Below, piece by piece: positions 1-64,000 of a DNA stretch of 64,000 bases; position 1 is the first letter of the stretch, and every line of letters starts with the position of its first letter. A model generated the notes under the pieces. That model did not search any database and was not told where the DNA came from. It was given only the letters and a program-made list of their open reading frames with translations. The DNA is from Macrotrachela quadricornifera. Its lineage: Eukaryota > Rotifera > Eurotatoria > Philodinida > Philodinidae. Location: NCBI GenBank assembly GCA_022393335.1, contig JAJEKB010021819.1:24635-88634 (forward strand), read 5' to 3'. The position numbers and the translations under genes were made by a program.

Positions 1-60
1 ATACCAATACCAATACCAATGCAAATACCAATACCAATACCAATACCTCAATACCGTATT
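1..60. repeat. ATACCA hexamer microsatellite
   Basis: Tandem copies of ATACCA/CAATAC with one interruption (GCAAAT). The array runs off the left edge, so its full length is unknown. No coding potential. Confidence 0.9.
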
Positions 61-180
61 AGCATTGTTACATGCCTACTTTAAGGTACTTTAGGCTACT
101 TTAACATACCTTTATATACTTCACACTTGTACAAAAGGTGCTTTGAAGTACTTTAAAGTACAAAAATACGGTGTTTGCCT
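61..180. repeat. Irregular TACTTTA-rich repeat
   Basis: Imperfect short copies of TACTTTA / AAGTACTTTA spaced 10-15 nt apart. A similar irregular stretch lies at about 51.7-51.8 kb. Function unknown. Confidence 0.5.
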
Positions 181-1065
181 CTTGTCTGCATGTCATTGAC
201 GTAGTTGCTTACACAAATGCCGGAGTTTTGAGAGTTAAAATGACACAATTTAATCAAGGAATCGACATCAGTATGCTAATCATAACTTCATCTAAACTAC
301 TTGTCTAATTTACAATTTTTATTTTACAACAAACAATTCTGACATTTTTTCACTCTTTGCACTTAACTTTTGTCTGTTTTGAAAAATTGGAGTAGTGCTA
401 ACGTTTAAGCTCGAATGAGCCGACGCAAGAGCTTGTAATCTAGAAACGTGACTAAAAATTCGATTTAGTGTAGCTAGGACCCACAGTGATAAGATGTGAA
501 ATCATAGCTTGCAGGATTGACTATTGGCGAATACTTTTCGATCTGAATACTGGGAAAACTGCATAAGGTAGCTAAAAAATATGGTGCTAAAGCTATTTTC
601 TCAAGTATTTTGAAATATCATTGACAATGCATTTGAAATCTGTTTCGTCAGCCAAAAATTAGCCCGAAGTTATGGCAAGAAAATGGCCTTGATCGTCAAA
701 TTTCATAGTCCATAGATACATACAAAGTGTTCTTGTTAAAAAGCAGACATTATAATGAAATAGTTTATGTAGAATGATCTCCTTTAATGATGCCTTGCAA
801 ATAGACCTTCATGAGACTAATTTTTATATACATAGGACATATAAAAAAATGACAAACTTGTCGATAGAATATATCCTTTTTCGCTTCGAAAATTTGTCTG
901 CTTTATTTAAGGAAGTCTTCAATAATCATATTGAATCTTTAAGAAGATAATAGACGAATGTTTATCATATGGATTTCAAAAGCAAAAATCATAAGCACAT
1001 GCATGAATGCGGAAAAAAAGTAATTGTCCATCTTATATGAGAAAATCGAATGAAAAAACAGTCAT
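181..1065. other. Intergenic, nothing recognised
   Basis: AT-rich sequence lying 3' of the minus-strand astacin-Hint gene. No supported ORF, RNA gene or element found by eye. Confidence 0.5.
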
Positions 1066-4000
1066 TCATCCAAAATGAACAAGCGATGGATAAATGAATT
1101 GACTGATTTTATATAACATTTGAAGTATGTTACGCATTCCATCACTTCGTTCATCACCCAATGGCTTTTCAATTGATAAATATCGACTTAGACGATAGTA
1201 TCCACGTAAAGGACTCAAAAGAAATTGTACCATATCATGATTTTTCACATGTGAGAAACAACTAGCAACGACATCATTCGCTATCAATGTTCCTAGTAAA
1301 TAAAACAAAGACCATCAATATTATTACAAAGAAAAAAAACTCTACCGGCTAGGGATAAAGGAGCATAGAATCCAGTTTTCATTTCTATGATGGTATCGAT
1401 GACTGGTGACGAGAAAACTTCATTATTTGCAATAACACGAAGTACATCACCTTGTTTGACGTCTTTGGCTGCTTTGTATTCTATATCACCATTATTTGTC
1501 AATGTCACTATTAGATGAAGTCCTGTGAGACTAATTCGATGTCCAGATTCAGTGACTATAGTATAAAACAATGCTAAAACAAAAACAAATGATCATAAAC
1601 GATGCAGATAACAAGGTAGACAAGAATGTAACCTGATTCAAATCGACTTTCATGAAGCATTAGCATCATTTCACTACTGACGATAAGATTACCATCGACA
1701 GTGAGTAGTTGATCACCATATCGAAGTTCACTTATTGGAATCGTTTGTTGATTCACTAATCTAACGAATGTATCGCTCGAAAAGCAACCAGTTCCACCTA
1801 GTAAAAAAAAAGAAAAATAAAGAACTACAAGCAAGACCCGTAAATATGAATCGAGGCGTATCTCTTTGCTTTTATACCGGGTCAAAAATCAAACTCTTTA
1901 AGCGTTGATACAGCATAGTCACACACACTTTGAACAATATATGTGTGCGCTATGAGAAAGTTACATTCGTTTTGTGATTTGTATTATGAATCAGTTAATG
2001 AGAAAATGTTTGATGATAAAAATGAAAAGGGTTCAGTACAACTAACTTACCAGATGGCGCTGTTATTATTATTGTTGTTGTTGTTGCTGGTGTTGTTGTT
2101 GGTGTTGTTGTTGGTGTTGTTGTTGTTGTTGTTGTTACTGTTGTTGCTTTTGCTGTTGTTGTGGATGAATTCGAATTGGTTTCAGTTATATTAACTCCAC
2201 TTAATCCAGATACTGTTACTGTATACGTCCCAGTGACAAATGAATACCATGTTGTGACAACTAATATGTATGTTTTATTAGCCTGAAGATATGGTTGAAG
2301 TTGAAATTGAAGATTTCCTCCAAAATCATTATCAAAATCAATAAGATTTAAATTTGTTAAATTTGGATTAAAACTATCCACATATAAATATGCGAAAGCA
2401 TCAAATGAACTATTACTTCGGATAAGGTATTCTCCATCTAATCCTACAGTTAATGCATATGCTTTATAATAAAAATCATATCGGTAAACCCCATAATAAC
2501 GAGTAATTCTTTCACTGGAATTTGTTAATGATGATGATATACTTGTATTAACCGGATATACATTACCTACGAAAACAATGAATCAGGTTTTACTTAAAAA
2601 GCGACGGAGAAATATAACAGAAATAAGTAGAAAAAGTATTAGAAGTGAAGATAAAATCGGTTATTTCTTTGAGAAATAATAACAAATGTTTCAGTTAAAA
2701 TAATTTCTTTTGATAAAATATGATATATTCAATCATTTTCATTAGAAAAATCAGTTGTAATTCTAGTATCTATTCATTGTTTTCATTCTCTGAAGGAAAT
2801 TAGGAAGGAAAAATTATCTAATCTTTTTTTCTTCAAATCGAATTCAAATGGTGTTGAACAGAAAACAAGAGAACTAAACAGGATACATAAAATCGAAAGA
2901 ACTATCAGGTACCTTACCTATTATAGGTGGTAATGTCGAACCAGTTGCTGAACAATTGTAGAATGCCCGTACTTCCTCGGTATCAATTTGACTCATATTT
3001 TCACGTTGACCAATTGTAACATTTGCCTGAAGTGGTACAATTGTTGATTGATTATTTCGAGAAAATGCATTCTGTTCATAATGCATAACAGATCCGTAAT
3101 CATATGGAGTTTTTTGCGTATCAACCGTGTTATTGTCATATTTGTCAAAATTATACTCCATTCCTTAATAAAACAAATTAAAGAATGTTTTTTGTTATTT
3201 TATTTTTATACCTGCTTGAATATTTGCATAAATAATTCTCACATAATTATCACGATCAGGTCGAGATTGTTCATGTAAAAATCCTTTGAAGAAATGATAT
3301 ATTCAGTAGAAATATGAAATATTCAAGCACAATAGAGGTAATAATTTTAATCTAAAATGTTTCACTCAAAGCATTTAGCTCTGATATTAATGCTTTACTT
3401 TACAATATTCCAGTGAATGGAAATTCATTAAATACTTTTGATATGAATGAAAAGAAAAATAAACGAGTCTATACCTAAAGTATGCAGTAATTCATGCATA
3501 ACAATTCCTGGTAGAAAACATCCTGGATATTCCAAAATAACTGTACGATTTAAGCGTATATCTCGATTTCGTCCAACCTAAAAGAAAATTAAAAATAAAA
3601 CTAATTCAAACTGATTAGAATGATTACGTAAGATGAACATCCATATCCATTGACAAAAATAATATAATATTGATCAGATGGATTTCTTTCACGAAATTGG
3701 ACACATGCAACATTATTAATTGCTATTATACGTTCCATTCGTCGCATGATATTCACTATATATGCTCGTTGTGTATATCCTTAAAACAGTTTTTATTCAA
3801 ATATTAATAAGCAATAAAATCTGATTAAACAGTAAGTTTCTTTACGAATTGAAAAGGAGTATAGTTAATTAATCTTCTCATTTTTTTTATGCTGAATTAA
3901 GTTTAGACAATAGAATATATCAAAAAATAGCATTACCATATCCTGGAAAGAATTCATACGGCACAATTCCATTTGGCCATGCTACTGTATCACCACGAAG

Positions 4001-4474
4001 TAGTACTCCACGCTTTATTTTTTATTAAAAGTCAAATAAATAAACGATTTCAGAAGAGAAATTTCACTTACACTGTTTGGTTCGGATGAATCTGGTAGTT
4101 GAATATCACCTTGAAACAAATTACCTAAAAAATTAAAGAGTATATTGAGATTGTATTCTCTGATATTCTTTCTAAAGAAGAAGTAATAAGAGTCACTAAT
4201 CTCATACGGTTAGAAATAAATCTTTAATTGGTATTCATTTCTATCTTTGTTGAATAAACGCACTTTCTAGAGCCACGAACAGGTTTATATGCTACTTACG
4301 GTTTTCGTATGGTACGTTTCTGCCAGATGAATCGGTCTAACAAAGAAAAAAATATGAATTTTTCTCAAGAAATTCATAGAGAAATATTCAGACTTTTGAA
4401 AATGGCCATCCATTCAATTTAGAGAAGATAATAAAAACCATGATTACGTTGATATTTACATTCATTGTCTTCAT
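1066..4474 (-). CDS. Astacin metalloprotease fused to hedgehog-type Hint domain
   Basis: Twelve exons assemble with all splice phases agreeing: 4474-4394, 4336-4300, 4124-4072, 4012-3937, 3779-3628, 3577-3475, 3283-3212, 3163-2918, 2566-2051, 1797-1633, 1573-1346, 1292-1066. They give 651 aa. Order: hydrophobic signal peptide (about 1-25); short pro-region; astacin (M12A) catalytic domain with HELLHTLGFLHEQSRPDRD at 161-179 (zinc ligands H161, H165, H171; catalytic E162) and Met-turn SVMHY at 216-220. Next come a beta-rich domain resembling pre-peptidase C-terminal folds (about 274-410) and a Thr-rich linker. The Hint domain starts at C450 (GTGCFSSDTF), with the TxxH motif at T517/H520 and NDVVASC ending at C588. 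A tail of about 60 aa resembles the hedgehog adduct-recognition region. By analogy with hedgehog, Hint would cut before C450 and release the secreted protease; this is inferred. The exon 1 donor (GTCTGA) is weak, so the first exon is least certain. Confidence 0.87.
2060..2163. repeat. TTG/ACA trinucleotide repeat within coding exon
   Basis: The plus strand reads as runs of TTG/TTA with GTT interruptions. On the minus strand it encodes the Thr-rich linker (ACA/ACT/ACC codons with some Pro and Ala) between the protease part and the Hint domain. It is probably length-variable. The plus-strand Leu-run frame is a shadow. Confidence 0.85.
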
Positions 4475-6996
4475 ACTTAGATAAATATATGAACAATATC
4501 TATTAAAATTATAAAGAAAATTTATATTTATTTTTATCGTGTCACCTTCTTTAGTAAGTTTAATTAATCTCCCTCCAAGACTCATCAAACTTTTAAACTA
4601 TATTTTCCACTAAATGAGGATTTTGATTAAAAAAACTGAATGTTTCTGTGTGTTTGTTCATCTGGATCATAGACGCTATTTTATGTAGAACTTGAAGAGG
4701 TCGATTCAAGTATTTAACTGTCCGATTATTCCTTTCAAAAGATCATAGTTACAAAGCATTGCACTGAGTAAGAATACTACAAAATCATAATCTAAATGTT
4801 TCCAATTCAACCTTTAAGTTTGATAAGCTGATAATTTCTTACTTGTACAGCCTAAATATGTGTTTAATAAATAAAATGTTGATTCAACGAAACGAAAGAG
4901 ATTTTATAGATGGACAAAACCGGTGATTAATAACAAGCACTGATTCATTTCGTTTATAAAAGAGTGTTATTTAATAAAAATCAGCTGAAAAGAAATATTT
5001 TGTTTTTTTCCAACATCAAAGGGAGTAAATATTTATATCTTTGTATCGTACTTCCTTTTTCTTTTGATCAAAAACCAAATTATATATAATATCAGTTAAG
5101 CATTTTTATCACGCTGGGAGGACAGAGATATCCTGGAGAGCTTTACTTCTAGAAATTTTTAATAACCTCCTACTTAGAAAATCAAAGAGGAACTAGACGA
5201 ACGCAAATAACTTTAAAAACGAAAAACATTTGTTCTAGTGAATTATCTTGTAGACAAGATGATGCAACTTATACCAAGCTGACAATCGCTATTGAAGATC
5301 GTTTTGCTATTGCTTCACACTAAATACTGTCGAGTTCTGCAGTGACTTTTAAATTTTATTTGAAGAAATCAATAAGGAAGAGTTTCAAACAGTTATTGAA
5401 TTGTTCATTAGTCTGTGAGTGAATTGCTGTTTCTGCAAATGGAATCTAACTTTAACCGTATATTTAGTATCAAACTTTCCACTAAGCAGTCTGTTTTATA
5501 GACAATCAATATTCCAATCAGAATCTTGCTGACAAAATAGTATGCTAGGGATTCATCGATTCCGACATATAGTCATTTTTGCTTTGAGATATCGATTAAA
5601 ATCATTGGAATCGAATTGAGTCAAAAATCAGTCGAAAGTATCCTGAATATGTGTTAATAACTTATTGACAGTTGTAGAAATTCGAAGTGATCACGGAATT
5701 AAAGTTCTTTGGTTAATTAATGGAATTTTGACGTTAAAATATATTAGTCAGGAGCACCTGAAAATTTTCTTTTCTTATTGATTATCTCTCAATTTATTGT
5801 CGAATGTGTGGCATATAACAAACTGTAACCAATTTTTGTTAAATGATCTTCCCTTAATACTTCATGCTACTGTAAAAATCAGTTGTTTACTTTGATCAAC
5901 ACTAAAACATAGTAGCACATGAGATATAGGATATTTACTTTTATATAAAAGTTTTAACTTAAAGTATAGTTAATAAAGCGAACTAGAGTTTTCTATGTAT
6001 ATGTAGACATTTTCAGCAGGTAATTGGATATCAGATATTTACAAGGGAGAAACAGCAGAATCCATGAATCCACTTGAATTCACTCTGGTATGAAATTGTT
6101 AGAATTATAAAAATATGATAGTTTTTATTTTCTCAATTCCCTATTAAAAGTAGAGGAAAAAATTTCAAAAAAGAATATTTGCTAAAATTGCAAGAATCAA
6201 TCAAGAAATACTTATATTAGAAATTTTTTTTGTTATCAATAATTAGATTATTTATTTGTTTAAAACCCAACTGTAAAATGTAAAAAAAATAAAAATTAAA
6301 TGGACATAAAAATATAAAAGTTCAGCACTTGATAGAACCGGTTAACTATAAAAGAAAAAAATAAGCGAATTATTAAGTTAAAAACATCAATTTTATATAA
6401 AATCTTACTATATAAGAGAAGACGAAAGAAGTAATAGAAGAAGTACAAACAAGACAATGTTCGGCATATAAAAATTACCTTCTTCTTGTTCTTTTTGCTG
6501 ATTCTCATGTGTTATGTGAAGGTTCTATTGTTTGAACTTTTCTTTTCACCTGTCTTTTAGTTTTTAATGATGACGATTGTTCGATAATGTTTTCATCACA
6601 AATTTAAACTTTCATTGTAATGTTTCTGTATCTATTAATATAGTGTATATTTTTGGTTACTGAATTACTACAATCTTGACTGAAATAAAAGCAGCACCGA
6701 CTTAGAGGGCGCTGTAGTTCACTAAGAACAATCGTGTTACTTGTACATTGGTCGATTCATAATTGACTAGAAAATGGAGCAATAGGATGATTTACAACAA
6801 ACATGGCAGTGACATTGTCAAAACGTGGCAAGAATTTATGCATCGATACATATGTCTGTAACGTGTCATAAAGACACAGGATACTACACTAATGAGTAGG
6901 CTAATACATTTTTTATTCTCGTTCTGCCATTGACTATATAAGACAAGTGTGAGCAAATTGTAATAGTAACATTACTATTTTTTTAAGGTGATAGAA
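4475..6996. other. Long intergenic region, nothing recognised
   Basis: About 2.5 kb of AT-rich sequence between the divergently oriented astacin-Hint gene and the nuclease-fold gene. It must contain both promoters. Short ORFs here are not protein-like and no terminal repeats stood out. Confidence 0.5.
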
Positions 6997-8154
6997 ATGC
7001 TATATATTTTATTCTCAATATTAATTCCTCTATTAATTACTTTTCTATTAACCTTTCCTCGTTACACCCAAGAAGATGATTTGATAATGCTGAAGAAGTA
7101 TCAATCTATTAAAGAGGGTCTATTGTCTGTTATGACGTTTAATATTCGGTTCGATGGAGTCGAACGTGATCCAAATAATAATTTTACAAAAAGAGTTTTT
7201 CGTTTAACAGAAACTATCGAAAAATGGAAACCATCTATTCTAAGTGTACAAGAACCATTTGCCGATCAAATGTTACATTGGCAACTTCATTTACCGAAAT
7301 ATTATCAAATTATTGGTTATCAATCTGACGATGCTAATAGAAATCTTTCACATCCTTTATCTCATATGAATTATCGAGTTGCTATCTTATATAATAATGA
7401 AGTATTAACACTATTGGAACAAGATTATATATGGTTATCAAAAACACCACGAATAGTTGGAAGCAAAGATTGGGATAGTCATGGAGTGAGAACATTAAAT
7501 ATTGCACGATTTAAATTAAATGATGATAATAATTCTACTAATATTCTCGTTTTTAATACTCATTTAGATGTTAGAAGTGAATTAGCACGTCAAGAACAAG
7601 CGAAAATTATTCAATCAACAATAAAACAATGGCAAGAAAAGTATCCAACAGCTATAGTTTTATTATTTGGAGATTTTAATAGTGTTCCAAAACAAACAAC
7701 ATATAATATATTGACATCTTCGCAGTTTTTACATGATACTTGGATAGTTTGCAAAACTTCTGCATCTACATGTATATCAAATTCATTTTCCTCAACTTTT
7801 CATGGTTGGCTTGGAACAATAGTAAATACATATGGATTTCAACTTGTGCAAACAATACTATTTACCTTTCGTGGATTAGGTGTTAAATTGCCCTATGAAA
7901 TATCTATAAGAATTCCATTAATTGTTGATATTGCAAAACAATTATGGAAAATTCGTCGAATGATAAATTTATCAGAAATTATTTCATTATGGTCTTCACA
8001 TCGATTTCATGTTGATTGGATTTTATATCAACATTCAATGGATCGTAGTCATCATTTAAAACCTCGATTTATAGCTGTCGTAGATATTCGATCTACAAAT
8101 TATTCTTCCGATCATTTTCCTGTAGTCGCTCTCTTCCAAATTACAAGCAACTAA
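6997..8154 (+). CDS. Endonuclease/exonuclease/phosphatase (DNase I-like fold) protein, membrane-anchored
   Basis: Intronless ORF, 385 aa from the ATG at 6997. An upstream in-frame GTG is not a likely eukaryotic start. The first ~20 residues are a hydrophobic signal or anchor (MLYILFSILIPLLITFLLTF). The EEP fold follows with its motifs in order: MTFNIR, SVQEP, VFNTHLD, GDFNS, HVDWILY and SSDHFPV. These supply the expected Asn, Glu, Asp/Asn and His residues of the metal-dependent active site. Best family match from memory is the bacterial/fungal-type DNase I-like EEP proteins, which cut phosphodiesters or remove phosphates; the substrate cannot be told. An insertion between GDFNS and HVDWILY (about residues 245-335) is longer than usual and partly hydrophobic. 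No introns and a bacterial-like N-terminal half could reflect horizontal transfer, but that is unproven. Confidence 0.85.
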   Translation: MLYILFSILIPLLITFLLTFPRYTQEDDLIMLKKYQSIKEGLLSVMTFNIRFDGVERDPNNNFTKRVFRLTETIEKWKPSILSVQEPFADQMLHWQLHLPKYYQIIGYQSDDANRNLSHPLSHMNYRVAILYNNEVLTLLEQDYIWLSKTPRIVGSKDWDSHGVRTLNIARFKLNDDNNSTNILVFNTHLDVRSELARQEQAKIIQSTIKQWQEKYPTAIVLLFGDFNSVPKQTTYNILTSSQFLHDTWIVCKTSASTCISNSFSSTFHGWLGTIVNTYGFQLVQTILFTFRGLGVKLPYEISIRIPLIVDIAKQLWKIRRMINLSEIISLWSSHRFHVDWILYQHSMDRSHHLKPRFIAVVDIRSTNYSSDHFPVVALFQITSN

Positions 8155-9413
8155 TAAAACTAATTCGAAAAATAAATATATATTATTTAGAAAATAATAT
8201 ACTGTTAAATATCGAATAAATATAACATTTTAGCTTTGTTGTTCATATGTTAAAGAATGATAAAAAGTAGTTATCTAAAAGAAAGATTATGCTTCTATAT
8301 ACTAATAATGATTTTTTTACCAGCTATGACATTAATAACTGAAGCCATACTAACTTTTATAATTTCCAATTGAAGAAGTTTTCCACAAAATTCTTTTCGA
8401 TTTTGAGAGTTTGCGAAAAGAATTCTGGGATTACTCTTGTACCCAATGATGTCTCAGTTTTTTTAGTCATAAACTCAACTGATAACCATAACTTCTGTTG
8501 AGTAAAGCTTTAGAGTTTTTATCAAAAATACTATAATTTGTGGTCAGTCAATTGCATAACTTCGTGATTTTTCGATGGTAACCGTCTTTTAATCTATTCA
8601 TAATTAAATTTAACTCGTAAAATATTACAGCTCATATGAAATTGCATCCGATCATATGTAATTAACTCTTTCGGTCTCGAAGATATATATATGTCCAAAT
8701 GTATTTATCGGATAAAGATCGTAGTGATATCTTTTAATGGTTATTAATAACTAGTTATTAATATATTGTATATTCTTGACCAAACACAGTAGAAAAGAGT
8801 GATTTTTTGTAAAAAGATATTTTTGTAATAAAGTTTGATTAAAGTCGTTCGAGATCTAGGTATCTTTCAACATGAAAGCTGCATAGGCTCGACTTTTTTC
8901 TTTTCAAAATACTTAACTGAAATGTCAGGATGAACTTAATAGAAACACACAGCGGTAGTATATTTCCTTGGATTTTTGAAATTCTCTAAATAAATCGTTG
9001 GGTAATAGTTCAAAAACACCATTTCTACGAAAAAGAGCTGAGCGAGTCCTTGAACCAGCGTTAATAATTAAATTCTGCTGGAAAAACAAAATTCATAGCA
9101 CAATTTTGTGAGTGACACATGTAATGGACATCTCTAGGAAGACAAAGTTTTGTATAGAAAATAAAATTCTAAGTTAATTCTGTTACAAAAGTAAAATTCT
9201 GAAGACAATTTTTATATCTATGGAAGGTTAGGAGCATATAATGGATTCGATCAATATGCTAGCGAAAATAGTTAGAGCAACATTCTTGAATTCTGCTTGT
9301 GATGAATTTTGCCACTGCTGGTTGAGTCGAAAGGAAAAAAACTGAGATGTTTTTAAATGTTTGTAGTGAATTTTAATTTATTTATAACGGATTCTTAACT
9401 GACTTTTAATTAA
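8155..9413. other. Intergenic, nothing recognised
   Basis: AT-rich sequence between the nuclease-fold gene and the piggyBac element. No supported gene or repeat. Confidence 0.5.
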
Positions 9414-9633
9414 TTAACCCATTCAACCCGATTCAATTTTCTCAAAAAATTTTTTCGAGATGTCCAGTTTCATGTATATTTAACTGTCAATAAATGCACT
9501 TAAAGACCTTTTCCTTATCTTCTACCGGTTATTTATCATTCTCTTCTTTATATCATTACACTATGAGTTATTTTCTTCTGCCGAACTGAATAATCGCTCG
9601 TATTACTCTTATTCTTTCCTGTCTATCGTTCTG

Positions 9634-9640
9634 TATATAA
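9634..9640 (+). promoter_or_regulatory. TATA box of the piggyBac-derived ORF
   Basis: TATATAA about 30 bp before the ATG at 9669. Spacing implies a very short leader. Based on consensus and position only. Confidence 0.45.
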
Positions 9641-9668
9641 ACACGACCGGAGTTTTCGAAAAATTCAT

Positions 9669-10178
9669 ATGTCGTTTGAAGAATTGGATGCAGAAGATAG
9701 CGCTAGCTCGCTCGATGAAGTGTTATCTGATCAGCTGTCATCCTATTGCACGTGTCTCCGGCGGTCAATAAAATGGTACCGGAACGTAGCATTTGAATTG
9801 CTTTTTGGGACGGCACTAGTCAATAGCTATTTGATATACAAAGAAAGCTACGCCGCAAGCAAAATACCCATTCTGCAATTTCGTGAAAGTCTTGTACGAT
9901 CTTTACTTCTTGATATGCCATTCGAGAAGCTGAAACATGGTCCGAGACAAGAATCAACCAGCCATCTGAAGCACAAACTAGCTGATCACAAGCTCGAAGA
10001 AAAGAAAGGATCTGATCGTGATGTCCGAAGACGCTGTATTGGTTGTTACGATAAAAACAGGGAACAACAATCAAGAGAAGCGTGTCCTTCAACAACAAAG
10101 AGAGTAAAAACTTTCTGTTCTGATTGTAACGAATTTTTTTGTCCTGATTGTTTTAACGAGAAGCACTATGCTATGTAA
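9669..10178 (+). CDS. Deletion-derivative piggyBac protein (N-terminal tip + C-terminal zinc finger)
   Basis: 169 aa, uninterrupted. The acidic start (SFEELDAEDS) looks like the N-terminal tip of a piggyBac transposase. From about residue 21, DQLSSYCTCLRRSIKWYRNV and the following FELLFGTALVNSYLIYKE and FRESLVRSLL match the segment just after the catalytic domain (Pfam DDE_Tnp_1_7 C-terminal part). Residues about 121-168 form the Cys-rich zinc-binding tail (RRRCIGCYDK... FCSDCNEFFCPDCFNEKH). The DDD catalytic core is absent and the joint is in frame. Such a protein could bind element ends without cutting. That role is inference, and it may simply be a chance-preserved remnant. Confidence 0.75.
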   Translation: MSFEELDAEDSASSLDEVLSDQLSSYCTCLRRSIKWYRNVAFELLFGTALVNSYLIYKESYAASKIPILQFRESLVRSLLLDMPFEKLKHGPRQESTSHLKHKLADHKLEEKKGSDRDVRRRCIGCYDKNREQQSREACPSTTKRVKTFCSDCNEFFCPDCFNEKHYAM

Positions 10179-10333
10179 CAAATGATTTTAAAAATAGCGA
10201 AGGTAAAGCAGATCGCATATTATGTACAACTCCCCGCGTAAAAATAAAAGAAAAGAAAGCGTTTTTCTATTAAGTTTCTTGTGAAAATATAGTGAGGTCC
10301 ACCGGTGGACCCCATCGGACCCAATGGGTTATT

Positions 10334-11219
10334 TCATTCAGAAAGTCCATCAACATCAATTGCACGTAACTTTAGCAATTGTATCAGGTTTCCTTCACCT
10401 TCAACATGTCCACGAATAGGTAGACCTTGTCTCAATAAGTATTTGATGCATTCAATCTCTGTCAAAAGTAGCCGTCGTCGTTTTGCTTGTTGTATTTGAT
10501 ATGCCAGATTTATCCGAGCAGAAACTGTTGGTTTCTGTTGATGTTTAACTAAATATACACGTTCAGAATGCATTTTAGTAGAGTCATGTTTTGTTAGACG
10601 AGCTAAAGCATTTTTTCGATCTGAAAAACCTGTAAGCACTAAGGTATCATCACCACTTTTATTCAGTTCCGGAAGAAAACCAACAAAATAAGCTGTACGA
10701 CAATAATAACAATAAACTTTATTCTCAATCTACAAAACAAGAGAGAAATGCGAGGTGTTTATAAAATAAAAAAGTTATTAAAATTTTGTTTTTATTTCTT
10801 ACTTTACAATAAGTAAACCATTGATATTTTAAGAACCAACCTAATTGACAACTTCGTTTATCACTGGATAACTTTAAGTCTGATTGGTTTTGAGGAACAT
10901 ATGAATGACCAGATGTACAACAAGTAGCCTCACATTTTGATTTTATTATTGAGGAAGCTGATGTCGATAATAGTGATGTTAGTGAAGTTAATGTTGATGA
11001 AGGTGATATCAATGAAGATGATGTTATAGAAGGTAATGTTAGAGTTTCTAATAGTTCTACCGATGGTAACTGTGTACATCATTCTGTTTCGTCTTGATCT
11101 CTATTGAACTTGACCGGTAAAATATCAGCAGTAGCAGAACTTTCATCGAAATCATCAGTTGTCTTTTGCTTTTTATTTTGAGAAAAGAAAGACGTAATCT
11201 GACTCTGTTTAGATGACAT
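10334..11219 (-). pseudogene. Truncated hAT-type transposase (TTF/ZMYM1-like) remnant
   Basis: Reading begins at the ATG at 11219: MSSKQSQITSFFSQNKKQ, then a Ser/Thr-rich stretch. A TTF-type zinc-finger region follows (CCTSGHSYVPQNQSDL... GWFLKYQWFTYCK), then an intron, then VYCYYCRTAYF. After that comes the hAT-type segment IECIKYLLRQGLPIRGH and LIQLLKLRAIDVDGL. An in-frame TGA interrupts the N-terminal part at 11081-11079. The reading frame ends at 10334, six bases from the piggyBac right end, and no transposase continues beyond that element. The catalytic core is therefore lost. QSQITSFF fits a PCNA-binding PIP box (Q-x-x-I-x-x-F-F). Confidence 0.75.
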
Positions 11220-12410
11220 CGGTACACAAAAAGTACTGTTCTTTAATTACGTAAAATTCAAAATTTATTTCGAATAGATACTTATAACAATAGCTAAATC
11301 ATTTTTTTTTATTCAAAAAAAAGAATTAAACGTAGACATATACACTAAGAAAGTCAATCAGAATGCCATTGGACATGAGTTTGTAATTGATAAAATGTGG
11401 AGTGACTCTGTAATAACGCGTCATCTATTACAAGAACGCGAATATTAACTAATATTGAAAATTTTTACATCAAATCGAGACAAGTTAAACCTTTATTGAT
11501 ACTAACTCGAGCCTATCCAGGCCTCGTGGCTTCGCCGCATATGTGCCCAACGGAACACTATCATTGACGACTACGCTACATATGGTAATAATCAAAGTCA
11601 TCAATGTCACGAAAGCATTGAGAGTGGGTCAAAATACACATTACAATAGTCGATGGACTTCAGTTTTTGCTGAAGGTTCACTTTCAGACGAGTTAGTTTA
11701 TAAAGCAGAACTTGTTTTTCATACTCTACTCTTTTGTACACTAATCGTTGAACTATTTACTATAGGCTTTCTTATATTTTGACTCATTATCATGTCACTT
11801 ATTCGTAGTATTTTCCGTTGTTATCGTGGTAAAAAATAAAAGGAGAATGCAAAAGACGTTCTAGAATCAAGAACAACGTCAATATTACCTGGCAATGATG
11901 CAAGTTTGCAGATCAGCAAATTAGAAACACTGAACTTGTGATCTTTTCAACTTGCATATACCTTGATGCATTGGCAAGCGATTATTACTTATACTTGCTT
12001 TTCGTTAAATATATATGAGATTTTATTAAATTCATAAAGATATAAATTTTGAGAAAATTACCTATTCTGAATAAAATTCTATAGGCAAATTGCTTTTAGT
12101 TTTGCGGAAGCGACAGATTTAATAAAATATTTAGTTTTCATCTCATTGTGGAAAAGATAACAAACAAAACCTTTATATAAATAATGAATTGTAATGCCAA
12201 AACACGGTAGAATAATATTTTTTTACAACTACCGATTCCATTATTGTCTTCCTATTGTGCTTCATGACGCTTGATGTAGATTTCTTTTTTCTATTTCCTT
12301 CTTCAGTCGTATTACTTTGCGTGCAGAAGAAAAGTTGATCAAAAATAAACATATCGGATCTTTTTCCATCTTTGGAGTATTGTCACGACTTCCATTAATA
12401 ATGAATAGTG
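11220..12410. other. Intergenic with one weak membrane-type ORF
   Basis: Mostly AT-rich. From 11543 a 79-codon plus-strand frame ends in a hydrophobic segment (LLFCTLIVELFTIGFLIF). I do not recognise it and it could be chance or an exon relic. The rest shows nothing. Confidence 0.35.
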
Positions 12411-14239
12411 ATGTTTTTCACTTTAAATCTCGTTTTAATTTATGTTCTTCAAAGTGTCGGCACAGTTCGCATAGGAATCATTCAAGAAGCTTCGTTGTTC
12501 ATCAATTGCTCTTATCTATCGATGAATGCGTCAATATGTGATGAGTGCTCGTGTGTAATGTTGAATTTGCTGCAAAATGTTTCAATTCTCTCTCTGAATT
12601 GTTACATCAACAATGGCTTTGGCGTCAACTGTGAATTATTTACTGAAGCAACCTACCTTAATTCCTGCTTCTATCAAATGGAAAACAATACGAATAGTAC
12701 ATTCTATTTCCAACAATTACCGCCAATCAATCAATCAGCTACAAAAACTGCAACTATCATACAAACTCTCACAGGTATACAGCTCATCTTACTTACATGT
12801 CATAAACTATAATAAACAACAGTTTAAGATTTGTTGCTTTCTTTTCTGATCCTTCATATTCCAAACGTTGTGTCAAATCTATAGTTTCAACTATTAATGT
12901 TTCAGTTAGCATCATTTCGATGTATTGTTTATTTTAAGAATCTTTGATTAGCAGACAGTATAGATGCATTAGCAAGGACAATCTGATGATTCTTAGTGGC
13001 TATTGACAAAATAAAAGGAAATATTCAAGAGAATATCGGTGAATTTGAAAATACAGAAACAATATTTCAAATACGTGCGCGTTGCTTAAGAACGGAATCC
13101 TAAGGAATGAAAATTCTGACATCTCTATTGATCATATAACACGTGTTATATGAGTCAAACAATTTAATTTTTTCACATTGGATTTCATCAATTTTGTAAA
13201 ATGTTTTTGAGAACATTAATGCGTATACATTGAGATAACAATCTCTAAATCATTTGTTCATCCATACGTCCTATAATAAGATAGTCATTCCATCTACAAT
13301 CAACTGATTAATTGATGATAGAAATATAGTAATGAGTAATGTCTTGAGAATTCAGAGACGAAACATATTTTTTATTAGGTAACTTAAGTAGCATAGAATT
13401 TGTTTGAGATAAATATAATGATCAATTGTAATCTATGTCTTTCTGGAAGATATTCAAATAAACAGGCAAGAAATATATTTATCTGCTTAAATATTAAAGA
13501 GTTAAATTAGTTGTCTCACAAATTTCTATGGAGGAAAATATTGTTCACCAATATATTATTTAAACATACCAAAATATTTTAATATAATTAAAATAATAAA
13601 TTTTTTTTTAGATACAACTCCAGCAACGATCGGTAAGTAGAACATACATTAATTAAAATAAAAAGAAATATTACTTGTTTTAAAGAGACAATAAATCGTC
13701 TAACACTGGTCAATGATTCTATTTTTGGTATTTGTAACACAATTGCAGGAGGTAATAGTACGCCAAGCAATATAGCTGGTTCATCTCAATGCAATTTTTA
13801 TCCGAATGAATTTCCATCCAATGCCATTGATAATAATAATTTAACAAAGTATACTAATTTTGGAAATGGTACAATTTCTACTTTAAGTATAACTCAAGGA
13901 TGTCATACTGGATTCTATATAATACCATCAATTGGTCCATCCATACTTAAAGGAATTCAATTCGTAACGGGGAATGATAATCCAAATAGAGATCCATTAA
14001 CAATTACTATTGAAGGAACTAATTTAACTTCTTTGTTAACAATAGGTGATAGTTGGACATTAATTTATTCAGGTTCTAGTGGTCTTGATAATGATCCAGG
14101 ACGAAACAGTTTAGGTATTGAACAAAAATTTAATAATAATACAATTGCTTACACAAGTTATCGATTATTGACAACAACTAAAAGAGCATCTGGAATTGCT
14201 GTTCAATATTCTGAAGCTATTTTACTCGGCTATTATTGA
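12411..14239 (+). CDS. Secreted Cys-rich protein with galactose-binding-like C-terminal domain
   Basis: Three exons, 12411-12774, 13612-13632 (only 21 nt) and 13749-14239, with matching phases, give 291 aa. The ATG at 12411 opens a signal peptide (MFFTLNLVLIYVLQSVGTV). Exon 1 then carries about seven Cys with Asn-rich potential glycosylation sites. Exon 2 encodes a TTPATI linker. Exon 3 begins NSTPSNIAGSSQCNFYPNEF followed by PSNAIDNNNLTKYTNFG, resembling the start of discoidin/F5-8C-type beta-sandwich domains (A-I-D-G-N-x-x-T-K pattern). The 837-nt intron 1 is long for this window but no further exon was evident. Probably an extracellular lectin or adhesion protein; the specific ligand is unknown. 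Confidence 0.7.
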
Positions 14240-16990
14240 TTAAACAAAAACTTTAAATATCATCTTAAAACAAGCTATCATTTTTTTTTACTTAGACGAT
14301 ATATTGACGAATGTCTTTACATTTTGGAGTGTTTCTCAATGTTAAATATGTTTCAATAATAAGTCAGAATAAAAAAATATATATTTGTTAATATATATTA
14401 TAAATTGTAATAAAATACTTTTTCAAAATCAAATAAATAGATATATTCTTAAGAAAATGATAAGTAAAATGTTAACTGCCATTTAGATTTAGTTCACAAT
14501 TTTTATTGCTTTTCTGAATGATTATGCTAGATGCAAAATCAGATTCTCCATCGAATGATGTCATTGTCAAAAAAATCATCAAGCAAGAAAAAAAAGGGGT
14601 TTGTACCTATTGTTAACTAGTTGTCCAGTATCCTAGTTTACATAAGAGAACTTTTGATTATGTTTAGCAATAATTTAATTCATACTCACGTTTACATTTG
14701 GAGGTTTTTCTCAAAGTTATTTTTGCAATTCTTGATGATCTTCAAATAAGTTATATTTCAATATTTTCATCAAATGTATTTGCAAGGCATCTCGAAGTTG
14801 TATGGATATATTGCGAACTCATATTATCTTTTTCAAGATTTTTCAACTAAATAATGAACACGAAATACATGAAATCTTTCCTGTAACATTGTTGTAGGTT
14901 CTGATGAATCGATAAGATCACAAGGATGTCATCAGGTTACAATAAAAATGTTTTAATTTTCAATCTGTTTTATTTACTTTGTTACTGTAGGATTATTTAC
15001 TAGTAATGTTAATACTTGAAATACATCTATCTGATTCTTTAATGTATGACAATAAATATCTTCAGAAAAATCAGCTTACAAATAAATTATATAATCTAGT
15101 GTTAGCTCTGGAAAGTTTAGAACGGAGAGAACATTTCAGATCGATGTGCAGAACTCGATAATAATCAGCATGGCAATGAATTTAAATAGATAAACACATT
15201 TGTATATGAACAATTTTTAGCTTTTTTTAACAAAGTTACGGCTTGCACTGATAAATTTCATTTATCTGACTTCAACTTTATTTACATTGCTTCTATTTCA
15301 TTTAAAAAATAATCATACTGATAGAATCAAAGGAAATAATTTTGGACTTGGTCGGACATACTTCAATGAAAAAGTACAGCGATGTTTCCTCAGTCCATGT
15401 ATAATCGAAAGTGATACTTTTGATATGAATGAAAAACAACAATATTGTAGACGGAAATATAATGAACAAGATGTCCAGGTATAAAAATATACTGATGAAC
15501 AACTATTTTAACCCTTTTCAGCCGGCTACCAGAGCAGAAGAGCAAAAAATATCTTTTCGTGCATTTCTCGGGTTGCTAGGCCATGGAGGTAAGAAAAGTT
15601 AATGTGTTGAAATTAGCAGGCGTTTCAACATCTAACGACTTGATGTATCCAAATGGATACATGTCCATATTTTATTGTTCGGCTCTTGTGAATAATTCAT
15701 CTTCGTGATGCAATAGACAATAAGTCTATGAAGGAAAATTAACAACTAATTGCTTCGAAGTTATAGATTATTTAGAGACACTACAATGAGATCATTTCCA
15801 AACGGATGCTATTTTGGAGCATTAAGTGTGGAACGGATCAATTTATAAGTGAATAGTTTTTTCCTTCTTGGAAGGATTTCGATTAAATAAAACTGTATTT
15901 GTCCACTAGGATGCTGTTTAGAATCACCTAATTGCTTTTTGGCCTTTTTGGGAACCCCTCTTCGCAAATACTTTTTAAAATCATCATTTCAAATGTAAAA
16001 TTGCTTCAACCGTTGAAGAAACATATGGATTACAAAAGTTCTGTGGACTTTTTCGCATATTTTTATTATCTTAAAAAATTCTTATTACCCGAAACAGGAT
16101 TTTTTAAATTAACTTTTGATAAACTTAACTCTATGGCAGATCGACTTTAGTTTAACTTGAAATTTTCCAGCTAACAAACGGCTATACAGCAGAATGATCT
16201 AATATTATGTTATACTGCCGCTTGTCATAATCGGTATTTTTTTTTTTATTAAACTTCTCCTATTTTGGCATCAGTTCCATAATGAATTAATGCCATCCAA
16301 CGAAAGTATCATTCCGAATATCATCAATTGTAACATGTTCGTGAATCGTCATGTTACTACGTTTAGTACAAGTAACACTCGTCGTCATGACTCGCTCGAC
16401 CCTCGATTGTAGCATTAAAAGTATTTATATGCTAGCCCAATTTATCGAGACAGCTACTGATAATACCGAATATTTGTATCTGTATCAGTTTCTATACTTT
16501 TATAATTTTCATGATTAAGTATAAAAAGAAAACAACCAAACTCTTAATCTGAGGGAATCTGTTTATCTAAGTTCACAATCGAAAACGTGTGCACCTTCGA
16601 CTTAATCCAACCGTTATGTGTACATAAGGGGCAAAATTATTTAACCACGGATTGATGCTCATCAAACTGTTCACAAACCAGTAACGTGGATGCTGATGAT
16701 CAAATAGGTCTCTTCACTGTACCAAGTTTTCTATCATTTAGATACACATTTCTCAATTACAGAATCTAAGAGAACGCAATTCACTTTTCAATATGTCCTA
16801 ATACACACAACTATAATATCCTCATTGGTCTTCATAATGTCGCAACACAGAACGTATAACAGTGCCACTGATATTCAACTTCAGCATCCAGTGGTGCTCC
16901 CATACTATAAGACTTCAATACCTAAAGATACCCCAACAATATTTAACGAATAGAGCTATGCATACCGCCATCATATAGTACATCACGACT
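14240..16990. other. Intergenic, no clear gene
   Basis: AT-rich with scattered short ORFs. TTAACCC at about 15508 followed by a plus-strand stretch reading TRAEEQKISFRAFLGLLG faintly recalls piggyBac transposase N-terminal sequence. The match is too short to call. Otherwise nothing recognised. Confidence 0.4.
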
Positions 16991-16994
16991 CATC

Positions 16995-17470
16995 GACAAC
17001 ATCACCACGTAATACGTAACGACCTATGGGTACCCCTATAGTGTGGGCTTTCAGCTTCCTAAGAGGATGTTTTTTGACCTTTGACGTCGCCACAAATCCA
17101 CAGACAAACTGTTTTTTTTTCATATGATCCTCACTACAGTCCAGGGACTAACAGCCTCCCCCACCCCCTATTTTCCCACTATTATATCGGAAAAACATCC
17201 TGGTGTTCGAGGCAAACTTTGACAGACAGGGTACCTCTATAGAGTAGGACTTGAGGACCCATGGTTACCCCCATAGTGTCGAACTTGAGACCCTATGGGT
17301 ACCCCCCTAGTATAAGAGGTGAGGACCTATAGACGCTATCAGCATGGGACGGAACATTTGGTGACGTATTGAGAAGTTTGAAAGTTGACGTTTTTTTTGA
17401 CCTTTAACCTTGATATAAACCCACCAACAAATAAACAAACAAACGAACAAACTATTTTTTTTCATATACC
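16995..17470. repeat. Degenerate ~33-bp minisatellite with flanking duplicated segment
   Basis: Copies of a unit like CTTGAGGACCTATGGGTACC plus CCCATAGTGT recur around 17025-17050 and 17235-17340. Two diverged direct copies of a segment containing TTTTTTGACCTTTRAC and ending in a T-run plus TTCATAT lie at 17065-17125 and 17380-17470. The same unit reappears at 27.4, 28.2, 30.05, 43.8 and 45.6 kb. Confidence 0.65.
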
Positions 17471-18147
17471 CCCCCTCACAGTCGGAGAAAATAGACTTTT
17501 GAGACTCTTTTCCATTTTAAAAACGAATGTCGATTGTTTGTATACTTTCAAATAAAACTAAATGAACCATTGCATGAGTCCAAAATATCTTATCTCTGAT
17601 ATGATTAGCGAATTGATTTTAATTTATTTCTCTTTATAGTATAAACTTAATAATAATTCAAATATTGATCGATTTAGTTACTATTTTAAGTACTATTTCT
17701 GGAACCATGGGTGATTCTTGATTCTAGGAATCAAGTCGAGGCAAAATTGAATGGATTTATTAGGAATTTCTACTGATTCCGCTTCCACTCAATTCTGGAA
17801 TTCCCAACATTGTGAAATGGGATGACTACTCACGGTTTTAGCTTCTCATCATAGAGCAAGTGATATTATGACGGTGTTTGCTTTGGTTATTGGAGTATTT
17901 GTATTAAAGTTTCAATAAGTTTTGGTCTAAAATATTTATCTGTCATGCTTTTAAATCATCGTGTGTTTAAATAAATGAATAATATCCTTGGGGGTGAGGA
18001 CGAAAATGTTTGATTTCTGTCAAAAGTTGAATAGTCGAACCGAATTTTCGATTTTTACACTACTATGATTTTCCTGATACACTTGTTTTGTTGAAAATTC
18101 TTACGTCAAGCAAATAAACTTTATTATAAAATTAAAAAAATGTAAAA
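17471..18147. other. Intergenic, nothing recognised
   Basis: AT-rich spacer 3' of the secreted repeat-protein gene. No supported feature. Confidence 0.5.
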
Positions 18148-19502
18148 CTAATTAATCAAAGTAGGCTTCACAAATGTCAATTTATCGACTTCCGCTTGAC
18201 TCGATTGAGCCATTTGCACGATAGCATTAATAGTATCGTTTGTTGGTGTATATATTGCTCTGATACTAGCAATAAATGTTCCTTTATCATCTACGAACAA
18301 ATCACTTCTTGTTGCTCTGCTCAAATTGAAATGAGCTCCATAATTAATATAAACAGCTTTTGACATATCACATTCGATGTCTTGACATGCTACAAACATG
18401 TACACAGGAATATCTGCTGGATATGTCGAGCCCGTCACATGAAATACTGGCAAGTCAGTAAGTGGATCGATAACAACTTGAACTTGTGCAACAGGAGATC
18501 TAGTTGATGATCGATTGGCAATAGTTAGTTGTGATTGAACAGATTCGGTACAATCAAGGTTGACACAGCGAATATACGTTATATCTAAAGAAAAACTCTC
18601 TGTAAACAGAATAAATAAAAAGAACAAAAAAAAATCATACCAGATTGTGCTGTTTGGCCAGTAGTGGTGATGGTGAAACGAAAATGTGAATCAACAGCTA
18701 AATAAACAAAATAGACAAGATTACGATTAACCTTGAATTGATTGACTAATGTTTGATTGCATGTTGGACTAAAGCAATGAATTAAATTGAGTTCTTCATC
18801 ACATAAAGTGAGCCATGATGGAAAGCCAAATCGATTAATTGCGACATCTATACTCGTACCCAGACAATTAGCAGTACCCGTGAGATTGAATGGTAGTGAA
18901 GTAAGTGTACGTGGCAATTGACAGAGTGGATCTTGACAGGCTTCAATATTATAACCTGTCACTCGATTATCACGTGAAGCATATTTTGCCTCCGGAATTA
19001 ACATAATTGGTAATCCAGATCGTTGGGTAAACGTCAAGCGGAGACCAGCTTGACCAAATCCGGAACTATCGACAGTATTCATAACGTGAGGTTTTTCACA
19101 ACTAGGATCTTCAGCTGCACAAACAACTAGTTCCGTATCACGATTTGGTGTAGCATAGCCAGTTGATAAAAAGAATTGAGCACCAGGAACAGTAGGAGAT
19201 TGCTGTTGAATACGACGGGGTAAGACACCTCCGTATGCAAATTGTGCTACATTCAAACCAGGCATTGGTACCATTGATACTTTATTGCAACTACGTGTTG
19301 TGCACTTAAACACTGTAGATTTACCACGAAAAGAGTATTGAAAGATGGATGGTAGAAAATTAATAGGAGTCAAACTAGCCGAAAAATCTGGATACAGAGA
19401 AATAGGTTCAGTAATCCAAGCTGTAGCATTAATAATCTTGTATATAGATGATGAGCTCCAAGCAAACTTCAAAATAATGAAGATGAAGAATATAAGTTTC
19501 AT
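18148..19502 (-). CDS. Secreted Cys-pair repeat protein, probable beta-propeller
   Basis: Two exons (19502-18641 and 18584-18148) joined by a 55-nt GTATGA...TTTAG intron in phase 1 give 432 aa. A signal peptide (MKLIFFIFIILKFAWSSSS) is followed by about six units of 50-65 residues. Each unit carries a short Cys pair: KCTTRSC, VCAAEDPSC, ACQDPLC, HCFSPTC, RCVNLDC and ACQDIEC. Between them are G-L-P-I-M type strands such as QAGLRLTFTQRSGLPIML. This matches repeats seen in bacterial and bdelloid secreted proteins (C-N-D-x-x-C followed by D-G-x-P-x-I-S-Y) that are expected to form beta-propeller blades. I infer an extracellular propeller of about six blades; the ligand is unknown. Confidence 0.8.
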
Positions 19503-20008
19503 CTTATTTCTATTTTCAATTAAATTAACTTTGTTGGATATTCTATGACAATGACGATTTATAGATTGTTTTATGAGAGCACACTATAGTGGTATCAAAA
19601 AAAAAAAAGAATGCCTTTCTTCTGCGATAAACATTGAGTCAGCAAAAATTAATTTCAACGATATCAAACAACCTTTATTTTTTTTTCTTGTTATCGTTCT
19701 ATATAAATATTACTCATATTTGTATTATTACTATTAAAATATCTTACTGATAATATAATTTATGTCATTGTTAAAGAATAAAGCATTTTATTTCAACAGA
19801 TATCGCTGGTTTATTTATTCTGATTGTTCAAATCCATGCTGGCAATTATCGCTGGAGATTTTTGTTAAGGAACAGAAACAAATCGAAAAATCCTTCATAA
19901 ATAATGTAAAACATCAATTAAATTAGATGATGAGCAAAGCAGTTACTAAACACGTTGAGTGAATACTGGTATGAGATACATTACAATTGTATTTTATTAT
20001 GCCATATA
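19503..20008. other. Intergenic upstream of the propeller gene
   Basis: AT-rich. It should contain the promoter of the minus-strand secreted protein gene. No element recognised. Confidence 0.45.
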
Positions 20009-20717
20009 ATGGGTGGTCTATAAGAAAAGGTCCTCTGAGTATTTTACATTTTTCTCATTTATAATTCAGCTTAGAAAAACAGCTTTGTTACAGAAAGATT
20101 CCTCGTCAAATTCTCTACAAAACCTAGATATTTTTATTGTCTTGAATAGTTTTCACTATGTTGTGAGATGTGATGCAACCGATTTGTCCAAGATAGATAA
20201 CTTTCAAATAAGAGATTTTTGGTAGGATTAGCATATCTCAAAATTGTTGTACTATGTAGGAATGTGACTCAGTAGGTTTTATAGAGAAAAGTTTGCTCTA
20301 TAATATAGTATAGTGAGATCCCAGTGTATTTGAGAAGCCACTTAAAAGGTTTTGTGGAGCAAATTTTCTTCTACAAAACTAACTATCTCATATATCTTCA
20401 CAATATAGTCATTTTGAGATATGCTAACCGACTTTATATACTTATTGATCAGAAAAAAACTGCATTTCAAGGTTGTTTAGTATTTCGGCTAACATCCCTA
20501 TTTGTCAATAGAGTTCAAAAATTGTTTTTACCAAAATAATCATCGAAAGAAGGTCTTTAAAAAGTCTCACCTTCAAGAAAACTTTTTTAAATACTTTGTG
20601 TTTTTGGTAGAAAATTTGACGAAGAACCTTTCTATAAAAAAATTTGTTTTTCTAAGCTGAATTATAAGTGAGAAAAATACAAAATACTCGGAGAGTCTTT
20701 CTCTATGGCCCACCCAT
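20009..20717. mobile_element. Long-TIR foldback MITE with TA target
   Basis: 709 bp flanked by TA on both sides. Left end ATGGGTGGTCTATAAGAAAA. The right end on the opposite strand is ATGGGTGGGCCATAGAGAAA. Both continue for over 100 bp (sharing TTATAATTCAGCTTAGAAAA). Inner segments, for example TTAGCATATCTCAAAAT at both ends, also pair, so nearly the whole element folds on itself. No coding capacity. The TA target suggests Tc1/mariner-type mobilisation. Confidence 0.85.
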
Positions 20718-20748
20718 TAGAATTAAGAATAGCATCGTGAATAATATA

Positions 20749-22050
20749 CAGCTGTTTTTAAAAAAACTTGGACAACTTGTTATACCAATATTTTCCTACA
20801 TGTATGCTGTTCTTAGACATTTGTATATACTGATTGATAGCCTACGACGAGTACTATCGAACACTATATTTCAATATTTTATGTGTTCACCTTTAGAAGA
20901 AATAAGAGACAAATATCTGTTTTTCATGGATATCACACAATTTTTTACAACAGTAAGTTCAATATTTTTGAACTCTTCAGCAAAAAAAGTTTCAAATTCA
21001 TCAATATTTTTGGGTTTTCTCTTTTCCGCTTTACGTTTTACGATCGACCAAATGTTCTCGATGGGATTAACATCGGAAATGTTCGATGGTCAGTCTGATA
21101 ATTTCGGTATATTATCACTTGTGAATTGTCTACTAATGTTACTTCAATGTTTTGGATCATTGTCTTGTTATAAACGCCAATTTCGGTAAAACTGACCTAA
21201 AATGAAAAAAAAAATCAGTACTTATTGTATTGTTTCCGTTTATTACTTACACCTAGCAGCAGGAACATAATATCGACCATCAAGATTGCATCTGAATGTG
21301 TGACACGTTAATACACCTTTCACACTAACAGCATCCCACACATGAACTTTTTGACGATTTTTAGGCATACATTTATATACATCATTTGGACATTTCAATC
21401 AACGATGAACAGTATTATGAAGAAGTTGAAAGGAAGATTCATCTCTAAAAATGATGCGTGTAAAATCATCGTTTTTATGTTGTTTAGCCCATTGTACACG
21501 CCGTTGTTTATCTTCAGGCTTTAACATATACGTACTTTTTGGTAAAACACCCCTATAACCATATTCATGAAGATGATGTTGTATTGTTACTGTATATACT
21601 GATGAATGATACGTTCTTGATAATTTTGCTTTTATTTCTTTAAGGGTTATTTCATTGTTGCGTCGAATATATTGACCAATAGCTTTTTTTTCTATTCCAC
21701 TAAGTACACGTGGTCGACTATTTCCGCCTCGATGTTTAAGTGAATTTGTTTGTTTTAATTTGTTGATATTGTAATAGATAGTATTTCGTGAAATATCTGT
21801 TTTCTGGTAAATAACACGAGCAGATCGTATGCCTTTTTTCCAATAATGTAATACCGAGATATGATGATTTTTTAATTCACTAGTTGGTGTCATGATTCAA
21901 TATATTGTATCGAAAAGAAAAGAAATCACACTTCTGTATGATGAACGTATTGTATAGCTACTGATGAGTCATCCATAGAAGTATTGGCATTGTAACTGCT
22001 TTCACTGGGAAAAATACCGTAATTTTGTTCAAGTTTTTTTGAAAGCAGTT
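20749..22050 (-). mobile_element. Degenerate Tc1/mariner element
   Basis: About 1.3 kb bounded by TA. The ends are inverted repeats sharing AAAAAAACTTG plus about 10 bases either side (left near 20749-20780, right near 22020-22050). The body is the dead Tc1-type transposase on the minus strand. It begins only ~30 bp from the end of the neighbouring foldback MITE. Confidence 0.75.
20890..21893 (-). pseudogene. Tc1-family (DD34E) transposase pseudogene
   Basis: The frame opens at 21893 with a paired helix-turn-helix region (SRNTIYYNINKLKQTN, then GIEKKAIGQYIRRNNEITLK). The first catalytic Asp is in FRDESSF. Further on, QDNDPKH (second Asp) and SDVNPIENIW (Glu) give the DD34E spacing of Tc1 elements. 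A Trp codon after HNTVHR has become TGA, and further stops sit before QDNDPKH, after it, and at LSD*PS. A GTAAGT...TTTTAG interval of about 60 nt (near 21190-21251) splits the catalytic domain and behaves like an intron. Inactive. Confidence 0.85.
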
Positions 22051-23808
22051 ATATACGTACATGGTTAGCTTGATTACAAAAGAAGACTTATGTATTAGTT
22101 ACTTTTGCTTCGAAGTAAACGTACATACAGTTTTAGCGGTAACATTTCCACCATATACATCTATTCATGTCAGTAGTTATATCTCTATTAACTAGTAAAA
22201 TAAATCGAACTACGTATGAGGAGTGAATGGTGGATTATCTAAAGAATTAGTAGTACCGTCAGAGCAACTTTTCCATTTTTTAAAGGTTACTATAACAAGC
22301 TCTGTTTCACATACATATCATTTTTTTCAAAAGATATAAAAAAAGAGAAATGAATTGCTGTAAAGAGCTCTAAAAATAAAACCTCGAAAAAAAGAGATTT
22401 CGAAATTAAAAATTTAGAATTTTCGCATCTTAGCAATTTCTGTATACCTTCATTTTTATCCTTTACCCTCATCATCAATTTTCACACTATTTCTCTTCAG
22501 ACTCACTCTTGAATCTCTTGTCTCAAGCTTTTTCTTGATAAGAGTTTAGAATTTTTCGAAATTATTTTTTTCTAGGTATTGTTTTCTAACAACGTTTTTC
22601 GAGATTATTTTCATTAGCTTTTCACACATTATCAAAAGAATTAGTTTTTATACAATGGATAAAGAAATATTGTTAGAAACACGAATAGTGGTAGAATAAT
22701 TCTTGTGTGAGACAAACTCTTCCATCTTTTAAGGAATATCATTTGAATACAGTCTAGTTCGAAAACTGAACAAACACTATCATTGGAGAATTTTTTGTAT
22801 ATTATAATTGTTCAGTCGCATGACTGACCTGCTGTAGGTTTTATAAAAAAAACCTATTCATCGTTAGTTAATACAAAAACTTTAAAGGTTTTTAAGCTGC
22901 ACTATTGTCGTTAACGTGAAGATGTATGCTGAGTGTTGGAAAATTATCGAAACTTTGAATTAATTTTTATACTTCTTCTAATTTAGATTTTCATCCGTGC
23001 ACTCTATATTATCAGTATTGTCTTTCACTATTCGAAATTTCTCGAAACTAAAGAAAATTTCAGTCGTTCTCAAAAACGAAACAAATAAGAGTCCAGTCGT
23101 TATCTATACCTAAGTTTTGTAATGTTCTAATAAATGTCGAAGTTTTTGGCTTGTATCTCGGTCATTTGTAACACTAGTGGGAAAAAAAATGAATGCCAAG
23201 TAACCATTCTAGTTTTCTTATGAAACTGGTCAGTAATGATTGGTTAGAGATAGTTGAAAAAGTAAAATAATATGTAGATTTGTTTTGCTCTGATCTACTT
23301 TCAATACAAGTCGATTTTGAGTGAGACGAATTGGAATCAAAACCATGAAAATCATACAGCTCATTGTTGTCTCATAGGCTTTCTGATGATAAGTGTTTGA
23401 AGTGAAAGTAATACGTACGGAACATCTATCATTATCGAAATACACGTCAGTTTAGAGTATATTAAAAGCCTAGCGCATAATATACATTATGTACAAGCAA
23501 ATAATATTCTTTATACCATGCGTGAAAAATTATACTGATCTCCTAAAAAACTATGTTGACTCATCTCAAGAGATTAATGTATGTTTTTGTCTTTTTTTGT
23601 GTTCAAAATAAAAAATAATATAACTTAATTTTTGATATTTTTTAATAAATGAAATGTTTCTTTTTTTTTCAAAAGTTCAAAACGCTTATTTTTATTTAAA
23701 ATGAACATAATACTTGAAAACTATTTTTTGATGTCATTTACTTATCCATTTTTCAGTCATTCGATATGAACATACAAATCTGCTCAAAACACCTTTACAA
23801 GTTTTGGG
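22051..23808. other. Intergenic, nothing recognised
   Basis: AT-rich. Short ORFs at 22290-22478 and 23230-23445 have no protein-like features. No terminal repeats identified. Confidence 0.45.
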
Positions 23809-23809
23809 A

Positions 23810-26005
23810 GTGTACACTGACTACTCATCTATTCTGGCATATTTCAATCGTCGATGAAAATTATCCTTTTTTTGAGTCAGTATTTATCAAGTTTTTATAT
23901 AATTGAGAGTACTATGGTTCAAATGGATCTTGGTTTTGAGCAAATATTCTGATACGCAACCATTTGTGTTGACTGAAAAGGAAATTGAATAGTTTAACGA
24001 TACGAGAGCCAACCTATGTAGATGTATATGTTTAAATTTATATGTATTTCTACAAACAAGGGGAATTATTAATCAATTTCAAATTCTTTAGTTAAATTTA
24101 TTATTTTCACTCTTAAAAACAAAAAGTAAAGACCAGGATACATAAAGCAAAATGGATACAGAACAGATACCTATGAAAAGAGAGAGGCTAAAGTTATACG
24201 AGTTTTGATAATCGATATTGTTCATTTTCAATACCAAAGTACTGGAAGCAGAAGACCTAATAAGACAAATAGTATTTGCAGTGTTCTTTGTGCGCAGATC
24301 AATGACATTGTTTTGGCTGCATTGTTCGTTGGAAAGGCTCTACTGAGAGCATCGGTAAGCAAATGAAGATTTTTCTTACTCTGCTGTATGAATATTTGAT
24401 AGTCATTATCACTATAATGCTGTGTCACATACTGAAGATTTCTGCGTTGACATGATTCAATTTGTTTTCTTTGAGTCCAATTACAAAGCACAGCATAAGT
24501 CTCATCAGGTGAACATGAACTTTGTACGGTAATATTAGGTGTTTCTAATTCACTTGAAATTCCTGTGAGTGCATCGAGATATTTCCGAAATTCTTTGTCC
24601 TGAGCAATGTGTATAAATTGATTGGTTATTGGACATGAATTAAAGAAGGATTGAGTAGACTGATTTCCCATGCATAATTCCATCAGTTTGTTGCTATCAC
24701 TACTAACGCTAGCACTGCTTACAAACTCAGGTAAGCGTGGTTTAATAAATGGACAGCAAGTATTTATCATGTCACATATAGCTGAATTACTTTGATGGGC
24801 AATGGCCGGTAATTTCGACCTAAATACATCGGTTAGATTGTAGATTTCAGCGGCATCGAAGTTAATTGTTGCAGCCGGAATGATGGCTTTAGATGAACTT
24901 GTTAAAATTAGAAGAAGCAAAAAATGAGCGTGCATGATTACTGACATTGACTAAGTATATCTGCAAGAGGAAAAGAAAAAGTCAAGTGTTGAAACAATAA
25001 AAACACACCATAACATAAGAAAATTTTAACAGATGAAGAAAAACAAATGATTTATAGGCCTACGAAAAGTGAAAATTATTGCTGTATATTTTTTTCTTTC
25101 CTTTCAGTTACTTCTTTTGTTATTTTTTCTCAGTTTTAGCTCTTTGGCTCCTGTTACTTCTTTTGATTCTTTTAATTGTGTTAGTCTATTTTATTTCTTT
25201 AGTCCTTTTAATCCTTTAACTCCTTTTTACGTTTTTTTTTAATTTTCTTCACTTGTGGTAACCCTTCTAAAATTTCATGTGTTTAGTCGTTAAATAAGAA
25301 AATCAATAAAATCACTCCTTTTATGCGTGAAAGATATGCGCAATTATCTAATTGCGTTCAACTACACGACTGACTACTTATGTATTTAACTCTTCATTTA
25401 AACATTATATTAACTAAATTTCAGCTTGTAAACTCAATTCTAAGCGTAAGACAAAGTTGGAATAATATATTGATAGAAATATTGAATGTAAAAGTGTCGA
25501 AATGCGAGTGAGCGCAAATAATAATGTTTCTATTCACATTATTATAATTCAGCATTTTGTTTTCGAAATCTTTGTAGTTTAATAATCTTCCTTTTGACAT
25601 TTTATCTTCGATATTTTGGATTTCTGTTTAAGTTGAGTAAATTTGTTTGACTAGCCATATACTAATCTATCGATCCAACTAACTACGTAACTATATATTT
25701 GTCTACTTATAAGAGTACAAAGTAGAAATGTGCCTTAACAGACGTTTTTCAGCGTTAAAAGTATGAAAACACACAAGGCAGAAAATACTGAATGAAAAAG
25801 TACATCAATGATGACTAATGCAGATGAAATAAGACAATCATACACATGTACAATTGGTGTGAAAAGTTTATGACAACAGAGGAAAATCGAAAATAAGTTG
25901 TATGCGACGACAGATGGATGAAAAACATAATGATTTAGACAAGAGAGAGAAAGATAAAAATATTTAAATATAGAGGTGAGAATATTATTTTTATAAATTT
26001 TTTGC
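23810..26005 (-). repeat. Left arm of inverted segmental duplication
   Basis: About 2.2 kb whose reverse complement matches 41418-43730. The match covers the gene, its 5' flank and its 3' flank. Shared landmarks include TCAACACAAATGG, the Lys/Arg-codon-like GA-rich tract before the gene and GAGAATATTATTTTTATAAA at the inner edge. Similarity stops near 26005/41418 (inner) and 23810/43730 (outer). Confidence 0.85.
24228..24947 (-). CDS. Unknown secreted protein with C-terminal GPI-type signal (copy 1)
   Basis: Intronless, 239 aa. N-terminal signal peptide (MSVIMHAHFLLLLILTSSS) and a hydrophobic C-terminus (LQILFVLLGLLLPVLWY) ending at the stop, typical of a GPI-attachment signal. The mature part has paired Cys motifs: CDMINTCCPF, LCMGN, CPITN, CSPDETYAVLC and ESCQ. 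I do not recognise the family. Its paralogue lies in the opposite arm at 42578-43294. Every Cys listed here has a counterpart there, while many surface residues differ, suggesting both were under selection for the fold. Extracellular membrane-anchored role inferred. Confidence 0.82.
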   Translation of the reverse strand: MSVIMHAHFLLLLILTSSSKAIIPAATINFDAAEIYNLTDVFRSKLPAIAHQSNSAICDMINTCCPFIKPRLPEFVSSASVSSDSNKLMELCMGNQSTQSFFNSCPITNQFIHIAQDKEFRKYLDALTGISSELETPNITVQSSCSPDETYAVLCNWTQRKQIESCQRRNLQYVTQHYSDNDYQIFIQQSKKNLHLLTDALSRAFPTNNAAKTMSLICAQRTLQILFVLLGLLLPVLWY

Positions 26006-27389
26006 GTTCTATTCGTTTCTGTATACGTGGTTTCTTTGTATACAGCTGTAAGAGAAAACTAAATAAGCATAGATAACTCGTCGTTTAATATTAAATCTGA
26101 CGGAAAGGGGGGAATAGAGAAAAATGGAAATCCGAATATAAATATTTGCGTTATATAATATCTTCTAAGATGGATTGGGATAAATTGATAAAAATATTGA
26201 CTTGAAAGTAAGAAAACGTGTATCTATTGTTAGATCGTTTCGGATTTTTGGGTGTTCGTCTCCTCATCTTCATAAAACATTATTCTATTCATATGTTTTA
26301 ACAATATTTATTTGGATTTTTCCTATCTACCCATTGTTTACTTCAGTACAGCGTAATGAATTTTCACATATGTATTTTACTTCACGTTGCCGTACTCTAT
26401 TTTGCCTCGAACGGAGCGATAGGTTGTTTTTTTTGTTTATCCTCGATGAATCTTCACCTGAGGATAGATGTGGGTCGTATTGAAACAAATACTTAATTGT
26501 CCCGTTAGATAATATAGATGGTTTTCTACTTTTTGAGAAAGCCAACCTTTCGGTTTTTAGAACGACCTCGTTGAATTAGGAGTTCTCAATTACAAGTTTA
26601 AACAAATCGAAACGATTTATACTACACTACTCAGTGTTAGAAAAAGCATTAAGGTGACTCGCATCAGTTCCTTTGAACCTCTTTTTGCTACTTTATGAAT
26701 TAAATGAACTTGAAGTACTTAAACTTTTCCCAGAATCCATCACTTACTTAGGTTCTTTATTCTTATTTGTCTTTTGAAACTGTGCTCTTCTTCTTTTATT
26801 TCTCGTCTTCTATTTTATGTATCTCTTCTCCTTCTTCTATCATGTTTGTATTATCTCTATTTGTGGTCTAATGTTAATTATTGAAATTAAAAAAAAACTA
26901 TAAATAAGCATAAAAATTATTTCATGCAGATATAAAATTTGATACTCATGGTTTTGATAGAAAAAATTAATTTGAAGAAGATTAAATATCGCGAACTATG
27001 ACTACTTCAGCAGTAGCCAAATTCTCTGAATTTTGAATTGATGGAAAATAAAGACGTTATTACAATGTGAGCAGAGATTAGTAAACCCATACAAAATGAA
27101 AAATACTGCAAACTTAAGGGATTCATGGCAGTAGGGATGTTACTTTACCTTTACTTTATAAAATAACGATAAAGATTTACTTTATCTTTATTTTATAAAA
27201 ATAAAGAAAATTTTTATTTGCAAAAATAAAGTTAAAATAAAGAATGAAGACTGATTCTTGTAAATTCTCATGGGAATCGTGAGGGTTTTAATCTCGAAAA
27301 TCACTCTGTCTTTCCAGGTTTCTACACAAGATCTCTCCGTTCTCCTTCCATCGCACAAACAAAACCTTTCAGAGAACCCTTAGATACTC
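26006..27389. other. Intergenic, low-complexity tract
   Basis: No convincing gene. The overlapping ORFs at 26202-26545 on both strands lack recognisable motifs. A run of TTTACTTTATCTTTATTTTA-like sequence lies at 27130-27245. Confidence 0.4.
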
Positions 27390-27775
27390 AACTACTAAAC
27401 TATTCAGGTACCCTTAGCTCCCCAAGTACTATATAATGGAGATATCCTTAGTTCCTCAAGTGCTATATTATGGGTATACCCTTACGTTTTCAAGTACTAT
27501 ACTATGGAGGTACTCTTAGATCCTTAAGAGCTATATTGTCTGGATATTCTCAGGTCCACAGGTGCTTTATTAGGAGGGCACTATTAGGTGTTTTAAAGCT
27601 ATGTTATGAAGGTACACCTACATTTTAAATACTATGCATTAGACTATCTTTAGATTTTCAAATGCAATGTTGTCTGGGTATTCCTAGGTCCTGAATCATT
27701 ATATATTCAGAGAACCTTTAGGTCGTGAAACGCTATATTTTGGAGTAGTTCGAGGTCCTCAACAGCTATCCGCTT
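27390..27775 (-). repeat. ~33-bp minisatellite array A (inverted)
   Basis: Degenerate copies of a unit like CCTTAGGTCCTCAAGTACTA followed by TATTATGGGGGTA. This is the reverse complement of the unit in array B at 28215-28565. Confidence 0.75.
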
Positions 27776-27846
27776 AAGTGTAGTCATGGTGTTAATCTAA
27801 AAAATTGCCGTATGTCGGTCCAAAGGGAAGTAGCTTAATTCTGAGA

Positions 27847-28122
27847 TCAAGGGACCCAGTGGATCGTCGTGATCCGTGCTACTTCTTATAACCGAATTCA
27901 TTAAATTTAACATGACTGGATTTAGACAAATAATCCATTCTAAGAAGAGTGCGTTCGGTGTGCTAAATTTTCAGGTATAAGCTTCTGCATTAACTTTCCT
28001 ATTGAGAAAAATAATTCAATGAAATAACTTTTGATTGCTATATGTTGTTGGCACAACAGTGATTTATTTATTTTGTTCAAACTAAGAGCGTGGATTGGGC
28101 GAATACACTAGGTCTCTTGACT
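27847..28122. repeat. Inverted GGGACCCAGTGGAT-type repeat between arrays A and B
   Basis: AGGGACCCAGTGGATCGTCG at about 27850 pairs with a diverged inverted copy (GCGTGGATTGG...CTAGGTCTCTTG) at 28086-28122. It sits at the symmetry centre between the two oppositely oriented minisatellite arrays. A related copy (ACTGGGTCTCTTGAC) is at about 45.5 kb. Confidence 0.55.
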
Positions 28123-28214
28123 GCAGATTCAAGCTACTACCGTGCAGATAAACACAGAGAATTTTTCTTGATTTAGGCCGTACCTACAGTCTAGGGAATC
28201 ACTCATAACGGTCT

Positions 28215-28565
28215 CTGTGTACTCTATAAGATAGCCCATAATGACTTAAGGACGTCATCAAAATATACCACTTCGTTACTTAATTATACTCTCGTAATAT
28301 AGCACTTCAGAACCTAAGGATGCCCTCAATATAACACTTGATGACCCAAGGATACTTCCATAGCATAGTACTTGAGAACTTCAAAGATGCTCGCCAAATA
28401 TAGCACTTGTGGACCTAAGGATTTTACCATAATATGGTAGTTGAGGACTTAAGAATGCATCCTTAATATAGTAGTTGAGAATCTAAAGGTACTCCCTAAA
28501 TCTAGCACTTGAGGACCTAAGGGTACTCCAATAGTATAGTACCTGAGGACCCAAGAGTATCCTCA
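28215..28565 (+). repeat. ~33-bp minisatellite array B
   Basis: About ten degenerate units like CTTGAGGACCTAAGGGTACT plus CCAATAGTATAGTA. The array stops at the poly-C end of the inserted element and resumes at 30047 in the same orientation. Confidence 0.8.
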
Positions 28566-28573
28566 ATAACCCT

Positions 28574-30046
28574 CCCCCCCCCCCCCCCCCCCCCCCACAG
28601 AGTAGAAGCCCACTCTATCCAAAATGAGCACAAAATAAACAGTTTTTAAAATTGGATAACATGGTCTACTGCTTCTTACTATTTAATTGTAAGTCAGTTT
28701 ATATGTCTAATTTTCTTTACATTGCATATTTATTCTCAACATACAAATGAACGTCTTGCAAATGTTAACAAATTTTTACATATACCTATTAATAAAGCAT
28801 AATTGCCTAAGAATTACTGAATGGAAATTACGAATGATAAGCCTTATCGCCGAAATGGATATCATAGAAATAGAGATCATCAATATCAACGTCCGAATTT
28901 TTTATAAATAAGATTTTCGACAAACTTTGATTCAACAATCTTAATTTCCATGATGAGACTTTCGGTGAAGAGCATACATACCGAAATTACGATATGTATA
29001 AATTTGTTAGAAATGAAAAATGTCGAAAGAAAAAATATTGAAAGTATTATTAATGCACTGTTAGCATATACTAATCATATGCAAATGTAGGATATAGATC
29101 CTTCTGCAGATTATTCATGCGATGTTGATGAACGGGTGTACTGAAGCTGTATTAATAACATCCTCGATATTGTTTTTACTTTTGCCGTTTTTTATTGCTA
29201 CCAAATTTATACCACTAAAGGTCACACATGCAATAATACTGTGCTATTATGTTTCTTCTACTTATAAGATTATATACAACTCACAAACAAAATGTACAGA
29301 TTTTTTATTGACTTAGCAGCAATATAAGCAAATCTTTGATTAAAGTATAACAGTTCTGAGAAAGCTAACCTATGAGCAGTATGAGTTATGCGACAACTTA
29401 TTACATTTAAAAACATGCTAGTGTGAGATGATATAATATCAATTTTTATAACACTTATCAGATTTGAATTACATATCTCTAAAAAGTGAAAGACTTTTAT
29501 TGTGCAGTCACAAGTTTATTTTATATCTCTGCGGCGACAATTAAAATATATCTCGTTACGTATCTGAATTGTGCATAAGCTATCTCGATGAAGTCGTCTA
29601 GCGGAATTACATCGATGTATGTCTAGTAGAAGTTTCTTTTACATTCCTTCAAAACTCGACACGCCCAAAATCAGTATATGATGTTAAACGCGATTTTTTG
29701 TATTCATAGCAAGATTACGAAATGCTGAGAGTAGATGAGTATGTCAATGTAAAACATCCTGTAAATAGCGTACTATTTTATCGATTTGATAATGTTAAAT
29801 CGAGAAAGAATTAGTAATCAGTTCTTAGTTTCTAAGAAACTATTATGGGTATTCTGAAAGTTGTCAGACAATTTGATAATACCGCTCTGTTAATTTTTTA
29901 AGACCTTTTATGCGTGTAAGTCAATTAAATCTTAGCTGCAATATGAAAAAAGTTTATCGCAATAAAGGCCCATGTTCAAACTTATAATTTTCAAAACAAA
30001 TTAGAAGCCTAGTGGGCTTCTATTCTGTGGGGGGGGGGGGGGGGGG
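28574..30046. mobile_element. Element bounded by poly-C / poly-G termini
   Basis: About 1.47 kb. The left end is 23 C then ACAGAGTAGAAGCCCACT. The right end, on the opposite strand, is 18 C then ACAGAATAGAAGCCCACT (17 of 18 identical). It interrupts minisatellite array B. No recognisable ORF: a 28-codon frame near 28820 is Arg/Asn/His-rich but too short to call. No clear target duplication. Superfamily unknown; probably non-autonomous. Confidence 0.65.
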
Positions 30047-30150
30047 TTATATAGTAGTTGAGAACCTATGGGTATCTCCATAGCATGGTAGTTGGGGATC
30101 TAAGGGTATCCCCATAATATAGTAGTTGAGGAACTAATGATAGTCTATGA
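30047..30150 (+). repeat. Continuation of minisatellite array B
   Basis: Three units like AGTAGTTGAGGACCTAAGGG plus TATCCCCATAATAT, same orientation as 28215-28565, following the poly-G end. Confidence 0.75.
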
Positions 30151-31314
30151 CCTTTGTTTCTTCTGTGACAGTGGACCGAGCAGGGCGTGTAGACAAGGAT
30201 GCAAAGAGACAAATCATTGTTGGGATTAAATTCTTACTACAATAAAGATGATTTGCATGAATCAGTCTTTATTCTTTATTATAACGAAACATAAAAATAA
30301 AGTAACACTCCTACATGGCAGACTTGGAAGCGGACTGGCCCGGTTCAGCTTTTCAGGCCGACCATTGTTCATCGGTTTTTACCTATCTTTTTTCAGTTTT
30401 GAAAAGTCTTTTCGGTCATTACAATATTCCCTATTTTCCTCATTTTTAACGATTTTCATGATTGCAATGATGAGGAAATAACATTTTGTAAGTTTCTAAT
30501 TAATATGTTTGCAATCATTTTCGAAATTTCAGCTCTAGATGATCACTAAACATTTCACTTTTAGAATGAGACCTCAACGTTGGTTGAGCGAATTTCTTTA
30601 TGCATAGACGAAGCCAGTCAGACATTTTTCAGTCTATTTCGAACCATTCTCATAGAATGTCAATAGTTAATATTGTTTACTTTGGGTTTTCATACCAAAA
30701 TGTCAAAAAAAATTCGTTCTGTTCTGTAGAACATATCGAGAATTGCCATTATGCCACTGAAAATACCATATTCGGGAGTCTAATATGATAAAACTCTCCA
30801 TTTTCAGCTTATGTTAGATAATTTAATATCCAGAGATAAAAACAACAATTTTCTTCAATGAGAAACAAATGTGGTTGTCTTTGACTATATTTATATACAA
30901 TACATATATATGCGAAGTAAACGTAAAAAATAAGCATACTTAGGACAATCCAAAAGTAGTGAGCCTGATATCTTATTTTATTATAGACTGCTTGGGAAAT
31001 TTTTTCTTTTTTTATCAACAGACAGAGCGTCTTTTACTCTATCTTTCTATGCTATTTGATCACTATTTAATCGATCTTATAATAATAAAATTTAGATAAT
31101 AACATGTTTTCATGAAGCTCCATCTAGTAGCAATACTGTATATTATCATTCATTCGTGTTTTTTTCCTCTCTTTTCTTTTCGTATACTCAGGTTATCTAA
31201 GTGCATTTTCTCTTCTCTATTCTATTGCACTTCCTCTTGATGAACACATTTCATTTCTCTCCTTTGATATGACTCATGATCTTCTAGAATATTCTCCAGT
31301 ATCTGAGCTCAGGT
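30151..31314. other. Intergenic, nothing recognised
   Basis: Contains a short GC-richer stretch at 30305-30365 and no supported gene. Confidence 0.4.
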
Positions 31315-31539
31315 CAGAGTTGCCAGATCAAAATCTAAGAAATCCAAATCTTTTAGCTCGAATTCGGAAAATTCCGAAAAAAATACCTGTCTAACTCGGG
31401 AAAAATTCGAAAAGCGATTTTCAAGCTTTTTGACGTTTAAGCTTGGGTTTGTCAAATAAAAAAGGCTTTCTAAACTTGATTATTTTCTCTGTAGATATGT
31501 TATATTTTACCATGATTAGAATTAAAACAAAAACATTAA

Positions 31540-32344
31540 CCTATTCCCCACGATGGGTCCCACTTTGCATTTCATATTTTAATCTCGAAATACGTTTTAT
31601 TAAAAAACGGCATATACCATTTGATGCAGCGTGAAAAGCTCTACAATCTACATTGTAAAACTTATTTCAATTGTTTACATGCTTTGACGTAAGATACTAT
31701 ATTCTCGAATCAACCTCAAAAATTGGTCACACACGGTTTTGCGTTGTTTCTGAAAACAAAAAGTACACAATTGAAATACGTTTTACAAATACAAACTGTA
31801 GAGCTTTTCACGCTGCATCTTATGGCATATTTTGTTTTCTAATAAAACGTATTTAGAAATGTTACTTCTTATGAAAATGAAATAGTCGCGAATGGATTCA
31901 GATGTACTAAATGACTCCAATAAAGAATGTGACGTTGTACAATTCTCAGAAAAATATACATGACGCACTTTTTTCCATTAGATACTGGGAATAAGCAAAG
32001 ATTTTTAAGTCCAGTCAGTTTCAATAAATTCGGCTAATTTTTCTATCAAAATATTGAAAGAGATAAATTTTCATTGATTTTATTTAAAATTAAATCTCTT
32101 ACAACTGGAAGTTATTAGATGCATACATCATTATTCTCACATCTCATTATTCATCTTTTTGTTATTATTGAAATGACTTAATGTACCTTAACGCAGCATT
32201 CATCAATTATTCTCTTATGAATAAAAACGTTGAACATTTCTCTATATTTGACAAAACAAACAATGCTATATCAATAAACTCATGTGAAGATATTGAAGTG
32301 TATATAAGCGAGCCCCACCGATGAGATGCATCGTGGCGAATGGG
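31540..32344. mobile_element. piggyBac-like MITE nested in the hAT remnant
   Basis: 805 bp flanked on both sides by intact TTAA (31536-31539 and 32345-32348). Left terminus CCTATTCCCCACGATG; right terminus on the opposite strand CCCATTCGCCACGATG. It contains a hairpin at 31587-31858. No coding potential. Confidence 0.78.
31587..31858. repeat. ~90-bp-arm inverted repeat
   Basis: Arms 31587-31673 and 31768-31858 share GATGCAGCGTGAAAAGCTCT and flanking AAATACGTTTTATTA / TTTCAATTGT. A diverged copy of one arm is found at 51060-51200, so the hairpin belongs to a dispersed MITE family. Confidence 0.8.
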
Positions 32345-32734
32345 TTAAAAGATTCGAGAATTTTGCAAGAACAATAAATGGTTTCATATGACACCTTTTC
32401 TTAGAGTGTGCATATAAGAATAGGGTTGTATATAGGTAAGGATATTGATTTCATGGATGTTAAGCCTTCTTTTTAAAAATGTCCTTGTCTCTAGATGTCA
32501 ACATGATGGAAATTCAGACTGTACTATTGTTTCAATGGCTTCAAAGAATACATTTGCATACACATTATTAGTATGGATATTAGATTGGTGTCTTGAACGC
32601 CATCTATATCAGCAAAGGATCTAACAATGAGTGATTAGCGAAAACTTTTTATTTACCTATCGATTTCTAAGATTTTGCTTAGAAAATCAAATTTATTTAT
32701 CTAAAATTTAAATAAAAACTCAGCAAATTTTATT

Positions 32735-32990
32735 TTTACTTGAAATTACTTTCAATAAATTACTTAGCAGTTTAATTGGTGCCATATTAAATATATCATT
32801 TTCTGTTTCACGAAGATCATCAACAAATTCAAGAATTCCTACATGTAGAATAAAAATAATTTCCAATTGGAATATATTTCATAACCTGTTTCAGCATCAA
32901 TATCATCAAAATATTGAACAGTAAATGGATATGTTCTTAAATTTCTTATATTAGACGCATCAAATGATATTGAATAAAACAAAGAAAATT
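32735..32990 (-). pseudogene. hAT transposase catalytic-domain fragment
   Basis: Minus-strand reading FYSISFDASNIRNLRTYPF, then TVQYFDDIDAETG. After a 47-nt intron (32885-32839) it reads ILEFVDDLRETENDIFNMA. The D-A-S-N ... P-x-x-V-x-Y-F-D ... L-E-F-x-D-x-x-E-T order is that of hAT transposases around the first catalytic Asp. Rest missing. Confidence 0.65.
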
Positions 32991-33096
32991 TTTAAAAACA
33001 AATACGATTTGGAAAAATTCAGAAAGTCGAAAACCAGTCGGAAAAAACTTCAAAATTCGAAAATTTCCAAAAAATTTGAATGATCTGGCAATCCTG

Positions 33097-34061
33097 AGTT
33101 ATGTATATATATATATCTGTCATTTCAGATGAGTAGTTTGATCTTGCGCATCTCAAACATACAATCACTTTGTATTAATAAACCACTCGCAACAGACCAT
33201 TTAAGAAGGTTTAAGCTTTAGGATTATTCATTTGTTCTTGGTGAATAAAGAAAACTTCCACTTGTTCAATTTAAAGAAAGCCTTTTTTTTCGCATTGTAC
33301 CGAATATGTTTCGAGATTCGGGACTGAGGAGTTTTACATGCCGATATCACTTCAGATACGAACAAGTTTTAGTTCAACTTTGCACTTGACAGAATCGAGA
33401 AATAAAAATTGGCAAAGACAAGAAAATTATCTTTAATGGATAGGTACTCATTGTTTTGTATCACAAAGTTATTAAATAAATACGAATAAATTTTGAAGAA
33501 TTTCGTTACAATCTGCAAATGATACACTTTGAAATGATGAAAACTGTAGTTCATTGTTGCATTACTAACACACTGTTAGGTGATATACAAAGTTGCGATT
33601 GAGAAATTATCACGTCTTTTCAAAGATAGAAAATATTTACATTCACTGAAAAAGTCTAAGTCATAATTAGAATGTGATCTAGGAAATCAAACTAGTCTGA
33701 AAAGCAACTAACGATGCAGAAATGAAAAGATCGTAGATGACTTTAGCATAATTCATGTAAGTTAGTATTTTTCTTTCATTCCTTCTATTTTGCAGCCATG
33801 AACACCTATTTCTTTTTCTTTTATTATTGCTTTTTCACCGATAGAATTTCTTGCCTGTTCTGCTCGTGTATTTACTTTTCTTATTCTTTGTTTTTGGTTG
33901 ATTATAGCGTTTTACGTTATGAATGTTGATAGATAATGGTAAGACATCGTGTAAATCAAGATATTAACATTGTGAAGCGTAATACGAGATAAACACCTCC
34001 ATATGATGACTGATAACATATAAAAATGTCGTTTTTTGCATTTTAAGTCATAATACACAAA
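33097..34061. other. Intergenic, promoter side of the next gene
   Basis: AT-rich. No recognised feature apart from the presumed promoter of the gene starting at 34062. Confidence 0.4.
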
Positions 34062-34835
34062 ATGTTCGCGTTATTCTTCGTATCTCTATTGTTCTTAAAC
34101 AATGGGCATGCTCTTGAATGTATATCAAATTGTGAAATTTACAACCGATTCGGTATACCATTTCACATTCCTGAAGGTCAATGTAATCAACGCACTTCAT
34201 CGTCTAACTGCTCTGTTCACCTGAACTTCGAATACCATCGACAAGTCTATACTGCAAGATTTGGCATCTTTGGAACGCTATATGATCATATTTTTATCTC
34301 ATCTACACCTTCCCTCACTTATGATATCACATTTTCATGTTCAGAAGATAGCGAATGCCCTGTCGCTTATGCACAGAGCAAGATAGATGAAATGGTTGCT
34401 CGACGTTACAATACCACACGTGTCTATGAACAACTCGGACCACTCATCGACAATCCTTCACGAAATGGTTCGATCCAGTGTCATGATATAAGGAACAATG
34501 TTATGACATGTTCTTCAAGAGAGCTCTGCTCGTCGATCTTTGATACAAAAAAAAAGGAGATTCAATCACGTCTTTGTCACCCTAATAGTGGACGCGCCAG
34601 AGTTACTATTTTCGATGATGATATCTCTCCACATCTTGACGTTTACTGTGCACGAGATTTATGTAATGGAGATACGACATTGGATCAAATCAAGAATATT
34701 TTGGCTGGAAATCGTTTAACAGATATTAATGGACGAATCGATGTCGCAGGAGAAATAGCTGCAGGCAGAAAAGAGATGGCTTCATCTGTTTTAGTGACAC
34801 TAGCCTTTATTATTACTTTTGTCTCTTATTTTTAA
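34062..34835 (+). CDS. Unknown secreted Cys-rich GPI-type protein
   Basis: Intronless, 257 aa. Signal peptide MFALFFVSLLFLNNGHA; the C-terminal hydrophobic segment MASSVLVTLAFIITFVSYF ends at the stop, as in GPI-anchored proteins. The mature region has many Cys: LECISNCE, CNQRTSSSNC, CSEDSECP, CHDIRNNVMTCSSRELCSS, and finally VYCARDLCNGD, which recalls the C-terminal C-x-x-x-x-C-N of Ly6/uPAR-type domains. The Ly6 link is weak. No sequence similarity to the other GPI-type pair at 24.2/42.6 kb was seen. Likely cell-surface protein of unknown function. Confidence 0.78.
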   Translation: MFALFFVSLLFLNNGHALECISNCEIYNRFGIPFHIPEGQCNQRTSSSNCSVHLNFEYHRQVYTARFGIFGTLYDHIFISSTPSLTYDITFSCSEDSECPVAYAQSKIDEMVARRYNTTRVYEQLGPLIDNPSRNGSIQCHDIRNNVMTCSSRELCSSIFDTKKKEIQSRLCHPNSGRARVTIFDDDISPHLDVYCARDLCNGDTTLDQIKNILAGNRLTDINGRIDVAGEIAAGRKEMASSVLVTLAFIITFVSYF

Positions 34836-34911
34836 ATAAATTCTTTTCATATTACAAATACAAATCGGGATTTGCTCGAACTAATCATTAGGTACAATCT
34901 TGAGGATGATA

Positions 34912-35105
34912 GGGAATGAGTTTGAAAGGATAGAATACCACGATCGGTTCCGATTTACTTCAAAATCTCATCAAGTGACTTAATTAATCTACACGAATTA
35001 ATTTCAGCTTGTTATATCGTTCATGTAGATTAGTTAAGTCATTTAATGAGACTTTGAAATAAATCGAAATCGGTTGTGGTACTCTATCCTTTCAAACTCA
35101 TCCTA
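34912..35105. mobile_element. Foldback MITE, ~85-bp arms
   Basis: Arms 34912-34997 and 35021-35105 share GATGAGTTTGAAAGGATAGA (one base varied in the left arm) and continue with about ten mismatches to a ~23-nt loop. No ORF. Confidence 0.85.
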
Positions 35106-35244
35106 CTTTTTCAAGAAAATTCAGAATAATTAAAATGCAAATTAACAAAAGAAAATCAAATAGAAAAAATATTATTAGACAAAAATTGTTTATTTCTAAA
35201 TTACCAGAGTGAATTAAAATCATTTTTGATCAGAGTATAGCCAC

Positions 35245-35538
35245 CAGAGACCGAAAACGAGTCGAGCACTCGACAAATCGACTCCGTTCGACTCGACTTT
35301 TTGGAATTTTTCATAGTTCTTTTTGTACTTTCTCAGTAAGAAATGTTAGTTAGCTTTTGGTTTCATTAGAACTGTACAGTGTTCAATCATTATAGTGAAT
35401 TCATCATACAGTCAGTGCCGATGGCGAAATAACAATGAATTGACAACATTGGATAGACTGAAATGAATAGTGAACAATAACTTTCATTGTATTCAAATGT
35501 CCGTCGAGTTGGATTTTTTTGACTCGTTTAGGTCTCTG
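35245..35538. mobile_element. hAT MITE with perfect 8-bp target duplication
   Basis: 294 bp. Target duplication ATAGCCAC at 35237-35244 and 35539-35546, identical. Termini CAGAGACCGAAAACGAGTC (left) and CAGAGACCTAAACGAGTC (right, opposite strand). CAGRG ends and an 8-bp duplication identify hAT. No coding capacity. Confidence 0.9.
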
Positions 35539-35899
35539 ATAGCCACACTTTGCTCGACACTTTTATGCATCTCGACAAGAAAAATAAGTAGAGCTGATGA
35601 TTTATTTATTAACTGAAAAAAAATATTATTACAAGATGAGGAAAAAGGTGATTCATATCTGCTTCATAGCACTAATATTTCAAGTATAATTATTTTGATT
35701 TTACGGTGATTTGTATTAATGTTTAATTATAGGTTTTATTCAGACTAATTTGTTATTTCATTTTAGTTTCTGCATTGCTAATAATCTATAGAAGAAATAA
35801 GAGATTTTCTATCTCTTTACTGAATAAATATTTCTTATTACTTTCACTCTTTTAATATATCTTCAGTTTATTAAACATTTTTTTGTATCTATCAAGATA

Positions 35900-36858
35900 A
35901 TGGATCTATATATTATAACTTTTATCTTTGAAATCACTCTATCGATCTTAGCCTTATCTCTTGCTTTATTATATTCATTATCAATATTACTTATTGGTCG
36001 TTTTCATACTTTTGATAATATATTTATAATGAATATATGCTTTGCTATGATTAGTTCATATATTTATTTTATGTTTGTTTTTTCAATGACCAGTTTTGAT
36101 CATCCACGTTTGCTTGCTCCAGATACGTGTGAAATTATATTCTATGCCGTTAATATCGCTAGTATCGAAATTCCATGTGCGTTTAGTGCTCTTGCTATTC
36201 ATCGATTTCATTCAATAATATATTATGATAAACATTTCTTCAAAACAAAGAAATGGGTGGTTATATGTATTACATGTGAATAGATGATCGTATTAATTGT
36301 ATCATTACTATTCCTTTTTCGGAAAGTTATTGTGATATGTATTGTTTTCATTTTGAATTTGTATTGAATAAGGAAAAGTTGAATTGAGATGAATCTGTTA
36401 AAAAGTAGTCGACATGAATTATTTGCCTATTTCAGTATTGTGAGAATGAATTATGGACATCAATTTATATATATTATGACTATATGTGTACCTTTTTTGA
36501 TTAATACCATTGTAAATGTTCGAATATTGCTTTATGTTCGATCTTCTGTAGTCGTATTCAACCATAATCTGTTCTTATAGTGACAAATGCAAATAATAAT
36601 CAACAATTCATAAGAATTCGTCGAAAAATTTCATTATTAAAACAGATGTTTTTCATATTCATAGTATTTATCCTAGAATGATCTCTTGTTTATATGATGA
36701 TAGTTATTGAATCTCTTAGTCATATTAATCAAATAATCATCAATTTGATCTCAGTATTAGATGAACTGACTACAATATGTGTTATAAATTTATTTATACA
36801 TAATCATGAACGAGGACATTTTATATTTTATAAAATTCGACGATTTTTTGTACGATGA
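35900..36858 (+). pseudogene. Broken 7-transmembrane receptor (rhodopsin-like GPCR)
   Basis: Seven hydrophobic segments can be followed. The first frame (from 35900) includes ALLYSLSILLIGRF, NIFIMNICFAMISSYIYF, a Cys-containing loop (LAPDTCEII) and a DRY-like AIHRFHS. TAG interrupts at 36281-36283, more stops follow at 36364-36388, then RMNYGHQFIYIMTICVPFLI. A one-base shift near 36575 moves to another frame reading RIRRKISLLKQMFFIFIVFI, a TGA where Trp is expected, and a last helix ending FYKIRRFFVR. With at least four stops and a frameshift it cannot make a receptor. Confidence 0.8.
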
Positions 36859-36954
36859 CTATATAAAAATTTATTTATATATGTCGTAGGCCATTCTAAG
36901 ATCTAAGTTTGAACTAGTCCAATTCTGAATTATCGAGAATTAAAACTCTCGTAA

Positions 36955-37222
36955 TTTTTGATATAGATATCGAAATGAAATTTTTCTTGCCGAAGTTGTT
37001 GAGGCAGCAGTGTTCCATGTATTACAATCGTCAATGGAGAAATGAAAGTAAAATTCATAAAGTTATGGCTAGTTTTTCATTGCAAACCATGTTTTATGGA
37101 ACTTTATCTATGAACGTCACAGTACGACTGTAATATCTCCTTTGACGATTGTAATACCTGAAACACTGCTGTCTCAACAACTTCGGTAAGAAAAATTTCA
37201 TTTCGATATCTATATCAAAAAC
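36955..37222. mobile_element. Foldback MITE, ~90-bp arms
   Basis: The arms share TTTTTGATATAGATATCGAA and CGAAGTTGTTGAG with few mismatches. The loop is about 85 nt. Total 268 bp, no ORF. Confidence 0.85.
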
Positions 37223-37588
37223 TGCTATGACAACAATGATTCACTCATTATTTGTTCGAACTTTATTGACTCATAAAGTTTCTTCCTTCTTTATCTGAAT
37301 AATAAACGTTATTTTTCTGTTATAAAATATACTGAAAGGTTGACAATGTTTATGATAAAAGGTCAGAAAAAAACAGGAGAGATCAAATAATTAATGATAA
37401 ATAAAGACATCTAATGTTATGTCAAGTCGTCAAAAAAATATCCCTGAAAGAGAAGAAAGAGTATAACTATTTACGAATGGTTTTAAGAGAGAGTATATAT
37501 AATCATATATATATAACCTTTAGTAAAAGTATATGATGCATTTGTTCTCAGTAACAGTTACACAATCATTATAGATACTATAGTTTAA

Positions 37589-37800
37589 ATGATGATTATT
37601 CGTCTTTTATTGATGATCTTGAATATTCGTTTGTATGTTAACGCATAACAAACGAAAACTGGCCATGGAACAGTAATTGGTATTTATAAAAATTATCATG
37701 TAGAAATTCTTGAAAATGATCAAGGAAACCGAATCACACCAAGTTATGTTGCTGTTACACTTGATGATCAACGATTAATTGTTGGTGTAGCTAAAAAGCC
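37589..37800 (+). pseudogene. Hsp70 (ER BiP-type) 5' fragment, dead
   Basis: An ATG and a signal-peptide-like start (MMIIRLLLMILNIRLYVNA) is followed at once by a TAA stop. In the same frame come [11 protein letters not shown], then [20 protein letters not shown] and [18 protein letters not shown]. These match the first ~70 residues of the Hsp70 ATPase domain. The phosphate-binding loop residues normally between GTVIGI and the next strand (DLGTTYSCVGV-type) are deleted. It ends in another stop. The leader suggests the ER-resident Hsp70. Confidence 0.85.
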
Positions 37801-37902
37801 GACTATGACTTACAGCTGAATATTTGACTAAATAACGGGATATATGTACGTTTACAGAAGAAGAATTTCTCTCTCCAATGGTGTATGTATTATCAGATTC
37901 TG

Positions 37903-38161
37903 TTGCGTACTACGAGAGAAAATCTATATACATAATATTGAGTATGTGCCTATTATCAGGTCAAAGGTCAACGTTTGGATCGATCTTCAGGGGCATACAC
38001 GCTGATGAGGTTATGATTTTATTGAAGATCATTAAGTAACAGTTACAAAAGATTTACCAACGTCACAACCGCCCATACCTATCTCCACCACATCTTAACT
38101 TTTGACCTGATAACAGATGCTCACTCAACATTATATGTATGGATTTTCTCGCGATACGCAA
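37903..38161. mobile_element. Foldback MITE, ~60-bp arms
   Basis: Termini TTGCGTA with arms sharing GAGAAAATC, ATAATATTGAGT and TTATCAGGTCAAA. About 259 bp, no ORF. Confidence 0.75.
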
Positions 38162-41100
38162 TAGTACTGAATAATATATATGTCGTTGTATAGAGGAAGT
38201 CTTCCCTTATAAGCCTACGTATATCTCATTATCTAGTCAAAAGGTCATAATCAGCCTTTTCATAGAAGAAAAAAAAAGAAAGCTTAGATGTAACATTTTT
38301 GTTCGGGATATTCTATGTTTAAATGTAAGACAGACTTGATAGAATCATTATGGATAAAGTTAGTAACGATCAAATATCTTTTGCCGCATTTTTATTTTTT
38401 ATTTTTATTTTAATTCGCATATTAGACAACTTTTCGTTATTATTATATGAACTTCGTTATTGATGCTGTTTTTTTAACTAAAGTATATGACACTATTTGT
38501 TTTACATGCTAATCTTTTCCAATAATAACCACTGCAAATTGCTCATATCGGTAAAATAGTATTGAGCAAACTCCTATATATTAGACATAGGCTAGGGTAG
38601 ACCCAAAGGGTTCTCAGGGAGCCCTGGCATTTCTCTTACGAGGGAACGTTCGCTCGTTAGATAAGAAACCAGTGAAAAAAGCTGAAAATTTGTACGAGCA
38701 TTCGCCAGAGCCGAAGGTTGCCTCCACTGAAGAGCACTCTTTTATCAAATTTACGCCTACCTCACTGATGTGAGAATAGATAAAGTTGAGTTTTTCAGGC
38801 AACAGTAATGTGCCATTATTAACACTTATACATTTTTCAATATCGAAAATGCTCATCACTATTTCACTTGTTGCTACATATTCATGGAAAACTTTGAACA
38901 AGAATAATAAGCGTTATTCTTATATAATGCTGTTTAAACTTTATAAAAGTGCATCATTCTATATCAATTTCTTAGTTACAGTTTGAAACTTGTAATCTTA
39001 TTCTATAAAAAAAGTTTGAAATCTAGAAAATGAATAAAATCATCGTTCGCTTTGTCAAAAACTATCTAGGTACAAATGAAATGAGATTAGCAAATGAATG
39101 ACAACGTTATATACCAAGGACACTAACCTTATATAGACATTCCAAAAACAGTCTCAATTAAATGCCATTTTCAGAGATCGCACGCTAATTTCTCTTTGTG
39201 GACTTGAAGCCCGAGCATAGTACTTTCAATATATAAAAATGAGTTTTCAAACTAACTCATATCTTGAGAAAAAAAAAATCGATCTTGAAGATTATATCTT
39301 AGAAGTGTCATAAAAATTGAACAATCTGATATTTTGGGCCAAAAGATTTTATGATAAGTGTAACATAGCAGGATTTATGGCTGTACACATTTTCAGTTTA
39401 ATTGATTCAATTCTTCTCGAGATAGAGGCATATTGGACCCTCGTTGGTGAAAAACTAAACCCTCCTCATAATAAAGACTCCGGGTTTGCTATTATAAGGG
39501 GCCTTCTAATAGCATTTTAGGAGAAGCTTTCTAAAAATCAGGTCAAATCCTTATGTCAATGCATGTCCTCTCATATCGTCTGATACATAAAATATACGCA
39601 GACATTTTCTGAAAAGAGGGATAGATATTTTGTAGGAAAAGTTAAGCAGTAATTATTTATTATTTCAGTTGAACAAAATTTTTTTCGTTCTTTTTCTCTA
39701 AAGGAAATTCACAATGAATGAAGGCTAGATTCTTTTTAGTTCCCTTCTTCAGTCAATTCCTAACTAATTCATGTATTTTAACAGTAGTTACAAAAATTAA
39801 AGTAACTAATCAGTATTTTCATCATTTTTCTATTTTGAACTTATGGCGTAAGCTGAAACATCGTACTCGTAGTCCTAGATACGCCAAAGCACTCACATAT
39901 GATGCTTCATTCACTTCAACTAGTCATACCTAACGAAGTGATATATCAATTGTAAAAGTAATTATCTTTAATGCTAGATCTTCAGACATAGAGTAATTGT
40001 TGACAGTTACATGTGAAGATACAACTTTAGTCTTATGAAGCAACTAATGCCTGTCCATCTATAAATTAGTTGTGAATATTTTTTGAGTGATTCAAGAACG
40101 AAACAAGATATAAAATTTCGGTTACACTAGTTGAAAGAAAAGACATTGAGACGTCTTTTTCTCCAGAACTGCATACGACAAAATTGTTTCGAAACCAGTC
40201 ATTTCTACAAATTATTCCAAATAATACACTAAACAGTATGTCATCCTGATAAAACTGCGGTCGTTATATGTGTTCCAGATAGCGCGACTTCAGATTTATA
40301 GCTTGAAATATTATTTGAATGGTTTTATTCGCACGTTCTAATGTTAAACAAAGCAAATTATGGATTTTCTTGCTCGAAAACTATTGAGTTCTCTTATATT
40401 TTGAGGAAATTTTCTCATTTTTTATCAAAATTTCGTCTGAGCGACATTTCTGCCGTCTTTTTTCCTCCGAAATCTCCGGTTACAGTAGTTTCAAGTAAAA
40501 TTGTCGGTCTTCGGTTGGTTCGAACGCATGAGAGATCATTTTTATACAATATCTCGATGCATTGTGAAAAGGTTGATTTTAAAAAGACTTCTCCTTATAC
40601 AATATTGAAGAAATAGACAACCCAAGATCTCCTCGGCAGACTGGTAAAACCACAGCTTTATGACCTTTTTCATTCTTGAGTTATTGGCAAACTATCCACA
40701 ACTATTTTATTTTCGGGCAGAGTAGATTATCGATTTTGACTCACTGAAAATAATCTTTCGATAGAAATCTCAGAACACATATTTTGTAAGGTTTTTGAGC
40801 TCTTCTTTTGAGTCGAGGTGACTTTCACTATTTATACACCATACTCGTCTGACGAATATTTTTCTGAAAAACATCTTCTAACAAGAGAACCAAATTTATA
40901 TTTTGGTTCTCCTCCTTATTCTATCATAAGAGCTTTATTTACCGCTGTTTTGAAAATATTTGAATTAGTCAATATTAGAACTACTTACTGCTTCCTAAAA
41001 TAGACTAAAAGTTGAAAAACATGGTTAATGCTGAATCACGAAAGATTTTAACTTGATACTCACTGAGCTCCAGATAAGTGAGTTTTGAAAATCAAAAACC

Positions 41101-41417
41101 GAAAAAATATTTTGAACAGAAGACCCGAGTTTTCTATTATGCGTTTCGCATAAAATCTTCTGGGGGATCTTCTATGATGGTGGTGGAGGGGGAAGTTACA
41201 GAATTCTTTAACTGCACTTGTGAGAATTTTGCCGTCCCTCTTCAGCTATTGCGGAATTAGTCACAGTTTGTGATATTGAATCTTCCTCAAATTTATTTTT
41301 TCTATCAAAGCCATGAATATCAAATTTGGCATCTTCGTGAAATAATATTAATGCATATTTAGTTTTCTCTTACAACTATGTACAAAAAGATCAGGCATAG
41401 AAGTGAAGAGAGAGCAA
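38162..41417. other. Long region without recognised genes
   Basis: About 3.3 kb. Several plus-strand ORFs of 60-95 codons (39317, 39718, 40341, 40818) have no motif, signal or conserved pattern I can name. A GC-richer patch lies at 38590-38720. It could hold a degraded element, but I found no matching ends. Confidence 0.4.
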
Positions 41418-43730
41418 AAAATTTATAAAAATAATATTCTCGCCTCTGCATTTAAATATTTTTATCTTTCTCTCTCTTGTCTAAATCATTATATTTTTAA
41501 CGCATCTGTCGTCGATTTTTTTATCAAATAGAATGAAAAGTCTACATGAACATAAAGCCGAATACTCTTTTTTCTTGCTTATTATAGGTTTTATACAACT
41601 TATTTTCGATTTTTCTCTGTTGCCATAATCTTTTCACACCAATTGTACATGTGTATGATTGTCTTATTTCATCTGCTTTATTCATCATTGACGTACTTTT
41701 TCATTCAGTATTTTCTGCCTTGTGTGTTTTCATACTTTTAACGCTAGAAAACGGTTAAGACATATTTCTACTTTGTACTCTTATAAGTAGATGGATATAT
41801 AAGCAGACAAATATATAGTTACGTAGTTAGTTAGATAGCTAGATCGAGAGAAAGATAGACTAGTATATGGCTAGCCAAATAAATTTTCTCAACTAAAACA
41901 AAAAGCGAAAATATCGAAGATAAAATGTCAAAAGGAAGACTATTAAACTACAAAGATTTCGAAAACAAAATGCTGAATTATAAAAATGTGAATAGAAACA
42001 TTATTATCTGTGCTCATTCTCATTTCGACACTTTTACATTCGATATTTCTATCAATGTATTGTTCCACTTTTGTCTTATGTTTAGAATTGAGTTTACAAG
42101 CTGGAATTTAGTTAATATAGTGTTTAAATGAATAATTAAGTACATAGATAGTCAGTTGTGTAGTTGAACGCAATTAGATAATAGCGTACATCTTTTTCAC
42201 GCATAAAAGGAGCGTTTTTATTGATTTTCTTATTTAACGACTAAGTATTTGGAATGGTAGAAGGGTTACCTCAAGTGGAGAAAGTTTTAAAAAAAGGTAA
42301 AAAGGAGTTAAAGGATTGAAAGGACTAAAAGAATAAAAGAGAGTGACACAATTAAAAGAATCGAAAGAAGTAACAGGAACCAAAGAACTAAAACTGAGAA
42401 AAAATAACAAAAGGAATCACTGAGAGGAAAGAAAAAAATACACCACGATAATTTTTATTTCTCGTAGGCCTATCAATCATTTGTTTTTCTTTTTCTATCA
42501 AAATTTTCTTGTGTTATAATGTATTTTTATTGCTTCAACAGTTGACTTTTTCTTTTCCTCTTGCAGACACTAAGTCAATGTCAGTAATCATGCATGCTCG
42601 TTTTATGCTTGTTCTAATTTTAACAAGTTCATCTGAAGCTGTCATTCCAGCTTCAATAATTAACTCCGATGCCACTGAAATCTACAATCTAGCCGATACA
42701 CTTAAGTCTAAAATACCGGCCATTGTTCATCGTGGTGACTCAGCCGGATGTGAGTTGATAAATAGTTGCTGTCCATTTATTAAACCACGCTTTCCTGAGT
42801 TTATACACAGTATTACTAGTAGTAATAGCAACGAACTGATGAAATTATGCATGGGAAATCAGCCTCCTCAATCCTTCGTTAATAAATGTCCAATAACCAA
42901 TGAAATTCTAAACATTTATAAGGGCAAAGATTTTCAGAAATATGTTACTGTACTCGCAGAAACTGCCAGTGGGCTAGAAGAACCTAGTATTAAAGTATCA
43001 AGTTTATGTTCACCCGATGAGACTTACGCTCTAATTTGTAATTGGACTCAAAGAAATCAAATTGAATCGTGTCAACGCAAAAGTCTTCAGTATGTGACAC
43101 AGCGTTATAGTGATAATGACTATCAAATATTCGTGCAACAGAACAAGAACAATCTTCGTTTGCTTACCGATGCTATCAGCAGAGCCTTTCCAACGAACAA
43201 TGCAGCCAAAACAATGTCATTGATCGGCGCACACAGAATGATGCAGATACCATTTATCGTATTATTTCTTTTGCTTCCAATACTTTGGTATTGAAAATGA
43301 ACAGTTTCACTTATCAAAACTTAAATAACTTTAACCTATCTGGATCTATAGCTATCCATTCTATACCTATTTTGCTTTATGTATCCTGGGCTTTATTTTT
43401 CGTTTTTAAGAGTTAATATAATAAATTTAACTAAAGAATTTGAAATCGATTAATTATTTCCCTCGTTGGTAGGAATACATGTGAATTTAAACAAATACAT
43501 CTACATAGGTGGGCTCTCGTATCGTTAAACTATTCAATTTCCTTTTCAGTCAACACAAATGGTTGTGTATTAGAATATTTGCTCAAAACCAAGATCCATT
43601 TAAAAAATAGTGTATAGAATTATATAAAAGCGTTTTGAATAAACTAGATAGATACTGACTCAAAAAAACGATAATTTTCATCGACGATTGAAACGTGCCA
43701 GAATAGACGAGCGGACAGTGTACATTCGAA
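41418..43730 (+). repeat. Right arm of inverted segmental duplication
   Basis: Reverse-complement partner of 23810-26005, separated from it by about 15.4 kb. It carries the paralogous GPI-type gene, so the two genes point away from each other. Many substitutions and small indels mark it as an old duplication. Confidence 0.85.
42578..43294 (+). CDS. Unknown secreted protein with C-terminal GPI-type signal (copy 2)
   Basis: 238 aa from the ATG that aligns with copy 1 (MSVIMHARFMLVLILTSSS). The upstream in-frame extension is rejected because a TTGCAG splice-acceptor-like site lies just before this ATG. Signal peptide, conserved Cys motifs (SCCPFIKPRFPEF, LCMGNQ, CPITN, LCSPDETYALICNWTQR, IESCQ) and GPI-type tail (PFIVLFLLLPILWY) correspond to the copy at 24228-24947. 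Identity is high at both ends and across C-N-W-T-Q-R and lower around residues 85-145. Family unknown; likely a cell-surface protein. Confidence 0.83.
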   Translation: MSVIMHARFMLVLILTSSSEAVIPASIINSDATEIYNLADTLKSKIPAIVHRGDSAGCELINSCCPFIKPRFPEFIHSITSSNSNELMKLCMGNQPPQSFVNKCPITNEILNIYKGKDFQKYVTVLAETASGLEEPSIKVSSLCSPDETYALICNWTQRNQIESCQRKSLQYVTQRYSDNDYQIFVQQNKNNLRLLTDAISRAFPTNNAAKTMSLIGAHRMMQIPFIVLFLLLPILWY

Positions 43731-43799
43731 AGAAAGAGGGAAAAAGCGGATTTTGGTAGATCCTAGGATCTAGGAGAATCCATCAAGATCTAGTATAAT

Positions 43800-43937
43800 C
43801 AATATATTTTGGGGTATCTTTGGCCCTCAAATCTTATTCTCTGATGATACTCCAAGGCCCTAAAGTACTATAATTTGGAGCTACTCATGGGTATTTAAGT
43901 CTTATATCTCAGGGCCCCTAGGTCTTCAAGCCCCATA
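43800..43937 (-). repeat. Minisatellite array, left of hAT MITE
   Basis: Degenerate units like CCCTAAAGTACTATAATTTG plus GAGCTACTC, in the orientation of array A at 27.4 kb. The array resumes after the MITE at 44314-44380. Confidence 0.65.
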
Positions 43938-43945
43938 TTTTGAAG

Positions 43946-44305
43946 CAGAGCTGCACGAGACACAGTTTTTTATATCCTCGCCTCGCCCCGGCTCGTGAAC
44001 GTCTAGCCTCGTGATCCACAGAGCTCCGAGAATTTTTTAAAAAGAAGCCCCGTTCCGCTCCGTTATGACATTATATGACTTTATAAATTTTGATAATTTT
44101 GCATTTTTATAATGTTAAAATTGATTTAGTCATGATAGTTGCTGAGATTTCACTTTCCTTGAGCAAATACACCACTTGCTTGGTGTTTACACAGGCTGAG
44201 AGGGGCTTATTTGTTGAGGTTTCGATAAAAATGAACACACTCTGTTTACAAGAGATTTTTTCATCACTCACCCGCCCCGTAGATCTTCTGCCCCGTGCAT
44301 CTCTG
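43946..44305. mobile_element. hAT MITE with perfect 8-bp target duplication
   Basis: 360 bp. Target duplication TTTTGAAG at 43938-43945 and 44306-44313, identical. Termini CAGAGCTGCACGAG and (opposite strand) CAGAGATGCACGGG. It is GC-richer than its surroundings near both ends (CCTCGCCCCGGCTCG; CCCGCCCCGTAG). Inserted into the minisatellite. Confidence 0.9.
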
Positions 44306-44313
44306 TTTTGAAG

Positions 44314-44380
44314 GTGCACAGGGATACTTAAGTTCTATGTTCTAAAGGTACCTCCAGGTCTTCAAATCTCATATTCACTT
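44314..44380 (-). repeat. Minisatellite array, right of hAT MITE
   Basis: Two further units (ACTTAAGTTCTATGTTCTAA plus AGGTACCTCCAGGTCTTCAA) continuing the array split by the MITE. Confidence 0.6.
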
Positions 44381-44728
44381 GCCTAGTCGTAACGCTGTAA
44401 TGTTTCTGACACACTATTTTTCAATTTTTTCAAAAATGAAACTAATTACAGAACTTGTTGAAATGCCATTCAATAAAACTCAGATTACCTATCTTTTCAT
44501 GAATAAATAAGCTTCTTAGGCTGAAAACCAAGTCTCTGGAAATACTTTACCCCTTCGTCTGTGTCCTCATTTTTGCAATTTTGTAGTTGTCTACAAATTC
44601 TCTCTAGATATTAGAGCTTAGAATCGAATCTCCATTTTTGATTTTAACTTCGTATTTACATATAAAAAATAGTCGATCAATAATAACATTTTTTTTTCCT
44701 AGGAAGAGAAACAAAACACAAAAATATA

Positions 44729-44770
44729 GGGTGGATCCGCCTGGACCCCACAATACAAATGAAGGGTTAA
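44729..44770. mobile_element. Solo piggyBac-like terminus
   Basis: GGGTGGATCCGCCTGGACCC ... GAAGGGTTAA. On the opposite strand it reads TTAACCC... followed by GGGGTCCAGGCGGATCC, like the right end of the element at 9418-10328 (GGGGTCCACCGGTGGACC). No partner end was found nearby. Confidence 0.45.
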
Positions 44771-45480
44771 TGGCGTCCAACGCTATTATATAAAAAGATC
44801 CTTTTTTTGTAGTCCGACTTAATTAAATTTGATTTGCTACAAGTCTAAGCGAGTAAAAGTAATATCAAGAACAAAAGTTATAGAAAATTGAAGTTTCTAT
44901 CGAACAGTAAAACGATTTGTGAAACTTATTTTTATTGATGAAGAAAACTGCGAAATATAAACATTACACGGTTACACAATTTTGTTTTCTTCGGTGTATT
45001 CTTCTTTTATCTTATATAAAAACACCCTGTCGCGAGATGTTATTTTACACAGATTAGCCGATATTTTGGAGGTATCCATTTCTTCCTGAAGTTTATCCAG
45101 TTCTTGTGACTGAAATTACGGTCTTCGTCTCGAAAAGAATAGTGTGCTTATGTGTTTGTTCACAGGCTAGCAGTTTGGATCTATGCGAGAGCAAAAGAAA
45201 GAAATTTTTTATTTGTGCTCATCTGTTTAATGCAGAAAGATACCTTAGCTGAGTTGTAGTTCAGAACAGACACTTAAATGTTAGAAGACTTTGTATACTC
45301 AAAAGAACAAACAGATTACCTTCGCACACACTGCTTCTCACTTTTCAGCATGTAGAAAGAGAACTTCATAAAATAAGTTATTCAGCTTTGATGTAACCAT
45401 CTATAGGACAATCACTTATAGCCTACCTGGCGCTCCTACGAATCTTAAAATTGCAAGGTGCTAATGATACGCACGTTAAG
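44771..45480. other. Intergenic, nothing recognised
   Basis: No supported gene or element. Confidence 0.45.
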
Positions 45481-46060
45481 TGGCCAATGGCGTAGATCGA
45501 GACAATCTACTGGGTCTCTTGACATACAAAATCTTCTAGGATTTAGATGCCTTTTCTCACCCTCACCCTCATCTTCTCAAGATGTTTAGGATACTCTCTG
45601 GATACGGAACTTGAGGATCCAAGGATACCGTCAAGATATTGAGCTTGAAGAGTGACCCAAGGAATTTTTGTTGCTCTGACATATATTCAAACTACTACCC
45701 TACGGACAAACACGCAAACATACAGTCAGTTTCGGGCTTCAGACCGTGACTACAGTCAAGAGAATCAAATTCCACAGGGGACTATCAGAAAACAGTGGAA
45801 GCCACACGATTCAAGAATCCAAAAGGTTACTAATGCTACCCGAAGTAGCCCACAGTCGGCTACGAATAGTACTCGAAGATAGGCTCCATGAGGTTACTAA
45901 CGGTATCCTGAGATAGGTCACAGGAAGTTAGGAATGTTACTTCGAAGTAGCTCCAGGGGATTACGAATGGTACCCTGAAGTGGCGCTTAAGAGGTTAAGA
46001 ATGATACTTTGAAGTAGGTCTCAAGAAGTTGCATTGACCCATAAAATAGTCACCAGAATA
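45480..46060 (+). repeat. Repeat patch with second minisatellite type
   Basis: Starts with an ACTGGGTCTCTTGAC copy shared with 28.1 kb, then a few array-B-like units (CTTGAGGATCCAAGGATACC). From about 45830 come six to seven units of ~33 bp like AGGTTACTAATGGTACCCTG plus AAGTAGGCTCCA. Confidence 0.65.
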
Positions 46061-47134
46061 TTACTAATTCTAATCATAGACACATCGGAGAAAATTGCTA
46101 TTACTCGGGTCAGACAATTCGGCACGGAAAAGGACAGTCCTGCGGTAATCGGATGGATGAATTCGATGACCAGCTTTATCTAATTCAGCTAGAAACCGAC
46201 AGGAACCAGTCAAAACCGGTAGCCATATACGATTATCGGGTTCCTGCGTCAAATTCCTAACATTTTCCCACAACTTTCCTGAAGGTTTTTGCCAGAAATT
46301 CATGAAATACTGCTCCCGAAATCATTATCCTGGGTAATACTCTAACATACCCAAAATGAGATTTAAAGATGAACGCGCACGCTTGTATCAACGGCCACAA
46401 GCGTGAGCTGTATATTCCTGTCCACCAGGATCTATCAAGATCCATAGGGTTCGCTTTTTTCCCCTTGTACTCAAGACCTGATAAAGCTTTTTAAGCAAAC
46501 TTGTATGTTCATATCGAATGACTTAAAAAACAAAAAGAATTTCTATAATAAGTCATGAACTGCGGAAAACAGGTAAGTAAATGGTATCAAAAAATAATTT
46601 TCAAGTACTGTGTTCGTTTTAAAAAAAAATAAGAGTTTTGGACTCTTGAAAAAAAAGAAATATATTCTATTTATTAAAAAGTATCGAAAAATTAAGTCAG
46701 TTATTTTTTTTGAACAATAAAAGAAAATAACATACACTAATCTCTTGAGTGATACGTTCTCATCAATCCAATAAATAATGAATATTTATGATAATGTCAA
46801 GTTTTTTTTTTGCACAGTATGATGTCTAAATTAAAATAAGTGATTAAACTATTGACACAAATGCTATCGAAAATTGATTACATATTTTAACGTAATGAAT
46901 ATATATCCAAAGGTATAAGTCGTTTCTTGCTTGCAATACGTATCCTTATTTATGTGAGAAAAGGTGTTGAAAGAAAAGAGAAAAATAATGCACTAGTTTA
47001 TAACAGAACGAGCTGGAATGTGCAAAGCAAATCTGTCAGAATGCAAGAGGGAGAACATGAATGTATAAGATGGAAAATAATATTATTCAAGGGAGGGGGT
47101 ATCACTATGATTTCAAATATAAGACATAAAGAAT
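46061..47134. other. Intergenic with GC-richer patch
   Basis: 46080-46450 is clearly less AT-rich than its surroundings and contains a small hairpin (ACGCTTG...CAAGCGT). The overlapping minus-strand ORFs there have no recognisable motif. Possibly a decayed element. Confidence 0.4.
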
Positions 47135-47840
47135 TTTATATCAAATGAAAGCTCGTCAAAAATGAAGTTTATTGATATTAAATAGTGAGCGTTTTGAAAA
47201 CCTTTTAATGTCGATTTTAAGAAATTTTAAGATATTTTATACATGTTTCTGGAGTGGAAAGTTAAGGTGCCAGTGATTCACAAATGGAATAAAATATTTT
47301 TCTTGGATATTTTTACACGGTTCGATAAAGCTCGTCGAGTTTTACAGAATAAAAGATAATCGATTTTTTAATAAAATTAGCTTTTCATTATTTTTCCAAC
47401 GGTAAGTACTTTCAAATATACTTATTAGACGCATTTTCTTCTGCTACATTTGATACATATATTTAGACGTCTCTGCGGTTGTAAAAATAATGAAAAATCG
47501 AATGTCTTTCATTCATGTAGAAAAAAATGATTTTTTTAAACATTTTTCGAAATACTTCAAGTAATTTTTAAAACTATTTCAGGAAAGTGCCTAAAAAAAT
47601 TTGAACATACATAGCTCTATAGAACTCGACGAGTCTATCGAACCATGCAATAATATTCAAAACAAAAATTTGCTTTTCTTTTTTATTTTTTGAATAACCA
47701 GCGCTTTATTTTTCTATCTCAAAAAAGTGTAAAATTCCTAAAACTTTCTCAAGTTTGACACTGAAATTTTTTGATAATACGTACTATTTAATATCAATTG
47801 GCCTAGTTTTCGTTAAGCTTCCATCTAGTATAAAATTTAT
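47135..47840. mobile_element. Long foldback MITE
   Basis: About 700 bp. Outer, middle and inner segments all pair: TTGATATTAAATAGT, GGTTCGATA...CTCGTCGAGTT and TTTTTCATTATTTTT each occur inverted in the other half, in mirrored order. The loop is near 47440-47490. No ORF. Confidence 0.75.
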
Positions 47841-48295
47841 TACTTACACTATTTGAGATTATAGCGTTATCTCTTTAAATAATATTATTTCCAAGTCTGT
47901 AAATTTATTCTACGAAAAAGATTGAGACTAAGGACATTTTATTCATTAATGAATTATATTTTTAACTACAATAATATTCTATTATTCCATTTCCTGACAT
48001 TACAATTAACATAATAAACCAAAATTAAATTCATTTGATTTCATAATGATTCATTATATCAGTGTACAATTGATTCAAATAATAGTTATGTCATATACAC
48101 TTTCTATTTCTGTTAAAAACAACTTTTAGATAGTTTTATTATCTTTGTTAATTTATTTAATATCGAATATAATCAATCTCTTGTTTGAAAAAATATTATT
48201 CTCTAAGAATAAAATCTATACATTTATACACAACAAATAAAAATTGATTTAAAAATACAATTGAAAATAATATTTAAGTTTTATTATTAATAATT

Positions 48296-49340
48296 TTATG
48301 AATATGGTACAATTTGATTAATATTCATTATTGGTTGTGGTCTCCATCGATTTAAATGAATCTTAAATAAAACATAAATTAATTGTCGACGAAATCGTTT
48401 TGATACACATACATATACATAAAATGGAGTCTAAAATATTATATAAAATTTAAATAAGTTTTATTAAAAATCTAATTTAAATAATACTTACTGAATAATA
48501 TATATAATAAAGAATTTGAGTTATATTAGCACTTAATTGAATTTGTGCTTGAGCAAATGGATCGAGATTATATTTCATATTTAATGAAATAATATTTGTA
48601 ACAGTATATGGTAAAAGTGTAAAAAAATTAACAAGAACTTGTACTAAAACCATTATTGTTAATTGTTTATCTAATTCTCGTCTTACAAGTGGTATTGTAT
48701 AATGTACAAGTTTTTGAATATTTCTAAAAGCTAATAATCCAAATAAAACTGAAAATGAAAATGGTAAAATACCAAATAAAATAAGAACAATAAAATAAGT
48801 TCGATATTGTATATAAATTGTATTTGACATAATACAAGTTACTTTTCCTGTATTAGATGATACAATATGTTCAAAAAATATAATATATGGAATTGCATGT
48901 AAAATCCAAATTATACTAGTTATAATAATTAAACGTTTAGCTAATTTAATATTACATAATTGTTGTAAACGTCGATAAGAACATGTAGCAAAATATTGAT
49001 CTATTGTAGTTAAACAAAAACATGTTAAAGAAAACATTGTAAAAATATTAGCAATATATAATCGAATTTTACAATAAAATAATGATATGTCAGTTCCATC
49101 CGTATTATAAATAATAAGCATTATACGTGGTAATAAATCAGCAAATAATTGACCAATATTAAAACCTGACATAATCATTAAATAAAATGCACAAGAATTT
49201 TGTTGAAATGTTTTAAGACTAATAAATACAATTATATTTAAAAGTCCACCTAATATACCACCAATTAAATTTGTTATACCACCATATATCATTATTTGTT
49301 TTCCAATAAATTGAAATAATAAAATTATTGATGTAGACAT
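48296..49340 (-). CDS. Orphan 7-transmembrane receptor (rhodopsin-like GPCR)
   Basis: Two exons, 49340-48492 and 48430-48296, with a 61-nt GTAAGT...TTTTAG phase-0 intron, give 327 aa. Seven hydrophobic helices: TM1 about 20-42 (ITNLIGGILGGLLNIIVFIS with the Asn of TM1), TM2 about 52-74, and TM3 with Cys (FYCKIRLYIANIFTMFSLTC) ending in TTIDQYFATCS, a DRY-like position. TM4 and TM5 follow, TM6 comes after RRELDKQLTIMVLVQVLVNF, and TM7 ends TPFYVYVCVSKRFRRQ, split by the intron. Extracellular Cys in the TM3 end and VTCIMS loop fit the usual disulphide. It resembles peptide-receptor-like orphan receptors expanded in rotifers and nematodes; the ligand is unknown. Very AT-rich codons. It appears intact, unlike the receptor relic at 35.9 kb. 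Confidence 0.85.
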
Positions 49341-49603
49341 TAGTTTTCTATTCTATTATTTTCTTTTTATTCAAACAATTTTTTTGTTTTTATATCTGTA
49401 TTTATATTTAATTGAAAAGTAGAATGCCCTCATAAAGATAAATCAATTTCGACTCTATGCACTCAAAAATATCTTTTAATGCATTTATAACATGAAATAT
49501 ATTATGTCTTGTATTTACGCCTGATAGAAACAAACTAAAAAAATAAAATTCAATTAAAACAATGATAAAGCATACATTTCATTATTTAAATTTACGAGAA
49601 AAC

Positions 49604-50140
49604 ATTCTCAGATGTCCCGCTCTGATTTTGTTCATTGATACATCATTCGATAGGAAATCTCGAGTAGATAGAAAAACTTGAAAGGATTTTGGTTGACGAC
49701 TCTGTTTTCGTGAATTATGGTCAGTTTTCTGATTTTCCGGCAAAAACTAGCATAAAAAGAAAAATTCATAGTCCAGACTTGTAAAAATTTTCTCTTTAGG
49801 AGATAAAATCAGAGTGTAACACATTGCGTAAATTTTCTAAAAAAAAAATGACAAAATTTTCCTTACTCATAGAAAAGGTCTATAACTCTGGTAGAAAGAG
49901 TGATGGTTGCGTGAAATTTTTTAAAATATATAGGCGATCCTTAAGCCTACGGCTAAAAACAATTATAGCTCTCCATGAATTTTCCTTTTTATGTTAGTCT
50001 TCGCTAGAAAACCAGAAAACTGATTATAACTCACAAAAGAAAAGTCGTTGGCCAAAATCCTTTGAAATTTTTTATCTACTTGAGATTCTGTATTGTTTGC
50101 CTTGTGAACCAATGGAATCAGAAAAAGACATCTGAAGATA
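49604..50140. mobile_element. Foldback MITE
   Basis: About 535 bp. Left TCAGATGTCCCGCTCTGATT and the opposite-strand right end TCAGATGTCTTTTTCTGATT. The arms also share GTAGATAGAAAAACTTGAAAGGATTTTGG-type sequence with mismatches. No ORF. Confidence 0.7.
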
Positions 50141-51059
50141 TTTTTCCATCAGTGAATTTAATTACCATTATTAATATTTTAAATGAATTATAAATAGTTT
50201 TAATTTAATTTTCATACAAAATTATTCTCTTGAATCTTTTTATGTCTATTATGCAATGCATGTGAAATTATCCTAGATTATTTAACAAAAAAAAGCACCA
50301 ACTTCCAGACAAAGATAAAAAGAAGATCGATTTTCAATAGATACATTATCATATAATTTTTTTTCCTTCTTTTAGAATATTCTATTAAACAGAACACATT
50401 AACTTTCAATAAGGAAAAATCAATTACAATTATAAATTTCCCTCACATACCAATCATCTTCTATTAGTTAGAATAAACATTATCTTATGCTATTAATTCT
50501 CTTTTACACGAAATCAATATAGATTTGCTAGATTGAAATTTATTTAGAAGCAAAAAAAAATAAGATAAGCCGAATGAAATATTCAAATTAATTTTATTTA
50601 TCCTTTGTTTTACACGCTAAGATAAAATGTGTCGCACTTTGCAACACAATGTACGACACATTCTGAAAGCATGGCTCAAATCTACCATATGGAAAATTTT
50701 GAATTTTTTTCTCAGAAGCATGTGATTCATATTTTTCGATTTAATTGTTGTCATGTTGAAAATTCAAAGAAGTCAGATTGTAGGATCTGTCGATCATTGG
50801 TCGAGAATGGCGTATTTTCAACAAACAAAATAATCGAGAAATAATTGTAAAAAAATAATTAAGACGAAAATATACAAGTTTTGTACGCTCAATCACGTTG
50901 TTTATATATAGCTGTACGTTTGAAACAAGAAGGTGAATAAACAATCAGCAGACATCACGAAAAAAATATATATACGACACATGCGTGCGACGCATTTATT
51001 TTTAGTGTGTACGTTATTTCCATTCTATTTTCTATACACTACATAATGGACGATTTATT
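50141..51059. other. Intergenic, nothing recognised
   Basis: AT-rich. No supported gene; short ORFs at 50629-50944 on both strands are not protein-like. Confidence 0.45.
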
Positions 51060-51200
51060 ATAAATCAGAGAACTTTGCATTTCATATTGTGATCGTTACA
51101 GACATTTCATTAAAAAGAAATAAAATATACCAGAAAATACAACGTGAAAAGTTCTACAATTCACAATGTAAAGTTTATCTTAATGTGTGTGCTTTTTTGT
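51060..51200 (+). repeat. Diverged copy of the MITE arm at 31.6 kb
   Basis: ACTTTGCATTTCATATT, CATTTCATTAAAAAG and CAACGTGAAAAGTTCTACAA appear in the same order as in 31560-31680, with about 25% differences. Only one arm is recognisable. Confidence 0.6.
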
Positions 51201-51719
51201 TTCAAAATAAACAGTGTTCAAAGCAATAGAGTTTTGACGCTGCTGCGAAAAGTACTTCAAAAAATTCAGTAGTATGCAAACTTATAAGTTGAATTCAAAT
51301 ATTGAATAGCTTAACTTTTCAAGATCCGTCACGAGGATTTCTTTGTTTTCTGCTTGTTATGTATTCATCTTCCTATAACTATCACCCATTTGTCATGTGT
51401 AAATAGTTGAATACTTGAAAGATCAAGAATCACGTATATGATCGTGTTCTACTAACCGATAAAGTACTGGTGAAGTACTGCATTTGGGGAAGTATAGCTT
51501 TTTTACCCTTGTACTCTACCCTCTTCACTATTTTGCAAATACAGTCAATATTTACCGGAACATACTTGCTGCTATCATAGCCGCCATAGTCGATGGAGAT
51601 CAAACACTAGTCAACATCAGCCATCAATAACAGAAATTTGGGATCATACGCGAAATATAGCTGCGATAAGCGATCATTCCATATCTATCGTTGAGACTTT
51701 CCATCAAGAAGAAAAAGCA

Positions 51720-51835
51720 GACTTTTGTACTTCAAGTTATTTTGCATACTTTAGAGTACTTTGAGCCAATTTTTAGCTACTTCACACGATTTTTCAAGTA
51801 CTTTTAATATTTCGATGTACTTCAGCATTTTAAAT
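51720..51835. repeat. Irregular TACTTTA repeat (second copy)
   Basis: Spaced copies of TACTTTA / AGTACTTT / TACTTCA, like 61-180. Confidence 0.45.
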
Positions 51836-51953
51836 TTCTCAATATAACGATAAACATATATTATGGATAATAGTTAAACGTTATTTTGTTTTTGGAAATT
51901 AATAATATAACATAAACCATTGAATATATACGTGAAAAACAATCCAGATTATA

Positions 51954-52047
51954 GGAGGGTAGTTCCATCGGTAGTCAACCACAAAAAATAAATGTTTTTT
52001 TTTGAAGACCTTGTGTTTTTTGTGGTTGACTACCCAGGGAACCACCC
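51954..52047. repeat. Short hairpin, ~36-bp arms
   Basis: GGTAGTCAACCACAAAAAA and its exact inverse complement, with outer GGGTAGTTCC / GGAACCACCC partly pairing. Loop about 22 nt. It lies 280 bp outside the large transposon. Confidence 0.85.
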
Positions 52048-52318
52048 ATATATAATCAAACAATAACCGTTAAAGTTCTACCTGCGTTTACATTTATAAA
52101 AAAAAACCAATGAAACTATTCATAAAAAAAGTGTCATGTATAATTAGTGAAAGATAGAAATTTTCTATTTTTTATTTTTATAAGTTCACGTCTTTTTGAG
52201 ACCGATCAGTCTAAATTCTTGATTACACTGGTGAAAAAACAGTACACTTATGTATTAGCTAAACAAGCAATACTTTTACAAAATAGTTTGTTACTTTAGC
52301 TCTACAAAGATATACAGT

Positions 52319-52326
52319 ATCAAACT
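52319..52326. repeat. Left target-site duplication of the 6.1-kb transposon
   Basis: ATCAAACT, repeated exactly at 58436-58443. Confidence 0.92.
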
Positions 52327-52344
52327 CAAGGGGGAACAAACTGA

Positions 52345-52593
52345 TTTCTATGCGAGAAATCATCCAGAAATCATAAGAAATCATAGAAATCATTAGAAAT
52401 CAGAGAAATCGTTGGAAATCAGAAGAAATCAGAAGAAATCAATGGAAATCAATGGAAATCAATGGAAATCATAAGAAATCAGAAGAAATCAATGGAAATC
52501 AAGAGAAATCAATGGAAATCAAGAGAAATCAAGGGAAATCATAAGAAATCATTGGAAATCAAAAGAAATCATAAGAAATCATGAGAAATCAAG
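52345..52593 (+). repeat. Left subterminal 10-bp repeat array
   Basis: 24 copies of GAAATC spaced mostly 10 bp (GAAATCAATG, GAAATCAGAA, GAAATCATAA). Same strand orientation as the right array, hence opposite to the orientation expected of mirrored subterminal repeats. Possible transposase-binding sites, by inference. Confidence 0.9.
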
Positions 52594-53047
52594 GAAACTA
52601 TAATTACTATATAGGAATATTTTTCAGAGTTATTGAACGTCTGATCAAAAAGAAAAGAGCGTCGTACTCTAATTCAATTTCGATAAACATCATGATGAAA
52701 CCATGATGAAATATAGCAAATTTACAGAGTTTTTTTGTTCAAAGTATGCTTAAATTATTTCTGATGATATCTATTTCAAATAAATAACTTGAGAAATAAC
52801 AAATGCTATGCGTTTTTACACATGAATAACACGTGACCAAACATCATTTAATTACTATTCAATGTAGATACCTCGACATCGAGTCTCTTTGGTATTATTT
52901 CATATATGTTCTCTTCTTATATAGTTGCTTAACGAACAGACAATTTTTCTTCCTGTTCATTTTTATCTTCGTCATGTTTAACAAACATCGTCTTTTGTTT
53001 ATTACATTCGTTATATATTTGTATTGATTCATTAAATAGTATCCAAC

Positions 53048-54115
53048 ATGTCTATTGGAAATTTTGTTGTTCCACATAATGTATTTGAATTGCAAGAAAA
53101 TGATTTCTTTGAATTTGTAAAATTATTTGGCGGTGAGAAGTTGTCAAGTCTGGTTAAATTCCAAGATATTAGTAATGCACAATGTCTTCTTGATTGCGAT
53201 GATCCATTTGAAATTCTTTTTTTGGACTCAGATGATTTAGTCGACTTGCAAAAGAAGGCATGCATAAAATTAAAAAGTAATAGTTTTGTAGTCTTACCTG
53301 GTCTAATATCTAAAATGAAGATTTTGAAAGATATATTATTAAAAAAACGCAACGAACTGAAAAAAAAACCAATCATCTCTGCAAATATTAATGTAACAAG
53401 TGATACATCATTAGATAATACAGTTATTAACAACAATGTTACTAATTTAACACAATTGTCTGTTCAAGAATCGATTAATATTAGGTCAACAGTTGCTGAT
53501 AATTATGTAAATAAAGATCAACTGAAACAATATTTAATTGATTTGATTAATAATTGGTGTATGAAATTAAAAGAAAACGAAAAACAATTTGCTTTTTGTT
53601 TAAAACAAGATGCTGATTACCAAATTATGATCGATCTTGTATCAAATAAGGTATTGATCAAATGTCAATGTGGTGCGAAATCGGTTTTAGGTCAAAAAAG
53701 CAATAGATATATCGTAAGTCATTTTTTGAAAATTTTTGTTTTTTTCATGAAAAAATTAGATGAATGTATTTACAGCACAGAAATGAGAAAAATAGTAAAA
53801 TATTTGCGTTGATATTCATCATTGATCATTCTATGTGTTAATATATTAATACTTTTGATGTTATTTTAGTTGTCGAATTTTATTCGTCATTTAACACAAG
53901 AAAAACCATGTGATATGGTCCAACAAAAACTAATGAATATTAATCAGAATGCAAGTGTAAATGGTACTTCTGATAATAATCATATTATGGATTCTGTTGA
54001 TGCAGAAGTAACTATTATGTCAAATTCAATTCCACGTGTTTCTTCATTACGTCACAAAAGAAAACGAAATCAATCAGTCAAATCGTCATTGTCAAAGAAG
54101 GAGAAGAGTATTTGA
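53048..54115 (+). CDS. Transposon accessory protein (ORF1) sharing the transposase N-terminal domain
   Basis: Exons 53048-53713 and 53870-54115 (phase 0, GTAAGT...TTTTAG) give 303 aa. Residues about 17-100 (FFEFVKLFGGEKLSSLVKFQ, DISNAQCLLDCDDPFEILFL, DSDDLVDLQKKACIKL, then LPGLISKMKILKDILL) align along their length with residues 21-98 of the neighbouring transposase. A middle Asn/Thr-rich part follows. Then comes a C-x-C...H...C segment (IKCQCGAKSVLGQKSNRYI joined to LSNFIRHLTQEKPC) that could bind zinc, like a degenerate BED/C2H2 finger. The basic tail RHKRKRNQSVKSSLSKKEK is a likely nuclear signal. No catalytic motif. Possibly a DNA-binding partner or regulator of the transposase. The exon junction falls inside the putative finger, which supports the splice model. 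Unnamed family. Confidence 0.8.
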
Positions 54116-54534
54116 TTATATTTTCTAAATTCGATTTTTATTTTTTTCAGTTTTTATTACTCATTTATCTGTGTGACTTATTTTATATTATTTAATCATA
54201 GTAAAATTTTTCTATATATATATATATGTATCTACAGTTTATGAAATAAATCGATACCAGGTTCTAGTTTAAGTTGTTTAATCTTAAGTTATTTTAAAGA
54301 TTAGCGCGTGACATGCTTGAAAACCCATCATCAGAATCACCTATGATCTTGACAATTTGATTTTAAATGGTTTAAAAGATTGCCTTATAACATGATAATT
54401 CGATCAGAAGAAGTTTATTCCTTTTGAAAGACTAGAGAGTTTTCTGAGACAAAATGTATGCTTTCTTATTATTATTGTAGCCTTTGAATTTTAAAATTAT
54501 GAATATGATACGTTTTTTCTAGAAAAATTTTGAA

Positions 54535-57393
54535 ATGTCAGCTAGTTTATCAACTACCAATCTTTCAGAAGAAGTTTTGTCGTTTCGTGATGATGCATTT
54601 TATAATTTAGTTGAAGAACAATGTGGTAATGTGGTTCTCGAGATTATGAAAGCACAAGATATCTCATCGGTTGAATGTCTTCTTGAAATCGACAACATCT
54701 TTACTTTCTTAACACTCGATTCAGACGATCTCATTCAATTGAAGAGAGAAGCAGGAATTTATCTAAATGATGGTAGTTATATGCTTAAGAAAGGAATAAT
54801 GTATAAGGTTGAAAATTTCCTTCGTGCTCTTCGTGCTCTTGATCAACATTGTTCAATTACTAATCCTCATCACGATTCTTTTAGTTCATCTGATGTAATT
54901 ATTTCCGATGATGTTTTACAAAAATTTCCATTTAATCGAACTATTATTACCTATGGTGAACTCATTATATCTAGTAAAATTGATTTAACATTTTTAAATA
55001 TTATTTTGACGAATATGTTCAACAATTTAATCAGTGATGAAAGAGGTTATCGTTATGATAATATTGTTCGACAATTCGCAGCCAGTATTTACATTCTTGG
55101 AGGACGTACAACATATGATTTTTTACGTTTAAATATTCCTGCACTTCTTCCAAGTATACAAATCATTCAATCGTATATAGCTGCTTCAGAAAACCATTTA
55201 ACCGAAGGATTATTTAGTTATAATCATATTCGTGATTATTTTAATTTAAATCAATCAACATTAGGTTTTTGCGCTGAAGATTGTACAGCAATTATTCCCA
55301 GAATTACATATGATACTTTGTCAAATTCATTCGTTGGTTTTACACGTCCACTCGATGCTAATGGAATTCCTGTTGCTGACTCATTCTCAACAGACTCATA
55401 TACTCGTTTAGAATATTGGACTTCGACTTTATCACCAGCTAAATCATTAAATGCTTTTGTCGTTCAACCGCTTTCAGCTTCAGTCAATCATATCTCTCCT
55501 TATCTACTTGGTGCTTTCGGAACAGATGGGAAGTTTACAGCAACAGATGTTTTGTCTCGTTGGCGTCATATTTACCAAGAGTCGAAAAAAAAAGGCGTTC
55601 GTATCTTAGGTTTTTCAAGTGATTGCGATAGTCGGTATTTACTTGCTATGAAATCAGCACTAGGATTCTTCGCACCTTTTGCCTTCGTTGATCATCCAAA
55701 TTTATTTTCAGTCGATCTCCCAATGACGTGGTCCTGGTTTTTTATGCAGCACGAGATACTATTTGTATGTATGCAGGATGCAATTCATGTTTGTACTAAA
55801 CTTAGGAACCGACTTCTTTCGACAAAAGCAACGCTTCTTTTCGGTACTCAATTAATCAATATTGATCCTCTTCTTTATCTTATTGACAACTTCTCAAAAT
55901 TCGATCATTCACTTGTTCGTTCAGATGTAAATCCAAAGGATAGACAAAATTACAGTTCAGCAGCAAAAATTTCCACTGATAATGTTCTCAGTCTACTTGA
56001 ACAAGTTCCAAATTCTGTTGGTATTCGTATTTATTTACAGGTATTTAATAACAACTCTATCAAATTAGACGGAAGTTTTTGATTTTCTTTGAACTTAACA
56101 TAAAAAAATGTTCAACCAGATTTGAAAGAACGTTTTTTAAATATATAAGATTGAACTGAATGAAATATATGAGGGGTCTGTATAACCATATCATTTCTAA
56201 TTATAATCTGACATCTTCATAACATTTCTGTAGATCTTACAAAATATTTTCCTCATACTCTAGAGGTAAATTCTTAGTCTGTAAGTTAAAGATTATTACA
56301 AAAAAAGGTTCATTATTATAATTTTTCTAAAAAAATATTTTTAATTTTTGTGTTCTAGGCGATTAAAAGTGTAAGACTTGCATACATAGAAAAAACAACT
56401 AACATCATGGACCGTATTTTCCATGGATGGACAGCAGTATTTATTTTCAGATTTTGGTGTCTATGGATCAATAAAATGGATAAACAAAATCTCAACAAAA
56501 TTTTTTCACAATTATCTGATATTGATATACAATCTAATAAAAATATTAAACCAAAATCACAGTATTTCATTACATATCAATCTCACTTTTCCGTTGAGAT
56601 CAACGCTCATTCTCTTGTTTATCTTGTAATGCTTGTTTCTGAACAGCAGCTTCCTATTGAAGCTCTGACCGTATGGTTACAAAATTCTCAAACATGCGAA
56701 AATACTTTTAGATCAGCAAGAGCAATATCAAGCACTTTTTCAGCAGGTGTAAACTTTACCATATCACAATTTCTTTCTCATGTAAATAAATTATCAACTT
56801 TACAAAAAATTAAAAATAACAAACATCTGAATTATTTGCATTTTCCACAACATCACAAACTATCGAAAACATCAGACAATCTCTATACCTTATCAAATAC
56901 AAAAATTCCATCTAAATTTGATATTGAAGATATCGTTCAAAAAGCATATGAATATGTAACTCAACTCTTAAGTCCATTGAAAATCGAACATTTCATGCGA
57001 CACGAACAAATAATAACATTGAAAGATTTGAGTGATGTTATTTCACGTCATTTGGATGTCTTTTGGTCGACGGAGATAGAATTAAACGAAGATTCATCTC
57101 ATGATTCAGATATCAATGCAAATTGTACAACATTAAGTGATTTAAATGGCTATGATAGTGATGATATGATGGAATTAGATGAAGACAATGATAGTATTCA
57201 TGTTACTAATATCTCAGGTGTTCAAGGGATACGTGTATTTGATAAAGTGACACGAGAACGTGAACATACATATTTTAAGGTTAATATTAACAATCAAACT
57301 AAATATTTACATAAGCAAACGGCCACTTGGCTCTTACAAAAAGAAAAGAACTCGTTATCTGCTGATAGATTGTCACGTGTTAAAGATTCATAA
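54535..57393 (+). CDS. Putative transposase (ORF2) with RNase-H-like core
   Basis: Exons 54535-56040 and 56359-57393 (phase 0) give 846 aa. N-terminal domain (about 21-98) shared with ORF1. The central region carries EDCTAIIPRITYDTLSNSFV (D249 area), then FGTDGKFTATDVLSRWRHIY and ILGFSSDCDSRYL (D363/D365). Next are QDAIHVCTKLRNRLL (416-430) and VNPKDRQNYSSAAKI. In exon 2 come FHGWTAVFIFRFW and CENTFRSARAISSTFSAGVN, whose Glu is a candidate third acidic residue, like the E-x-x-F of hAT and P proteins. An acidic stretch and a C-terminal LHKQTATWLL ... LSADRLSRV motif end it. The same motif order occurs, from memory, in uncharacterised proteins of cnidarians and molluscs. Assignment of the catalytic triad is inference. 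No stop or frameshift, so it may be active. Confidence 0.78.
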
Positions 57394-57426
57394 CTTGTTT
57401 TTTGGTTAAGAAGGTCATTAATTTTT

Positions 57427-57899
57427 ATGAAAATTTGTAAACTACTCTTCTTATATTTAGTTTATTGTTTTAATGTAACGTTTTAACGTTGAATAACGTC
57501 GTTGACAGACAAAGTAAATTTAACATAATTATAATTTCGTTTAACTTTCACCATATGTAAATCATATAGATATTTGTCAAAGTGACACAAGAATAAAAAG
57601 ATATTAAAAGTAAAGAAAAGAAAAAGATAGTGAATGGAATATAAATGAAGAATAACAATTCTTTATTCTTTCCAGTATCTCCGTCTTCCCATTCACTATC
57701 TTTTTCTTTTCTTTACATTTAATATCTTTTCATTCTTGTGTCACTTTGACAAATATCTATATGATTTACATATGGTGAAAGTTAAACGAAATTATAATTA
57801 TGTTAAATTTACTTTGTCTGTCAACGACGTTATTCAACGTCAAAACGTTACATTAAAACAATAAACTAAATAAAAGAAGAGTAGTTTACAAATTTTCAT
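57427..57899. repeat. Near-perfect hairpin, 211-bp arms
   Basis: Arms 57427-57637 and 57689-57899 are equal in length and differ at only four positions by eye (about 98% identity), without indels, around a 51-bp loop. It starts 33 bp after the transposase stop. A transcript through the 3' region would form a long double-stranded RNA. It could also be a foldback element that inserted recently, but no target duplication is evident. Confidence 0.93.
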
Positions 57900-58144
57900 G
57901 AAAAAAACTTTTTTTTTTTGTTTCTAACTTTTGATATTATTTAATAAGAAAAATAATAGCTACAGGTATAATAATATAGTTTCATACTGCTTTATTATTG
58001 TTTTGTGTATTAAAAACTAAATATATACAATGTTTACCTAATCATACAATTGTTCTAAAACGTATCTTAATAACGCAATAGAAAATGAGAGTTTCACTTT
58101 TGTTTCTACTAATATTTAGACACCATAAGAATTCATTTATAATA

Positions 58145-58423
58145 AAGAGAAATCACGAAAAATCATTAGAAATCAAGGGAAATCGTCAGAAATCAAGAGA
58201 AATCATCAGAAATCATCAGAAATCATTAGAAATCATCAGAAATCATCAGAAATCAATGGAAATCAAGAGAAATCATTAGAAATCAAGAGAAATCATCAGA
58301 AATCAGAAGAAATCAATGGAAATCAAGAGAAATCATTAGAAATCACCAGAAATCACCAGAAATCATTAGAAATCATGAAAACGAAGTTAGAAATCAGGAA
58401 ATCAAGAAATCAAGAAATCAGTT
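58145..58423 (+). repeat. Right subterminal 10-bp repeat array
   Basis: About 26 copies of GAAATC, mostly as GAAATCATCA, GAAATCATTA and GAAATCAAGA. It runs directly into the right terminal repeat (GAAATCAGTTTG...). The ORF across it is a by-product of the 30-nt frame periodicity. Confidence 0.9.
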
Positions 58424-58435
58424 TGTTCCCCCTTG

Positions 58436-58443
58436 ATCAAACT
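58436..58443. repeat. Right target-site duplication of the 6.1-kb transposon
   Basis: ATCAAACT, identical to 52319-52326. Confidence 0.92.
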
Positions 58444-61081
58444 CATACAATCCTTGCAGTTTCTAAATAGAAATCTCAAAAATAGTTCAGAAAGCCTTAA
58501 ATCGTTTTCAAGAGATGTGAATTGACTTAAGTGACTGGCAAATATCAGAATTTTGCCTTTATTAGACTTTGTCTCTTAACTTCTTAACGATATGTTGAAA
58601 TTCAATTTGAATTTTTCATTAAGAAATAAAATGAAGCGTCAAGACTTTTACTATAATGACTGAAATAGAAATGATCGACGGACAAGAAGGTAACACAGAT
58701 AGAATGAGGTAATCGAGAAGATTCCTCATCCAATGTGTAAGATTTTTGACAATATTGAACTCTAAAATGCTTCGTTTTTTGAGAAAATTCAAAATTAAAT
58801 CATAACTTAACAAAAGAAAGCCCCAAATGAATGGAAATATTTTTCGCTTTGCGATACTTGAAAATTACGCAGACATACTTCACCTATAAGTGAGTAACTC
58901 TTTTATTCAACACACTGATTCCGCTTCTGCTTGCATTAGCTTTAGTTGTAGTAGTTCTTAACGTAGCCATCCACTTTTGGAAGCAAAAGTGCGTAACAAA
59001 TTTTTATGAAGTGTGTATAGGAAAGCATTTATTTTCAAATAAGTGGTAGAATGAAGCGGAATCATCAAGATATCAACTAAAGCATTGTGATTCAGAGAAA
59101 ATCAATATTTGCGTCGCTACAATCGATAAAACAGATTTTACTTCTTTTAATTTTTTTTTCTGTTCGTCAAGATCGTTACTTTCAAAGAAATTTCTACAAG
59201 CATAGCTATCTTCGATAAGGAAAGTTTAAGGTAAAGTTTCTTTCATGCGCAAAAATGTCTTTTTTTGAGCAGATTTCGAATATTACATATGTTTTCTAGG
59301 AGTTTGTAAGAAAGTTCTGATGTGGAAAGAAATAATCTGAATCCTGAACCGTTTTACTAACGTATCCGGAATTCTACCTATTTGCACGAAAACTAATTGG
59401 AAGTGACATCATTTTTGCACATCATTCGACCGATAAAACATTTCTCGAACTCTAACGCAGGAATTTTCCATCCTCTCGTACCAACCTGATATAACAAAGT
59501 ATACAACATTTAATCACTATAATGAGTGTCCTTTTTAATTGAACATCTTCGGTTGGTTTACTGAAGAGATTTTTGGGGGAAAAACACTTTATTTCTCGTT
59601 TTATTTTCGGGAGAAACCCAATATTTTCAGCCATTTTTTGCAAGAGAAAAGGTCAATATAAAGTGTTTCACAGAATGATTTTTTTTTGTGAGTAGTATTT
59701 TACAGCATTACTCAGCATTGTTAGATAACCTATGCATCTAGAAAGCAACTCTAACTTAGTTCCTTAACACAGCTGAAATTGTCTATTTAAGTTTTATTGA
59801 TACCAAAATATTATCGTAGTTGCATGATGCTAGTACTTAGAACAACGTTGACAATAGAAATGATTTTATTAAAAATATTTTCCTATGAAAGCGTGAATTT
59901 GGATATTGGGCTTCTATGAAAATTAGCTAAAATTACTATATATGAGTGAATCAGAAATTTCAAGAAAAACCATGAATTTAAATCGATAGTAGCTTGTAAA
60001 ATTTGACTCATTCCACATAATATGAATCTCCATCGAAAGGATGAGAAAGTGTTGGTCAATATTACGAGCTGAGATTTTCAATACGATTGAAGTTTTGTCA
60101 ATAGGAAACTTTCCGAATCAAATCTCTTGACCATTAATTCCATGAAAATCTTTAAAAAAGAGCAAAATAAGCAAGTTTTAGTATCCAAAAAAATTTTAAA
60201 AATTGCCAAAAAACTGGTGAAGAGCGACTAGTCCGGTTCCAAATCTATCCTATATCTGTTCATTTAAATACAAATATATCTTACACGATGTTCAGCTTTT
60301 TCAGATTCCATTTCACATAAAAAAATCAAATATCAGAATTGTGAATTTCCTTCAACCCACTAAGCATGAAATTTTTACAATTGAAGCTATTTGAGTAATT
60401 TCAGATCGAAATTCTGCAACTAAGGATGGCACTTTGTTTTTTACTTTACTCGTTGAACTTTATACAGAGGCGCCGTTGCATAATATTCAAATCTAACTAT
60501 CGGGTTTGTCTATGATTTTAATGGTTGAATAGAAAGAAAGAGTGCACTCTAGAGAACTCTTGTCGCCTGGTAAACCAAAAAATTAGTTTCTGAGTTTCGG
60601 AAACCAACTACGATTTCTGAATCAATCCCACAAACTCTTAAAAGGTTTTTTCGAGATGGAAAATAGGTTTCAAACTTTCGGAAACTAGTCGCTTTTTTTG
60701 AAAACCCTTTAAGATTTTTTTTAACATTCAGTTTATTGTTCCATAAAAGGTTAACAAGTGACAAGCGCATAACTAGAACATCCCCAAAATGGTTTAGAAG
60801 GAAGAGAGAGAGAGGTGGACACTAAGAAAACAAAAAAAAAGAATAGAGAGAGAACCGAAAAGAAAGAAGCGAAGAAAAAAAATAAGAAAAAGATAGAAAG
60901 GAGAAAAAGAAAAAAAGAGGAGAAAAACCACATTAGTGAAACCATTACATCGTTTTCACTTCACATTCCAGTGTTTCCAATCAACATAACCATATTTTTT
61001 ACTTATAACAACAGTGAAAGAGAAAAACTAAAAAACATACGAGGTATAAGATTTTCTTTTTTTGTTTCTTCACACCAGTAT
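58444..61081. other. Intergenic; purine-rich tract near 60.8-60.9 kb
   Basis: No supported gene. 60800-60930 is a long GA-rich tract (AAGAAAAAGA-type); the Lys/Glu and Phe frames across it are low-complexity artefacts. Confidence 0.45.
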
Positions 61082-62920
61082 TTAGGGTAGTTTAGTAGAA
61101 AAGTATTTCAAGACAAAAAATTCTAGAACTGAGCTTGATATGTTAAAATATCCGTACTGTTCTTTGTGTACATCAAGAAAGGAGATCACATCTAGAAACA
61201 CAAGCTTTTCACGTTCTGCAAGTCTTACAGGGAAACAACTATTTTCCCTAAAACCCATACTTTTATAATATGTTTTGAAAGGATACTTTGCAATGAAGTA
61301 GGCCGTTATCGTTTGTCTGTATGTGTCAGCTTTAGGAGCTATATCTAAATGTTTTTGAAACTTTAACCAATATTTATATAGGTAGTCTCTCAAGGAAAAC
61401 TCTCGGCTTAATGCAAAAGTTGATATGTCATCATATCCCCAAAGGAAATATACCAATCTCAAGCCTGTTCTGAATACGTGTTCGATCTTCCCTTTTTGTT
61501 TCTCAGTAAAGTAAAAAAAAAAAGAGCCAGATGATTTGGGGAAGGGAAAAGGTTAAAAATATTTTTCTTCTTAATCTAATTTCGTTCTTAGCGATTGTAT
61601 GAAATATCTTTCTTAGATCACAGTAAGATTGTCTCACTTTTTGCAATCTCTCGTCAATAAACTTTTCTCATCCTAATTTTATACCAATATGAACGCCTAA
61701 ACATTTAAAATTGGTAACATATTTAATCGAAACTTCTTTATGTTTGATTTCAGGCTTTGAAACCTTTACTACGTTATGAACCAACATAACTTTCGTTTTC
61801 GCAACATTCACTGAGAGAAGATAGTTGTCCGAAAAACTTTCTAGTGCCTTTAAAACTGCATTAGCTTGGTGTTGTAGGTATTCGATGTTGTCCGACATAC
61901 GTTTTTCTAAAGCTTCTTTTATAATTAGGGTGAGGTCATTGGCAAAAAGATGACTTACTATTTCAGGAAAATGGAGGTGTAAAAAATGTATGTGTATTCT
62001 GAATAAAACTGCAACAAGTACACTTCTTTGAGGAGCGCCTACTAAAATAGAGAATTGTCTTAATTTTGTTTCGTCATGAGAAATTTTCATCTATCGATTC
62101 TTTAACCAGTGAAAACTCCATTTTCTCAACTCAGTAGGCATTTCTAATTTTTCTAAGGTATGAAACAAAGCTCAGTCTTAAATCTTCAACAATTCCTAAT
62201 ATTTTCTATCTTCTCCTGTTTGAAGGCGAATTTTTCTTGTTTATAAATGTTTTCCCAATATTTAAATGTTTTATAATCATGCAGAAATCTAGTTCTTCGG
62301 AATTTTCTTTTTAACTTGTTTACTGTTCGAGCTAAATTTACTAAATGAGGTAGCCAACGAGGTCTAAAGTTTTCCACATGCTCAAAACTAGTACATCTAT
62401 CGCTCAAAGCCGCTAAAGCTGGCAAGAAGGGATGATAAAAAAAGAAAGGGATGATGATCAGAAGCTCCCTCGACCAGTCTTTCAATTTCCCAGTTCTCTT
62501 TACTTTTTCCTATACCGAAATCAATGAGAGAGTTTGACTTTTTTGAAGTAGGCTGAGAAGGATGTAAAATAACAAATCCATTTTCTAGTAGCCACTCTTT
62601 TAACTTATTTCCAGCAACGTTATTACATTCACAGTTCCATTCCTGGTTTTTTTGAATTGAAGTCTCCAAAAATAAATATCTCCTTTTCTGTATGTTTGTC
62701 AAGAAGCTCAAAGGATGGTAAGCTTCCGGGAGGCACGTATATACTAGGTATGAATATTTTTTCATTCAAAATTTCAATCTGAATTAATACGAAGTTAACT
62801 GCGTCTTCAATTAACGAGGTTCTCAGTTTTTGATAGGCTAAAATTCCAACTCCACCGAAACTGTTTGTTCTTTTGGAACTATATCATTCAAAATTTGGAA
62901 CGTGTGGAAGCTTAGATATC
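61082..62920 (-). pseudogene. Degenerate non-LTR retrotransposon (LINE) ORF2
   Basis: Read on the minus strand from about 62905: the APE-type endonuclease (GGVGILAYQ, FIPSIYVPPGSLPSFELL, IFGDFNS), a frameshift, then WNCECNNVAGNKLKEWL, NSLIDFGIG and SDHHPF. The linker to the RT follows (FRPRWLPHLVNLARTVNKLK). RT motifs 0 to A are missing: the sequence jumps to LEKLEMPTELRKWSFHWLKN, then VGAPQRSVL, and HLFANDLTLI, where the FADD box has become FAND. The thumb-like C-terminal part (RLVYFLWGYDDISTFALS, RDYLYKYWLKFQKHLD) ends at 61082. Several stops and frameshifts. Jockey/I/CR1-like in style; clade not assigned. Inactive. Confidence 0.85.
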
Positions 62921-62940
62921 TGTTTTCCTATTCCACTTAG

Positions 62941-62980
62941 CAGGGGCGGCGGAACGATTTCAGTTTAGGGGAGGCTCAAA
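62941..62980 (+). mobile_element. Possible hAT-like terminus
   Basis: CAGGGGCGGCGGAACGATTT resembles the common hAT end CAGGGGCGG. No matching right end was found before the window edge, so this is only a hint. It abuts the 5' limit of the LINE remnant. Confidence 0.35.
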
Positions 62981-63339
62981 AATTTTTCCGAATAAAAATG
63001 TAAAAACAACATTGGAAGAGATAGAGAGGTTTTCAACTGCTCCATCACAACTTTTAAAGAGATATTACTGCATCCACCCATTTATATGCTTGGAAAATGA
63101 TCAAAAGTTCTATTGCACTAGCAAAGTTTTTTAATTAATCATCAACACAAGCAAAAAAGACTTAAACCTTGACTAAAGAAAACAAAAAAGTCATATATAA
63201 TATATGTGTCAGTCAAAGTTGAGCTTTTAAGCAAAATAAAACCAAGTATTTTAACTTTCATTTCATTTAAAAGAAATTTAAAATATCTCGATTATTCATG
63301 AATTGAAAATTTGATTTTATTTTGTATCATAATGCACTC

Positions 63340-63660
63340 TTCATATCGAAACTTAGAGTTCGCTAACGATGTATACTGGTTTCAGTTAAACTATAGGAAG
63401 TTGTAGAGTTCGCCAATGTTTAGTATTCATATCGATTAGATATTGAGAAAATGTAGAGTTTAGTAGTATAGTCTATACAAAGTTGAATAAGTTTTAGGTA
63501 GATATAGAGTTCGCCAGTATTCTTCTATTGAAATCTTATCTAATTTAGGAAGATGTATAGTTCGCTACTACTCTTCTATTGAAATGTTATCTAATTTGAG
63601 AAAATGTAGAGTTCGCTAATATTTTCTCATTGAAATCTAATCTAATATCGGATTTTTTTT
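63340..63660. repeat. ~51-bp minisatellite, about six copies
   Basis: Units containing GTAGAGTTCGCTAATATTCT and TATTGAAATCTAATCTAATT recur every 48-53 bp. The last copies are the most alike. Confidence 0.8.
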
Positions 63661-64000
63661 AAAATAGCCTCCGCTGTTTTTTGAATAACTCATGCTAGGA
63701 ACAAGCTAGAGACCTGCGGTTTTCACCGATTGAAAGAGGAAGGCAGGAGATGTCTTTTTCTCTAGTATTGTATCAGGCGAAATCATTTTAAAATCAGCTA
63801 TTTCTGCAAAACATCGAAAAAATCTATAAAAATGATCTATCATTCAGATGAAATTTTTCCAGAGAGTAAGAAAAATTACTGAAAAACTACAGAGAATCCA
63901 CATTTTTCGTGCAATTGAATAGATGATTTTATGTGTTCAACCTTAGAATATGGTAAGATAATTATTCAAATTATATCTTGAACTATAGATTCGAACTTTC
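63661..64000. other. Intergenic at the window edge
   Basis: Nothing recognised. Confidence 0.4.

Follow-up and report, generated by a model that had tools for sequence, protein, structure and literature searches.

A two-gene transposon with a P-like transposase in the bdelloid rotifer Macrotrachela quadricornifera

A transposon of 6109 bp (52327-58435; 28.6% GC) is present in the 64,000-nucleotide stretch of Macrotrachela quadricornifera DNA analyzed herein (the window), and it belongs to a family that has been mobile in the past. Together with the relatives of its transposase, it probably represents a THAP-less, two-gene clade of P-related cut-and-paste transposons that are built differently from P itself. 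The element appears to be P-like in its working and P-related in its transposase, yet we have not filed it as a canonical P element, because no THAP domain was found and GTP may not be its cofactor. No published description of such an element was found in the literature searched, the term "P element" being absent from the main text of a survey of bdelloid transposons (PMC7943196); a Repbase or Dfam entry may exist.

The same 8-bp target-site duplication (TSD), ATCAAACT, was located on both sides of the element (52319..52326 and 58436..58443), as a preliminary description of this DNA had reported. The terminal inverted repeats (TIRs; left, 52327..52349, forward strand; right, 58413..58435, reverse strand) agreed over exactly 23 bp (CAAGGGGGAACAAACTGATTTCT) and not beyond, or over 24 bp if one pairing flanking base is counted. 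They had been called perfect and long; they are perfect, but not long, because the match ends at 23 bp. Base composition alone would produce complementarity over 23 bp at a given place with a probability of about 3e-13, and an 8-bp TSD with one of about 5e-5. Both genes, ORF1 (303 aa) and ORF2 (846 aa), have GT..AG introns, as read from the DNA alone, and neither has an internal stop, in agreement with the earlier view of two spliced open genes that carry no inactivating mutation.

The transposase and its kinship to P elements

ORF2 (54535..57393, forward strand; exons 54535-56040 and 56359-57393) encodes the P-like transposase. Its N-terminal domain (aa 14-93; 54574..54813, forward strand), which is common to ORF1, is followed by a P-type helix-turn-helix (HTH) at aa 155-211 (54997..55167, forward strand). 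The corresponding Pfam model, PF12017, scored below its cut-off in the window protein (16.4 vs 23 bits) and above it in the relatives P0058 and P0061 and in four of ten relatives from the host genome. In an alignment of ORF2 and 18 relatives with the Drosophila P transposase, which is unreliable after D415, three catalytic positions of P had counterparts on the forward strand: D249 (55279..55281) aligned with D230, D363 (55621..55623) with D303, and D415-x-x-H418 (55777..55788) with the D(2)H box at D339. Among the 18 relatives, the first of these columns held D in 17 and the other two in all 18; the sole exception, an H in the D249 column, came from P0001, the homologue whose structure was modelled, such that this copy may be inactive. 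The P signature has been given as D, D, [C/D](2)H, and E, with the D(2)H box after strand 5 (PMC8230255), and D415-x-x-H418 agrees with that box and directly follows a strand in the P0001 model. The candidate for E531 of P is E616 (56698..56700, forward strand): its motif, SQ.CE..F, resembles NQDIVEHF around E531, and since the alignment is astray in this region, the match comes from the motif and from a helix at 613-624 of the model.

The proteins closest to ORF2 were an Adineta steineri homologue, P0001, with 74% identity over the full length, and a Rotaria protein with 84% over 59% of the query; those closest to ORF1 likewise came from Adineta and Rotaria. A large sister group comprised 406 proteins at E values up to 0.01; among the 120 matches listed, nearly all from a single source (P0101, P0102, P0104-P0109, P0123-P0235), the D, D, D(2)H, and E boxes were present as well.

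Modelling, which was performed on P0001 and not on the window ORF2, recovered the RNase H fold that the preliminary description had proposed to look for, here in split form. In the comparison with 6pe2_A, 409 of 456 residues were aligned, and a mostly helical insertion domain of about 200 residues was placed between D415 and E616, in keeping with the large helical domain that P elements have between strand 5 and helix 4 of the RNase H. The HTH, the RNase H, and the insertion domain all matched P, and nothing else appeared to be near. Direct sequence matches indicated the kinship only weakly. Specifically, hhalign gave 88.6% with profile A5, 25% with A6, and 0.4% with A3. In hmmsearch, A5 reached 11.7 bits where the highest-scoring of 201 controls reached 10.0, and A2, A3, and A6 each fell below their own best control. 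The kinship to P thus rests on the fold, the D/D/D(2)H positions, and the Pfam matches in relatives.

Departures from P were also observed. A domain scan exposed no THAP domain in ORF1, ORF2, 30 members of the ORF2 family, or 12 members of the ORF1 family; a 2006 statement held that all known P proteins have one (PMC1562414). Additionally, the eight residues by which P contacts GTP (K385, K400, V401, S409, F443, D444, N447, and D528; PMC7776569) were not kept in the ORF2 alignment, which is unreliable in that region. The earlier assignment to an unassigned, perhaps unnamed superfamily holds in part: the element departs from the textbook P element in its second gene and in that no THAP was found, but the fold of the ORF2 homologue P0001 is P-like. 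A superfamily of its own, which would have split from P before the gain of THAP, would share with P only the DDE core and the HTH, and would never have had GTP as a cofactor, is a reading that we hold to be rather unlikely. It accommodates the lack of a THAP domain and of evident GTP-contact residues, as well as the distinct ends, the second gene, and a sequence similarity to Drosophila P that is near noise; the threefold match of HTH, RNase H, and insertion domain to P and apparently to nothing else, together with the P-like D(2)H box, argues against it.

Under the P-related reading, ORF2 would consist of an N-terminal partner domain, the P-type HTH, an RNase H core (D249, D363, and E616) that the large helical insertion divides, and a tail at the C-terminus. 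The enzyme is predicted to cut at the CAAGGGGG ends and to attach the G at the 3′ terminus to target positions separated by 8 bp. According to PMC7776569, no transposase other than that of P is known to use GTP. Intact copies of a relative with two genes and no THAP could thus reveal the older parts of the P machinery, any dependence of GTP use on the fold, and the means by which the left and right ends are distinguished.

ORF1 and the subterminal arrays

ORF1 (53048..54115, forward strand; exons 53048-53713 and 53870-54115) combines the N-terminal domain shared with ORF2 (aa 12-91; 53081..53320, forward strand) with a Cys-Cys-His-Cys finger, C.C...RHL...C, that is split by the intron (53663..53911, forward strand). 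The shared domain, which the preliminary description did not mention, was 35% identical over 80 aa (E 1e-12) and was also found by the ORF1 profile. The finger pattern was present in five of 11 ORF1 homologues (P0113, P0115, P0118, P0119, and P0121), several of the others being shortened models, and in two fused gene models (P0006 and P0009). Moreover, a relative from the thrips Frankliniella fusca (P0103) has a Cys-Cys-His-His-like finger at residues ~38-80 within the transposase protein itself, so that the rotifer finger would partner a P-like enzyme from a separate protein.

The association of the two genes extended beyond the window. ORF1 and ORF2 were fused in three Rotaria gene models (P0002, P0006, and P0009), and in A. 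steineri their homologues were each on a contig of 21,969 bases, probably one and the same contig given the equal lengths. In the host genome, we examined 30 loci, part of the at least 93 matches of the first ORF2 exon, after removal of L052 and L053. An ORF1-like frame was upstream of ORF2 on the same strand in 23 of these loci, although some of the 30 look like near-duplicates and are thus not independent; it was not seen in the other seven, where the available stretch may be short. Comparison with the intact copy L011 (Nei-Gojobori script) gave dN 0.316 and dS 1.252 for ORF2 (842 codons), and dN 0.461 and dS 0.938 for ORF1 (302 codons). Both genes look constrained, ORF1 less so, with dS high enough to make the estimates uncertain.

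Inside the TIRs, both ends carried arrays of a GAAATCA core, whose single direction is a second feature absent from the preliminary description. The first 600 bp contained 23 cores, in a left array at 52356..52591 that is mostly spaced at 10 bp; a further 25 were counted within the final 600 bp, in a right array at 58149..58420 that extends into the TIR. The arrays are direct repeats and not part of the inverted repeat: at both ends they were on the coding (forward) strand, in the window as in L011, L012, and L013, these four being the two-gene copies with exact TIRs that were fetched, and near the ends of the window element a core in reverse orientation was located only inside the left TIR. 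The spacing beside the two TIRs differed: the last cores of the right array followed each other at 8 bp, and the left array began with a step of 11 bp followed by steps of about 10. The stretch from the ORF2 stop to the right array also contained a 216-bp inverted repeat (57422-57904; 98% complementary, 51-bp loop), which was absent at that place in all three of the other copies.

We also compared the right ends of other lineages. In 13 of the 30 ORF2-exon loci, we found the tip CCCCTTG (7 bases), read directly or as its complement, and in 12 of these it was in the right-end orientation, ...GTTT(T)CCCC(C)TTG; base composition predicts about 1.5 occurrences per strand, compared to the 12 loci observed. 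In L045, the tip had the opposite orientation, perhaps by chance. The repeats of 9-11 bp that preceded the tip differed, AGAATCAC and AAAATCCC being two examples. A kept tip alongside a subterminal repeat that appears to vary among lineages is the pattern that recognition of the repeats by a lineage-specific protein would be expected to leave.

We tentatively propose, without giving the idea even odds, that the whole, probably old bdelloid P-related clade is a two-protein machine, in which the ORF1 finger recognizes the ends, the proteins are tied by their shared, perhaps SAM-like domain, the one-directional, helix-phased 9-11-bp arrays vary by lineage, and GTP is not a cofactor. For the window element itself, we favor the reading that ORF1 would stand in for the missing THAP domain, bind the ~10-bp subterminal repeats in phase with the helix, and use the common N-terminal domain to gather ORF2 on the transposon ends; the direction of the arrays and their differing spacing beside each TIR could mark left versus right. 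The main rival reading of the role of ORF1, which strikes us as doubtful, makes it a regulator that poisons or represses a P-like ORF2, the latter recognizing the ends by itself through its HTH. Shortened P products are known to poison or repress the transposase, and ORF1 fits this pattern in sharing the ORF2 N-terminal domain without the catalytic part and in being less constrained. However, its retention upstream of ORF2 in most loci speaks against such a role, as does the finger of P0103, whose position inside a transposase suggests a role in transposition.

Past mobility and copies in the host genome

Searches of the host genome (450 Mb, 5695 contigs) with the first 20 bp of the TIR returned 74 exact matches, 38 forward and 36 reverse, including the two ends of the window element; a reversed-pattern control returned none. 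Scoring convergent TIR pairs within 8.5 kb gave 14, namely the window element and 13 further pairs, thereby supplying the other copies that the preliminary description had suggested seeking. A perfect 8-bp TSD flanked seven of the 14, two matched at seven of eight positions, and five did not match. The pairs spanned 51 bp to 6.5 kb, and the shorter of them mostly resemble non-autonomous derivatives. Among the very short pairs (L009, L014, a second pair in L013, L017, and L020), those of 145-180 bp had a one-directional array between the TIRs, that of 51 bp had no array, and one of 474 bp had 15 forward and 15 reverse cores; these pairs resemble minute derivatives that are non-autonomous or rearranged.

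The suggestion to look for empty sites was also borne out. When the flanks of the element (52217-52326 and 58444-58553) were joined via one ATCAAACT, all 220 bases matched contig C2595 at 99% and contig C4980 at 95%; at the junction, both have a single ATCAAACT and lack the element. A longer flank join was identical to C2595 at 2423 of 2506 aligned bases (96.7%), with eight gap positions. The TIR matches relative to the control, the perfect TSDs, and the uninserted site together establish a real mobile family. Fragments of the joined flanks recurred widely across the genome (39 matches), and thus the element is inside a dispersed repeat. Elsewhere in the window, open frames at 24231-24950 (reverse) and 42452-43291 (forward) have nearly the same signal-peptide-like protein start, such that a gene seems to have been duplicated in inverted orientation; frames at 21402-21896 and 61085-62090 (both reverse) resemble, by eye, a transposase HTH and broken reverse-transcriptase pieces.

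It is highly improbable that the element is a dead relic: in two of the three other two-gene copies with exact TIRs (L012 and L013) the frames are interrupted and the TSDs do not match, but the window copy and L011 both retain intact frames and an intact TSD, the uninserted site has diverged little, and both genes look constrained. With at least 93 matches to a single exon in this genome, the family brings a large, unnamed clade into research on the transposable elements of long-term asexual animals.

Comparison with known systems

TSDs of 8 bp are also made by hAT, Merlin, and Zisupton/KDZ elements, and in Hermes, too, the RNase H is divided by a helical insertion, but membership in hAT or another of these groups has next to no probability. 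Transib and RAG make 5-bp TSDs, and the 8-bp TSD of the window element rules against them.

Drosophila P (PDB 6p5a, 6pe2) is similar to the window element in the fold of the HTH, split RNase H, and insertion domain, in the D, D, and D(2)H positions, and in the 8-bp TSD. Both also have repeated short sites inside the ends and ends that begin with CA (PMC7776569), from which it follows that the 3′ terminus is G. The window element is unlike P in that no THAP was found, the GTP-contact residues are not evident, there are two genes, and the TIRs are 23 bp long, of the CAAGGGGG type. P binding sites are 10 bp long with 9- and 21-bp spacers, an asymmetry proposed to distinguish left from right (PMC7776569); the single 10-bp sites and 11-bp inverted repeats of P contrast with the long, one-directional ~10-bp arrays of the window element.

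Zebrafish THAP9/Pdre2 shares the 8-bp TSD, a short TIR beginning with CA (CATACCTGTCAAC), and a long distance from the end to the inner repeats (PMC10983969), but has a THAP domain, a single protein, and inverted subterminal repeats, those of the window element being direct. PIF/Harbinger is alike in architecture only, with ORF1 and the transposase both encoded by the element (PMC2836001); the window transposase differs in its P fold, the TSD in its 8 bp, and ORF1 in sharing a domain with ORF2. Galileo, of the P superfamily, also has several binding sites, in tandem repeats, near its ends (PMC3688188), yet these are bound by THAP and lie inside inverted TIRs of 0.5-1.2 kb, unlike the direct arrays beside 23-bp TIRs described here. 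The ends of the window element would thus be a third solution beside those of P and Galileo.
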